From a virus: a DNA stretch of 44,178 bases. The position numbers were made by a program, and so were the translations under genes. Where the stretch lies: positions 1 through 44,178 of IMG/VR virus record IMGVR_UViG_3300013005_000067. One strand, given 5' to 3'. Below the pieces are notes generated by a model that was given only the letters and a program-made list of their open reading frames with translations, was not told where the DNA came from and did not search any database. Below are positions 1 to 44,178 of the stretch, in pieces. Positions within the stretch are counted from its first letter, which is position 1. Every line of letters starts with the position of its first letter.

Positions 1-343
1 CTAGTCCAAGCAACATAGGAACACCTTCTGCATCTGCACGTAGCACAGCAGTTAAATCATCATCAGTTCCGTAAATATTATCAGTTTCTGTTTCAAATTC
101 AAACATCCACGCACGGTTTAATCGGTCCACAGTGGGTTCTTGTATGCGGAACAACTGTGTGCGGAGTCCCAGTATTTGTGTAAGTGTTTCCCAGTTGCGC
201 TGTTGATTTCTAGCACGACCCCAGTCTGACTCGTCGGTTATGACATTGCCTGCGTGATCACGGAACGGCACACGGGCTGGTTTGTAGTGCCCAGTGACTC
301 CGGTGGCAGTGATGTCAAAGAAAGTTTGTACTACAAATCTCAT
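1..343 (-). CDS. Conserved phage protein, C-terminus cut by window edge
   Basis: Reading from the ATG at 343 the minus-strand frame stays open to base 1, giving about 114 residues that start MRFVVQTFFDITATGVTGHY. The start overlaps the stop of the upstream gene as ATGA, which suggests translational coupling. The visible part is polar and aromatic with no signal peptide or membrane segment. It contains RVPFRDHAGNVITD and a helical stretch rich in Arg, Asn and Gln. I do not recognise a named family; its position beside structural genes behind a late promoter suggests a virion or assembly role. The 3' end lies outside the window. Confidence 0.7.
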   Translation of the reverse strand, partial: MRFVVQTFFDITATGVTGHYKPARVPFRDHAGNVITDESDWGRARNQQRNWETLTQILGLRTQLFRIQEPTVDRLNRAWMFEFETETDNIYGTDDDLTAVLRADAEGVPMLLGL

Positions 344-594
344 GAGGTCTTTTTGCTTAGTTCGTACAAGACTTCAACCTTGTTGCACAATTCATCCAGT
401 GCTACATTGTTGTGGCGTGATTCAAATATTTCTGCCCAGCGACGTTTGTTTTCAAGTTCTTCAAGTTCTTGTTTTAATTTAGGGTCTTGGTAGTGCAAGG
501 ATTTTGAACTGTTTCCGGGTTGGCGAGCATACACTGTGCGCCCGCCGTCGGGACTTTCAAATATTGTTACTTCAGTTATTTTGCTTACCATCAT
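340..594 (-). CDS. Small conserved phage protein, 84 aa
   Basis: This 84-residue protein begins MMVSKITEVTIFESPDGG. A beta-rich N-terminal half with a tyrosine/arginine turn is followed by a charged helical C-terminal half (LKQELEELENKRRWAEIFES). There is a choice of two adjacent ATGs (594 or 591). The 594 start sits 7 nt after a late-promoter-like ATTAAATA box at 602-609, the same geometry as several other genes here. It overlaps the next gene by 4 nt (ATGA). No named family was recognised; late timing is inferred from the promoter. Confidence 0.65.
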   Translation of the reverse strand: MMVSKITEVTIFESPDGGRTVYARQPGNSSKSLHYQDPKLKQELEELENKRRWAEIFESRHNNVALDELCNKVEVLYELSKKTS

Positions 595-601
595 GATGAA
601 G

Positions 602-609
602 TATTTAAT
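602..609 (-). promoter_or_regulatory. Late promoter box ATTAAATA next to start codon
   Basis: On the minus strand ATTAAATA is followed by 7 nt and then ATG at 594. It matches 6-7 of 8 positions of the T4 late consensus TATAAATA and has the same box-to-ATG distance as the boxes before 10888, 28915 and 37403. It lies just past the terminator at 618-645, so it would restart transcription. Confidence 0.5.
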
Positions 610-617
610 GTCAAAAG

Positions 618-645
618 AAAACCCTGGGTTTTATTCCAGGGTTTT
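618..645 (-). terminator. Intrinsic terminator-like hairpin
   Basis: Perfect 10-bp stem AAAACCCTGG / CCAGGGTTTT with an 8-nt loop, followed on the minus strand by CTTTT. It lies 21 nt past the stop of the 666-1076 gene and would end its transcript. A CTAAATA box at 658-664 lies between that stop and the hairpin. Confidence 0.75.
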
Positions 646-657
646 TGCGTCAAAAAC

Positions 658-664
658 TATTTAG
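658..664 (-). promoter_or_regulatory. Possible late promoter box CTAAATA
   Basis: Minus-strand CTAAATA, the form of late box used in many cyanophage T4-like genomes, lies 2 nt past the stop of the 666-1076 gene. A transcript from it would begin at the base of the 618-645 hairpin, so it is either a chance match or gives an mRNA with a 5' hairpin. Confidence 0.3.
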
Positions 665-665
665 A

Positions 666-1076
666 TTAGTTTGTGAATGTTGCTGTAGCGGCTGTGGTAA
701 CAGCGTAGCCTAGTGAAGCAGTCAATGCCACATCTAGATCTTCACCGTTGGCATAGTTCCATGCACCAGTTGGGTATGTGGCCAAGGCCAATGTAGCTTG
801 GTTAGAACCCACTGTGGTGAATTCATACATAGCGATTGTGCATTTAGTTTGAATAGTCAAGAATGCAATGCCCAATGAAGTAGCACTTACAGTAGCGTTA
901 CCAGTGAAAGTAACTGTACCGAAGTCTAACTTAGGACCTGCAACGTTAACTGTTGCGCCACTGGTTACTGTGTTAGCACCACTGTTCCAGCCTGCGCCAG
1001 GTGACGAAGGAACTGTACCAGCATCCATGTTGACAACTGGTTCAAAGTTGCCGTTTACTTGTGTAATATAAGCCAT
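666..1076 (-). CDS. Small Ala/Thr-rich structural protein, 136 aa
   Basis: The 136 residues are rich in Ala, Thr, Gly and Val in alternating beta-strand patterns (for example TVTSGATVNVAGPKL). There is no signal peptide. The composition is typical of small phage decoration, tail or fibre proteins, and the 97-aa gene at 42372-42665 is similar in style. It has its own late promoter (CATAAATA, 1117-1124) and a strong Shine-Dalgarno AAGGAGAT just before the ATG, with a terminator after it. It is therefore a single-gene unit with features expected for high late expression. Exact function is not recognised; structural is inferred from composition and promoter. Confidence 0.7.
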   Translation of the reverse strand: MAYITQVNGNFEPVVNMDAGTVPSSPGAGWNSGANTVTSGATVNVAGPKLDFGTVTFTGNATVSATSLGIAFLTIQTKCTIAMYEFTTVGSNQATLALATYPTGAWNYANGEDLDVALTASLGYAVTTAATATFTN

Positions 1077-1116
1077 TTAAAATCTCCTTAGTGTATGGTC
1101 GCTTTGGACCTGCATT

Positions 1117-1124
1117 TATTTATG
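1117..1124 (-). promoter_or_regulatory. Late promoter CATAAATA with leader and strong RBS
   Basis: Minus-strand CATAAATA (7 of 8 matches to TATAAATA) lies 40 nt upstream of the ATG at 1076. The leader carries TAAGGAGAT as a ribosome binding site. This is the leadered type of late unit, unlike the boxes that abut start codons elsewhere in the window. Confidence 0.7.
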
Positions 1125-1145
1125 CCGTAAGGAAAAAAACTCCGG

Positions 1146-3014
1146 TTAGGCTGTTTGATCTGGGTTGTTTAGAGCACGATTTCCGGCACTAAACCCGAAT
1201 CGATTTACCAGTTTAGCACGGCCTGCAGGGGTGGCCAACACCCAGCCTTCTTGTCCGGGCTGTTGACGATCTAGCTGTGCCAACATGTCTGTTTTGATAT
1301 CATGCAACAACAAGAATGCAGTGAATGCCGCAGTGATACCTGCCATGTTTGTGCGTGGGCTTTGCAGGTATTCCACAATGTTATTGAACTTGCGTGGTGT
1401 TACATTGGTTTTTAGCCAGTCTCCAAATCCGTGCAACAAGTTGTCGTAGTTGCTGGTGATTCTAGAATTGATGTAGCGTTTGCACAACTGTGGCAAATCA
1501 GTAATGCCGGCAGCACGTAGATCAGCAGGATTAAACAAACTGTCAATGGCAGCACCTTGTGTAGACACAATCTGACTCAACTGTTTAACTAGGCCACTGT
1601 TTAACTCAACGTTGCGAATGTCTTTGACACTGGGCTCAATCAGCAACAGTCCAGGAACTTCATTCAGTGTGACCTGCTTGATTGCTTCAGGAGCGGCATC
1701 AACATCACGATAACGTGTGTGTACAGCAACACCTACTTCGCTGTTGCCAATGCGCTGTCCTAGCTTACTGCTGGCTGGAATCTTGTATTCAACAAAGTTT
1801 GGACGGAACACATAAGCGCCGGCCTGTTCAGGAGGTGTGTTGGTATACAGTAAATCGCCCTGTACAAATCCACGCATGCTGTCAGGCACGGCAGCACGTA
1901 GCAAGGGAAACAACTTTTGATAAAGCCCAATCAACTCTGTACGATCTCCAGAACGCATGGCCATCATTCTAGCAATATGCTCCGGCGATGTTGCCAAGCC
2001 GTCATAGCCTTTGGCACCAAATCCGCTTTTGTCTGTGAGCACAAACGTGCCATCTGGCTTGCGGCCAAATATGATAGCAGGCTTGCCATCCCATTTGACT
2101 GTGGTTGTGCCACGTGTGTCTTCTGCGGCGTGGCGCATGATTTCAACTGCATCGCGAATGCCACGTGTGCCTTTTTCAAACACTAGATCTTCTAGGTGTT
2201 CGATACGTGCATCCTTAGCACCTTCCACAATCACTGCCATACCTTGATTCACAATGCGATCACGCAGTCTGCCCAAGAAGTTTACTTCGTTGTATTCTTT
2301 GTATACGGGCTCTTCGCTTTCCATAAATGGTACACCAATTTTGGCAAAGTGTTCACGTGCATCTGCCAGCTTGGCATCACGCTTGGGATCACCTTCCAGT
2401 GCGGCCACAATGGTTTCTACACTGTGTAGATCTTTGCTGGTTGCTTGTTTATTCAACAACAGTCGGGCAATTTTATCTGGATCATCCGTGATAACCTTGT
2501 TGGTAGCGCGGTCAGCAATGCCTGCATTTTGATTCAACTTGTAACCCATGCTCTTGGCAATGCTGTTCATCAGCACGTTACGTGCCGATCCACTGTAGTT
2601 GCTGTCAGGTGCCGCACTTAGCACAAACTTTGAAAATGGCACATTGGTCAAGAACATAAAGTCAGACTGCACATAACCTGAATTGGGATTGCCTTTGATA
2701 GGTGTTTTAAAGTGTACACTGATGCCAGACTTTTTGATGTAGTCTTCCGGTTTGAAACCATGGCTTTGACACCATTGTGTTAGTCGTGCAACCAATTGTT
2801 CTTTGCTGACTTGATTGGCATCCACTGCCAGATCCAAATCGCCTGACGTGGGTTTTCTACCTGTGGAGCCCAGTGTGTTGTTTTGCAAATCCAGTCCCGG
2901 TAACATTAGATCAAGCCAGGCCAAGGTGGGAGCAACGTCTGCTTGGTTAATGCGCTGTGTTAGTATGCGGCCACTTGCGTCTTTAAAAACATTGCCGCCT
3001 TCTTTTAATATCAT
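1146..3014 (-). CDS. Nucleotidyltransferase-like / ligase-like (DUF6267-type) fusion protein, 622 aa
   Basis: Two enzyme-like parts are visible. Residues about 48-65 read LGSTGRKPTSGDLDLAVD, the pattern of the Pol-beta-type nucleotidyltransferase fold (G-S, then D59 and D61), with a plausible third acid at D118 in YVQSDFMFL. Residues 300-415 contain TTVKWDGKPAIIFGR, a KxDG motif I as in covalent nucleotidyltransferases (DNA/RNA ligases; K307 would carry AMP), then FVQGDLLY (383-390) and VEYKIP (408-413), which resemble motifs IV and V. A similar KWDG domain occurs in T4-like cyanophages as DUF6267. It overlaps the next upstream gene by ATGA. Its neighbours look like head proteins, so it may be packaged and injected, as T4 Alt is. 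Substrate is unknown; activity is inferred from motifs only. Confidence 0.7.
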   Translation of the reverse strand: MILKEGGNVFKDASGRILTQRINQADVAPTLAWLDLMLPGLDLQNNTLGSTGRKPTSGDLDLAVDANQVSKEQLVARLTQWCQSHGFKPEDYIKKSGISVHFKTPIKGNPNSGYVQSDFMFLTNVPFSKFVLSAAPDSNYSGSARNVLMNSIAKSMGYKLNQNAGIADRATNKVITDDPDKIARLLLNKQATSKDLHSVETIVAALEGDPKRDAKLADAREHFAKIGVPFMESEEPVYKEYNEVNFLGRLRDRIVNQGMAVIVEGAKDARIEHLEDLVFEKGTRGIRDAVEIMRHAAEDTRGTTTVKWDGKPAIIFGRKPDGTFVLTDKSGFGAKGYDGLATSPEHIARMMAMRSGDRTELIGLYQKLFPLLRAAVPDSMRGFVQGDLLYTNTPPEQAGAYVFRPNFVEYKIPASSKLGQRIGNSEVGVAVHTRYRDVDAAPEAIKQVTLNEVPGLLLIEPSVKDIRNVELNSGLVKQLSQIVSTQGAAIDSLFNPADLRAAGITDLPQLCKRYINSRITSNYDNLLHGFGDWLKTNVTPRKFNNIVEYLQSPRTNMAGITAAFTAFLLLHDIKTDMLAQLDRQQPGQEGWVLATPAGRAKLVNRFGFSAGNRALNNPDQTA

Positions 3015-4459
3015 GGTATTGTGTACCCCATACCTTCTAGCATGGTGTCAATTACTGAATCACCTGTGGTAGATAGTTGTTTGTTGCCAGTTGCAGTCTG
3101 AATTGCTTGTCCTGCACTACCCAATACCTGGGCAGTTAGCCCGGACTTGTTTAGCAATGCCACTGCATTGGATCCCATCAATTGACCCGTGGCCGGTGCA
3201 GTACCAGCGGCGGTGCCAGCGGCTCCAGGTTGCCCTGTTTTTCCAGTTTGTCCGGCCGGTGCTGGTTGCTGTCCATATGCAGGCGCTTCCGGTGATGCGG
3301 CTTTCACAGTATTTTGTGATGCCACCAGTTGCAGTGCGGCCATGGCAGTTAAAATATAACTTTTAACTGCTTCTTTAGTTTTTGCAGGATCGCCCTGGGC
3401 ACCGATAACTTCTTGTTTGGCTGCGTCCAACTCTGCCTTTAAATCAGAGTTTTCGGCGGCTGTTAATCCCAGCATTTTGTATGTGGCCGAATCGCGCATG
3501 GCAATTTTTTCATTTGCCCACTTTAAAAAGTCTGTGGCATACGCAGATGAGGGCGCTGCCGCTGCTTTATACCCTATAGGATTTGTTGGAGTTGGGTTGG
3601 TTCCTGCTCCAGGTACCTGGAATGGTTTCAATGGCATTGCTGTGCCTGTTGATTTTGCAGGTGCCGTTGTAGTTGTTGCAGTTTGACCGGGTTTTGTTAC
3701 GGCTGGGTTAGGATTGGTTCCTGCTCCAGGTACCTGGTACGGCGCAGTTGGCATTGCTGTGCCTGTTGATTTTGCAGGTGCTGCCGGCTGTTGTGCAGCC
3801 ACGCCACCTCTTACCATGTCGTTTATACCTTGCCCAGCATTGGCCACAGCAGATGTTGCTGGATCATATTTTGCAAACTTGGTTGCATCACCGCCTGTGC
3901 CACTGCCTGCACGACCTTGAACGTACCGGGTTTGATCTTTGATGTTGGGATTGTTAGGGTCGGCCTTGTTTACCTGACTGCCTGTGACAGGAGGCGTTTG
4001 TGCGGCCGCAGTGGTATTGGCCACACCGGGCATTTTTGCCACGTTGTTGTAATTAAATCTTTGTGCGTTAACAGTTGCAGGCGCTTTGGGCTGTTGTGCG
4101 GCCAGTGACATGTACGGATTAGGCCGACCGGTTTGTTTTTCTAATTCCTGTTGCGTAGATACCGCTGTGTCTTCTGGAACTGGTTGTGCTTGTTTTTTTA
4201 CCCATTCATCAGCATACGTTGTTGCCAGTTTGACCATTTGTGAATTTGCCTTCACAGCGGCTAATTTTTTTACAGGATCAAGGATACCTGAACTTGATGC
4301 CCTGAAGTTTTGTGTTGTTCCTGTCCCAGGAGATACAGATTGTGCAACCGCAGTTTTGGTTGCGTCGTAAGCACCTTTAGCCACATTACCAACGCCTTTT
4401 ACCACGTCCATAATGCCTTCGTCAGTGCGACGTGAACGATTTAACTCATGAATTTGCAT
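3011..4459 (-). CDS. Low-complexity Ala/Pro/Thr/Gln-rich probable head protein, 482 aa
   Basis: The protein starts MQIHELNRSRRTDEGIMDVV, then runs through long Pro/Ala/Thr/Gln stretches with two copies of a 39-residue repeat (core STGTAMP...VPGAGTNP). A helical segment near the middle follows (FLKWANEKIAMRDSATYKML), and it ends in VIDTMLEGMGYTIP. The short N-terminus with I-H-E at residues 3-5 fits the [IL]-x-E cleavage rule of the T4 prohead protease, so an internal or scaffold-type head protein is possible. No catalytic motif was seen. It overlaps the 82-aa gene upstream by 14 nt and the fusion gene downstream by 4 nt, so the three form one late unit behind 4717-4724. Confidence 0.65.
   Translation of the reverse strand: MQIHELNRSRRTDEGIMDVVKGVGNVAKGAYDATKTAVAQSVSPGTGTTQNFRASSSGILDPVKKLAAVKANSQMVKLATTYADEWVKKQAQPVPEDTAVSTQQELEKQTGRPNPYMSLAAQQPKAPATVNAQRFNYNNVAKMPGVANTTAAAQTPPVTGSQVNKADPNNPNIKDQTRYVQGRAGSGTGGDATKFAKYDPATSAVANAGQGINDMVRGGVAAQQPAAPAKSTGTAMPTAPYQVPGAGTNPNPAVTKPGQTATTTTAPAKSTGTAMPLKPFQVPGAGTNPTPTNPIGYKAAAAPSSAYATDFLKWANEKIAMRDSATYKMLGLTAAENSDLKAELDAAKQEVIGAQGDPAKTKEAVKSYILTAMAALQLVASQNTVKAASPEAPAYGQQPAPAGQTGKTGQPGAAGTAAGTAPATGQLMGSNAVALLNKSGLTAQVLGSAGQAIQTATGNKQLSTTGDSVIDTMLEGMGYTIP
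3597..3781 (-). repeat. Two-copy direct repeat inside a coding region
   Basis: Two nearly identical stretches of about 68 bp (3597-3664 and 3714-3781) are offset by exactly 117 bp, which is 39 codons, so the frame is kept. They encode the duplicated STGTAMP-x-xPxQVPGAGTNP segment of the low-complexity head protein. Confidence 0.8.
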
Positions 4460-4694
4460 CAGTTTTTCTCACGGTTCTTGTAAATTTGCCGGGGTCGCGC
4501 AGGTTGATGGCATTGATCAACTTGCGTTGCAAATTTTTAGCTGCCTCGGGCTCATAACTGGAGTCAATCTGCTCTAGTAGGCGTATAGCACTGGCAATGA
4601 TGTTACCAGCACGATTTTCGATAACATAGCGGGAGTCACGCTCCACATACATGCTGTCTAATTCTTCTAATAAACTACGAGTTTTCTTCTGCAT
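4446..4694 (-). CDS. Small helical conserved phage protein, 82 aa
   Basis: This 82-residue, almost wholly helical protein begins MQKKTRSLLEELDSMYVERD and contains ENRAGNIIASAIRLLEQI. It is charged and has no membrane segment. It is the first gene after the late promoter AATAAATA at 4717-4724 and precedes the low-complexity head protein with a 14-nt overlap. Similar short helical proteins accompany structural genes in T4-like cyanophages, but I cannot name a function. A weak GGG ribosome site lies upstream. Confidence 0.65.
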   Translation of the reverse strand: MQKKTRSLLEELDSMYVERDSRYVIENRAGNIIASAIRLLEQIDSSYEPEAAKNLQRKLINAINLRDPGKFTRTVRKTDANS

Positions 4695-4716
4695 TTTGGT
4701 CCCAAACCCTTTGTGT

Positions 4717-4724
4717 TATTTATT
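4717..4724 (-). promoter_or_regulatory. Late promoter AATAAATA
   Basis: Minus-strand AATAAATA lies 22 nt before the ATG at 4694 and between two genes, with no other promoter in view. It is the likely late start of the 4694-to-1146 operon. Confidence 0.6.
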
Positions 4725-4733
4725 GTTTTTTAG

Positions 4734-5513
4734 TTACAATGTAGATAACAAAGATTCCCAGAGTGCATCACGATCCCAATAAAAAGGAGTCCACTCGGTA
4801 TCAGATATTAATTTTTTTAATTTAGATACTCGTTGAGCGTCCCAGGTAAGTGGTAATTTATGTAATAGACATTCAATTATCCAATCGAGTTGAACATTAG
4901 GCGAAGGTTGCACTTCATTTTGCCGGATGTTTTTATATTTTGATTGGAAACTATATTCGTTCATTCCTTGCCAAGTATTGTGCCAGCTCCAGTTTGCACT
5001 CAATAGCGAATTTTTTTGTGACTCTGTCAAATAGTTAACGGCGTATGTGGACATGTAATGGTACTGAATTTTATTATTTGTAAAGTAATTTTTTAATAAC
5101 AGCATGTAATTATAAGTTCTTAGATTAGCTTGACTATTTTCTATATAAAAATTGTGATAACGCAAAACTTCATCTTGCTGACTAGCACTGCTTAACCACC
5201 AGTTGTTGTTGTCTACCTTGACAATATTTTTTGAATAAACAGGATCTGTGTTAATAACACTGTCCCATTTGTGTGTGTTAATTAGTTTGTCGTATCGAGC
5301 GGGTTGTGCCCACTGAACAATGTAAATTCCGCCTGCGTCCACTGTTGCATTAGATAAAACTGCATTAACTAAAAACTCATTGCCGGCACCAATGCCCGAG
5401 ATATTGACTACTTCAACCTCGGGGTATATGGCCTGTAACAGTTGAGGCCATTCAGGCCATATGTGCCCTACTGCAAATCCATCACCAGCAGTGTAAATTC
5501 TTTTTATATCCAT
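4734..5513 (-). CDS. SGNH-hydrolase-like protein, 259 aa
   Basis: The N-terminus reads MDIKRIYTAGDGFAVGHIWPEWPQ, which fits block I of SGNH/GDSL folds with GDG in place of GDS, and then VNISGIGAGNEFLVNAV, which fits block II (GxGN). The expected catalytic serine after GD is therefore missing (Gly), so the activity is uncertain. The rest is Trp/Tyr/Asn-rich, as in sugar-binding or lipase-like phage proteins. The start overlaps the end of the upstream PPG-motif gene by 10 nt. It sits in a cassette with that gene and a radical SAM gene. Two other SGNH-like genes occur in the window (13532-14176 and 38996-39739). Confidence 0.5.
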   Translation of the reverse strand: MDIKRIYTAGDGFAVGHIWPEWPQLLQAIYPEVEVVNISGIGAGNEFLVNAVLSNATVDAGGIYIVQWAQPARYDKLINTHKWDSVINTDPVYSKNIVKVDNNNWWLSSASQQDEVLRYHNFYIENSQANLRTYNYMLLLKNYFTNNKIQYHYMSTYAVNYLTESQKNSLLSANWSWHNTWQGMNEYSFQSKYKNIRQNEVQPSPNVQLDWIIECLLHKLPLTWDAQRVSKLKKLISDTEWTPFYWDRDALWESLLSTL

Positions 5514-6256
5514 AGATCATTGTCTAGATTCAGCAGGTCTATACCATACTGATGTTGTATCATTCCACACATAATTCCAAAATCTATATTGTCAAAATAT
5601 TCTGGTATAGTTGTGGTTGTTTTGTTTACCACAGCGTCGCATATTTTTTGATACTGGGCCACACGATCAATTATTGGACGTTGTGCGGTAATAAAATGTT
5701 TCCAAATCGACTCTGAATTTTTACCATCAATTCCGGGCATGGTGGCCATCAACTTGATAAAAGAATCAAGTTGATAAAAATCAGGAAAATTAACATTTAA
5801 TCCCGACATGTCAGATGGCAAATGTTCAATAGTTCTAAGAATAGCATGTTGATAGATATAAAAAAATTCTTCTCGCAGACTATTATTACTTGTGGGAAAT
5901 TTTTCCTTTGCACTAGTAATAAATTTTTGTTCTGTAGTTTTATCGGACTGTATGGCCTTGCGATAAAAATTGTTTAGATAAATTTCCCAATGCCCATTAA
6001 CTAAGATATTTACAACCAGGCGATCTTGAAATTTTTTTGTTAAATCCCGGTTATCAAAATTATGTAAGCATATTACTGGACTGTCAGTATCGTCGGCTCC
6101 GGTATACAGATCTATGTTGTTGGTTTGCGAAGAATAATTTTTTGTTAATCCATGATAACTGCCAGTGGTGTGAACAGAAAAATCATATTCGTCGGCCAGT
6201 ATTCTTGCCAAGAAATGTCCCAATGCTCCGGGCGGCGCAGTTATAATGTATTTCAT
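5504..6256 (-). CDS. PPG-motif protein (possible sulfotransferase-like fold), 250 aa
   Basis: The best start is the ATG at 6256, giving MKYIITAPPGALGHFLARIL. It overlaps the upstream stop as TAATG; a longer frame to 6292 would overlap the radical SAM gene. The N-terminal strand-loop-helix APPGALGHFLARIL resembles the sulfate-binding loop of sulfotransferase-like P-loop proteins and is shared with the 278-aa gene at 15608-16444 (FPPGCYGTYVARCI), so the two look like distant paralogues. The remainder is helical and rich in Asn, Asp and Tyr. It lies between an SGNH-like gene and a radical SAM gene. The function is a guess; no catalytic residues can be assigned. Confidence 0.5.
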   Translation of the reverse strand: MKYIITAPPGALGHFLARILADEYDFSVHTTGSYHGLTKNYSSQTNNIDLYTGADDTDSPVICLHNFDNRDLTKKFQDRLVVNILVNGHWEIYLNNFYRKAIQSDKTTEQKFITSAKEKFPTSNNSLREEFFYIYQHAILRTIEHLPSDMSGLNVNFPDFYQLDSFIKLMATMPGIDGKNSESIWKHFITAQRPIIDRVAQYQKICDAVVNKTTTTIPEYFDNIDFGIMCGMIQHQYGIDLLNLDNDLWI

Positions 6257-7344
6257 TATTCTACCTCTAAATCTGGAAATGCTGTTTTCCAACTATTATT
6301 ACGGCGGCTATCCCAGGTATTAATAAAATCTTTCCATGGCTCTGATTCTGACAGAGTTGGTGCCAACGGCAGGTTGGCCACTAGTTTATATATTGCATGA
6401 TCGGTTGAATATTTTTTCAGCACTGCTGATCTAATATACATTGGCATGTTGTTTAAATCCCAAGGCCCCCAACACGGATGAATGTTAATTTCTGTTGGGT
6501 CTCCAAATGCATTGGTGTTTAAGTTGCTTTTTACCCAAGTCTCAAGTCGATCATAATAGTAGGTGTTAAGAACATTGGCTGTGAATTCCACTCTGAACAT
6601 TAAATTCCATATGTCTTTATTTTCTTTAAGACGTATCAAATTTTTACTGACCTTGCTCCAAGGCAGTGGCCATCGAACATAATCAAATTGTTCTTCTATT
6701 CCATCTAAACTCGCAGCAAAAATTATTGTTTTAAATTTTTTCCATTCCAGTAATGTTTGCTCTGAAGGATATATAGATCCATTGGTGGTGTAGTGTAGTG
6801 TTACGTTTTCTGGATGAGGAATATGTTTTATAAAAGCCAAATGAGTATCTGTAAACAGTGGTTCGCCGCCGAAAAACTTAACGTATTTTAGTTTTTTTAA
6901 AGACACAGTGTCAACCAGTTGATTGATTGAGTTGATAATGAAATCATTGTCCCTGTTGATTGTTATTTTTTTGTTGCGTAACTTTGCCTGTTCTTTTTCC
7001 CATAAAGAGCTACTATGAGAATTGCAAATTATACAGGCTGCATTGCATTCATTGTCAAAATTAATGTCTACGGCCACTGGATCTGTAGATGTTTCGTCGT
7101 CTGGCACCCAGTCGGAACCGGTTTGTCGTAAACTTTGCTGACCGAAATCTTCCAGTGTTTTGCACTTTGCACAATTACTAGTCCAGTGATCAATTGACTC
7201 AAAGTTAAGTTTACGATTTTGTGACAGTTGAGAATTCAAAGGTATTGCTGTGGCAAACAAGCAACAAGGTCTTACACTGATACCCGAGTTTTTATCTAAT
7301 TTAAATGAATACCCATTGGACAGATATCTACAAAAGCTATTCAT
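6256..7344 (-). CDS. Radical SAM enzyme with N-terminal Cys-rich (twitch-type) region, 362 aa
   Basis: The [4Fe-4S]-SAM motif is CNAACIIC (C100, C104, C107), followed by a GGE-type SAM contact (KFFGGEPLF). The N-terminus has its own cysteines (C5, C27-C28, then C58 and C61 in NCAKC). This layout, also seen in the 378-aa gene at 39732-40868, is that of twitch-domain radical SAM proteins found in marine T4-like phages. These usually act on peptides or cofactors, but the substrate here is unknown. Its ATG overlaps the helicase stop as ATGA and its stop overlaps the next start as TAATG, so it is translated together with replication genes. Confidence 0.8.
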   Translation of the reverse strand: MNSFCRYLSNGYSFKLDKNSGISVRPCCLFATAIPLNSQLSQNRKLNFESIDHWTSNCAKCKTLEDFGQQSLRQTGSDWVPDDETSTDPVAVDINFDNECNAACIICNSHSSSLWEKEQAKLRNKKITINRDNDFIINSINQLVDTVSLKKLKYVKFFGGEPLFTDTHLAFIKHIPHPENVTLHYTTNGSIYPSEQTLLEWKKFKTIIFAASLDGIEEQFDYVRWPLPWSKVSKNLIRLKENKDIWNLMFRVEFTANVLNTYYYDRLETWVKSNLNTNAFGDPTEINIHPCWGPWDLNNMPMYIRSAVLKKYSTDHAIYKLVANLPLAPTLSESEPWKDFINTWDSRRNNSWKTAFPDLEVE

Positions 7345-8786
7345 GAATGTTTAATTTGCCCAAGCAACTGCTTTAGTTTGACACTTTGTACATCGCCAGT
7401 CACTTTGGCTGGCTGTTCCCACGCCGGAGTTCCTGTTGGTTTTTCCCACTTTGTAGATGTACTGCCCGTTGGTTCGGTGTCAGCAGCCTTGAGTTGACTT
7501 TTTGCTTTGATTGAGTCCATAAGTGAACTTTGGGGTCGGTTGTACCCGGTTCCTTCGTCCCCGCCTTCATCAGTAATGCGCATAGTTTCAATGTTATACT
7601 CCAAATCAATTTTTTGACCAACGCCGGTCGAGCTTCGAGATTTCATACACTGGATCTGATACTTGCCACGCTCTTTCATAGCACGTGAAGTAAAGATACC
7701 AAACACATTGTCTGCTGTGTTAATTTTACTGATACCACCTGAAATATGACTGTGGTCAAATTCAATTTCTTCCACAGCCGATCGATTCAACTGCGAAGCT
7801 GTGACCATTAGCACACCTAGCTCTTTGGCCAAGTTGCGTAGTTCTTCTGAAACATACTTGTCTTTGACAAACAAGTCATTGGGGCTGACCTTAGCACTCA
7901 CAGGCATCAGCAAGTCCAAGTAGTCAATCATCATAAAGTCCACACGAATTCCGGTTTGGATCTGTACTTCTTTGATGTAACTGCGGATGTCATTAATGTT
8001 GCTTTGTGCTGGTAATGCCTTTACACGATACTGCCCAGACTTTTTGGCCACAAGTTTTACCTTAAGTTCTGTTGTGTCTATATCCTTACGAATGTCCTTT
8101 GTTGACATGTTGGTCAACATGGCATCTGTACGCAAACTAGTAAGTTCTTCACTGAGTTCTAGTGTAACGTACACACCACTAAGTCCTTGTTGTAGCCAGT
8201 TCAACGCAATGTTCATCATGACCAGACTCTTGCCCGAACCAGATCCACCGGCAAAGATGTTCAGTTCACCACGACTGAATCCACCATACAACAACTTGTC
8301 TAGTTGTGGCCAACCAGTGCTCACTTGGCCGCCTGAGTTGAAGTACCGGTTAATACGACTCGCAGGATCAGCAAAGTAATCTGTGCCCATGTCTTTTGTA
8401 AGAGAAATTTGAACTGCATCTTTGATCAGTTTCTCAACCGGCTCAAACTCGCCTTTTTCTAATAGATCTGCTGACTTTAAAATAGCACGTTCAAGTTCTT
8501 GACGCTTGGTAAAACTCTCAAACTCAGTCATGAACCAGTCAAAGTGTCCTTCATTTAAGTCCGGCACCGGTTGTAGTTTTATTCCGGTAGTTGCACTAAT
8601 CTGCATCTTGTCCGGCATAGTTTTATGCTTGTCCGTGTGCTCTTTAATGAACTCAGCCGCTGGACGCAGACTTTTGTCAAAGTTCTGTGGATTATAAATG
8701 TTCTGAACACGCACATAACTGCTGGCGTCTTCCAACATCATTTCTAAAAATAATCGTTGGACTTCAAGTCCGTAATCTTTTAACAA
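7341..8786 (-). CDS. 41: Replicative DNA helicase, T4 gp41 / DnaB type, 481 aa
   Basis: A DnaB-type helicase that would unwind the fork as a hexamer with the adjacent primase. An all-helical N-terminal domain (about 1-130) precedes a RecA-like core with Walker A GGSGSGKS (180-187), Walker B-like FMMIDYLDLL, a VTASQLNRSAVEE motif and KSRSSTGVGQ near the end of the core. The C-terminal tail (Pro/Thr/Lys-rich, ending KLKQLLGQIKHS) may bind partners. The start is a TTG at 8786, 8 nt after AAGGAAG, and overlaps the primase gene by 23 nt; the next ATG would cut the N-terminal domain. Length is close to T4 gp41. Confidence 0.92.
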   Translation of the reverse strand: MLKDYGLEVQRLFLEMMLEDASSYVRVQNIYNPQNFDKSLRPAAEFIKEHTDKHKTMPDKMQISATTGIKLQPVPDLNEGHFDWFMTEFESFTKRQELERAILKSADLLEKGEFEPVEKLIKDAVQISLTKDMGTDYFADPASRINRYFNSGGQVSTGWPQLDKLLYGGFSRGELNIFAGGSGSGKSLVMMNIALNWLQQGLSGVYVTLELSEELTSLRTDAMLTNMSTKDIRKDIDTTELKVKLVAKKSGQYRVKALPAQSNINDIRSYIKEVQIQTGIRVDFMMIDYLDLLMPVSAKVSPNDLFVKDKYVSEELRNLAKELGVLMVTASQLNRSAVEEIEFDHSHISGGISKINTADNVFGIFTSRAMKERGKYQIQCMKSRSSTGVGQKIDLEYNIETMRITDEGGDEGTGYNRPQSSLMDSIKAKSQLKAADTEPTGSTSTKWEKPTGTPAWEQPAKVTGDVQSVKLKQLLGQIKHS

Positions 8787-9732
8787 GTTGCTTCTTCCTT
8801 AGTTCTATTTTAATTCGACTGCTCTCACTCGATTGCATTATAGTTAGCAGTGTTGTTAACTTGCCCCAGAGTTTCACAGCATCGTTGATATCTTTAACGC
8901 CTGCTGGCCAGTCTGGAATACTCACACTCCATCCTAGTTCCACAGCACGGTCAATTAATTCTACGCCTGCAGTATCTTGGTCCGGCACCACAACAACATT
9001 GCGTCCTAGACTGCGTATTAGTCTTGCTTGATCATCACTTACTTCGTTGTGCATCACAGCCATGCCACTGATACAGAGTGCATCAAAGATACCTTCTGTC
9101 ACAATCACATGTTGCCATCCTGCTTGTTGTAGATCTACACCAAACACATAGCCTTTCTGCATGTCATTAATGTAACGTGGATTACGATCGTCTAAGAAAC
9201 GTACGGTGCTGCCTACCACTTGATTGTTGTATGTAAATGGAACAACTACTCCTGCTCGTGTTGTGGCAGCTACCATTATGGGATAGTCGTTGGGTACATG
9301 CCGGCTGCGCAGATATGCCCATTGATCAGGCGTCGCTGGTGTTACAAAATCTACAAATTCTGGCAACTCTGTTTCCGTAAATTCAATAGGCGCTGTGTTG
9401 TTCCACACACGCTGACGATCTTCTATCATGCCTTCCATACTGCGATGGCGCATACTTTCAAGATTGATCTGATTGATATCGTTTTCAGGAACGCCTATCC
9501 ATTCTAGCAAACGTCGTGCTTTGAATCCGATATTGCGTCCAAGAATAAAACTTGCAGTATAGCCACAGTTAAAACAATGATAACTCCAGCCCTGTTCAGA
9601 CAGTTTGATACCACCACGTCCACGACGATCAGGTGTGTTGCCAGTGTGTACGCAACAAGGTGCGTTGAAGGAAATCCACCCAGAACTAGACTGTTTTCTT
9701 TTGCCTGGTAAAAATGCCAACACGTCAATCAT
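8764..9732 (-). CDS. 61: DNA primase, T4 gp61 type, 322 aa
   Basis: It makes RNA primers for lagging-strand synthesis with the gp41 helicase encoded just downstream. An N-terminal zinc-binding region has C26, C27 and H29, then C53 and C56 (YHCFNCGY). A TOPRIM domain follows, with VTEGIFDAL (about 211-219; the Glu is catalytic) and VVPDQDTAG (the DxD metal site, about 250-253). The length of 322 aa is near the family norm. The ATG at 9732 has no Shine-Dalgarno; instead a sigma-70-like promoter ends 6 nt before it, so the mRNA is predicted to be leaderless. Confidence 0.9.
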   Translation of the reverse strand: MIDVLAFLPGKRKQSSSGWISFNAPCCVHTGNTPDRRGRGGIKLSEQGWSYHCFNCGYTASFILGRNIGFKARRLLEWIGVPENDINQINLESMRHRSMEGMIEDRQRVWNNTAPIEFTETELPEFVDFVTPATPDQWAYLRSRHVPNDYPIMVAATTRAGVVVPFTYNNQVVGSTVRFLDDRNPRYINDMQKGYVFGVDLQQAGWQHVIVTEGIFDALCISGMAVMHNEVSDDQARLIRSLGRNVVVVPDQDTAGVELIDRAVELGWSVSIPDWPAGVKDINDAVKLWGKLTTLLTIMQSSESSRIKIELRKKQLVKRLRT

Positions 9733-9738
9733 GCTACT

Positions 9739-9767
9739 ATTGTAACACTTTTTTTAAGACAATGCAA
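9739..9767 (-). promoter_or_regulatory. Sigma-70-like promoter directly before primase ATG
   Basis: TTGCAT (9762-9767), a 17-nt spacer, TACAAT (9739-9744), then 6 nt to the ATG at 9732. The normal start-site distance places +1 at or next to the A of ATG. Confidence 0.6.
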
Positions 9768-9778
9768 CTTGTTTTGGC

Positions 9779-10888
9779 TTACCGGTACTTCAAGTTTACC
9801 ACACGTCCTGTGGAAACAAGCACCTGCACTGACTGCATGGTAGGAGGAACAGGACGGTATCCAGAACCACCAGTGACCAGTGTAATGCCACTGATTGAAC
9901 TGCCTGATATACTAGCAGTGGCAACGGCACCGGCGCCTTCGCCTACAAACTCAATCAGGGGTGGAGCCAAATAACCAAAACCTGGGTTAGAAACAGTGAC
10001 TCCTGTGACAATGCCATTGGCCACTGTGGCAGTGGCCTGACCTGGGTTGCCCATTGCTTGACCATTTGTGCCTGTTGTGTATATACTGTTGTTAAAACAC
10101 AAACGCAGTATTGGATGCCATCCAATCACGTTCATGTAAATGGTTTCAGTTCTGTTTAGATACTGCGTGGATTCTGTCACATTGTACCAGATGCTTTGAT
10201 AGTTCTCTGCGGCCTGGGCCTTGATTGTACCTGTGTAGCCAAGCAAGTCCATTTGTATTGTGGTTACCGCGCCAACTGGTTCAATGAAACTGCTGTAGAA
10301 TTCAGTTGGTTGGTAAGGGCTGTAGTTGTTGATTGAGCTGCCAGCATTTAGTGCCCAATCCGGGTATACACTACTGCTGGACCCACCATAACTGACCTGA
10401 GCTGTGATTTCTGTTGTGGGAATTGTCAAATTGGCACTGGGCACGTACTGAGGATACACACTGTCTACCACATCAAGCGGAGCACGAGCACCCGATTGTG
10501 CATCTGTGTACACTGCTTCTATTAGATTACCGCTGGCTCTCATGATGCTGTAGGCAGCGGGCTGTGCCAACACTGTGTCAAGTTCTGCTGTGGTTAGTGT
10601 TACTTTGGCGCGGCCATACTGTGCATTGATAACAACCATTTCTTTTTGAACCAATAACGCATCGCCATTCTGGCTAACCATTCTAAATGTCAGTGTGCTG
10701 CCTGTGATATTCACGGGTTTTTCGTCTTGATTGATGAACTCAAACAAGATCACATTGTCAACACCTTTGTTAATTGTTAGTTTTTTAGCATACACAGGAT
10801 TGTACCTCAAATTGAAATAAGCACCACTGGTGTCGACTACAATAACTCGAGTTACTTGTTGGTAAAGGTAAGCAGTGGTTGAATACAT
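9779..10888 (-). CDS. Virion structural protein with BppU-like N-terminal domain and glycine-rich repeats, 369 aa
   Basis: Residues about 35-150 form a beta-sandwich-like stretch (TINKGVDNVILFEFINQ, then ITGSTLTFRMVS and VTLTTAELDTVLAQPAAYSIM). This resembles the N-terminal domain of baseplate upper proteins, in which a default polynomial of material properties leads into tail-fibre parts. The C-terminal third has glycine repeats (VSNPGFGYLAPPLIEFVGEGAGA and LVTGGSGYRPVPP), typical of phage tail and neck structural proteins. No signal peptide was seen. The late box GCTAAATA ends 7 nt before the ATG and no Shine-Dalgarno is present. A baseplate or tail role is inferred from these domains. Confidence 0.65.
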   Translation of the reverse strand: MYSTTAYLYQQVTRVIVVDTSGAYFNLRYNPVYAKKLTINKGVDNVILFEFINQDEKPVNITGSTLTFRMVSQNGDALLVQKEMVVINAQYGRAKVTLTTAELDTVLAQPAAYSIMRASGNLIEAVYTDAQSGARAPLDVVDSVYPQYVPSANLTIPTTEITAQVSYGGSSSSVYPDWALNAGSSINNYSPYQPTEFYSSFIEPVGAVTTIQMDLLGYTGTIKAQAAENYQSIWYNVTESTQYLNRTETIYMNVIGWHPILRLCFNNSIYTTGTNGQAMGNPGQATATVANGIVTGVTVSNPGFGYLAPPLIEFVGEGAGAVATASISGSSISGITLVTGGSGYRPVPPTMQSVQVLVSTGRVVNLKYR

Positions 10889-10895
10889 ATGACAG

Positions 10896-10903
10896 TATTT
10901 AGC
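10896..10903 (-). promoter_or_regulatory. Late promoter GCTAAATA abutting ATG
   Basis: Minus-strand GCTAAATA, 7 nt, then ATG at 10888. It is back to back with the plus-strand TATAAATA at 10943-10950 in a 68-bp divergent spacer. Confidence 0.65.
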
Positions 10904-10942
10904 GACAAAAGATAACCTTTAAATTTAGCCAAAAACTCAAGG

Positions 10943-10950
10943 TATAAATA
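10943..10950 (+). promoter_or_regulatory. Late promoter TATAAATA (perfect) abutting ATG
   Basis: A perfect T4 late consensus octamer on the plus strand is followed by 6 nt and the ATG at 10957. The transcript should start at or within a base or two of the start codon. Confidence 0.8.
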
Positions 10951-10956
10951 CCACCG

Positions 10957-11334
10957 ATGGCCAATGATATCTTTACTAAACTCAGCGAACAATACCCCTT
11001 TATTACACTGTGTGTATATGCTTCCACGGAGTATGTGGGTATTGTGCAGAATCAAGACGTGTCAGTTACCACCATATACGACTTTGGCAGCATACACGAC
11101 CCTGCACTAAAGCAACGGTTCCTGGAGTTGGCCAATGCTTGGTGGTGGGAAAGTAATAGAAGTATTCCCATCAACATCTTCCTCAAGAAAGACTGGGATG
11201 TATTCCGTCCTTGTCTCCGCACATTTGCCAACAAAGACTTGGAAATACTTCACGGGCCTATTTGTAGCCTTGCTGATATTGCACTGAAAAAAGGCAAACG
11301 CAAAAGTATCACACTTGTGCGACGGATGGACTGA
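10957..11334 (+). CDS. Conserved T4-like phage protein, 125 aa
   Basis: A compact 125-aa alpha/beta protein starting MANDIFTKLSEQYPFITLCV, with an Ala-Trp-Trp-Trp-Glu-Ser segment (NAWWWESNRSIPINIFLK) and a basic end (KKGKRKSITLVRRMD). I recall relatives as uncharacterised proteins in T4-like cyanophages but cannot give a function. It is the only plus-strand gene of the left arm. It is driven by a perfect late promoter and its last 26 bp overlap, tail to tail, the end of the polymerase-like gene on the other strand. Confidence 0.75.
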   Translation: MANDIFTKLSEQYPFITLCVYASTEYVGIVQNQDVSVTTIYDFGSIHDPALKQRFLELANAWWWESNRSIPINIFLKKDWDVFRPCLRTFANKDLEILHGPICSLADIALKKGKRKSITLVRRMD

Positions 11335-11887
11335 GCAGGTTCATGTGTAATGCTACCAAGGCTGCGTAAGAGATTGCGTGGCTTTTCTTAAATGTGTAGC
11401 CGCGACTTTCATCACCGTCCCACACAGAGTCGAATACCACGTCCCAAGGCTGTCGTTGCAAATGTGCTTTGCCCGGACGAATGATACTGATAAACGCTGC
11501 CATTCTTGGAATACTATCCGGGCGCATTGCGCTCAGCAGGTCTGTATAGTTGCCAACGTGTGCTAGTTGTTTTGCCCATTCTGGTTCTTGCCACAGTCGA
11601 CTCCAAGTAGGCTCTGTGGCCACTGCTGTGGCATAGTGTTCTGGACTGGTAATCAACTGATAAACACTCATGTTTAACAGGTCAATTTTAAAATAACCCA
11701 GTTGTTCGGCAGCTTCGTAGTCGATGGCCGCACAACGATTCACAGGATCCTGCGGAATGTCTGTTACATACACACCAGAGTTATGACGACGAACTTGTTC
11801 TTGCACAGTTTGACGTGCAGGCGTATGCTGGATTAACTCCAGCAGTTGATTGCGATCTGCAAAATCAATGTCGATATCTGCACTCAT
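11309..11887 (-). CDS. Miniature C-family (PolIII alpha / DnaE-like) polymerase-related protein, 192 aa
   Basis: The best start is the ATG at 11887 (TAATG overlap with the upstream stop); the longer frame would need a TTG. Short blocks match bacterial DnaE in the same order. ADIDIDFADRNQLLELI matches the palm motif that carries two catalytic Asp (D6 and D8 here). RRHNSGVYVTDIP matches the KHAGGVVIAP block. DYEAAEQLGYFKIDLLNM matches the block with the third catalytic Asp (D69). MRPDSIPRMAAFISIIRPG matches the KPD...ALYRPG block, and YTFKKSHAISYAAL matches the YGFNKSHAAAYA finger motif. The PHP, thumb, beta-binding and OB parts are absent, and DnaE is over 1000 aa. It may be an inactive remnant, a regulator or a tiny nucleotidyltransferase. 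Comparison is from memory of DnaE motifs. Confidence 0.6.
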   Translation of the reverse strand: MSADIDIDFADRNQLLELIQHTPARQTVQEQVRRHNSGVYVTDIPQDPVNRCAAIDYEAAEQLGYFKIDLLNMSVYQLITSPEHYATAVATEPTWSRLWQEPEWAKQLAHVGNYTDLLSAMRPDSIPRMAAFISIIRPGKAHLQRQPWDVVFDSVWDGDESRGYTFKKSHAISYAALVALHMNLLSPSVAQV

Positions 11888-12561
11888 TACCAACCTGCCT
11901 GCGTTAATATTTCTTTGGCGTACTCTTGATCTGCCGTGTAGTCACTGAACTTTTTTTGCCATACATCCGAGTCAATGTATGGCCATACCATGGCAATTTG
12001 ACCAGTATCTAATGTGCTTAAAAACCGTTGCCCAGATTCACTGTTGTAAATTACCCAAGGACTGATACGTCCTGTTGTCACTGCATACACAGTGGCATTG
12101 GTACCACCATAGCGTAAACAATCCTGAGCAGGATTGCCTGTTTTCTCTGCCCAGTCAATTCCGTATTCCATTGCACGAGCCAAGGCATCGTTGATGTTTT
12201 CTACTTGCAAATAATATATCAAGTATTCTGTGTACACAGCATCACGGCACCAGTGATCAATCTTTTTGTTTTGTTTCAGTACCCATTCCATAAAACGTGC
12301 AGGGTTAATGGCACGTGTGGCCACACAGTAGCGACCAAACTTGACAAATGCTCGGTAGTAAGGTGAGTCAGCAAAGTCATCAAATGTCTTTAGTTTAGCA
12401 CTGCCTTGTGTCATTTCGTAGAACTTAATGTACGCTTGAAAGCCCAGTTCCACACCACGCTCTGCTCGTTCCATGCGTCGACGTCGCGGCTCACAACTAT
12501 GCACAGTCAGGCTTGTTTCTTTGACAAAGTCTTTCCGACAATACTGACAGGTGTAACTCAT
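11887..12561 (-). CDS. Zinc-finger conserved phage protein, 224 aa
   Basis: The first 25 residues form a C2HC zinc finger (C5, C8, H21, C23 in YTCQYCRKDFVKETSLTVHSC), followed by an Arg-rich stretch (EPRRRRMERAERG) suited to nucleic acid binding. The remaining 180 residues are helical and aromatic (RAFVKFGRYC, WVLKQNKKIDHWCRD, EYLIYYLQVENIND). It overlaps the genes on both sides by a few bases (ATGA, TAATG), which places it in one operon with the polymerase-like protein and the putative clamp-loader subunit. Proteins of this design occur in T4-like cyanophages without known function. Confidence 0.7.
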   Translation of the reverse strand: MSYTCQYCRKDFVKETSLTVHSCEPRRRRMERAERGVELGFQAYIKFYEMTQGSAKLKTFDDFADSPYYRAFVKFGRYCVATRAINPARFMEWVLKQNKKIDHWCRDAVYTEYLIYYLQVENINDALARAMEYGIDWAEKTGNPAQDCLRYGGTNATVYAVTTGRISPWVIYNSESGQRFLSTLDTGQIAMVWPYIDSDVWQKKFSDYTADQEYAKEILTQAGW

Positions 12562-13007
12562 TTTTTAGTTTCTTGCCCCGATAACTTCAAGTGCTCGTCG
12601 ATTTCTTTTTTAGTAGTAATCGACGCCAGCACCGCAATGTCATCATCTTTTAAATGTGGGTACAGTTCTGCCAACTGTTTGCGTATACTACTAGCACCGG
12701 GTTCTTTTTTCTTAGGAGCAATCCAGGTGTGTCTGGGTGTGCCCATGTCAGGACTGACAGTGGTGGCACACAGCCATTGCAGTTCCGGATGCCGGCTCAG
12801 TGCAAAGAAATGTTTGTTGAAGCGTTCATTAGTAGCAATAAGATAAAACTCTTGCAGTTCTCTTGATCCTTCAACTGAACTGCCCCACCGTATCATAAGA
12901 TAGTTTGAGAATTTTTTACGTTCTTCGTCTGTTAAATCTTTATAAAAATTACGATCCTTGCGATCAAACTGTCGCATCTCGTTGGCAATGTTTAGTTTAT
13001 CACTCAT
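12558..13007 (-). CDS. Possible clamp-loader small subunit (gp62-like), 149 aa
   Basis: A helical protein beginning MSDKLNIANEMRQFDRKDRN. It includes SNYLMIRWGSSVEGS and RFNKHFFALSRHPELQWLCATTV, which recall clamp-loader small subunits of marine T4-like phages, then a basic linker (APKKKEPG) and an acidic helical tail. The chosen ATG at 13007 overlaps the upstream stop as TGATG; a GTG three bases earlier is possible. Its position among UvsW, primase and polymerase-like genes fits a replication role, but the gp44 partner is not in view and the match is weak. Confidence 0.4.
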   Translation of the reverse strand: MSDKLNIANEMRQFDRKDRNFYKDLTDEERKKFSNYLMIRWGSSVEGSRELQEFYLIATNERFNKHFFALSRHPELQWLCATTVSPDMGTPRHTWIAPKKKEPGASSIRKQLAELYPHLKDDDIAVLASITTKKEIDEHLKLSGQETKK

Positions 13008-13507
13008 CACCAGGCCTTTTGATAGTCTACAATCTCACAGTTACGACTGATATCTTTGACAAAATACACACAGTCCGGCTTGGGGTCATCACTCAGCGGA
13101 ATACACAACATCTGTCCATTTTTTAACTTAGGAGCATACCAGGCCACTTCATGATACACGTCTATAATTTCAACAGTTGGAAAACTCGGTCGAAAACTGC
13201 TTAATGGATTAAACTGAAATACCTTAAAGCCACGGTCGTTGATACTGGTCAATGGAAGCACTTCAAGGTCGCCTACTTCAGGTTCGCCAATTAGTATCTG
13301 CCAGTCCATGGGCATGCGTATTTTGTGTTCACCAATTTGTAACACCAGCGCAGGAGCATTAAAACTTTCTAAAAAGATAAGCGGAATGTAATGATAGTCT
13401 GGATCCTTGGGATCACTGTTGTCAAATATAGCAAATCTCATGTCTTCAACTTCTTCTGGAAGATGGTCAAGGTCGAATGCTGTGTTATCTAGTGTTAGTA
13501 TTCTCAT
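13007..13507 (-). CDS. Uncharacterised phage protein, 166 aa
   Basis: A mostly beta-strand, acidic protein beginning MRILTLDNTAFDLDHLPEEV, with Pro-rich turns and many aromatic residues (IRMPMDWQILIGEPE, EVAWYAPKLKNGQMLCIPL). No motif, signal peptide or membrane segment was recognised. It starts a four-gene operon (with the gp62-like, zinc-finger and polymerase-like genes) driven by the sigma-70 promoter at 13514-13542. The -10 box ends 6 nt before its ATG and no Shine-Dalgarno is visible. Early expression is inferred from that promoter. Confidence 0.7.
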   Translation of the reverse strand: MRILTLDNTAFDLDHLPEEVEDMRFAIFDNSDPKDPDYHYIPLIFLESFNAPALVLQIGEHKIRMPMDWQILIGEPEVGDLEVLPLTSINDRGFKVFQFNPLSSFRPSFPTVEIIDVYHEVAWYAPKLKNGQMLCIPLSDDPKPDCVYFVKDISRNCEIVDYQKAW

Positions 13508-13513
13508 GTAAGT

Positions 13514-13542
13514 ATAATATAGTATATGCGGTCAAATGTCAA
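13514..13542 (-). promoter_or_regulatory. Sigma-70 promoter directly before ATG
   Basis: TTGACA (13537-13542), a 17-nt spacer, TATTAT (13514-13519), then 6 nt to the ATG at 13507. The -35 box lies inside the end of the SGNH gene. Near-consensus boxes and exact spacing support it; the implied mRNA is leaderless. Confidence 0.75.
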
Positions 13543-14176
13543 GTGTTTTTAGTTTTTCTTTTACTTCGGCTGCAAATTGACTTTGCCAGGCACCGTCGGG
13601 AACATGAAACAGCGGCGATTTTGTTTGTAGCTCTAGCGGGTATGTTGCTAAATTCAAATTTAATGCATGCGATTCAAATCTAGAGAATTGGGTGTTTACT
13701 ATGTCACTGTTCCGTGTCAACAGTTCAGTGACTGCTATTAACTGTTGATATATACCCATCGAGTACACAAAAGGAATATTCCGATTCTTTAATACAGACA
13801 AAGCGCCAACAATTTGCCAAAATGCACCAAAGTTTTCCCAAACTGGGTTTGTTAACGACTGACGCAAGGTCATTAACAATTTCTGGTCCTGATTTAGCAG
13901 ATGCTGGTGTTGATTGGTTATCCACTGTCGATTAACCGCGACATGTGTGTTTTCAAATTCAATCCTGCCTGGGCCAGTGAACCCAATGACCACAGCGTCG
14001 GGACTGTGCTTTAGGCCGTTAATTAGATCATGTAGTATTATGCCAATGGAATTTCCCGGGTATGCATAATTTATTACTTCATAGTCAGGCAGCATTTCTG
14101 ACCAATGTTGGCCTGGAAACTTAGCATCTATAGAAAAAAAGCTGTCTCCGACTATTAACAATTTGGGCCTAGTCAC
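13532..14176 (-). CDS. SGNH/GDSL-type hydrolase-like protein, about 214 aa
   Basis: LLIVGDSFFSIDAKFPGQHW gives a clear block I GDS with the nucleophile serine. YAYPGNSIGIILHDLI fits block II (G-N), and PDAVVIGFTGPGR fits the strand before block III. A DxxH block V is not obvious near the C-terminus, so a full triad is uncertain. A GTG start at 14176 overlaps the UvsW stop as GTGA; another GTG at 14182 is possible. SGNH enzymes usually remove acyl groups from sugars or lipids. It is one of three SGNH-like genes in the window and its end carries the promoter of the next operon. Confidence 0.65.
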   Translation of the reverse strand: MTRPKLLIVGDSFFSIDAKFPGQHWSEMLPDYEVINYAYPGNSIGIILHDLINGLKHSPDAVVIGFTGPGRIEFENTHVAVNRQWITNQHQHLLNQDQKLLMTLRQSLTNPVWENFGAFWQIVGALSVLKNRNIPFVYSMGIYQQLIAVTELLTRNSDIVNTQFSRFESHALNLNLATYPLELQTKSPLFHVPDGAWQSQFAAEVKEKLKTLDI

Positions 14177-15633
14177 TTCCACTCTAGTTTTTCCTGAGAG
14201 AACGGATAGTTTGCATCTCGATAAAATACTTTACGTTTAGTTAGATGTCGTTTGGCAAACTTACAGGTACTGGTTATATCCCAGATCTCTACATGGTCTT
14301 TGTCTTCCGCTTTTCTAATGCCGCGCCCAATTGACTGTATAACACGGACAAAGCTCTTTCCGGGTTCAAGAAGAACCAGATTAAAAATCCTTGGAATATT
14401 AATACCCACAGCGGCCACACCGTAAGTCGCCACAATAATCTTGCCAGTACTGGTGGCCACTTCGTCATATTCATCTTGTCTTGCTCCTGCTTTAGTTGCA
14501 CCTGATACAAACACTGCTCGATCGCCCAGGCGTTCAATCAAAGCATGACCGGCTGCTACACGGTCCACCAATACAAGTGTATTGCCTGTGTCGTTAACAT
14601 GTGACACCAAGTTGGCAATGGCAGTGAGTCTGTCTGGCTCTTCCAACAAGAACTTCAACTCACTTTGATAATTTGAGAACTCTGCGTGGTCCACCAACTG
14701 TACAATGTTCACATGACACTGTGCCAGCACACCACGATCCTGTAGTTCGCTTGCGCTGAGTTGGCTAATAACAGGGCCAAGGCTGCATTTTAATGCTTGG
14801 AATTCAAACGGCTCTTTGGGCACAGTTCCGGTCAATCCCCATCGAATCGGCACTCTAGCCATGATGCCTGTCAACAAGGATTTGAGTGCATCTGCCTTGG
14901 CCATGTGTACTTCGTCTACCATCACACATACCACGTCCTCGATAAAGTCCTGTATGGTAACATCTGCTACACCGTTCTTTGTGTTCTTCATCAGCACATT
15001 TAAACTTTGCCAGGTACAAATTGTATGTGTCCGACCATGCTCTTTACGGTCACCAAAGTACACCCCAACATCTAGCCCTAGGTTCTTGTAGTCTGCTTCT
15101 GTTTGTGTTACCAAACTCTTGTTAGGTACAATAACAATGCTACGTCCATATGTTTCTATGCTTAAGCTCAGTGCGGCAGTGATCAAGGTCTTGCCTGCGC
15201 CAGTGGCCACTTCTTGTATGCATTGCGGATTGCCCAAGAAGTTGTTGATGATCTCAACCTGATAGTCACGCAACACCACAGGTTCACCTGCCATTGGATG
15301 TGTCTGGGGCCATGTCTTGTGTGCAAACGAATCCTCTCGGATCTGTGTAAAGTCAAACACGGTAGAGTATTCGCGTTGGTCATCTAGTTCAATGTCGTAG
15401 TTGAACTTTTCTAATATAGGAATAATCTCAGGTAGTAAGTTTACATAAGTGCTGCCACCAAGTTGAAAGTAACTGACCTTGCCATCCCACCGCCCTAGTC
15501 TAACTGCTGGCAAATAACGTGCACCAGGCACATCATACTTAAATGCATTTACTAGCGCACGACGAGCATCAAGTTCGAGCCCTTCAATCTTGATGTTTAC
15601 TTCGTCTTTAATTTGTATTGTGCATCTTTTCAT
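14173..15633 (-). CDS. uvsW: UvsW-type DNA/RNA helicase, 486 aa
   Basis: A superfamily 2 helicase that in T4 unwinds branched recombination intermediates and R-loops and switches origin replication to recombination-dependent replication. Walker A is EVATGAGKT (about 141-149), motif II is VDEVHMAKA (DEVH, 240-243), motif III is WGLTGT, and the motif V/VI region includes ATYGVAAVGINIPR and FVRVIQSIGRGIRK. The small N-terminal domain (1-110) with GRWDGKVSYFQ is typical of the phage form. Length is near T4 UvsW (about 500 aa). It starts within the 3' end of the upstream PPG-motif gene (26-nt overlap). Confidence 0.92.
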   Translation of the reverse strand: MKRCTIQIKDEVNIKIEGLELDARRALVNAFKYDVPGARYLPAVRLGRWDGKVSYFQLGGSTYVNLLPEIIPILEKFNYDIELDDQREYSTVFDFTQIREDSFAHKTWPQTHPMAGEPVVLRDYQVEIINNFLGNPQCIQEVATGAGKTLITAALSLSIETYGRSIVIVPNKSLVTQTEADYKNLGLDVGVYFGDRKEHGRTHTICTWQSLNVLMKNTKNGVADVTIQDFIEDVVCVMVDEVHMAKADALKSLLTGIMARVPIRWGLTGTVPKEPFEFQALKCSLGPVISQLSASELQDRGVLAQCHVNIVQLVDHAEFSNYQSELKFLLEEPDRLTAIANLVSHVNDTGNTLVLVDRVAAGHALIERLGDRAVFVSGATKAGARQDEYDEVATSTGKIIVATYGVAAVGINIPRIFNLVLLEPGKSFVRVIQSIGRGIRKAEDKDHVEIWDITSTCKFAKRHLTKRKVFYRDANYPFSQEKLEWK

Positions 15634-16444
15634 ATGTTAAATTTCTAAGCTGTTGTGTTGTGGTAGGAAAAAGATCCAACCCATTGCATTGTAGTTCAAG
15701 GTTGTTCAATCTCAATAGGTGTTGTATGTATGCTTCGTCAAAAATGCTGTACACTGTAATTTCATTATTGTTACCGTCTAAAAGATTATGCACATATTGT
15801 TCACAACGTAATTGGCTATTGTGAAGTTTTTGTAGTGACAAAAACTTCACATGCTGTTGATGTATTATACTTAAATCAATTGTAAAAGTCAATTCCAGTT
15901 TTGATACAATTTCAGTTAATCGTTCTATGTAATTTTCAAATATGTCTTGGGTAGTTAATTGAGCCACTGAATTTAATTCTTGATATCTTATTGGATTGTA
16001 TGAGGCTTCTAGTAGATCATTGATCCAAAATGAGCACCACTCACGCATGATCCATCTGGGCACAGTTTCATCAAATTTACCATGGTAGTTCCAATGGGTT
16101 GCAAGTTTATACTCAATGTCAGCAGGCTCTAACAGTAACGAGATATACTTAATTAATTTTCTGTGTTGTTGTTTAACAAATTGGTTGTTAACATAATCTA
16201 ATCTATGAGAGGTGCAAGGAAGAATAGAAACAATAATATCATCATCCTTGGCGCTTTTAAATGTTTCGATATGTACTTGTGTTATAGTTGATTTAGCTAA
16301 TAGATTATCCCAATGCTGATGGCTATTACCGTCGTTGTTAAAAGTAAATTCACCATACGGCTCCTTTCTCAAATTAGTATAATTGTATATGCATCTAGCA
16401 ACATATGTACCGTAGCATCCAGGCGGAAAAATAACATTAATCAT
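15608..16444 (-). CDS. PPG-motif conserved marine-phage protein, 278 aa
   Basis: It begins MINVIFPPGCYGTYVARCIY, a strand-loop-helix with Pro-Pro-Gly like the one in the 250-aa gene at 5504-6256. The rest is helical with WIMREWCSFWINDLLE and a His/Gln-rich region (DLSIIHQQHVKFLSLQKLH). The N-terminal loop could bind phosphate or sulfate, as in sulfotransferase-like P-loop folds, but no catalytic set is identifiable. It heads an operon with uvsW and an SGNH gene and has its own sigma-70 promoter 6 nt from the ATG, right behind a terminator. Local codon use is AT-richer than in uvsW, which suggests later acquisition. Confidence 0.6.
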   Translation of the reverse strand: MINVIFPPGCYGTYVARCIYNYTNLRKEPYGEFTFNNDGNSHQHWDNLLAKSTITQVHIETFKSAKDDDIIVSILPCTSHRLDYVNNQFVKQQHRKLIKYISLLLEPADIEYKLATHWNYHGKFDETVPRWIMREWCSFWINDLLEASYNPIRYQELNSVAQLTTQDIFENYIERLTEIVSKLELTFTIDLSIIHQQHVKFLSLQKLHNSQLRCEQYVHNLLDGNNNEITVYSIFDEAYIQHLLRLNNLELQCNGLDLFPTTTQQLRNLTYEKMHNTN

Positions 16445-16450
16445 AATAAT

Positions 16451-16479
16451 AGTGTATACTTATTATCTCAAGAAGTCAA
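16451..16479 (-). promoter_or_regulatory. Sigma-70 promoter directly before ATG
   Basis: TTGACT (16474-16479), a 17-nt spacer, TACACT (16451-16456), then 6 nt to the ATG at 16444. The -35 overlaps the U-tract of the terminator at 16478-16508. TATACA at 16453-16458 is an alternative -10. Confidence 0.6.
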
Positions 16480-16508
16480 AAAGACAGACACCTTTTTAAG
16501 GGTGTCTG
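16478..16508 (-). terminator. Intrinsic terminator of the early small-gene block
   Basis: An 8-bp stem CAGACACC / GGTGTCTG with an 8-nt loop is followed on the minus strand by TCTTTTT. It lies after the 33-aa gene and just before the promoter of the 278-aa gene. Confidence 0.85.
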
Positions 16509-16563
16509 CCATAAAGCCCGGGCCGGAGCCAACCTACTCCCGAGAAAAAGGAGATGAAATGAA

Positions 16564-16665
16564 CTAACCAACTACCACTCGAAAACCCTGCTCACGCTGT
16601 TCGTCTGCTTCATAATCAGTATCCACGGCAAACAAAAACAACTCACCATCATAAATCTTGTACAT
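16564..16665 (-). CDS. Very small protein, 33 aa
   Basis: An ATG at 16665 is preceded by AGGAG, 7 nt upstream, and opens a 33-codon frame (MYKIYDGELFLFAVDTDYEA to a Gly-rich end RVVVG). It follows the 57-aa gene by 12 bp and precedes the terminator, which supports it as the last gene of the early unit. The protein is acidic. No family is known. Confidence 0.5.
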   Translation of the reverse strand: MYKIYDGELFLFAVDTDYEADEQREQGFRVVVG

Positions 16666-16677
16666 TTGGCACTCCTG

Positions 16678-16851
16678 TTAATAAGTTTCTTTTATAAAAT
16701 CGTATTGTTCCGCAGGCCATTTTGCCCGGAACTCTTCTGATTTGACATAGTCGTTGTAGGCCTTAGCATCAAAAAATACTTTGCGGAACACTGACGTAAA
16801 CTCACCCTTGGGTGTTACTGTTAAGTAAACAGACTTGGCTTTTCCTGACAT
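16678..16851 (-). CDS. Small early protein, 57 aa
   Basis: The start MSGKAKSVYLTVTPKGEFTS at 16851 is chosen over the upstream in-frame ATG because GGAG lies 7 nt before it. The 57-residue product is basic then amphipathic, with a helical end (EFRAKWPAEQYDFIKETY). It resembles small early host-interaction proteins in size and place but has no recognised motif. It lies after the AAA ATPase and a long hairpin (16902-16934). Confidence 0.6.
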   Translation of the reverse strand: MSGKAKSVYLTVTPKGEFTSVFRKVFFDAKAYNDYVKSEEFRAKWPAEQYDFIKETY

Positions 16852-16901
16852 ATCAATCTCCAAACGCTAAAATAATAAATGCATAAAGTAAAGACCACCC
16901 A

Positions 16902-16934
16902 AGGTGTCCTAGCATTAGCAACATTAGGACACCT
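16902..16934 (-). other. Perfect 10-bp hairpin after the ATPase gene
   Basis: Arms AGGTGTCCTA (16902-16911) and TAGGACACCT (16925-16934) enclose a 13-nt loop, starting 12 nt past the ATPase stop. There is no clear U-tract, so it may be a processing or stability hairpin, or a weak terminator between the ATPase and the small genes. Confidence 0.6.
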
Positions 16935-16946
16935 ATCCAAGCCATA

Positions 16947-17978
16947 TTAGGCACTCTTCATACATGTGGTCTCTGACATGCGTTTCCAGTTTCCGGGAAA
17001 GCTCTTACGCAGGTCTGCAATCTTAAGAGCCATGCGCAAACTTACCTCACGCAGGCGTTCTTTGTTGACATGCATGAACTCAATAATGTCATCTTGTGCA
17101 TACTCGTCAAAATCGTATTCTGCAAACAACACACCATCTTTGGCAATCTGTTTGATACGCAACAACTTGTCACGCATGGTGTCCAAGGTCAAGTCCAGAT
17201 AGTGACAGCGCGATTGCAATGCGTCCAAGTGGTCCCGCAATTTTTGCGACTTCATCTTGTCAAACTTTAAATTAGTAATAAAAATTACACTGCCTTTGAA
17301 CTCAAAACGTTCTGGAATGCCTTCTCTGCGCAAGGCACTGGATTCTGACAACCAGCTAATCACACGCTTCTTGCCGGAGTCCAAGGCACCCTTGAGCAAG
17401 TTAAGCGCAACATCATCCAACAGGATGCTGTCACAGTCGTCAAACACAATGACACTGTTGGCGTCACTGTATTTGTACAGGGTCTGGTACAGGCCAATTG
17501 GAGTGGCACTGCCTTTAACTACTTCTGCACGGAGTCGCTTGCCTGCAAGTTTATCAAACAAGCAGGCCTTGTCAATTTCTTGTTCTACACCAAAACTCTT
17601 GCCCACGCCTGGGGGGCCACTCACAATCATAGCACGGATGTCACCGGTCACAGTGGCCTTTGTCATCTCGTGCAGGATGTCAAAACGCTCGCGGATACGA
17701 TCCATAGCTTCGTCATCGGTTTCGTTAACTACTGGGACGGGGTTTTCAATCTCGGCTGTAGGTGTGGTACTCACGGAATCTCCATTTACATATTCAAAGT
17801 CTCGGATGGAATTTACCCGGATACGGATTGTATCGGGGCAATCGGGAAAGGCACCGTTGTTTTTTACGGTTACATAATTGCCCTTGGCGCCAGATGTAAA
17901 ACCTGACACAAGAGTAAAGGCAGTGTTACGGACAGGGTTCTTGCGATACTCGCCGTTGACAATACGAATGGCACTCAT
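16947..17978 (-). CDS. AAA-family ATPase, 343 aa
   Basis: Walker A is VSGPPGVGKSFG (about 119-130) and Walker B is SVIVFDDCDSI (175-185). A sensor-1-like VIFITNL follows, and the region around ALRREGIPERFEF may hold the arginine finger. An N-terminal 90 residues precede the ATPase core. It is not a gp44 clamp-loader by motif spacing, but is a single-domain AAA protein seen in many phages with unknown client. It is transcribed from an extended -10 sigma-70 promoter (18009-18037) with an AAAAAGGAG ribosome site, so it is early and well expressed. The last residues include CMKSA. Confidence 0.85.
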   Translation of the reverse strand: MSAIRIVNGEYRKNPVRNTAFTLVSGFTSGAKGNYVTVKNNGAFPDCPDTIRIRVNSIRDFEYVNGDSVSTTPTAEIENPVPVVNETDDEAMDRIRERFDILHEMTKATVTGDIRAMIVSGPPGVGKSFGVEQEIDKACLFDKLAGKRLRAEVVKGSATPIGLYQTLYKYSDANSVIVFDDCDSILLDDVALNLLKGALDSGKKRVISWLSESSALRREGIPERFEFKGSVIFITNLKFDKMKSQKLRDHLDALQSRCHYLDLTLDTMRDKLLRIKQIAKDGVLFAEYDFDEYAQDDIIEFMHVNKERLREVSLRMALKIADLRKSFPGNWKRMSETTCMKSA

Positions 17979-18008
17979 AGTTGGCTCCTTTTTGTGCGTT
18001 AAAATTGT

Positions 18009-18037
18009 ATTATAGCAGATGTAGAATTAAGCGTCAA
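18009..18037 (-). promoter_or_regulatory. Extended -10 sigma-70 promoter (ATPase gene)
   Basis: TTGACG (18032-18037), 17 nt, TGC-TATAAT (-10 at 18009-18014). A leader of about 30 nt with AAAAAGGAG precedes the ATG at 17978. The -35 overlaps the stop of the 59-aa gene. Confidence 0.9.
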
Positions 18038-18206
18038 CCGGGGCAAACATCTTGCTACCCGATTCCATGACTGCACGATATGCTTCCATGGTTTTTTGTG
18101 TCTGTGCAAGTGGGCTTTTTTGGATAAACTGCATCATTTCTAAAAATCCCATACCCAAAAATTCTGCATCTTTTTGTATAGTTTTGATTGCTGTGGCTGT
18201 CTGCAT
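18027..18206 (-). CDS. Small early protein, 59 aa
   Basis: An ATG at 18206 after AAAAAGGAG opens 59 codons: MQTATAIKTIQKDAEFLGMG, then a Met-rich amphipathic helix and an end SKMFAPVDA. It resembles phasin-like or other small helical proteins but I cannot name it. Its own consensus promoter lies at 18236-18264. The final codons and stop double as the -35 box of the ATPase promoter, which supports tight selection on this junction. Confidence 0.75.
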   Translation of the reverse strand: MQTATAIKTIQKDAEFLGMGFLEMMQFIQKSPLAQTQKTMEAYRAVMESGSKMFAPVDA

Positions 18207-18235
18207 TTTAGCTCCTTTTTGTTACTGTATGCTAT

Positions 18236-18264
18236 ATTATAGCAAAAGGGGGTTTATTGGTCAA
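18236..18264 (-). promoter_or_regulatory. Extended -10 sigma-70 promoter (59-aa gene)
   Basis: TTGACC (18259-18264), 17 nt, TGC-TATAAT (-10 at 18236-18241), then a leader with AAAAAGGAG before the ATG at 18206. Confidence 0.9.
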
Positions 18265-18299
18265 CCACTTGAATTGTGGCTTTTTACAACAAAATCTGC

Positions 18300-18509
18300 T
18301 TATTTTTTAAGCAATTCGTACAGTCTGTTGTTGATTACATCCATCTCTGCCTGTTCTACATAAAAATCTGTAGTGGGATCGTAGTAGGCGCCTTCTTTGT
18401 TGTCATAATACAACACCTGTCCGGAGAAATTAAAAGGTCCTTCCAGGCCCGCACGGGTTCCGTATTTCTCACGCATCTGGTTCACGGTATCTATAACTTT
18501 ATAGCCCAT
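18300..18509 (-). CDS. Small early protein, 69 aa
   Basis: A 69-residue acidic protein, MGYKVIDTVNQMREKYGTRA onward, with aromatic turns (YYDNKEGAYYDP) and a helical C-terminus (EMDVINNRLYELLKK). AAAAAGGAG lies before the ATG. Its own strong promoter at 18540-18568 makes it the first gene of the early block. No family was recognised; small size and early promoter suggest a host-takeover or regulatory role, which is a guess. Confidence 0.75.
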   Translation of the reverse strand: MGYKVIDTVNQMREKYGTRAGLEGPFNFSGQVLYYDNKEGAYYDPTTDFYVEQAEMDVINNRLYELLKK

Positions 18510-18539
18510 CTAGAACTCCTTTTTACTTACTATGCCACT

Positions 18540-18568
18540 ATTATAGCAAATTGGGAATATTCGGTCAA
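18540..18568 (-). promoter_or_regulatory. Extended -10 sigma-70 promoter (69-aa gene)
   Basis: TTGACC (18563-18568), 17 nt, TGC-TATAAT (-10 at 18540-18545), with AAAAAGGAG in the leader. It starts right after the terminator at 18573-18599. Confidence 0.9.
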
Positions 18569-18572
18569 CCAT

Positions 18573-18599
18573 AAAAAAACCCCACATACTGCAGGGTTT
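18573..18599 (-). terminator. Intrinsic terminator after the 184-aa structural gene
   Basis: Stem AAACCC / GGGTTT with a loop of about 11 nt and a T7 run on the minus strand, 22 nt past the stop at 18621. It separates late structural transcription from the early block. Confidence 0.75.
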
Positions 18600-18620
18600 A
18601 TTGTGAAAATACGTTATAAA

Positions 18621-19175
18621 TTACACAGGTGTCGGCGGGGCAACACTTGAAAACACAATTGTTGTGAATGCAAGCACTGATCCAGCACTCATATAGAGAT
18701 ATAAGTGTCCCTCTTCTTCTGGAAGCAGAACCCCATTTAGTACTTCTGTTGTTCGGTTATCGTAGGCCAGCTCTACTGTATTTCCGTATCCAAACGTAGT
18801 TGAATTACGGATACGCCAACCACCTTTGGATTGTACATCTGCTTGTATTTCAGCAGGAGCAGTTTGCCAGGTACCTGCAGTAATGTACGCAAGTTCTTCC
18901 GGCGTTAATGCAGGATTAGAATTCCATGCATAATTGTATTTGAACATGCCAACATGTGCCACTCCAGAAGCACATGTTACCACCACTGGAAATTGAACAT
19001 CTGTGCCGGCTGAATCATCAAATGTATATGAAAATTCGCACAAAAACCCATCAGGTTCGTCGATGCTGCCCTGGCTAAATGTTCCATTGAACACTTCAGT
19101 GCCATTCACTGTCACTGTGCCCGTTGACGGTAGAACACTAAGGTTTCCTTTTAATTTAAATAATCTTTGAGTCAT
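18621..19175 (-). CDS. Probable virion structural protein, 184 aa
   Basis: A beta-rich protein with Thr/Gly/Val patterns (NLSVLPSTGTVTVNGTEVFN), a central region ALTPEELAYITAGTWQTAPAEIQADVQ, and an end IVFSSVAPPTPV. There is no signal peptide. A late promoter GATAAATA (19198-19205) and a GGAGAT ribosome site precede it, and a terminator follows, so it is a self-contained late unit. Structural role is inferred from composition and control; the family is not recognised. Confidence 0.7.
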   Translation of the reverse strand: MTQRLFKLKGNLSVLPSTGTVTVNGTEVFNGTFSQGSIDEPDGFLCEFSYTFDDSAGTDVQFPVVVTCASGVAHVGMFKYNYAWNSNPALTPEELAYITAGTWQTAPAEIQADVQSKGGWRIRNSTTFGYGNTVELAYDNRTTEVLNGVLLPEEEGHLYLYMSAGSVLAFTTIVFSSVAPPTPV

Positions 19176-19197
19176 TTGATGTATCTCCGGTTAGTTT

Positions 19198-19205
19198 TAT
19201 TTATC
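19198..19205 (-). promoter_or_regulatory. Late promoter GATAAATA with leader
   Basis: Minus-strand GATAAATA lies 22 nt before the ATG at 19175, with CCGGAGAT between them. It overlaps the stop of the upstream glycosyltransferase gene. Confidence 0.7.
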
Positions 19206-19926
19206 ATTGCCAATGAGTTTGCACTGCCGGGTCTGAGATCTCGTGTGGTTTTGGACTGCCGTGAAATACCAAAATACTGGTGTTGTCATCTACCACAGTT
19301 CCGGTGTTGGGAGCCCGATACTTGCGTTTTGAAAAATTAAAACCGCCATCCAAGCACTGCCAACGCCAACTTTTAACCCAGTCAGTGTTAAAAAATCTAC
19401 GATTCCCAACAGGTATCAATGCCGAAATCAAGTCTTGATCACCTCGATATTTGCTGGTAAATTGGCCAATGTCTTGGCCAATTACTTCTTTCCACACATG
19501 CTGGTAATGTTCAGTATTCCACCACATCACACTGGTGTTTGACACTGTGCAAGTATTTTTCCATAGATACTTGAAATCTCTCACTGCCCAGAAATGTCGC
19601 TGTGGCAGTTGCCAAATCCAATCAATATTTTTTGTAATTACCATGTCCAAATCAAAGTACAATAGCGGACCCGAATGATGTTCTGTATTGAACAATTGCA
19701 GTTTATACCACCAGGATTTTTTAGGTCCTGCCAGCCCCCAATCAATCAAAGCATGTTTGATCATATGGTCTGGAACTGTTCTGTCTGTTTCTGTGTAAAC
19801 GTGTAATCTTACTGGACGACTTAGATTCCTACACAACATACTATACAGTCGTTCAACATAGTCCCATGTGTATCCATCGCCGTGTATTACGCAAGCACAG
19901 TCTAAGGGTTCAGTAGTAGGCATCAT
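19204..19926 (-). CDS. GT8-like glycosyltransferase, about 240 aa
   Basis: LLYFDLDMVITKNID carries a DxD motif that binds nucleotide-sugar and metal. RGDQDLISALI and the late HGSPKPHE match the C-terminal Asp and His motifs of retaining GT-A enzymes. The N-terminus has no signal or membrane anchor, so it acts in the cytoplasm. The start is set at ATG 19926 (or 19923) because GGTAAATA lies 4 (or 7) nt upstream; a longer form from ATG 19953 would place the promoter inside the gene. It is divergent from the cytidylyltransferase-cupin gene and marks the left edge of the glycan island. Donor and acceptor are unknown. Confidence 0.75.
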   Translation of the reverse strand: MMPTTEPLDCACVIHGDGYTWDYVERLYSMLCRNLSRPVRLHVYTETDRTVPDHMIKHALIDWGLAGPKKSWWYKLQLFNTEHHSGPLLYFDLDMVITKNIDWIWQLPQRHFWAVRDFKYLWKNTCTVSNTSVMWWNTEHYQHVWKEVIGQDIGQFTSKYRGDQDLISALIPVGNRRFFNTDWVKSWRWQCLDGGFNFSKRKYRAPNTGTVVDDNTSILVFHGSPKPHEISDPAVQTHWQ

Positions 19927-19930
19927 TTGA

Positions 19931-19938
19931 TATTTACC
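19931..19938 (-). promoter_or_regulatory. Late-type box GGTAAATA near ATG
   Basis: Minus-strand GGTAAATA, 4 nt to ATG 19926 and 7 nt to ATG 19923. It is paired with the plus-strand CATAAATA at 19951-19958. Confidence 0.45.
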
Positions 19939-19950
19939 GTTATATACACA

Positions 19951-19958
19951 CATAAATA
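19951..19958 (+). promoter_or_regulatory. Late promoter CATAAATA abutting ATG
   Basis: Plus-strand CATAAATA, 5 nt, then ATG at 19964. No Shine-Dalgarno is present. It would drive the four-gene plus-strand operon 19964-23430. Confidence 0.65.
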
Positions 19959-19963
19959 TCTTT

Positions 19964-20719
19964 ATGAAAATTGTACTTGTAACCGGTGGGTTTGATCCCT
20001 GCCATTCTGGGCACCTTGCTTACTTCCAATCAGCAAAAAAACTAGGCGATCGACTGGTCGTTGGTCTTAACTCAGACCAGTGGCTCACTCGTAAAAAGGG
20101 ACGACCGTTTATGCCCATGAGTGAGAGATTTGCATTGATCAGTGCCTTGAGCATAGTAGACGAAGTTGTAGTTTACAATGATGATGACAACAGTAGTTGT
20201 GATGCAATTCAACTGGTCAAGCAACGCTATCCTGCTGCCAACATTGTGTTTGCCAATGGCGGTGACCGTACACAAGACAACATTCCAGAAATGATCTTCG
20301 ATGACGTGGAGTTTGTGTTTGGTGTGGGTGGCGAAAACAAAATAAACTCCAGTTCGTGGATATTGGAAGAGTGGAAGAAGCCCAAGACGACCCGTGCATG
20401 GGGCTATTATCGTGTACTACATGAAGTAGGATCTAACACCAAACTCAAAGAACTCACAGTGTCTGCCAAAACTTGTCTTAGCATGCAACGACATGATCGG
20501 CGTGCGGAGTTTTGGTTTGTGGCCGAAGGCGAAGCCGCAGTGTATACCCTGGACAATTCTAGCGATCACGACCTAGTAGGACATTACGGAGTGCATGACT
20601 ATATTTGGATCAAGAAAAATCAATGGCACATGTTGTGTAATGAAACTGATCAACCACTGAAATTAATTGAAATTCAGTTTGGCGACGATTGTGTGGAAGA
20701 GGACATAGAACGTCGATGA
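19964..20719 (+). CDS. Cytidylyltransferase-like domain fused to a cupin, 251 aa
   Basis: Residues 1-135 form a nucleotidylyltransferase of the TagD/RfaE type: GGFDPCHSGHLAYF with the HxGH site (14-17), GRPFMPMSERFALI, and KINSSSWIL near the ISSS position. It would load CMP or AMP onto a phosphorylated small molecule. Residues 144-251 match the cupin of type II mannose-6-phosphate isomerases (RAWGYYRVL, LSMQRHDRRAEFWFVAEGEA, NQWHMLCNETD, EIQFGDDCVEEDI). The fusion suggests one protein makes an activated sugar or polyol unit. It is the first gene of a plus-strand operon with a transferase overlapping by 4 nt. Substrate unknown. Confidence 0.85.
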   Translation: MKIVLVTGGFDPCHSGHLAYFQSAKKLGDRLVVGLNSDQWLTRKKGRPFMPMSERFALISALSIVDEVVVYNDDDNSSCDAIQLVKQRYPAANIVFANGGDRTQDNIPEMIFDDVEFVFGVGGENKINSSSWILEEWKKPKTTRAWGYYRVLHEVGSNTKLKELTVSAKTCLSMQRHDRRAEFWFVAEGEAAVYTLDNSSDHDLVGHYGVHDYIWIKKNQWHMLCNETDQPLKLIEIQFGDDCVEEDIERR

Positions 20720-21402
20720 AAGCCATACCAGTTTATGTTGGATACGATCCAAGAGAAGCCATTGCTTTTCACACCTGTGCCAATTCAATCATACGGCATG
20801 CATCAAAGCCCGTGGCTATTATTCCTGTGGCCTTGAACTTGTTTCGAGACTACGAAGAAACGCACACAGATGGCAGCAATCACTTTATCTACACACGATT
20901 TCTTGTGCCGCACTTACAGGAATACACAGGATGGGCAATATTCATTGATGGCGACATGATTGTGCGAGATGACATTGTGAAACTATGGGAATTGCAAAAC
21001 CCTTATAACGACGTTATGGTAGTCAAACATGACTACAAAACTCGGATGCCTGTAAAATATCTAGGAGCACGAAATGAAGACTATCCTCGAAAAAATTGGA
21101 GTAGTGTTATTCTGTGGAATTGTAATAGCTTTCCTAACAGGCGACTTACTCCTGAGTTCATTCAAAAATCCACAGGTAGTGAACTCCACCGCTTCTCGTG
21201 GTTAGAAGACGAACGAATTGGCGAGTTGCCAAAAGAGTGGAACTGGTTGCCTGATGAATACGGCATTAATAAGGATGCCAAGCTGTTACACTACACGCTA
21301 GGCACACCTTGCTTTCAAGAGTTCGCTGACACGCCACAAGGTGATGAGTGGCATAGAGAACGTATTCTAACTGAATACTGCTTACAAAGGAACATACTAT
21401 GA
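20716..21402 (+). CDS. GT8-like glycosyltransferase, 228 aa
   Basis: The start at ATG 20716 (MKAIPVYVGYDPREAIAFHT) overlaps the upstream stop as ATGA; earlier in-frame starts would lie inside the cupin gene. AIFIDGDMIVRDDI gives the DxD site, NWSSVILWNCNS fits the acceptor-binding region, and LLHYTLGTPCF near the end fits the C-terminal His motif. No membrane anchor. It probably moves a sugar onto a surface or virion glycan using a nucleotide sugar; the neighbouring cytidylyltransferase-cupin may supply the donor. Confidence 0.8.
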   Translation: MKAIPVYVGYDPREAIAFHTCANSIIRHASKPVAIIPVALNLFRDYEETHTDGSNHFIYTRFLVPHLQEYTGWAIFIDGDMIVRDDIVKLWELQNPYNDVMVVKHDYKTRMPVKYLGARNEDYPRKNWSSVILWNCNSFPNRRLTPEFIQKSTGSELHRFSWLEDERIGELPKEWNWLPDEYGINKDAKLLHYTLGTPCFQEFADTPQGDEWHRERILTEYCLQRNIL

Positions 21403-22502
21403 TTTTACCAGTGGCCCTGGTGGACCGTTGGCCCAGTGACGAGTATAAAATACAACACGCAACAATTGAATCTGCACTCAAACACAGTGTTGCAGATCTA
21501 TTGAAACTTCGTGCTGAAGTTGAACTGTTAAAACAACTTGAACACGAATGGGGGCTAAGTCCTATCCCTGAAGAATTGCTAACTAAAGATATTAGAGGAT
21601 TTATCAAGAGGAACGGTGGCGACTCAATGGGTCAAAGATTTATTGATTATGTTGTAAATCAAGATGCCCAATTTGATCGTTGTTTAAAATTTACAGACTA
21701 CCCGGCAATGGTTATGGCTGCATATCCCAGCAGTAAATTTATTGATAAAAATAGATTCCGCACCGAAATGGAAGAGATTGTCAAAGATCCTGTGCTGATA
21801 CGCGGCATCAGTTCTGGTAAAATAGCCAAGATTGTGAGAGAACATGATCAAGACTATTACTTTATCGAAACAGGATATCTTGGCAATTATCGATGTGACA
21901 ACAATCAAACCGGCAGAAAAGTGTATCATCGCATTGTAAAAAATTCCATGCAACATTCAACTATCATGGATGTGCCCGATGACCGATGGCAACAACTGGT
22001 AAAATTCAATCCAAACTTGGAATACAAAGGCTGGAAGCGCACTGGATCAAAAATTCTAGTGGTGTTGCCCACTAATAAACCATTTCAATATTATGGACAC
22101 AATCGTGAGAAATGGATTGAAAAAGTTGAACGCACTATTAAAAAACACAGTGACAGAGAGATTGTCTGGCGTGAAAAGGCCAGTCGTGGGGAACGTACAA
22201 ATGCCACTATATACGATGCCTTAGATGATGACATTTATGCTCTGGTCACTTACAACAGTATTGCAACTGTGGAAGCAATACAGCACGGAATTCCAGCCTT
22301 TGGACTGGCACCCACTGCGGCAGATCCGGTATGCAGTAATGATCTTTCACAAATTGAAAATCCCGTAATGCCCAATGAAGAAATTGTTTACAGATGGTTA
22401 TGCTCGATTGCTTACAGTCAATTTAGTCTAGATGAAATTTTAACAGGCCAAGCCTGGCAAATGGTATTAGAAAATGCACAACGCCCAACCCTTGATTGTT
22501 AA
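21399..22502 (+). CDS. Capsule-type glycosyltransferase-like protein, paralogue A, 367 aa
   Basis: It overlaps the previous gene by ATGA. The C-terminal half (about 215-360) has a nucleotide-sugar-binding look (SKILVVLPTNKPFQYYG, a basic helix, ITVEAIQHGIPAFGLA-like core VEAIQHGIPAF), and ends with NDLSQIENPVMPN and a Trp-containing helix. This end is shared with 22474-23430 and 28960-29793. The N-terminal third carries coiled-coil-like helices (LLKLRAEVELLKQLEHEW). The GIPA/E-type core recalls KpsC/KpsS and other capsule transferases of GT-B form. Donor unknown; family assignment is by motif. Confidence 0.55.
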   Translation: MILPVALVDRWPSDEYKIQHATIESALKHSVADLLKLRAEVELLKQLEHEWGLSPIPEELLTKDIRGFIKRNGGDSMGQRFIDYVVNQDAQFDRCLKFTDYPAMVMAAYPSSKFIDKNRFRTEMEEIVKDPVLIRGISSGKIAKIVREHDQDYYFIETGYLGNYRCDNNQTGRKVYHRIVKNSMQHSTIMDVPDDRWQQLVKFNPNLEYKGWKRTGSKILVVLPTNKPFQYYGHNREKWIEKVERTIKKHSDREIVWREKASRGERTNATIYDALDDDIYALVTYNSIATVEAIQHGIPAFGLAPTAADPVCSNDLSQIENPVMPNEEIVYRWLCSIAYSQFSLDEILTGQAWQMVLENAQRPTLDC

Positions 22503-23430
22503 AAGTTATCTAAGAAGTTTGCCCAGGCATATCAACGGCAACGAAAAAATCAATGCATTGACTTATTTTGCAGAGGGTGCAGCCAAGTGTGGCGATTCAG
22601 CATCAGTAACTGAGTCACAAACATACGAAACATGTGATGTTGGTGCCATTATTGGCAATGCGTTTGATGCAAATCCCAGCAAGGTCAGACTGCCGCATTA
22701 TCAAGTTCGCAAAATGGTAATGGATACACAACACAGTCTTCATCGTTACTGGTTAAGCATAGACAGCAACGTATTCATTTACAAAGATGCTGCCAATCCA
22801 CACAAGTATCTACGCTACAGTTTTAATGGTGTGTTTCCTGCCACAGGCATATACTGTAACGAAACACCCGGTGAAGAAAACTGGAACAACATGCGACGTG
22901 ACTACAATATGGATCTAAAACCCTGGAGGTCCAGTGGCAATCACATATTGATCTGCTTGCAACGACCGCTGGGGTGGAGTATGCGTGGCGCGGATTTAAT
23001 GAAGTGGCTTAAGAGAACATTAGGCAAGATTAGAGAACACAGTGATCGTCCAATCTTAATAAGATGGCATCCAGGTGACTGGAAGGCATTTCCCAATTAT
23101 AAATCCACGCTAGTTAAGTTTGGCGTTACAGTGAGCCCACAAAACCGGCACATAACCGAAGACTTGGTCAATTGCTGGGCACTGGTATGCCATAATTCAA
23201 CTCCCAGTGCAGTGGCACCAATTGAAGGAATTCCAGCATTTATCACAGATGAGCCTGCATACAGCCAGGGCGGTGATATTGCTAACACTGACCTGAGTCA
23301 GATAGAAAATCCTCACATGCCTAACCGTGAGCAATGGATTAGGAAACTAGCACAATGTCACTGGAGTTTTGAAGATGTCAGATCAGGCCGTTGCTGGAGT
23401 CACATGCGCAACTGGGTCAAAGTCCCGTAA
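22474..23430 (+). CDS. Capsule-type glycosyltransferase-like protein, paralogue B, 318 aa
   Basis: It starts in the last 29 bp of paralogue A. Motifs: HILICLQRPLGWSMRG, HSDRPILIRWHPGDWK, ALVCHNSTPSAVAPIEGIPAFITDEP, then NTDLSQIENPHMPNREQW and a final WSFEDVRSGRCW. The HxGDW and EGIPAF parts match the donor-binding half of GT-B capsule transferases. It overlaps 48 bp, tail to tail, with the RmlD-like gene on the other strand, and no terminator lies between. Confidence 0.6.
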   Translation: MHNAQPLIVKSYLRSLPRHINGNEKINALTYFAEGAAKCGDSASVTESQTYETCDVGAIIGNAFDANPSKVRLPHYQVRKMVMDTQHSLHRYWLSIDSNVFIYKDAANPHKYLRYSFNGVFPATGIYCNETPGEENWNNMRRDYNMDLKPWRSSGNHILICLQRPLGWSMRGADLMKWLKRTLGKIREHSDRPILIRWHPGDWKAFPNYKSTLVKFGVTVSPQNRHITEDLVNCWALVCHNSTPSAVAPIEGIPAFITDEPAYSQGGDIANTDLSQIENPHMPNREQWIRKLAQCHWSFEDVRSGRCWSHMRNWVKVP

Positions 23431-24213
23431 TTCATTTAACTGTGTGAGATAATCAGGAATGGCAAAATCAAATTCATTTCTAGTGTCTACCAAGATCTTG
23501 TTTACATCTTTGGGGCCGCTGGTCCTGACCACATTCTTTCCTAGATTGTAAACTTCGTTGATCAAGCACAATAACTCATATTTGTTAATGTTTACTGAGT
23601 TGTTGACCACATGATATATGCCAGCAACACTGGGGTTGCGTACATATCGATCAATACATTTGGCCAACTGCAATGTGGTGATCCCATTCCACCAGGCATT
23701 GTCCCAACCAGGTATTGCAGTTTCAGGATTTCTTCTAACCCAATCAAGTAATCCAGTACCAGATTTGAGTTCGGGACCGATAATGCTCATACGAAATGTA
23801 ACGTCTTTGCTGTTGTCAACTTCGCCTAGGCTTTTACTGCGACCATACACATTTGTTTCGGTGTGCGTGTGTTTTTCTTTGTAGTGACCCACAGCACCAT
23901 CAAACACACAATCAGTGCTTAGATGAATCAGTCGAGTGTGAGTGTCTTTTAATCGGTATTCGATGTAGTGTGGCAACCAGGAATTGATTATGCTGGCACG
24001 GTCGGGACGTTGCAGGCACGGCTGTACCAATAGACCAATACAGTTTACAACAAAATCAGTGTTGAGTTGATCAAAAAATTCTGCAACCATAGCGGGATTT
24101 TCAACATCTAATCGGGTACGGTACACTGCATCAACTTCGTGCCCTTGCTGACGAAGATAACTGACCACAACATGTCCAGCCATGCCGTTGGAACCTAGTA
24201 CTGTGATTTTCAT
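23383..24213 (-). CDS. RmlD-like NAD(P)-dependent sugar 4-reductase, 276 aa
   Basis: An SDR-type Rossmann protein: GSNGMAGHVV (7-16) binds NAD(P), LSTDCVFDG contains the catalytic Thr/Ser region, and NVYGRSKSLGE is the YxxxK pair. The length of 276 aa is that of RmlD/WbvR; the C-terminal cupin of CapF/FnlB (about 370 aa) is absent. With the two genes that precede it, it would reduce the 4-keto group of a UDP-linked 6-deoxy-L-hexosamine. It overlaps the next gene upstream by ATGA. Product is inferred from the gene set, not shown. Confidence 0.85.
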   Translation of the reverse strand: MKITVLGSNGMAGHVVVSYLRQQGHEVDAVYRTRLDVENPAMVAEFFDQLNTDFVVNCIGLLVQPCLQRPDRASIINSWLPHYIEYRLKDTHTRLIHLSTDCVFDGAVGHYKEKHTHTETNVYGRSKSLGEVDNSKDVTFRMSIIGPELKSGTGLLDWVRRNPETAIPGWDNAWWNGITTLQLAKCIDRYVRNPSVAGIYHVVNNSVNINKYELLCLINEVYNLGKNVVRTSGPKDVNKILVDTRNEFDFAIPDYLTQLNELRDFDPVAHVTPATA

Positions 24214-25190
24214 AAGAATCCTCCCTTGACCAACATGTCTTTGATTTGATCATCGTTCATTAATACTGTTTGAGAACTGAACTCAGAGTGGGGAAATGCT
24301 GGTAACTGTTTGTATTTGTTCTTAAGTTCTGCAGAACACTTGGTAGGAAGTATCACATAGTAATTTTCATCAAAGCAACGACTCAGCACAGCTTCGTGTT
24401 TGCTGATCAACATTTCGTCTAGTTTCTCCCCGGGCTTGCTGCCAATTTCTTTTATGTTCACAGTGCCATACTTGTGCATGAGCACACGGGCCACATCTCG
24501 AATGTAACAAGCCGGCATGTTCATAACAAATGTTTCACCACCGATGCTGGTTTCTGCGGCTTTGAACAACAACATGATGGCTTCCTCTAGCGTCAAGAAG
24601 AACCGAGTCATTTGCAAATCAGTAATGGTAATAGGACCACCTGCTTTGATCTGTTCAATAAAGTACGGAATCACGCTGCCGTTGGAACCCATGACATTGC
24701 CGCCACGAATGCAAACAAACTTTGTGTGTGTGCTTAGATCATTACCTTGTATGATTAACTTTTCACCTACACTTTTGGTCATGCCATACAGGTTCAACGG
24801 CTCAACGGCTTTGTCGGTACTGACATCAATTACTTTGCTGACATGATTTTCTACAGCGGCGTTGACAATGTTGGTGGTTCCTGTGATGTTTGTTTTGATA
24901 GCTTCCTGTGGGTGATCTTCGCAGATGGGCACATGTTTAAGTGCGGCCAGATGAAATATAACGTCAACGCCCTTGGTTGCAAAACGAACAGCATCATAAT
25001 CTCGAACGTCTCCTACTACAAACTTCAATCTAGAGTCATGAAACTGTCGTTGCATCAACACTTGTTGAAGTTCGCCACGGCTAAAACATATAATTTCTGT
25101 GGGATTATAATTTGCCAACAACATACGTATTAACGTTTGTCCCCAACTGCCGGTGGCACCCGATACAAATATTCTTTTTCCGTTAAACAT
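24210..25190 (-). CDS. UDP-GlcNAc 4,6-dehydratase / 5-epimerase (CapE/FnlA/WbvB-like), 326 aa
   Basis: An SDR of the polysaccharide-synthesis type: FVSGATGSWGQTLIR (Rossmann GxxGxxG), GDVRDYDAVRFATKGVDVIFHLAALKHVPICEDHP, then VSTDKAVEPLNLYGMTKSVGEKLI with the YxxxK pair and FVCIRGGNVMGSNGSVIP. It lacks membrane helices, as in the soluble CapE/FnlA/PseB class. It catalyses the first step from UDP-GlcNAc towards a 6-deoxy sugar. It overlaps the reductase by 4 nt and the 2-epimerase by 8 nt, so the three steps form one coupled unit. Confidence 0.88.
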   Translation of the reverse strand: MFNGKRIFVSGATGSWGQTLIRMLLANYNPTEIICFSRGELQQVLMQRQFHDSRLKFVVGDVRDYDAVRFATKGVDVIFHLAALKHVPICEDHPQEAIKTNITGTTNIVNAAVENHVSKVIDVSTDKAVEPLNLYGMTKSVGEKLIIQGNDLSTHTKFVCIRGGNVMGSNGSVIPYFIEQIKAGGPITITDLQMTRFFLTLEEAIMLLFKAAETSIGGETFVMNMPACYIRDVARVLMHKYGTVNIKEIGSKPGEKLDEMLISKHEAVLSRCFDENYYVILPTKCSAELKNKYKQLPAFPHSEFSSQTVLMNDDQIKDMLVKGGFL

Positions 25191-26259
25191 GATTTCCTAA
25201 TAAAATGTTTACCACTGTGTCACTAACGTTGGTTCTAGCATATTCAGCAGGTACTGTCCATGCACGATCAACCTGTTTCATAGATTGGTAACCAGCAACA
25301 ATATTATCAACTGCTAGACCAGTTACAATGTTTGATCCACACCAAACAGTTTCTGGGCGTTCAGTAGTGGCACGTATAGTTATAGTGGGTTTATAGAACA
25401 AACACATTTCTTCTTGTACAGTTCCTGAATCACTGATGGCCATGTAACTATTCTTTTCTAACTTTACAAAATCAAAAAACCCCATTGGTTCAGTTATTTT
25501 TATACAGTCGCTTACTGATATATCTAATTCGCGCAAACGCTGACGTGTTCGTGGATGACAACTAAACACAATTGGGCGATCTTGTGCTATGATTTCCATG
25601 GCACTAAAAATACTAGCCAATCTCTCCGGACTATCTACGTTCTCTGCTCTGTGTGAGGTGGCGATAATGTACTGGTTAGATTTTAATTTTAATTTTTCTA
25701 AAATATTGCTCTCATCAATTTGATCACAGTAGTAATCTAATACTTCTCTAATGGGATTGCCAGTTACAAACACACGATTGTTTTGTGCACCTTCTCGTAA
25801 CAAATTTTGTCTACTGAGTTCAGTATAAGGCAAATTGATAGTGCTAATACTGTCTATTAATCTACGATTCTTTTCTTCTGGTACTGACATATCGTAACAA
25901 CGATTGCCGGCTTCCATGTGATACACAGGAACTCCCATGCGTTCACAAACTATAGCACTCAATCCTGAATTGGTATCACCCAACACTAACACCGCATCAG
26001 GTTGAAATTCTGTAATGTACTGCTCTACACCAATCATAGTGGCAGCCAACTGCTGTCCAATTGTACCACGACTGTTTAGTACACAATCGGGTTGTCGCAA
26101 TCCCAACTGATCAAAGAATATATCATTGAGTGTGGCATCGTAATTTTGCCCAGTATGTAATACTCTATGTTCACTGACTTGATCTAGCTTGGGTATAATT
26201 CTAGCCAAGCGAATTATTTCCGGGCGTGTTCCTAAGATGGTTAATATCTTACGCTTCAT
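25183..26259 (-). CDS. UDP-N-acetylglucosamine 2-epimerase family protein (FnlC/CapG/WbvD-like), 358 aa
   Basis: The WecB-type GT-B fold is clear: ILGTRPEIIRLARII at the start, HTGQNYDATLNDIFFDQLGL, VLVLGDTNSGLSA, YHMEAGNRCYDMSVPEEKNRRLIDSIS, then SDSGTVQEEMCLFYKPTITIRATTERPE. All known catalytic regions (EAGNRC..., SGG/SGT) are present. Beside a CapE-like dehydratase and a reductase, it would act on the UDP-6-deoxy-L-sugar at C2, as FnlC or WbvD do, rather than on UDP-GlcNAc. It starts inside the upstream methyltransferase gene (11-nt overlap). Confidence 0.9.
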   Translation of the reverse strand: MKRKILTILGTRPEIIRLARIIPKLDQVSEHRVLHTGQNYDATLNDIFFDQLGLRQPDCVLNSRGTIGQQLAATMIGVEQYITEFQPDAVLVLGDTNSGLSAIVCERMGVPVYHMEAGNRCYDMSVPEEKNRRLIDSISTINLPYTELSRQNLLREGAQNNRVFVTGNPIREVLDYYCDQIDESNILEKLKLKSNQYIIATSHRAENVDSPERLASIFSAMEIIAQDRPIVFSCHPRTRQRLRELDISVSDCIKITEPMGFFDFVKLEKNSYMAISDSGTVQEEMCLFYKPTITIRATTERPETVWCGSNIVTGLAVDNIVAGYQSMKQVDRAWTVPAEYARTNVSDTVVNILLGNHV

Positions 26260-26776
26260 AATACCCTACATAATATTTCTCTAGGCTGGGCAGTTTAACC
26301 TCGACCCAGCCTGCAAAGTCATCATGTGTCCATGAACTTTTGTGTATATCAAATTGATTACCATGACTCCAAATTCGTTCGTTTTCGATATTGTGTGTAT
26401 TGTCTGTCCAAATTTCAGGTAGTGGGGTAAGTAAAAATATTTTTTTATTGACTATTTTCTTGCAATCTTCCAATAGTCGAACGCCTGCATCTTTGTTTAA
26501 GTGTTCGATAAAATCTATCATTAAAATATAATCCCAACGCTCGGTGGTAATTTCAAAGATAGGAGTAGTCTCAACATTGGCCACAATGTCTGGTTCAACC
26601 CAATCCCATGCATCAATTGTTAACACACGACACTGTTGTTCTAGCAACGGCGATGAGTAGGCTTTGGGGCCGCACCCTATATCTAATACTGTGCTGCCAG
26701 TGGCTACACTTTCATTAATAAACTGTGACAATAAATCATTGCGACTGGCTCTTTTTCCTTTGATTTTAAATTTCAT
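26249..26776 (-). CDS. Class I SAM-dependent methyltransferase, 175 aa
   Basis: VLDIGCGPKAYSSPLL is motif I; WDYILMIDFIEHL fits motif II with the acidic post-II residues. The short form (175 aa) suits a small-molecule or sugar methyltransferase. The N-terminus is basic (MKFKIKGKRASRND). It lies between the 2-epimerase and a GT2 transferase with overlaps on both sides, so it may decorate the sugar or glycan made by this island. Confidence 0.8.
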   Translation of the reverse strand: MKFKIKGKRASRNDLLSQFINESVATGSTVLDIGCGPKAYSSPLLEQQCRVLTIDAWDWVEPDIVANVETTPIFEITTERWDYILMIDFIEHLNKDAGVRLLEDCKKIVNKKIFLLTPLPEIWTDNTHNIENERIWSHGNQFDIHKSSWTHDDFAGWVEVKLPSLEKYYVGYYEA

Positions 26777-27534
26777 TGTATACTTTCTTTATTTGGTGCA
26801 TGTATTGTTCCATCAACAGTGATGTTAAAATACAAATCTTTATTATTTTGATCAGGCTCAATGTTGTCAGGATGCCCGTAACTCTTATGGTGATATTGAT
26901 GTATAACCATTGGTGTTGCTACAAATTCAAGATTGCACACTTGTTTGATTCTATATAGTATTTCTGCATCGTCCCAGTTATGTCCTGTTGCATATCTTTC
27001 ATCAAATCCGTTGACTTTGATTAGATTATTTCTGGTAATGGCATTGCAAAAGTGAAATGCCACTGGACGCTCAATTTCGTGATTATACCAACGTGCTTTT
27101 TTTGATGTTGACACTGTGGGAATTGATCCTTGCTGATGCAATACTGTAACATCTTGTTTAGTACATGCCCAGCAATGAAAACTAAGATATGTTTCATCAG
27201 TAAGATTCTTAGCAACATAATTCAACACATCTCCCATATGGCAACATTCAGGGTTTTGTATCACAATCATATCTCCGCGACTGGCACGCAGTCCTACATT
27301 ATATGGAATACATGGATTACAATAGTCTTTTTTTGTTACTTTCTCTTTCATACGAATAATATTAAACTGTAATTGTGGAAACTCATTGGGTATACCATCT
27401 AAACTATTATCAGCATCACTGAAGTCATCTACAATGACCACTTCTACATTTTTGTACGCACTATTTGCAATAGTCTGCAATGTGAATTTTAGTTGAGGTA
27501 ACCTATTATAATAGGCCATCACTATTGATATCAT
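26773..27534 (-). CDS. Family 2 glycosyltransferase, 253 aa
   Basis: A GT-A enzyme: MISIVMAYYNRLPQLKFTLQ, then VEVVIVDDFSDADNS as the nucleotide-binding Asp, IQNPECCHMGDVL at the position of the usual DxD (here NPE, so the metal site is altered), and FDERYATGHNWDDAEILYRI as the ED motif region that holds the catalytic base. No membrane helix. ATGA-coupled to the methyltransferases on both sides. It probably adds a sugar to the same glycan. Confidence 0.85.
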   Translation of the reverse strand: MISIVMAYYNRLPQLKFTLQTIANSAYKNVEVVIVDDFSDADNSLDGIPNEFPQLQFNIIRMKEKVTKKDYCNPCIPYNVGLRASRGDMIVIQNPECCHMGDVLNYVAKNLTDETYLSFHCWACTKQDVTVLHQQGSIPTVSTSKKARWYNHEIERPVAFHFCNAITRNNLIKVNGFDERYATGHNWDDAEILYRIKQVCNLEFVATPMVIHQYHHKSYGHPDNIEPDQNNKDLYFNITVDGTIHAPNKESIQ

Positions 27535-28130
27535 ATAAACCTTATGTGCGACGTGGCGTATTTTGCCCGTTGATTGATTATTTCCACAATTTCAAAATTA
27601 GACTCTACCAATGGTGTTCTTTCCTTGGCAAAGATTCGTAGATCCATTACAACAACAGTATTGGCGTGACTGTGCTTGAGTATCAACTCACGATATGTGC
27701 TTGCTGGATAATGAAACCCGCAACTGACCCAACTAGTAATGACATCAAACTTAATATCCTCAGAGATATTGATATTATTACAGTCTACCAGATGATAATT
27801 TTGTGTGTTTAATTCATCTAGTTTGTTTTGTAAAAAATCCAACTTGTAATAAAATGCAAAATTTTTAGAATCAGTGGTGTAACGTGCCTGTTGTTGTGTT
27901 CGGGCATCTTGAGCATTATCGTCGAAATCGCCATCTAGTAGATACAATTCAGTGCCGTACTTTTTATTAAACAAACGACTTTCCCAAGCAAGTCCGCATC
28001 CAATGTCTAATATTTTTTTAGGAGGCGTTCCTAGATAGGTATCTAATAGATCAAAGTTTTCTTGTTTATGTTGCTGATACACATCAGTGAACCATTCGTC
28101 ATTGATCCAATCTTTTTGATACAATATCAT
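27531..28130 (-). CDS. SAM-dependent methyltransferase, 199 aa
   Basis: ILDIGCGLAWESRLFNK is motif I, LYLLDGDFDD the acidic end of strand 2, and IKFDVITSWVSCGFHYP motif II. It resembles phage and bacterial sugar or glycan methyltransferases. It overlaps both neighbours by 4 nt. Local codon use is AT-rich, as in the GT2 gene. Confidence 0.8.
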   Translation of the reverse strand: MILYQKDWINDEWFTDVYQQHKQENFDLLDTYLGTPPKKILDIGCGLAWESRLFNKKYGTELYLLDGDFDDNAQDARTQQQARYTTDSKNFAFYYKLDFLQNKLDELNTQNYHLVDCNNINISEDIKFDVITSWVSCGFHYPASTYRELILKHSHANTVVVMDLRIFAKERTPLVESNFEIVEIINQRAKYATSHIRFI

Positions 28131-28915
28131 TGGTACTTTCTCTGTTCTTGTTTGAATACATCAAGTTCTTTGCGTTTGCCTTTGGCAGACCATATGGCGC
28201 TTTCAGTCCGCATGGCCCAGTCAATATAACTCATGGGTAACAGACCTTTTTGATATTTTGGCACCAGTTGATCTAGTAGAACTTGATCTAAAAACCAATA
28301 TAGATCGTGTTTACCGATACTGGCACGTAAACTGTTTGCGTACTCTTGTAAAAATTCATGTGCACCAGCAGTACCATTGAACAACACAGCACCGGCCAAG
28401 TGGGTGCCATCTTTGGGTTTTTCGTACAGATAAAAATCCTTAGTGCCCAATTGATCATTGAATTGTCCGCGCACTAGCCCGTCAACATCAATACTCAAGC
28501 ATCGTTGTCCTGGTTGTAGTAATTCAGCCAGTCTGACAAATCTAGTACAGGCATAGTAAGTTTGATGAATCAGTATTGATAGGTCTTGGCGGCCACGTGT
28601 TTGTCCTTTTTTAAACATTTGTCTCTGTCGATCGTTTTCAAATTGGGTTCTGGTCATCCAGTAGTCAGTTGTATGTTGAAACTCATTCTCACTGGGCTGT
28701 TCATAAGTGCAAGTTACACCTGTGCGGCTTTGACAAAAATCAATCTGATCGGGCCTAGGGTTGTATATGTGTATGTGTACTCCGTATTCTGGAGTATTGG
28801 CCAGTATACTGTTGATCAACGGCCGGGCATGCAGGTCAAAATACACTGAGTCTGCGGCAGCATAGATAAAGAATTTATTTTGATTTAACGTTCCGTTAAG
28901 TTGGGGCAATATCAT
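28127..28915 (-). CDS. GT8-like glycosyltransferase, 262 aa
   Basis: The ATG at 28915 (MILPQLNGTLNQNKFFIYAA) is chosen because a late box ACTAAATA ends 7 nt upstream; the ATG at 28942 would place that box inside the gene. CLSIDVDGLVRGQF holds the DxD site. HLAGAVLFNGTAGAHEFL and KHDLYWFLDQVLLDQLV match the acceptor region and the Asp motif of GT-A folds. The Arg/Lys-rich tail (SAKGKRKELDVFKQEQRKYQ) may bind membrane or acceptor. First gene of the minus-strand glycan operon running to 23383. Confidence 0.72.
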   Translation of the reverse strand: MILPQLNGTLNQNKFFIYAAADSVYFDLHARPLINSILANTPEYGVHIHIYNPRPDQIDFCQSRTGVTCTYEQPSENEFQHTTDYWMTRTQFENDRQRQMFKKGQTRGRQDLSILIHQTYYACTRFVRLAELLQPGQRCLSIDVDGLVRGQFNDQLGTKDFYLYEKPKDGTHLAGAVLFNGTAGAHEFLQEYANSLRASIGKHDLYWFLDQVLLDQLVPKYQKGLLPMSYIDWAMRTESAIWSAKGKRKELDVFKQEQRKYQ

Positions 28916-28922
28916 AGTCAGA

Positions 28923-28930
28923 TATTTAGT
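28923..28930 (-). promoter_or_regulatory. Late promoter ACTAAATA abutting ATG
   Basis: Minus-strand ACTAAATA followed by 7 nt and ATG at 28915. It resolves the start of the GT8-like gene and would drive the whole sugar operon. Confidence 0.6.
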
Positions 28931-28946
28931 GAGGGAAAACACAGCC

Positions 28947-28954
28947 TATAACTA
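28947..28954 (+). promoter_or_regulatory. Weak late-type box TATAACTA abutting ATG
   Basis: Plus-strand TATAACTA (7 of 8 to TATAAATA), then 5 nt and ATG at 28960. Weaker in sequence, but the geometry is the same as at 10943 and 19951. Confidence 0.35.
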
Positions 28955-28959
28955 ATACT

Positions 28960-29793
28960 ATGAGAGTAAGTATTTTTGATCAGTATGGTGCGCTTAATAG
29001 TCCGCCGGTATTTGCGGCTGTACGTGCAGGGCTTGACAGTCTTGGCATCAAGCACAACAACATGGACAGTTCAGCAGATGTTGCTGTTATCTGGAGCCAA
29101 CTATGGCACGGACGAATGAAGCACAATCAAGGCGTATGGGGCGCATTCCGTAATAGCAATCGTCCTGTCGTTGTAGTTGAAGTGGGCATGCTACGTCGTG
29201 GCGGCACTTGGAAATTGGGTGTTAACGGAACTGGTAACAATGCATACTATGGTGACGAGTTGATTCCAGGCCGGGCGGCGCAGTTGAGACTAGAAACCCA
29301 ACCCTGGTCCAATGCTGGTTACAACATTGTGATTGCCGCACAACGATCAGACAGTGAACAGTGGGCAGGACAGCCGCCCACTGTAGCTTGGTTAACCGAA
29401 ACTGCTAACACCATTAAAAAATACACAGACAGACCTATTGTTATACGTCCGCATCCTAGACAGCGTATCAGTAATATTCCTGGTTGTGTTATTGAGATGC
29501 CGCGGCCCATCCAAGGAACATATGATAGTTTTGATTATGATCGATGTTTGTCAACAGCATGGGCTGTGGTCAATCACAACAGTGGTCCGGGCTCACTGGC
29601 TGTATTAAACGGAGTTCCAGCATTTGTACACGCTAGTAGTTTGGCAGCACCTGTTGGCAATACAGATTTATCCGCAATCAACAATCCGTCAAGGCCAGAC
29701 CGAACTGCATGGCTAGAGCGACTGGCACACACAGAATGGTACACAGAGGAAATTGCCTCGGGCCTGCCGCTCAAACGTTTATTGTTGACCTAA
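28960..29793 (+). CDS. Capsule-type glycosyltransferase-like protein, paralogue C, 277 aa
   Basis: It shares with paralogues A and B the block YTDRPIVIRPHPRQR, VNHNSGPGSLAVLNGVPAFV, NTDLSAINNPSRPDRTAWLERLAHTEW and the end EEIASGLPLKRLLL. The H-P-R and NGVPAF elements fit the donor half of GT-B capsule transferases. A Rossmann-like N-terminal half precedes it. It is a lone plus-strand gene between two minus-strand operons and overlaps, tail to tail, 15 bp of the methyltransferase at 29779-30537. Confidence 0.6.
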   Translation: MRVSIFDQYGALNSPPVFAAVRAGLDSLGIKHNNMDSSADVAVIWSQLWHGRMKHNQGVWGAFRNSNRPVVVVEVGMLRRGGTWKLGVNGTGNNAYYGDELIPGRAAQLRLETQPWSNAGYNIVIAAQRSDSEQWAGQPPTVAWLTETANTIKKYTDRPIVIRPHPRQRISNIPGCVIEMPRPIQGTYDSFDYDRCLSTAWAVVNHNSGPGSLAVLNGVPAFVHASSLAAPVGNTDLSAINNPSRPDRTAWLERLAHTEWYTEEIASGLPLKRLLLT

Positions 29794-30537
29794 CCAAGAC
29801 AAACTCTTGTCAATCCAGGCCAGTACAAGATCTTGTTGTCTTACATGCCCGTAGCGATTTATACTTCCTACCGCAGTTTCCGGCAGTAAGTTTTTATCTG
29901 CCAACTCATACCATGTAGTGGTTCTTGGATCCATTGGAGCATGTTCACTCTTATAAGCAATCACATGTATAAATTCGTCGTCTGGGTGTTTTAAAAAGAA
30001 CCCTGAATTACAATCCCAGCCATTGACGGCCAGCATGTGCATTAAACTCACCACAGTGTGATGATAATAACATCCATTTGGTTGCACAAATGCCAGTTGA
30101 CGTATATCCATGTTGGTAGTTTGCGGAACTGCCATGATCAACATGCCGCCATCCTCGGCAATGGTGTTCCATTTTGCCAATGTCGACAATGGATTGATAC
30201 AGTATTGAAATGCATCGTGGCACCATAGCACATCAAATTTTGACTTGCCAGGCAGATTATCTGTATTTTCAAAATCTATTTTTTGATACACAATGTTTGA
30301 ATATTTTTTAACCACAGCAGGTGTAGCACCTGTGTCTATGCCTGTGCAACGAATATTCAGAGGTATTGGGGCGTCATCTCGAGTTGTTCTAGTCGCCCAC
30401 CATTCTAGGTCTTGTCCTGTGCCACATCCCAAATCAACCAGTGTGCCAATGCTTTCCATAAAGTCATCATACTCAAACAGTGTGTTGAGTGTTTGTAAAC
30501 TGTGTGCATGACTTTCGTCATCGTTTCTAAATGTCAT
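29779..30537 (-). CDS. SAM-dependent methyltransferase, 252 aa
   Basis: TLVDLGCGTGQDLEWW is a clear motif I, TGIDTG the end of strand 2, KFDVLWCHDAFQY motif II, and EDGGMLIMAVPQ motif III. The C-terminal half is specific (KHPDDEFIHVIAYKSEHAPMDPRTTTWYEL). It is ATGA-coupled to uvsY upstream, so it is transcribed with recombination genes although its function probably belongs to the glycan island. Substrate unknown. Confidence 0.85.
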   Translation of the reverse strand: MTFRNDDESHAHSLQTLNTLFEYDDFMESIGTLVDLGCGTGQDLEWWATRTTRDDAPIPLNIRCTGIDTGATPAVVKKYSNIVYQKIDFENTDNLPGKSKFDVLWCHDAFQYCINPLSTLAKWNTIAEDGGMLIMAVPQTTNMDIRQLAFVQPNGCYYHHTVVSLMHMLAVNGWDCNSGFFLKHPDDEFIHVIAYKSEHAPMDPRTTTWYELADKNLLPETAVGSINRYGHVRQQDLVLAWIDKSLSWLGQQ

Positions 30538-30986
30538 AACTGTATATCTTCCATGCCGGCTGCTCGCAGTCTAACCACATGTCCCAACATGAAGTTTTTA
30601 CTTTCCATTGCTTTCATAATGCCCAAAAATCGATTGCGTAACAGTGCAACTTCGTTGATAATGGTTTCAAAATCAATAACTTCATCTTCACCATCCACAT
30701 ACTTTTCAGCATCTCGACTGGTCAGCGCACGAGCATAGCCTTCTAAATACTTTTGAAAATGCCGTCGTCGAATCTTACGCAGTTGTATGTTAAGGAAGTT
30801 CAGCACTGCTTCAATCTCTTGTAGTTGATTAAAGCGATGCTCGGTCATTCCCGGAAGTGCTGTGATATTTCGTTCAACCAGGCCACCAATGGCACAGTCA
30901 CGCCGTGCAGATACAAGTTCATTTTCGTAATGAGCAATAAAGTCTGGAATGGCGCTGAGATCAGCAACAACGCGGTTATACCACAT
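30534..30986 (-). CDS. uvsY: Recombination mediator UvsY-like, 150 aa
   Basis: UvsY loads UvsX onto single-stranded DNA covered by gp32. The central and C-terminal parts match the phage family in pattern: EAVLNFLNIQLRKIRRRHFQKYLEGY, SRDAEKYVDGEDEVIDFE, NEVALLRNRFLGIMKAMESKNFMLGHVVRLRAAGMED, the last corresponding to the T4 SRGFAIKHIQDMRAFEAG tail. Fully helical, near the T4 length of 137 aa. uvsX and gp32 lie a few genes upstream in the same direction, which supports the call. Confidence 0.75.
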   Translation of the reverse strand: MWYNRVVADLSAIPDFIAHYENELVSARRDCAIGGLVERNITALPGMTEHRFNQLQEIEAVLNFLNIQLRKIRRRHFQKYLEGYARALTSRDAEKYVDGEDEVIDFETIINEVALLRNRFLGIMKAMESKNFMLGHVVRLRAAGMEDIQL

Positions 30987-31252
30987 TAGTTTTCCCAGTC
31001 ATCGTCTTGGTCGTGGTCTTCTTCCTCGGGTTCTTCGTCTTCGACGTAATCTTTATCATTGTCAAGATACGCAGTTAAAGCTGCCTTAACATCGCGATCT
31101 CCTGTAAAGGCATCTCGAATATCCTCTGCATCACTGTCATTGTCCATTAAAATTTGTACTAGAGTTTCTGCCGCTTCGGCACGATCTACTGTGTTTATGT
31201 AGCGTTTAAGTTCTCCCCAAATTTCTTTGGTTAATTTTACATCAATGGTCAT
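30986..31252 (-). CDS. Small acidic phage protein, 88 aa
   Basis: An 88-residue protein with a helical N-terminal part (KLTKEIWGELKRYINTVD) and a highly acidic tail (YVEDEEPEEEDHDQDDDWEN). The tail resembles DNA-mimic or protein-contact tails of phage replication factors. It joins uvsY by TAATG and overlaps the SPASM gene by 11 nt. Similar acidic proteins lie next to uvsY in T4-like cyanophages. Role unknown; partner binding in the recombination complex is a guess. Confidence 0.65.
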   Translation of the reverse strand: MTIDVKLTKEIWGELKRYINTVDRAEAAETLVQILMDNDSDAEDIRDAFTGDRDVKAALTAYLDNDKDYVEDEEPEEEDHDQDDDWEN

Positions 31253-31574
31253 TTTGTTTCCTTTTATCTAATTTTTCCGTATAAAGATCAGATGCACATG
31301 CAGTACAGCTTTCTTTCCTGCATATTGTATACTCGGTTAAAAACTTAAAATTTTCATCAAACAGATTTCCTAAATTGTCGTTCTTACAGGTACCTGCGTA
31401 GACTGAAAAATCAACATCTATATAGATACTTGTAACTCCAGCGTTACAAAGCCAACCTTTCCAATGGTGCAAATCTTTATCATACAATTGATTGGCAGAT
31501 ATTTTAACCTCGCTGCCGTCTTTCAATTCTACTATAGCACTGCAATGAATATCCTCAGTTAGTGTAGTATTCAT
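31242..31574 (-). CDS. SPASM-like iron-sulfur half of a split radical SAM enzyme, 110 aa
   Basis: It begins MNTTLTEDIHCSAIVEL and holds cysteines at 43 (GWLCNAG), 63 (GTC), 85 (ICRKES), 90 and 93 (CTAC), spaced like the C-terminal SPASM auxiliary cluster domain, with LGNLFDENFKFL between. The first gene of the pair (31571-32221) ends where such a domain would begin, and this ORF starts in the -1 frame with an ATGA overlap. So one ancestral protein seems divided in two. It could work as a separate subunit. Confidence 0.7.
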   Translation of the reverse strand: MNTTLTEDIHCSAIVELKDGSEVKISANQLYDKDLHHWKGWLCNAGVTSIYIDVDFSVYAGTCKNDNLGNLFDENFKFLTEYTICRKESCTACASDLYTEKLDKRKQNDH

Positions 31575-32221
31575 GAAAAGTTCATTTGGTTAGTAATCTT
31601 TATCGGGAATTGATTCTTTCCTTGTCTATAATCCTTGATTGGATGTGTATAGCTAACAATTCCGTGTTTTTCTAAAAATGTTTTGTATTGCTCATTACGA
31701 GCTCGATGCCATGATTCATCCATGATATTGACTGATACTAGACATTTATGACTTTGTGCAAACTGGTGTAGATTTAATACTAGATTAAAAAACTTTTTTT
31801 CTTTCATAAATTCACTATGTGTAGAAAATGTAATCCAATCACAATAATCCATCATTTCCTTATAGTATGCTAGACTAGCTGTGCCATTGGTAGTGACTCC
31901 AACATTCCCTAGGTCGTGCGCAAAGCACTCATGCAACCATTTTAAAAAAGGAAGAAAATTTTTATTTAAAGTAAGTTCACCCCCTACAAATGCCAAATTA
32001 TATTTGATATTTTTCCTAGGGCTAGCTGATATAATTCGATTCCACGCCGCTTGCAATTTCTCTAATGAATAATCTTTAGATGTTTTATCATGCCATTGAT
32101 CTGGACAATAACTACAATCAAAATTACACCTTGTTCCAACTAGCCAATGGATTGTAATACCCGGTGCATACTCACGTATCCGAACAATGGGATTACTGTC
32201 AGTTACTACAATCGATTGCAT
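31571..32221 (-). CDS. Radical SAM core protein, 216 aa (partner of SPASM-like protein)
   Basis: CNFDCSYC (C32, C36, C39) binds the [4Fe-4S] cluster and SAM; FVGGELTLNKNFLPFLKW is the GGE motif; VTTNGTASLAYYKEMMDYCDWITFS and VSVNIM supply further barrel strands. The 216-aa length covers only the partial TIM barrel and ends in KITNQMNFS, just before the SPASM-like gene. It joins the uvsX stop as TAATG, so it is expressed with recombination genes. Unlike the other two radical SAM proteins here, it lacks an N-terminal Cys region. Substrate unknown. Confidence 0.85.
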   Translation of the reverse strand: MQSIVVTDSNPIVRIREYAPGITIHWLVGTRCNFDCSYCPDQWHDKTSKDYSLEKLQAAWNRIISASPRKNIKYNLAFVGGELTLNKNFLPFLKWLHECFAHDLGNVGVTTNGTASLAYYKEMMDYCDWITFSTHSEFMKEKKFFNLVLNLHQFAQSHKCLVSVNIMDESWHRARNEQYKTFLEKHGIVSYTHPIKDYRQGKNQFPIKITNQMNFS

Positions 32222-33288
32222 TATTCGTTGATGCTTTCGTCGATAATTTCGTCTACTACTCTGATATCTTTCTGGTTGGCAAAATCTGCCATAAGTTTGT
32301 CTAAACAGCCGTTTTCATTTGCTTCCCATTTTTTACGGAACTGTTTGATCACTTCACCATCACTTGTGACAAATACCAAACTGTTGCCTTCTTTCTTGAG
32401 AATGTTTTTCTTCTCTGCCAGGTCAACCAATCCCGAATGTGGACTCATGCCAGTTGAGTAAGGAATCTTAACTTGCATACCTTCAAACGGTTTAGCATAG
32501 CGTGTTTTCATTACTTTACAGCCGGCACGAATACCGTTGACTTCTGATACTTTGTTGCCATCTTCGTCTTCTTTCAATTTCATTTTCTTCATGGCAACAA
32601 CAATACTCGATGCATAGATAAATCCTTGACCACCGGAGATCTTGTCATCGGGATCGAACATGTCTTGGCTTGCGTATGTATGATTAGTAGCAACCAATCC
32701 AACATTGTGACTACCAAACATATTAACACAGTTACGAACCAGTGCTGTCAGTGCCTTGGGCTTGCGGCCCATGTCACCTTTCATGTCACCTGCTTCAAAC
32801 TGGTTAACGTCTGTGGGGGTCAACAACATGCCCAACGAATCAATCACCCACAGAACCTTCATGCGTTCTTCATCAGGAAGTGCTTTGTAATCAATCATGA
32901 ATGTGGAAATTGCTTTGGCCACGTCGTCGATCATGCTCATATTAAGTTTAAGCAACTTTGCCGGATCAGTGTCAACACCCAGTGCGTGTAGCCACGATTC
33001 GTCTAGTGCATTTTCTGTGTCAACAAGAATAACAAAGATGCCTTGTTCTTGTGCGTTTTTTACAATGTTACCAGAGCAGATGTAACTTTTACCTGCGCCA
33101 GATTCACCGGCAAACACAGTTACCTTGCCTAGCGGAATACCTTTGTTGAAGTCTCCACTAATAAGATAGTTTAAGGCATAGTTGCCTGTGCCAATCCAGT
33201 CAGTTGGATCGTTAAATCCAATACTCAGGCCTTGGATGCTTTTGGTAATGTCCTTGCGGAACTTTGATATGTCAAATGGTTTTGCCAT
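32221..33288 (-). CDS. uvsX: UvsX, RecA-like recombinase, 355 aa
   Basis: Strand exchange protein for recombination-dependent replication. Walker A is FAGESGAGKS (about 59-68), Walker B is VLWVIDSLGML, ATNHTYASQDMFDPDDKISGGQGFIYAS is the L2-like region with the Gln-containing loop, and VILVDTENALDE carries the catalytic Glu. The length is near T4 UvsX (about 390). AAAAGG lies before the ATG and the start abuts the 316-codon frame upstream by 11 nt. It is followed by the split radical SAM genes. Confidence 0.95.
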   Translation of the reverse strand: MAKPFDISKFRKDITKSIQGLSIGFNDPTDWIGTGNYALNYLISGDFNKGIPLGKVTVFAGESGAGKSYICSGNIVKNAQEQGIFVILVDTENALDESWLHALGVDTDPAKLLKLNMSMIDDVAKAISTFMIDYKALPDEERMKVLWVIDSLGMLLTPTDVNQFEAGDMKGDMGRKPKALTALVRNCVNMFGSHNVGLVATNHTYASQDMFDPDDKISGGQGFIYASSIVVAMKKMKLKEDEDGNKVSEVNGIRAGCKVMKTRYAKPFEGMQVKIPYSTGMSPHSGLVDLAEKKNILKKEGNSLVFVTSDGEVIKQFRKKWEANENGCLDKLMADFANQKDIRVVDEIIDESINE

Positions 33289-33299
33289 GTTGTGCCTTT

Positions 33300-34202
33300 T
33301 TAATGTTTAACAATTCTTGCTCGATTATTATCTCGAGAATTACGATATAAAATTTTTCTATAATCAAATAACTTGTTTTCTATGTCAACTACGGTTGCAA
33401 TTGGTATTTGTTCTGCTACTAATTTAACTCCCATTTTCTCTGCCCACTGAGAGGATTCGGTACTAAAAGGAATAGTTTCAGGCATTGACAAATTTAATTG
33501 AAATGCAAATTCTAAGTTTTCGTAATTATAGTGATCGGGATATTTTAGTTCTGTGTCAAAAAATCTAAACTTATTATAATACTGACGACCCACGTATGTA
33601 TAGCCAAAAGAAAAATTTACTATGTCATTGTTAGTGACCATAGTGTCTTGGTAAGGATTTTTAAATACTTCCCATTTTTCATCGGCTTTAAATTCTAAAC
33701 GATTAAAACTATACTCCAATCGGTGTATGCCCATGTTCACTTCTCTATAAGGGTACAAATATCCTAATTTTTCTAGTGCTGGCGCAGTCTTAACAATTCT
33801 AATTTCGTCAGGATATAATTCGTGTAGCTTGCTACCAATTTTAGATTGGCGCATGTCACTGCTGAATCGCAGTTTGTCAATGTCAATGTCATGATAATGA
33901 GAAAACACCCAATCTGAATGCTCTTTGTTAAGAAATTCCTGATCTAGATAATTTTCCAAATTAGTATGTTGTTTAAATGATTGTCCTATTAGATCATACA
34001 ACATCTCATTTGTCTTTGATATTGCCCAATGCAAGTGTGTTAACTTTTGATCTAGATCTTTGTAAAGTTCTTGATCGTTGGAAAACGCATTTTGTGATTT
34101 TTTATTTGTTTGATCTATAAAAAATTCAAACAATTCATGATTATACTTGACCTCAAAGGGCAGAGTATCTCCAGAGTTATCAAATACTAAAGAAAATTTC
34201 AT
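33300..34202 (-). CDS. Uncharacterised phage protein, 300 aa
   Basis: The ATG at 34202 (MKFSLVFDNSGDTLPFEVKY) is preferred; the frame extends to a TTG at 34250 that directly follows the gp32 stop, but that stretch encodes a hairpin and is unlikely to be translated. The 300 residues are polar and aromatic, with helical patches (KDLDQKLTHLHWAISKTNEMLYDLIGQ) and beta strands (FSFGYTYVGRQYYNKFRFF). There is no motif, signal or membrane segment I can name. AT-rich codon use differs from gp32. It lies between gp32 and uvsX, so a role in recombination or head assembly cannot be told apart. Confidence 0.65.
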   Translation of the reverse strand: MKFSLVFDNSGDTLPFEVKYNHELFEFFIDQTNKKSQNAFSNDQELYKDLDQKLTHLHWAISKTNEMLYDLIGQSFKQHTNLENYLDQEFLNKEHSDWVFSHYHDIDIDKLRFSSDMRQSKIGSKLHELYPDEIRIVKTAPALEKLGYLYPYREVNMGIHRLEYSFNRLEFKADEKWEVFKNPYQDTMVTNNDIVNFSFGYTYVGRQYYNKFRFFDTELKYPDHYNYENLEFAFQLNLSMPETIPFSTESSQWAEKMGVKLVAEQIPIATVVDIENKLFDYRKILYRNSRDNNRARIVKH

Positions 34203-34214
34203 ATGTGTATTGTT

Positions 34215-34240
34215 TAGCCCAGGTGTTACCACCCAGGCTA
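34215..34240 (-). other. Hairpin between gp32 and the 300-aa gene
   Basis: In minus-strand RNA, UAGCCUGGGUG pairs with CACCUGGGCUA through 11 bp (two G-U pairs) around a 4-nt loop, 11 nt past the gp32 stop. The G-U pairs make it fit the minus-strand RNA better than the plus strand. No U-tract follows, so an RNA stability or processing role is likelier than termination. Confidence 0.55.
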
Positions 34241-34250
34241 ATTTTTTCAA

Positions 34251-35231
34251 TTACTTCTGTTGACGGGCCCGGATCATGGCCAAAATATCTTCGGCTTTCT
34301 GAGTAGGTGCTGCCGCGGCAGGAGCTGTGACTGGTGCTGTTGCCACAGGTGGCTCGTCCTCATCAAAGTCCGACACCGGAGCAGACACTGCCTTTGGAAC
34401 AGCAATACTGGCTGGTGCAGACTCTACAGTGCCTGCGGGTGCAGACACACCTGCGGGTCGGAAGTAAGAACTCCACCGCTCTGTGTCATATGCTTGACCA
34501 TCTACTGATGCTTCAAACATTTCTTTCATGACTTTCACAGCCGCTTCGTCTGGCTTCTTGGGCAAGAATGTGCTCAAGTCAAACAAGCCGTGTGCATCCA
34601 CTGCTGCCTGTTCCACTTCTGACAGTGCAGACTCTTTACGTGCCCACTTTGAGGTGTTGTAGTCAGCAAAGCCGCCTTTTTGCGTTTTTGTGATGCGGAA
34701 GTCCAGACCACGCAAGGTGTCTGTTGGAGTTTCTTCCAGTTCTGGATCCATCAGCGCACCTTTAATGATGGTGAACAACTGAGGACCAATGATGAATCTA
34801 CGGATGGGATTGTCAGGAGTCTTGTCATCTGCCAAGGGGTTCTCGCGAACAAAGCCTTGGAAAATGTAACTGCGTTTTTTCCAGTACTTGCGACCCATGT
34901 CTTCCAGACTTTTGTCTTTGAACCATGTGCGTACTTCTGTCAGGATTGGGCAAGTTTCTTGCCACATTTCCATACAAGGAACCTGTACGTAAACCTGTTT
35001 TGATTCCATCTCTCCTTTGATGCCATTGAATGGCAAACGAATCATTGCTCGTTCTTGCCAAAAGAATGTGTTTTTTGTGTTGCCGTCTGGGAGGAATCGT
35101 AGTGTAGTGGATGCGCCTTCTTCCATGTTCCAGTGTGCGTAAATTGCGTTATCGCCACCAGTGGATGCTCCACCTTTGTTGTTGCCTTCTGAGGCTGCGA
35201 GACGTGCTCGGATGTCTGCTAATGATGCCAT
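34251..35231 (-). CDS. 32: Single-stranded DNA-binding protein, T4 gp32 type, 326 aa
   Basis: Coats ssDNA and coordinates UvsX, UvsY, helicase and polymerase. It begins MASLADIRARLAASEGNN (basic N-terminal cooperativity region), has a core with HWNMEEGASTTLRFLPDG, TFFWQERAMIRLPFNG, VYVQVPCMEMW and KYWKKRSYIFQGF (aromatic and basic ssDNA-binding strands), and a Pro/Ala-rich linker after FRPAGVSAPAG leading to an acidic patch DFDEDEPP and the helical tail AEDILAMIRARQQK. That tail differs from the T4 acidic C-terminus in ending basic. A duplicated element in its leader may serve autoregulation. Confidence 0.9.
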   Translation of the reverse strand: MASLADIRARLAASEGNNKGGASTGGDNAIYAHWNMEEGASTTLRFLPDGNTKNTFFWQERAMIRLPFNGIKGEMESKQVYVQVPCMEMWQETCPILTEVRTWFKDKSLEDMGRKYWKKRSYIFQGFVRENPLADDKTPDNPIRRFIIGPQLFTIIKGALMDPELEETPTDTLRGLDFRITKTQKGGFADYNTSKWARKESALSEVEQAAVDAHGLFDLSTFLPKKPDEAAVKVMKEMFEASVDGQAYDTERWSSYFRPAGVSAPAGTVESAPASIAVPKAVSAPVSDFDEDEPPVATAPVTAPAAAAPTQKAEDILAMIRARQQK

Positions 35232-35233
35232 TT

Positions 35234-35276
35234 TAAGTTGCCTTTCTAGTGTTATAAAATGTTTTCTAAGTTGCCT
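35234..35276 (-). promoter_or_regulatory. Duplicated AGGCAACTTA element in the gp32 leader
   Basis: AGGCAACTTA occurs twice on the minus strand (35234-35243 and 35267-35276), exactly 33 nt apart. The copy next to the ATG includes the AAGG ribosome site. TATAAC at 35251-35256 is a possible -10. The repeat may be a gp32 translational operator, as T4 gp32 represses its own mRNA. Confidence 0.45.
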
Positions 35277-35288
35277 GTGATGCTAATG

Positions 35289-35324
35289 AAAAAAGCGTGT
35301 CACTGTTGTAGTGTACACGCTTTT
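35289..35324 (-). terminator. Strong terminator upstream of gp32
   Basis: Perfect 10-bp stem AAAAGCGTGT / ACACGCTTTT with a 14-nt loop and a six-T run on the minus strand. It should end transcripts of the 676-aa gene before gp32. Confidence 0.85.
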
Positions 35325-35341
35325 GTTGTCAGCGTCAATGA

Positions 35342-35349
35342 TATTTATG
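35342..35349 (-). promoter_or_regulatory. Late promoter CATAAATA upstream of the gp32 hairpin
   Basis: Minus-strand CATAAATA (7 of 8) between the 676-aa gene stop and the terminator hairpin. A transcript from it would begin just before the hairpin, so it either gives a short leader RNA or a gp32 mRNA with a 5' hairpin. Confidence 0.45.
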
Positions 35350-35372
35350 ACGCATTTGTTCTAATGACTATT

Positions 35373-37403
35373 TTATGATCTAATCATCCCGGACAGTTCT
35401 CGCAACCGGTGTAGCACATCTTCTTCTACGTCATCGAACTTTTGAAGTTTACCAGAGTGTCCGTATTGGCCTTGTAACGTTGTGGTTTCTCCCAGAGGTG
35501 GGTTGCCGGTTGTCACTGCAACTTCTTCTGCCATATTGCCTAACATTTGTTCGATCTGCTTGATCCATCCACTTACGTCACTAGATCCAATTTCTTCTAC
35601 ATCACCTACAAAGTCTGCAACTTCGTCAATGGCGGCTGTTACTTTTTCTGGACCGTACTTGCTCAACAAATCCGAACGTTGCATTAAAATTCTACGTGTG
35701 ATAGCACTGGCCACTGGACTGTCTTCCATGCCTTCTGCCATGTCAGGCTTGGAATTATTCATTCCTGATAGTTCTTGCAAACGAGATATTGTATCCTGCT
35801 CGCCTTCGTACATGCTGCCGCATTCCATTAGGCCGTGTTCTGGGCAGTGTTCGCCTTCGGCAGTGTAGTTGCATGATCCATCTGTTTCTTCTTCGCCAAA
35901 TGCATCTTGTGCGGCGCTGCCTAGTTTGGCACCAGTCATTGCACCACCTGGACTCTTTGTCAGTGCGGCACCACCAATGCCACCTACTATTGAGCCAAGC
36001 ATGCCATCTTGTAACAACTCGTTGTTCATTCCGCCATCAACTGAATATTCTTCATCATCTTGTTCAGCTACAGGAGGGGGCGGAACTTCGGCTGGTGCTT
36101 CTGCCGGCACAGCAGGTGCTTCGGGCGCAACTGTTGGCGGGGCTAACTGTTCTGATTTGAGTGCGTCTAGCACCGGCTCAAAATCTTCAAATCCTTTGTT
36201 GGACATGTCTTTGATACGTGCAATAACCAGGTTGCGGCAATCAGCATCGGGATCTTGTTCAGCTAAATCTTGCAGTTGATCGAACAGAATATCATCACCA
36301 ACTAAACTGTACAACTGTTCTGTTGCATTGGTTGCATCTGCACCAACTGGCAACTCTTGTGACAGCAATGCAATAAGTTCTTGCTGTTGTTCTGGGGTGT
36401 TGGGTGTTGCCCAGGTGCCTTCTAATAGGTTTTCGGCCCAGGCTTCAAATATGTTTGCTTCTTTCATTGCAGTTCCTTGTTGTTGTATACGGGCCAAGAT
36501 AGGCAAGGCCTGTTCAATTCGCGAATCAATTGTTTCTTGAACAAATAGTGTTTTAATGTCTTCGATGATTACATCTTGCTCGGTTATGTCGGCAGGATTC
36601 CAACTTTCAAAGTAGCTGTTGTATCCACGACTTGAAGCCAGGCCTTTAAGAGTCCGGCTCATTGTGGCATGGTACACATTGGTTTCATTCACCAGGTTGG
36701 CAGTGTCGCCTTCAAACACACGGCCATGACTGGCTCTGCGGAAACGGCTCAGCACATTGAGTTCTTCCACTATGTTGGCAATGTGCTGTCCCCGCATGTC
36801 ATAGGGTCTGCCACCTTGACGCACATGCTCTACCATGGCGCGGCCACCTGCTAGGTTGCGGAATGGTAACTTGTAACGCTCGCCTTCGGCTGTTTCTAAA
36901 AATAAACTTTCAACTTGACGGAACCGTGCTTCATTCACGCCCATTGGACGCTTGTGACGTATCATTAAGCGCACAGAATCCGGACCACCGTTCCAACTCA
37001 CATTCTTTGTGCCGTTCCACGATTCAAACAGGCCTTCTTTGAGTGCGGCCTGACCTTGCATGCTGTACTTGAGTCTGTTGATATTTTGACTGCCAAAAGT
37101 CATAAAATTCTTTGTGGCAAAGTTTTTAAGTTGATGCTGGAACTCATACCATTCGGTTTTGTCTTCACTGTCCATGCCGCGGCCCACATTGTCACCGCTG
37201 AATAATTCCAGTTGTTTATCATCTCCCAGCATCACAACCACTGTGCCGTAGTTGGTGCCGCCTGCACTGACAAATTCAAAACTGTAAATCTCAGCATCTT
37301 CTGCTGTGGGTGCAGGCTTGCCAGTGCTGTCTAGTATTTCTGGGTCAAAGCCGCGTGTGACCAATAGGTCAAAAAGTTGTTGTCCGGGAGTATTCTGTGC
37401 CAT
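35373..37403 (-). CDS. Large virion structural protein, 676 aa
   Basis: The N-terminal 270 residues mix strands and helices (SVRLMIRHKRPMGVNEARFR); a helical middle has ESWN and FEAWAENLLEG repeats. A Pro/Ala linker (421-448) precedes a glycine-rich segment (SIVGGIGGAALTKSPGGAMT), a Cys/His group (C511, C520, H523, C528), and two copies of a short motif (SRLQELSGM near 540-548, HRLRELSGM at the end). The late box GATAAATA ends 7 nt before the ATG and no Shine-Dalgarno is seen. It lies after the terminase. Head, neck or ejected-protein roles are all possible; I do not recognise the family. Confidence 0.65.
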   Translation of the reverse strand: MAQNTPGQQLFDLLVTRGFDPEILDSTGKPAPTAEDAEIYSFEFVSAGGTNYGTVVVMLGDDKQLELFSGDNVGRGMDSEDKTEWYEFQHQLKNFATKNFMTFGSQNINRLKYSMQGQAALKEGLFESWNGTKNVSWNGGPDSVRLMIRHKRPMGVNEARFRQVESLFLETAEGERYKLPFRNLAGGRAMVEHVRQGGRPYDMRGQHIANIVEELNVLSRFRRASHGRVFEGDTANLVNETNVYHATMSRTLKGLASSRGYNSYFESWNPADITEQDVIIEDIKTLFVQETIDSRIEQALPILARIQQQGTAMKEANIFEAWAENLLEGTWATPNTPEQQQELIALLSQELPVGADATNATEQLYSLVGDDILFDQLQDLAEQDPDADCRNLVIARIKDMSNKGFEDFEPVLDALKSEQLAPPTVAPEAPAVPAEAPAEVPPPPVAEQDDEEYSVDGGMNNELLQDGMLGSIVGGIGGAALTKSPGGAMTGAKLGSAAQDAFGEEETDGSCNYTAEGEHCPEHGLMECGSMYEGEQDTISRLQELSGMNNSKPDMAEGMEDSPVASAITRRILMQRSDLLSKYGPEKVTAAIDEVADFVGDVEEIGSSDVSGWIKQIEQMLGNMAEEVAVTTGNPPLGETTTLQGQYGHSGKLQKFDDVEEDVLHRLRELSGMIRS

Positions 37404-37410
37404 AGTGTTC

Positions 37411-37418
37411 TATTTATC
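37411..37418 (-). promoter_or_regulatory. Late promoter GATAAATA abutting ATG
   Basis: Minus-strand GATAAATA (7 of 8), 7 nt, then ATG at 37403, in the 25-bp gap after the terminase gene. Confidence 0.7.
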
Positions 37419-37428
37419 CAATTTAGCT

Positions 37429-39003
37429 TTAACGTAATGTGGCAAAAAACGGCATAGGCTCTATCATTGTATCGCCAAAATCACGCATTTGCGAGTCCAT
37501 TTCTGTGTGATAGTTCTGTAACAACTGCATCATGCGTATGGCCAACAGTGTGCCCATGACCAAGTCGTCTGTTTCACCGGGTTTGGCAGCATAACTTGTT
37601 CCGTGTGCCACAAACGTTTTGAGTTCTGATACCAGCGGAGCACTGTTGATCGACATCTTTTTGGATTCTACCAAGATCTTTAACTTGCTACAGGCTGATA
37701 ACTTGCTCTTGTTTGTGGTGTTAAATCCCTTGCGGATTCTACGTGCGCCTCCGGCCACAGAGTTGTCACTTAAGAAATAGCCTTCAATGTTTTCTTCGCC
37801 AAACTCTGCAATAGAGATCAGTGCGGCTTCGCCAATGGTGTTGTTTTCTACTGAGTAGTAAATGCTCTTGGGATCTTTAACAGTTTCGTTGATGTGTTTA
37901 CACACGTCAGATAAGATACGTATCTGTGCTGGAATAGTTGTTTTATTATGGCGCCATTCAGCCACTTGTATGGTAGTATTGGCTTCAAACACCTGTATGG
38001 CAGCAGGATCGCCGCCTGTGCCCAAACTTGGGTCCAGGGCTACAACATACAGTTTGCCAGCCTCGGGCCGTTTATACCAACGCACTTGCCCTGTTCTATA
38101 CAGGGGATCTTGTTGACCTTTTAACTCAACCAAGATAGCCGGTGCAATCAGTGTTTCATCGTTGATAATAAACTCACAGCCAATTTCTCGACGGAAACGA
38201 TCTGTTCCCAACTGTGCTTCCATACTGGCGCCCCAGGCTTCATCACGGTCTGGATGCTCTTGCCAGAAACTACGGAATGCCTTGAATCCATTGATACCTA
38301 GGGGTGTTGGATTGCCATATTCATCTTCGCACTTGTTGGCGCTTTTCCATAACAGAGCAAATTGATCTTCGTCTGAGTTTGGTGTTGATGTAATAATTGC
38401 CTTACCACCAGTTGCTAGTGTGGGGCTAATACTGGTCCAAAACTCTTTGGCAATAGTGGGCCGAACAAACGCAAACTCGTCTGCGTATAAGAGTGATATA
38501 CTCATACCACGACCAGTTGTTTCTGTGGTTGTGGCTGATATGATACGGCTTCCGTTTTCAAAGTCTATTGAGCCTTTGTTGTAACTAGTAACACCTGCAC
38601 GTATGTGATCTGGGCATAGTTCGTAAGCAAAGCGTATGCGTTGCATGATCTCTTGGGCACCTGTGTACTTGTGTGCGGCAATAAGAATTGTTGAGTCTGG
38701 CACAAACATTGCATACCATAGCAAGTATCCGGCAGCACTTGTGGACTTGCCGGTTTGTCGAGGCATCATAGAGATACTGAAGCGATAATTATGATACACA
38801 TTGATCAATCGTTCTTGATACTCAAATGGATGATACAACATTTTGCCTTGTGTAGGATGCTGTATATAAAAGAAATGATCTAGGAAGTATGCTGGACCTG
38901 TGACAGAGTCTGCACAGTCCATAAACTCTGTTATTTCTGCTTCCGAGAATGCTTGCCGCCGGTGCGGCGCTTTGATCAATACGCCTTCTAAACTTTTAGC
39001 CAT
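37429..39003 (-). CDS. 17: Large terminase subunit, T4 gp17 type, 524 aa
   Basis: The DNA-packaging motor: an ATPase domain with Walker A MMPRQTGKST (about 79-88) and Walker B SLLYADEFAF (170-179), coupling motif IITSTPNSDEDQF, and a C-terminal RNase H-like nuclease with VVALDPSLGTGGD (D324), SVENNTIGEAAL and TDDLVMGTLLA for the remaining acids. Length is near T4 gp17 (610) and cyanophage forms (about 550). It overlaps the SGNH gene upstream by 8 nt. This gene fixes the T4-like identity of the contig. Confidence 0.95.
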   Translation of the reverse strand: MAKSLEGVLIKAPHRRQAFSEAEITEFMDCADSVTGPAYFLDHFFYIQHPTQGKMLYHPFEYQERLINVYHNYRFSISMMPRQTGKSTSAAGYLLWYAMFVPDSTILIAAHKYTGAQEIMQRIRFAYELCPDHIRAGVTSYNKGSIDFENGSRIISATTTETTGRGMSISLLYADEFAFVRPTIAKEFWTSISPTLATGGKAIITSTPNSDEDQFALLWKSANKCEDEYGNPTPLGINGFKAFRSFWQEHPDRDEAWGASMEAQLGTDRFRREIGCEFIINDETLIAPAILVELKGQQDPLYRTGQVRWYKRPEAGKLYVVALDPSLGTGGDPAAIQVFEANTTIQVAEWRHNKTTIPAQIRILSDVCKHINETVKDPKSIYYSVENNTIGEAALISIAEFGEENIEGYFLSDNSVAGGARRIRKGFNTTNKSKLSACSKLKILVESKKMSINSAPLVSELKTFVAHGTSYAAKPGETDDLVMGTLLAIRMMQLLQNYHTEMDSQMRDFGDTMIEPMPFFATLR

Positions 39004-39739
39004 GTATATCCTTTATACTTCTCAAGTGATCAATTATTTTCGCATGTACTCGATGATGACTAGGAGGGCCTGGGTGAGTTAAATCTCTTGATAACCCCAA
39101 CACAGGATTTCTAAAATCTTCAACGTCAATCACCAGTACAGGAATACCATGCTGGTGGCACACTTGTTGTATGGCCAGTTCATTGCGTTGTTTGTCAGCA
39201 ATGCTGTTAGCGTCAGTAAACCACCAATCGCGAAAAACTTCCTGCACTGTAGCTACTTGAGGAAAGGCCGGAGACATCACAGTACTGACATTGTGTTGAT
39301 TTATTATTTCAAATCGTTCTCTAAAAGTTGTTTGTAAAATTACAAATCTTGGTTTGATTATAGGCAACCAATAGTGAGCCAGTCTGAATGCTAGTCCATT
39401 GGATACGCCAAACACACCAAAATTATCAACTGGAAGTGAGAGATCTTTTGAAATTCTTTCATGGTATAGCTCATCCACTGGAAGTCCGAGTCCTTGAGTA
39501 AAACTACACCCAAACACAGCAAATCCTGGCTGTGCTAGATCAATTTCTCTGGACCTGAATCCTTGAGCATTGTATCGATATTCTATCTTGTGGTCAATCC
39601 AGCCGTTCTGAGCCAACAACTCTCGCTGCCGAGTATTTTTTAAATTTTTATTGTATTCTTGTTCACTGTCAATACTGCACCACAGCAGTGTTTTGCCGGC
39701 ATGCTGTTGCTGTACATGACAAGGTGCATGCTCAAACAT
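38996..39739 (-). CDS. SGNH-hydrolase-like protein, 247 aa
   Basis: FAVFGCSFTQGLGLPVDELY is block I with Ser in a GCSF form; FGVFGVSNGLAFRLAHYWL is block II; a DLTHPGPPSHHRVHAKII block near the end gives the DxxH (D and H of the triad). It would act on an ester on a sugar or lipid. It is followed by the terminase and preceded by a radical SAM gene with 8-nt overlaps on both sides. It is the best-conserved of the three SGNH-like proteins in the window. Confidence 0.75.
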   Translation of the reverse strand: MFEHAPCHVQQQHAGKTLLWCSIDSEQEYNKNLKNTRQRELLAQNGWIDHKIEYRYNAQGFRSREIDLAQPGFAVFGCSFTQGLGLPVDELYHERISKDLSLPVDNFGVFGVSNGLAFRLAHYWLPIIKPRFVILQTTFRERFEIINQHNVSTVMSPAFPQVATVQEVFRDWWFTDANSIADKQRNELAIQQVCHQHGIPVLVIDVEDFRNPVLGLSRDLTHPGPPSHHRVHAKIIDHLRSIKDIHG

Positions 39740-40868
39740 TGGTCAACTCCGGCCATAATTTCACAAATTCTCCTAGTTTGTCAGGATGGTATTGTGTTTC
39801 AATTTCTGCAATGTGTTGTCTAAATTTTTGCAAAATAGCAGGTTGGTCTTGTGTCACACTGTGATAGGTGTTTAATGCATTGTCAAAAAAAGATCTCTCA
39901 ACAGGTGTTGCTAATCCTGTGGCGTAAAACTGTTCAATCTCTGCGGCGGCTAATTTGGCAACACCTGGGCCGTGCAAGAACGGATCAAGGTAGTCAGGTT
40001 GGAACAAGTTCTGCCACAGCACAGTTACTCCTGCTTCTTCGGCAAATTCTCGCAGTTCACAGATGCGTGTGGCATTGTAGATGTTGTATACCGCATGGAT
40101 GCCGCCCCAGTGTCCAGAGTTAGCAATTAGTTTTTTGACTGCGGACAAGTTGTGTTTTAGCAACGCCCATTCACCACCATGACGCACATATTCAAATCGA
40201 TCGCCAATGTTATCAAAACTCATGCTCCACCCAACTCGGTTCCGTTGACTTAGTTTCTTAAAGATTTTGTTTTTATCTAAGTCTACACTCATGTTGGTGA
40301 TCAGTGTCACAATAGCATCCTGTGGAATAACATCAAGCAGTCGTTCATTTTCCGGCAACAGCAACGGCTCGCCACCAACCAAGGCCACTTCGTGTATGTG
40401 TTCTTGATGTTGTTCAATGAAGTCGCATACTTGTTCATAGTAAGGACGCGATCCCGATTTAAAAGGAATGCCTTTAAGGCTGGCCCACTTAGAACTGCAA
40501 TATTCCATGCAGTAGTTACAACTTAGATTGCAGGTGGTGTTCCAGCGTATGTCTATAATAACAGGATAGTGATATTGTGAGCCTGCGGTGGCATAATCAA
40601 AGTTGGGATTTACGCTGTTGTGCCAATCACGTTCAGACCGGCCACCAAGGCGTTCTGCTTGCACACAGTTGGAACAGTATTTGTGTGGCTTACCTTGTGC
40701 AATAGTACTGCGTATTTCCTGTAGCAGATCTCCGTTGAGGATTTCAATGATGTTGTTGGTGTTTAGGTTACCCAGCATGTTGGGATCACCTGCACAACAG
40801 GTTTTAACATCGCCACGTGGGTTTATATGTAGGCCACGCCAGGGTGCGGCACAGTAGAAATTCGTCAT
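39732..40868 (-). CDS. Twitch-type radical SAM enzyme, 378 aa
   Basis: CNLSCNYC (C113, C117, C120) binds the [4Fe-4S]-SAM cluster; VALVGGEPLLLPENERLLDVI is the GGE motif; AIVTLITNMSVDL and WSMSFDNIG supply barrel strands. The N-terminus has C6, C24-C25 (DVKTCC), C65 and C68 (YCSNC), the same layout as the 362-aa protein at 6256-7344. It may modify a peptide or a glycan-linked group; substrate unknown. It overlaps the SGNH gene by 8 nt. Its ATG directly follows a palindrome with a late-type box (40869-40882). Confidence 0.85.
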   Translation of the reverse strand: MTNFYCAAPWRGLHINPRGDVKTCCAGDPNMLGNLNTNNIIEILNGDLLQEIRSTIAQGKPHKYCSNCVQAERLGGRSERDWHNSVNPNFDYATAGSQYHYPVIIDIRWNTTCNLSCNYCMEYCSSKWASLKGIPFKSGSRPYYEQVCDFIEQHQEHIHEVALVGGEPLLLPENERLLDVIPQDAIVTLITNMSVDLDKNKIFKKLSQRNRVGWSMSFDNIGDRFEYVRHGGEWALLKHNLSAVKKLIANSGHWGGIHAVYNIYNATRICELREFAEEAGVTVLWQNLFQPDYLDPFLHGPGVAKLAAAEIEQFYATGLATPVERSFFDNALNTYHSVTQDQPAILQKFRQHIAEIETQYHPDKLGEFVKLWPELTNV

Positions 40869-40882
40869 CCTGTATTTACAGG
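40869..40882 (-). promoter_or_regulatory. 14-bp palindrome with late-type box directly before ATG
   Basis: CCTGTAAATACAGG is an inverted repeat (CCTGTA / TACAGG) whose edge touches the ATG at 40868. TGTAAATA inside it resembles a late box 4 nt from the ATG. It may be both promoter and operator, or chance. Confidence 0.4.
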
Positions 40883-40886
40883 CGGA

Positions 40887-41324
40887 TCATTGGCACCAAC
40901 TTGTTTTGGCCTCACCGTAATATTCACGTGCAAATCCATTGGCAATTAGCTGTTGACGTAGACTAACACCGTTGAGTATGACATCACCCAGCACACGGCC
41001 ACCGTACTTGTCCCAGTCCATCAGCACAATCTGTCGTTTTTGACTGTTGGCAATCAGTTGTTTGGTAAATGCCGAGGCTGCTTCGCCTCTTTGTGCTTCA
41101 CTGGGGCATTGTGCTCTGAAGCCTTTTTCAGGAGTGTCCACACCGTACACACGAACACTGAGTTCTGGTTTCAGTGGTGCTGGTAACCAAGTGGCAGCAA
41201 TGCCCACAGTATCGCCGTCAATCACTCTAGTGATCACAGCGTCATATACAACGCCGGGCTTTTGTTTGGGCTGTGCTAGTACTAGACAAGGCACAACAAG
41301 TAAGAGTAGGAGTAGTTGTTTCAT
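40887..41324 (-). CDS. Secreted staphylococcal-nuclease-like protein, 145 aa
   Basis: A signal peptide (MKQLLLLLLVVPCLVLA, likely cut after residue 17) precedes a nuclease of the SNase/thermonuclease fold. The core has VIDGDTVGI (36-42), VRVYGVDTPEKGF (R58, E66), and DWDKYGGRVLG (R110); these fit the catalytic Arg/Glu/Arg and calcium-binding Asp. It would act in the periplasm or outside and degrade DNA. It is late-positioned among structural genes and could serve host DNA breakdown, superinfection exclusion or nucleotide scavenging. Confidence 0.85.
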   Translation of the reverse strand: MKQLLLLLLVVPCLVLAQPKQKPGVVYDAVITRVIDGDTVGIAATWLPAPLKPELSVRVYGVDTPEKGFRAQCPSEAQRGEAASAFTKQLIANSQKRQIVLMDWDKYGGRVLGDVILNGVSLRQQLIANGFAREYYGEAKTSWCQ

Positions 41325-41335
41325 ATAGATATCGA

Positions 41336-41614
41336 TTAGGTGTAATACACAATTTCGCCAGTGGTGGGATTGTAGGCCAATTGCAAAAATCCTGCAGGAA
41401 GTCCTGCACTGCCACCGTCGGTAATTCCGGCAGCAATTTGTGTTAGCGCACCTGAGCTGTTGCCAATAAACACTTGGTCAGTGCTTTGATCAACCACCAG
41501 TTCGCCGGGTCTGGCATTGCCGTTGTAGTTTTCTATTGTTACTTGTGCGTTGTCTTTCATTACAGCACGGCTAATGCCAGTAATGTCATCGTATGGTGGT
41601 GGTGGATTGGCCAT
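41336..41614 (-). CDS. Small tail/fibre-type structural protein, 92 aa
   Basis: NGNARPGELVVDQSTDQVFIGNSSGALTQI is the pattern found at the bases of phage tail fibres and neck fibres. A Gly-rich part (ITDGGSAGLPAGFLQLAYNPTTGEIVYYT) follows. It begins MANPPPPYDDITGISR, with a flexible start. The ATG directly follows the TAA of the upstream gene with no spacing. Likely a small fibre or attachment protein. Confidence 0.7.
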   Translation of the reverse strand: MANPPPPYDDITGISRAVMKDNAQVTIENYNGNARPGELVVDQSTDQVFIGNSSGALTQIAAGITDGGSAGLPAGFLQLAYNPTTGEIVYYT

Positions 41615-42001
41615 TTATCGTGGATATCCTTTGAATGCTTTTACCGGGCTTTGTGTCACTACAAACGCAGGCTCGTCGCTCTTGGGTGTAGATATTAGTT
41701 TTTTGCCGCCTAGCGTGTTGGTCATTGCCAATGCTTGATCAATAACTTGTGCTATGCCGGCGTTCATACCGGCCACAACTGCATGTTCACCAAATGTTGT
41801 TTCAGCTGACCACTCGGGCATGAATGGATTTAGATTATCTTTTATGGAGTCACTACGTGCTCGTGCAAGAGCCACGCCTACTCGATATGTTTTGTACGGG
41901 TCCGAAGAACTTAGACCGGGCAAAGTGTAGGTGTAACGCAAAGGTTCTTTGGTTTCCGGCGGAAGTTCACGTTGCTCTGCGATAAATTCGCGGGCTCTCA
42001 T
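41615..42001 (-). CDS. Probable internal head protein with capsid-targeting N-terminus, 128 aa
   Basis: The first nine residues MRAREFIAE closely match the T4 capsid-targeting sequence (EFIAE core); T4 prohead protease cuts after [IL]-x-E, which would release the mature protein after E9. The rest is helical with TFGEHAVVAGMNAGIAQVIDQALAM. It ends SPVKAFKGYPR, like its neighbour at 41998-42369 (SPVQGFKGYPR), so the two share N- and C-terminal tags. It overlaps that gene by ATGA. A packaged, possibly injected protein is the inference. Confidence 0.65.
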   Translation of the reverse strand: MRAREFIAEQRELPPETKEPLRYTYTLPGLSSSDPYKTYRVGVALARARSDSIKDNLNPFMPEWSAETTFGEHAVVAGMNAGIAQVIDQALAMTNTLGGKKLISTPKSDEPAFVVTQSPVKAFKGYPR

Positions 42002-42369
42002 CGTGGATACCCCTTGAATCCTTGCACAGGACTTTGTTTGTTGGTTGACGTTAACTCTTGACTGCGCAGGTCTCCGTGATTAAGGTCTTGGTGTTCTGAC
42101 CCCACAGCTTGGAATGCTTTTTCTATCATGTCTTGTTCAACATCAGTGTAGGGCATGGCCACATTGTAGCGTCCTGCCCAGGATTCATGATCTATTTTTG
42201 GAACAAACGTGCCATCCGTACACGCGGCAGCCATCATGACTCGATTGAGTTCATACACTCTATCGGCTAGATCTACGTCTCTAAACTTGTTGAGTCCAAC
42301 AGTGGCTCGACTTCTTCGTTGACCAATCTTGCCGGTTTGTTTCTCAATGAGAAACTCATGAGCTCTCAT
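41998..42369 (-). CDS. Probable internal head protein with capsid-targeting N-terminus, 123 aa
   Basis: MRAHEFLIE is a capsid-targeting-like start ([IL]-x-E at residues 7-9). The middle (GLNKFRDVDLADRVYELNRVMMAAACTDGTFVPKIDHESWAGRYN) recalls a conserved T4-like cyanophage protein of unknown function. It ends NKQSPVQGFKGYPR. Paired with the 128-aa gene by a 4-nt overlap and a shared C-terminal tag. Probably packaged in the head, by analogy with T4 internal proteins. Confidence 0.7.
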   Translation of the reverse strand: MRAHEFLIEKQTGKIGQRRSRATVGLNKFRDVDLADRVYELNRVMMAAACTDGTFVPKIDHESWAGRYNVAMPYTDVEQDMIEKAFQAVGSEHQDLNHGDLRSQELTSTNKQSPVQGFKGYPR

Positions 42370-42371
42370 GT

Positions 42372-42665
42372 TTATGCGCCTGCGGCGTTGTAAACACTTG
42401 ACTGTGCAGATGTTGCTGTGCCCAGGGCTGTAGCAGTTACATTGGCACCAGCAAGTATAAGACGATTGCCTGCGCCAACATAAATTTCTTGTACAGTGCC
42501 TGATGGCACAGAAACCACGTTGGCATACAAGTTACCAACAGCAGATGCTGAGCCCAGTGCTGTGGCAAACACTTGGTATGTGACATCAGTACTGGTGGCA
42601 GCAATAGATGCTTTGTCTGTGGTCCACACAATGTTGCCTGCGGCGTTGATTACTTGAATAGCCAT
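42372..42665 (-). CDS. Small Ala/Thr/Val-rich structural protein, 97 aa
   Basis: A beta-repeat-like protein (MAIQVINAAGNIVWTTDKAS, then SGTVQEIYVGAGNRLILAGANVTATALG) similar in style to the 136-aa gene at 666-1076. No signal peptide. A GGAAAG ribosome site sits inside the end of the gene upstream. Likely decoration or tail component; not recognised by name. Confidence 0.65.
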   Translation of the reverse strand: MAIQVINAAGNIVWTTDKASIAATSTDVTYQVFATALGSASAVGNLYANVVSVPSGTVQEIYVGAGNRLILAGANVTATALGTATSAQSSVYNAAGA

Positions 42666-42668
42666 AGT

Positions 42669-44178
42669 TTACTTTCCAAATGTTCGGTATAAGTTCAACA
42701 AGTTCTGTTCAACTTTTGCACTTTCTTCCATGCTAACTTGTCTACGCAGTTGACTGGCCAGCACAGGAATAGTTGTTTGACCTGTACTCTTGGGACCATT
42801 TAATCCACCAGAGTATTGCAGTGCATTGTCACTTGTTTCTGTGTTGCTGGGCCAGTTGGGATCGTTTTCGTCAATCACGTCGCCACTGGATTGTTGACTG
42901 ATGCCGGCCATCTGTAACAATTCTGCCAGGCGTTCAGCATCTTCACCATCAGCATTTACTGTGATGTTTTTACGACCTTCACCGTGTTCATCATCTTGAC
43001 TCATGTTCACAGTAACACTCATGCCTTCTGTGATCAGAGTTTCTAGTTGTGCATCCAGTGTTTCGTAAACACTGCCACCAAACTTGAACTTGCTATTGGA
43101 TTTCTTAGGCTCGTCTTCTTTGACTTCGTCTTTCTTGTCATCGTACTCAATGTCTTTGGCTACTTTTTTACCGGCTTTTTCGGCTTTATCATCTTCGGCA
43201 CCACGCTTCTTGCCATGGATACCATCTTTTTTCTTTTCATCATACTCGATGTCTTTGGCCACTCGCTTGCCGGCTCGTTCTGCGCGGTTGTCTTTTTTAT
43301 CTGTAGACTCTGCTTCTCTAACTTGTGCGTCGCCCGACTGTTGATTTTTAATCAATGTCATTGCCGCATACAGAACAGATTCTAAACGACTGGCATACCC
43401 TTGTGGGAATTCGCCGCCACGCTGTGCTTGCTTTGCTATTGCTCGAATATCAGCAAGGTCGTTATAAATTTGTTGTGCCTGTCCTTGGTCAGCGCCTTCT
43501 TCCATGTCGCCTTCTTTGACTTTGCGTTCGCCTTTGTGCTTGTAGGCTTTGGCAGTGGTGCGTTCGGGTCCTTTTGCTGGACCCTTTGGACGGCCACGAC
43601 CACGCTTGTCAATGGTGTTGCCTTCGGCATCTGTATCGCTACCAACCGAGATACCCTGGGCGTCTGATCTCCGAGTGGCTATCATTCCCGAATATCTTGA
43701 ATCTGTAGTGTCATGTTTGATATCGTGATGGCGGCCACGTGTAACTTCGCCACGTTTTGGGGCGTCTGCACGTGGCTTCTTGTAGTTTGTAAACGGATTG
43801 AGATCTTCCTCTTCGTCGACACTGCTGGTGTCTGTGAATTCTTTACCACCTACTTTAAACTTGCCGCCCTTTGGCGTCTTGGCCAAGGCACCAGTAAACG
43901 CATTGCCTTCGTCGGCAACTTGTTGTCTGCCACCCAGTGCATTACGCATTGCTTCGGCAGCAACATCACCCAGCATTTCATCAACTTCTTTCTTGGCGCC
44001 GGCAATCTTGTCATTAAATGACTTTTTCAAATCGTTAGGACCTTCGTTGTCATAGGCAAATTTAGGTACCATTTTGCCGTCAGGTCCTTTGACCATAGGC
44101 AACCCTTCTTCATACATACCACCTAGGGCGTTCTTAGCTTTTTGCATTATACCAGTGGATCTAGATGAGGCTTGTTGA
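42669..44178 (-). CDS. Charged repeat protein with AT-hook, N-terminus cut by window edge, at least 492 aa
   Basis: The frame stays open from the ATG at 44147 to the window end (codons QQASSRSTGI), and no ribosome site precedes that ATG, so the gene probably starts outside. It carries an AT-hook core (KRGRGRPKGP), two copies of a basic-acidic repeat (AGKRVAKDIEYDEKKKDG and AGKKVAKDIEYDDKKDEV) and a Gly-rich first part. The C-terminal part has SVYETLDAQLETLITEGMSVTVNM, an acidic NADGEDAERLAELLQMAGI, and an end VEQNLLNLYRTFGK. An internal head protein that binds the packaged DNA is plausible but not proved. Confidence 0.7.
   Translation of the reverse strand, partial: QQASSRSTGIMQKAKNALGGMYEEGLPMVKGPDGKMVPKFAYDNEGPNDLKKSFNDKIAGAKKEVDEMLGDVAAEAMRNALGGRQQVADEGNAFTGALAKTPKGGKFKVGGKEFTDTSSVDEEEDLNPFTNYKKPRADAPKRGEVTRGRHHDIKHDTTDSRYSGMIATRRSDAQGISVGSDTDAEGNTIDKRGRGRPKGPAKGPERTTAKAYKHKGERKVKEGDMEEGADQGQAQQIYNDLADIRAIAKQAQRGGEFPQGYASRLESVLYAAMTLIKNQQSGDAQVREAESTDKKDNRAERAGKRVAKDIEYDEKKKDGIHGKKRGAEDDKAEKAGKKVAKDIEYDDKKDEVKEDEPKKSNSKFKFGGSVYETLDAQLETLITEGMSVTVNMSQDDEHGEGRKNITVNADGEDAERLAELLQMAGISQQSSGDVIDENDPNWPSNTETSDNALQYSGGLNGPKSTGQTTIPVLASQLRRQVSMEESAKVEQNLLNLYRTFGK

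Follow-up and report, generated by a model that had tools for sequence, protein, structure and literature searches.

A Pol X-like nucleotidyltransferase fused to a DUF6267 ligase-like domain in large T4-like phages: a candidate two-step nucleic-acid repair enzyme

Why would a phage join two nucleotidyltransferase-like domains in a single polypeptide, and on which substrate would they act? This question is raised by a gene at positions 1146-3014 of the window, by which we mean the whole stretch of DNA analyzed, a single virus record of 44,178 bases. The window also encodes a T4-like terminase, UvsX, a gp41-like helicase and a primase, and its source is a large T4-like freshwater phage. Related contigs of up to 347 kb (L068) and 344 kb (L117) carry genes for a prohead protease of the gp21 type and a capsid protein of the gp23 type. 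A first-pass annotation had described the gene as a fusion of a Pol-beta-type nucleotidyltransferase with a ligase-like domain, and we recovered exactly this open reading frame: it encodes 622 amino acids on the minus strand (start at 3014, end at 1146), with a Pol X-like nucleotidyltransferase (NT) domain followed by a DUF6267 ligase-like domain. More than 120 intact full-length homologues were found in viral contigs, with identities down to ~52%. The dN/dS values of both halves were 0.04-0.13 where calculable, indicating strong purifying selection on both. AlphaFold2 modeled the full-length protein with a mean pLDDT of 87.4, as two confidently predicted domains connected by a low-confidence linker at residues ~231-268. 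A single, non-exhaustive search of contigs from bacterial and archaeal genomes with two short peptide patterns did not reveal any cellular relative.

The N-terminal part (residues 5-230; 2325-3002, minus strand, as for all features of this gene) has the appearance of a Pol X-like nucleotidyltransferase with palm and thumb. The catalytic NT motif GSTGRKPTSGDLD (residues 49-61; 2832-2870) contains D59 and D61, and D118 (2661-2663) would be the third catalytic aspartate. All three residues, as well as S57 and R145, were present in 57/57 NT-bearing sequences, stand-alone homologues included, and position 50 is either Ser or Thr in this set. The hG(S/T)...DxD...D pattern of family X is therefore satisfied, and D59, D61 and D118 form, as read from the sequence, a Pol-beta-type catalytic triad. 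R145 belongs to a thumb-like motif, YxGxxRN..M...A...G(Y/F)x(L/I)N (residues 140-165; 2520-2597). The Pfam profile DNA_pol_B_thumb matched residues 146-184 below its cut-off of 25 (11.9 bits, E 0.22), in agreement with a segment that reads like a Pol X thumb. In a PDB fold search with the AlphaFold2 model, 50/50 among the matches listed were family-X polymerases (lambda, beta, mu and Thermus PolX), with a probability of 1.00, a best E value of 9e-4 and ~165-205 aligned columns, at a TMt of only 0.23-0.46. The 8-kDa lyase domain is absent from the model: a single helix precedes the palm, which leaves no room for it. Judged by its model, the N-domain is specifically DNA polymerase family X-like.

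For the C-terminal part (residues 269-622; 1149-2210), DUF6267 (PF19782) was the sole Pfam match over cut-off, covering residues 271-612 (E 1.4e-36; 127.2 bits vs. a curated cut-off of 27), and no known Pfam ligase domain was detected. DUF6267 is a family without assigned function, and we found no mention of it in the literature searched. Within the domain, K307-W-D-G310 (2085-2096) corresponds to ligase motif I; both this motif and GS...D59xD61...D118 lie at the residues that had been proposed for them. G386-D387-L-L-Y390 (1845-1859) resembles motif III, and a helical insertion separates it from the motif IV-like E589-G-W-V592 (1239-1250) and the motif V-like K601 (KxV; 1212-1214). The conserved residues thus fall in the ligase motif order I, III, IV, V. 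K307, D309, G310, E589, G590, V592 and K601 were found in 67/67 rows of the C-domain alignment. A second alignment of 55 sequences from four phage groups, 23-71% identical to the window protein, showed the same residues and additionally G386 and D387 to be invariant. Substitutions of K307, D59 or D61 were looked for in homologues, and none was found (67/67 and 57/57, respectively). Such conservation of D59/D61/D118 and K307/D309/G310 indicates that the motifs are not due to chance.

DNA ligases usually carry Arg at position +5 of motif I, Glu in motif III and KxK as motif V; the C-domain departs from this consensus by Pro, Asp and KxV, respectively. Modeled separately with AlphaFold2, it reached a pLDDT of 91.3 and a pTM of 0.86. 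Its PDB fold ranking was led by DNA ligases III, IV and I, the ASFV ligase, tRNA ligases and an archaeal RNA ligase, all of them non-significant matches (best E 0.04). Besides the obvious DUF6267 proteins, a search of predicted viral structures (BFVD) matched a 446-aa protein of phage PA5oct (E 9e-6) and an RNA ligase of phage Atu_ph07 (E 7.8e-5). The C-terminal OB domain of DNA ligases is absent, since only ~20 residues remain after motif V in the model. An alignment of the DUF6267 profile with T4 RNA ligase 2 was non-significant, and PDB sequence searches with P0001, A1 and P0015 gave nothing usable, the best matches being at chance level. With tblastn, relatives of the C-domain were found in 321 phage records using the window protein as query and in 468 using the protein of Stenotrophomonas phage DLP6. 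Marine phages that carry this ligase-like domain number in the hundreds. Based on motifs I, III, IV and V and on the non-significant, ligase-led fold ranking, we place DUF6267 as a predicted member of the ligase (covalent nucleotidyltransferase) superfamily. Both original domain calls hold in a sharpened form; the fold prediction proposed at that time bore out the N-domain by its Pol X matches, and for the C-domain it gave the ligase-led ranking with a best E of 0.04. As a side observation, the BFVD entry H8ZNG8 of metaG-MbCM1, named "NrdB ribonucleotide reductase", matched the DUF6267 fold with an E value of 3.5e-14, and its name is probably wrong.

Among the annotated phage records searched, homologues of the NT domain occur only in Sinorhizobium phage Phosso, Agrobacterium phage Atu_ph07 and PA5oct-like phages. 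The NT gene comes immediately after a gene for a KLDG ligase-like protein in both Phosso and Atu_ph07, and in Pseudomonas phage PA5oct a KIDG ligase-like gene is located three genes upstream of the NT homologue. We take the 446-aa PA5oct protein matched in BFVD to be EST35_0228, because the two are of equal length. EST35_0228 contains the motifs KIDG and EGYV...KIV, resembles the ligase-like protein of Phosso (pairwise E 3e-12) and aligns with DUF6267 at motifs IV/V (pairwise P 5.5e-4). All three pairs are located downstream of primase/helicase genes. The same position is taken by the fusion in the window family and by DUF6267 downstream of gp41 in cyanophages. Together, the fusion and the split pairs argue for a joint function of the NT and ligase-like parts. 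Just upstream of DUF6267/NT genes, three further genes (L150:3647-4666, L148:7034-7951 and L147:5169-5948) look by eye like PD-(D/E)xK-type nucleases, with no supporting Pfam match.

Does the fusion simply serve as the ligase of these phages? Each of four large related records has a gene for a canonical ATP-dependent DNA ligase at another location, and on these grounds we rejected the fusion as the replicative DNA ligase. No NAD-dependent ligase was found, and the RNA_ligase matches in the related records turned out to be the same gene as the DNA ligase. A separate canonical enzyme in the relatives indicates a dedicated, non-replicative role of the fusion. The main rival to DNA gap filling plus sealing is that this role lies in RNA repair: the C-domain would be an RNA ligase and the NT domain a terminal nucleotidyltransferase, and the two would jointly restore and rejoin RNA molecules, for instance tRNA cleaved by an anticodon nuclease of the host. 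The presence of a DNA ligase in related phages is in line with this idea, as is the C-domain with its motif I devoid of the DNA-ligase Arg and its missing OB domain, two features also typical of T4 RNA ligases. Moreover, the ligase-like partners of Atu_ph07 and Phosso weakly resemble the RNA_ligase family PF09414 (E 0.002 and 0.085, respectively), and the Atu_ph07 gene is named RNA ligase. But all 50 NT fold matches listed are family-X DNA polymerases and none is a CCA-adding enzyme; the window does not contain any tRNA genes, and no end-healing kinase or phosphatase was found among the scanned neighbors of the fusion gene. We consider RNA repair unlikely, albeit worth serious attention. The repair of cut tRNA, suggested initially, is not specifically supported and is one option among several, the Pol X fold pointing more to gap filling. 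DNA is favored as the substrate because of this fold, and some probability stays with RNA because motif I and the missing OB fold lean towards RNA ligases.

The first-pass annotation had taken the neighbors of the fusion gene for head proteins, but the conserved ones are the primase, the gp41-like helicase and uncharacterized genes. In the window, the DnaB-type gp41-like helicase (7341-8786) and the DNA primase (8764-9732) are upstream syntenic landmarks, both on the minus strand like the following three genes. An 82-aa gene (4446-4694) is the best-conserved small neighbor (59-100% identity), and a downstream gene of 136 aa (666-1076) without family match is kept beside the fusion. Directly upstream, a 482-aa low-complexity protein (3011-4459) with the conserved N-terminus MQIHE(L/I)...EG is a candidate packaged protein. 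The remainder of its sequence is fast-evolving, Ala/Pro-rich and of low complexity, resembling a packaged internal protein. Elsewhere, the window carries two radical-SAM genes (6256-7344 and 39732-40868, both minus strand), one with a SPASM domain, and a 194-aa protein (11309-11893, minus strand) whose match to the phage DNA polymerase family phrog_11778 (197 positions) hints that the polymerase gene is split or incomplete.

Short N-terminal propeptides of 7-65 aa direct T4 internal proteins to the prohead, where the protease gp21 cleaves after (L/I)xE (PMC9026906). In the fused family, (L/I/V)xE is found immediately before a conserved GG in 73/73 distinct N-termini, against a background of 9% for hxE near a Met. 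P3 is L in 52, I in 18 and V in 3 of these sequences, P2 is free (11 residue types), and the leader comprises 4-9 aa, which is mostly shorter than T4 propeptides and below the 10-19 aa of a T4-type capsid-targeting sequence. In the window protein, residues 1-5, MILKE (3000-3014), represent the putative prohead-protease propeptide (hxE before GG), as suggested by the family N-termini in a region of low model confidence. Residues 1-4 have a pLDDT below 50, so that a fold constraint is an unlikely cause of the pattern. DLP6-type DUF6267 proteins show a T4-like MKxFxxF(I/L)xE in 57/59 distinct N-termini vs. 1/1869 internal methionines, using a pattern that was written after sight of these sequences; T4 IPII and IPIII both start with MKTYQEFIAE. 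Individual non-cyanophage DUF6267 proteins (L377, L330 and other DLP6-type loci) start almost exactly like T4 capsid-targeting sequences, e.g. with MKTFKKFIAE followed by D. A count over all genes of the 347-kb relative showed no enrichment of hxE starts (16 observed vs. 16.4 expected), and the case for packaging therefore relies on conservation within the family and on homologues. The same relative encodes a 202-aa candidate packaged protein (L411, G001:C1:244274-244879) with the start MKHFKEYLAE followed by N, a T4-like capsid-targeting sequence.

A gp21-type protease is encoded in two related records, and the NT homologue of PA5oct is annotated as a structural protein detected by ESI-MS/MS. 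The cytidylyltransferase that neighbors DUF6267 was found in virions of the cyanophages S-SM1 (PMC3037559) and S-SZBM1 (PMC9146016), and these virion proteins start with MKKFSAFLNE and MRFRQFIIE, respectively, each followed by A. The DUF6267 protein of S-SZBM1 itself, SSZBM1_141, is not among the listed virion proteins (PMC9146016). The cyanophage-type DUF6267 proteins read here, all other than SSZBM1_141, start with MAKNTH or MSKNTH, without capsid-targeting leader. We also considered S-SM1 T4-GC190 as DUF6267 itself and rejected it, as it is the neighboring cytidylyltransferase. S-SM1 SSM1_191 (L419:19422-20843) is annotated as a cytidyltransferase, but by eye it is Ala/Lys/Ser-rich like the virion-detected SSZBM1_139, a likely misannotation. 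Delivery with the DNA, which had been proposed from the supposed head-protein neighbors, thus loses this argument but gains indirect ones: the hxE starts before GG, the T4-like DLP6-type sequences and the virion-annotated PA5oct NT homologue make delivery of the fusion protein with phage DNA plausible.

A delivered protein could also act on something other than nucleic acid. Once injected, it might serve as an effector that attaches nucleotides to host proteins or small molecules, with a delivery analogous to that of T4 Alt. NT folds are also used in protein and small-molecule modification, the N-termini resemble capsid-targeting sequences, and in cyanophages DUF6267 adjoins a cytidylyltransferase-like domain found in virions, to which it is apparently fused in S-PM2. 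The Pol X thumb-like segment and the ligase-like pairing downstream of primase/helicase point to nucleic acid instead, and an effector function seems distinctly improbable to us. We give still far less credit to a structural protein of the prohead core in which the enzyme folds have lost their catalytic activity. The synteny with the low-complexity candidate packaged protein and the hxE start before GG would suit such a protein, but dead enzymes usually lose their catalytic residues, and here these are invariant over a wide identity range, with low dN/dS.

Taken together, two domains, invariant catalytic residues, a recurrent NT/ligase-like pairing and selection on both halves emerge from the computation. 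The reading that combines them is a two-step nucleic-acid repair enzyme, possibly packaged, which fills and seals phage DNA; its chances of being right as a whole appear evenly balanced. The best support exists for a mechanism, analogous to that of PgVPolX (see below), in which the NT domain would fill gaps or add to ends and DUF6267 would subsequently seal. We infer both enzyme activities as follows: the minimal Pol X-type domain would add nucleotides to a 3' end or fill a short gap, with D59, D61 and D118 serving metal-dependent catalysis, and the DUF6267 domain would take AMP on K307 and then seal the resulting nick. The likeliest substrate would be the phage's own DNA, with nicks or gaps that stem from packaging, from entry or from an attack by the host. 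The protein may enter the prohead via its short N-terminal signal, where a gp21-type protease would trim it after Glu5, and the trimmed protein may act on injected DNA. That a capsid-packaged, injected polymerase-ligase repairs the incoming genome at entry, before any phage gene expression, is a more speculative extension which we think will probably not hold. If true, DUF6267, which occurs in several hundred records of cyanophages and other phages, would represent a new ligase class, and in many of these phages it would enter together with the DNA.

Among known fusions, PgVPolX of Phaeocystis globosa virus comes closest. This protein consists of a Pol X core and a C-terminal KxDG ligase, and it fills gaps and seals nicks experimentally (PMC5537341). 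Unlike the window protein, PgVPolX contains an 8-kDa lyase domain and an NAD-dependent ligase part clearly homologous to LigA, and its gene resides in a giant algal virus. ASFV Pol X is also minimal and lacks the 8-kDa domain (PMC5537341). The ASFV ligase ranks near the top of the C-domain fold matches, but it is a canonical enzyme. ASFV Pol X and the ASFV DNA ligase are encoded by two separate genes. Bacterial LigD, an end-joining enzyme, combines a polymerase and an ATP-dependent ligase in a single chain, but this polymerase belongs to the primase type and not to Pol X. In T4-like cyanophages, DUF6267 (phrog_455) shows the same motifs as the C-domain and the same place downstream of gp41, but the members examined are stand-alone proteins without NT domain, apart from that of S-PM2 with its apparent cytidylyltransferase fusion. 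The NT homologues of Atu_ph07, Phosso and PA5oct have a KxDG ligase-like gene beside them or nearby and, like the fusion, are located downstream of primase/helicase, but these pairs are unfused and their ligase-like partners only distantly similar to DUF6267. T4 IPII, IPIII and Alt have an hxE start as at gp21-processed sites, which is matched almost exactly by DLP6-type DUF6267; in the window protein the signal comprises only 5 aa, and packaging is predicted. We found no description of a Pol X-ligase-like fusion in phages in the literature searched. New in this work are this fusion and the predicted assignment of DUF6267 to the ligase superfamily. DUF6267, with relatives in 468 phage records, thereby gains a testable enzyme activity, and through the capsid-targeting sequences that DUF6267 proteins carry, DNA or RNA repair by virion-delivered proteins becomes directly testable in culturable phages. 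The joining of Pol X-type and ligase-like domains in phages parallels that in PgVPolX and LigD.
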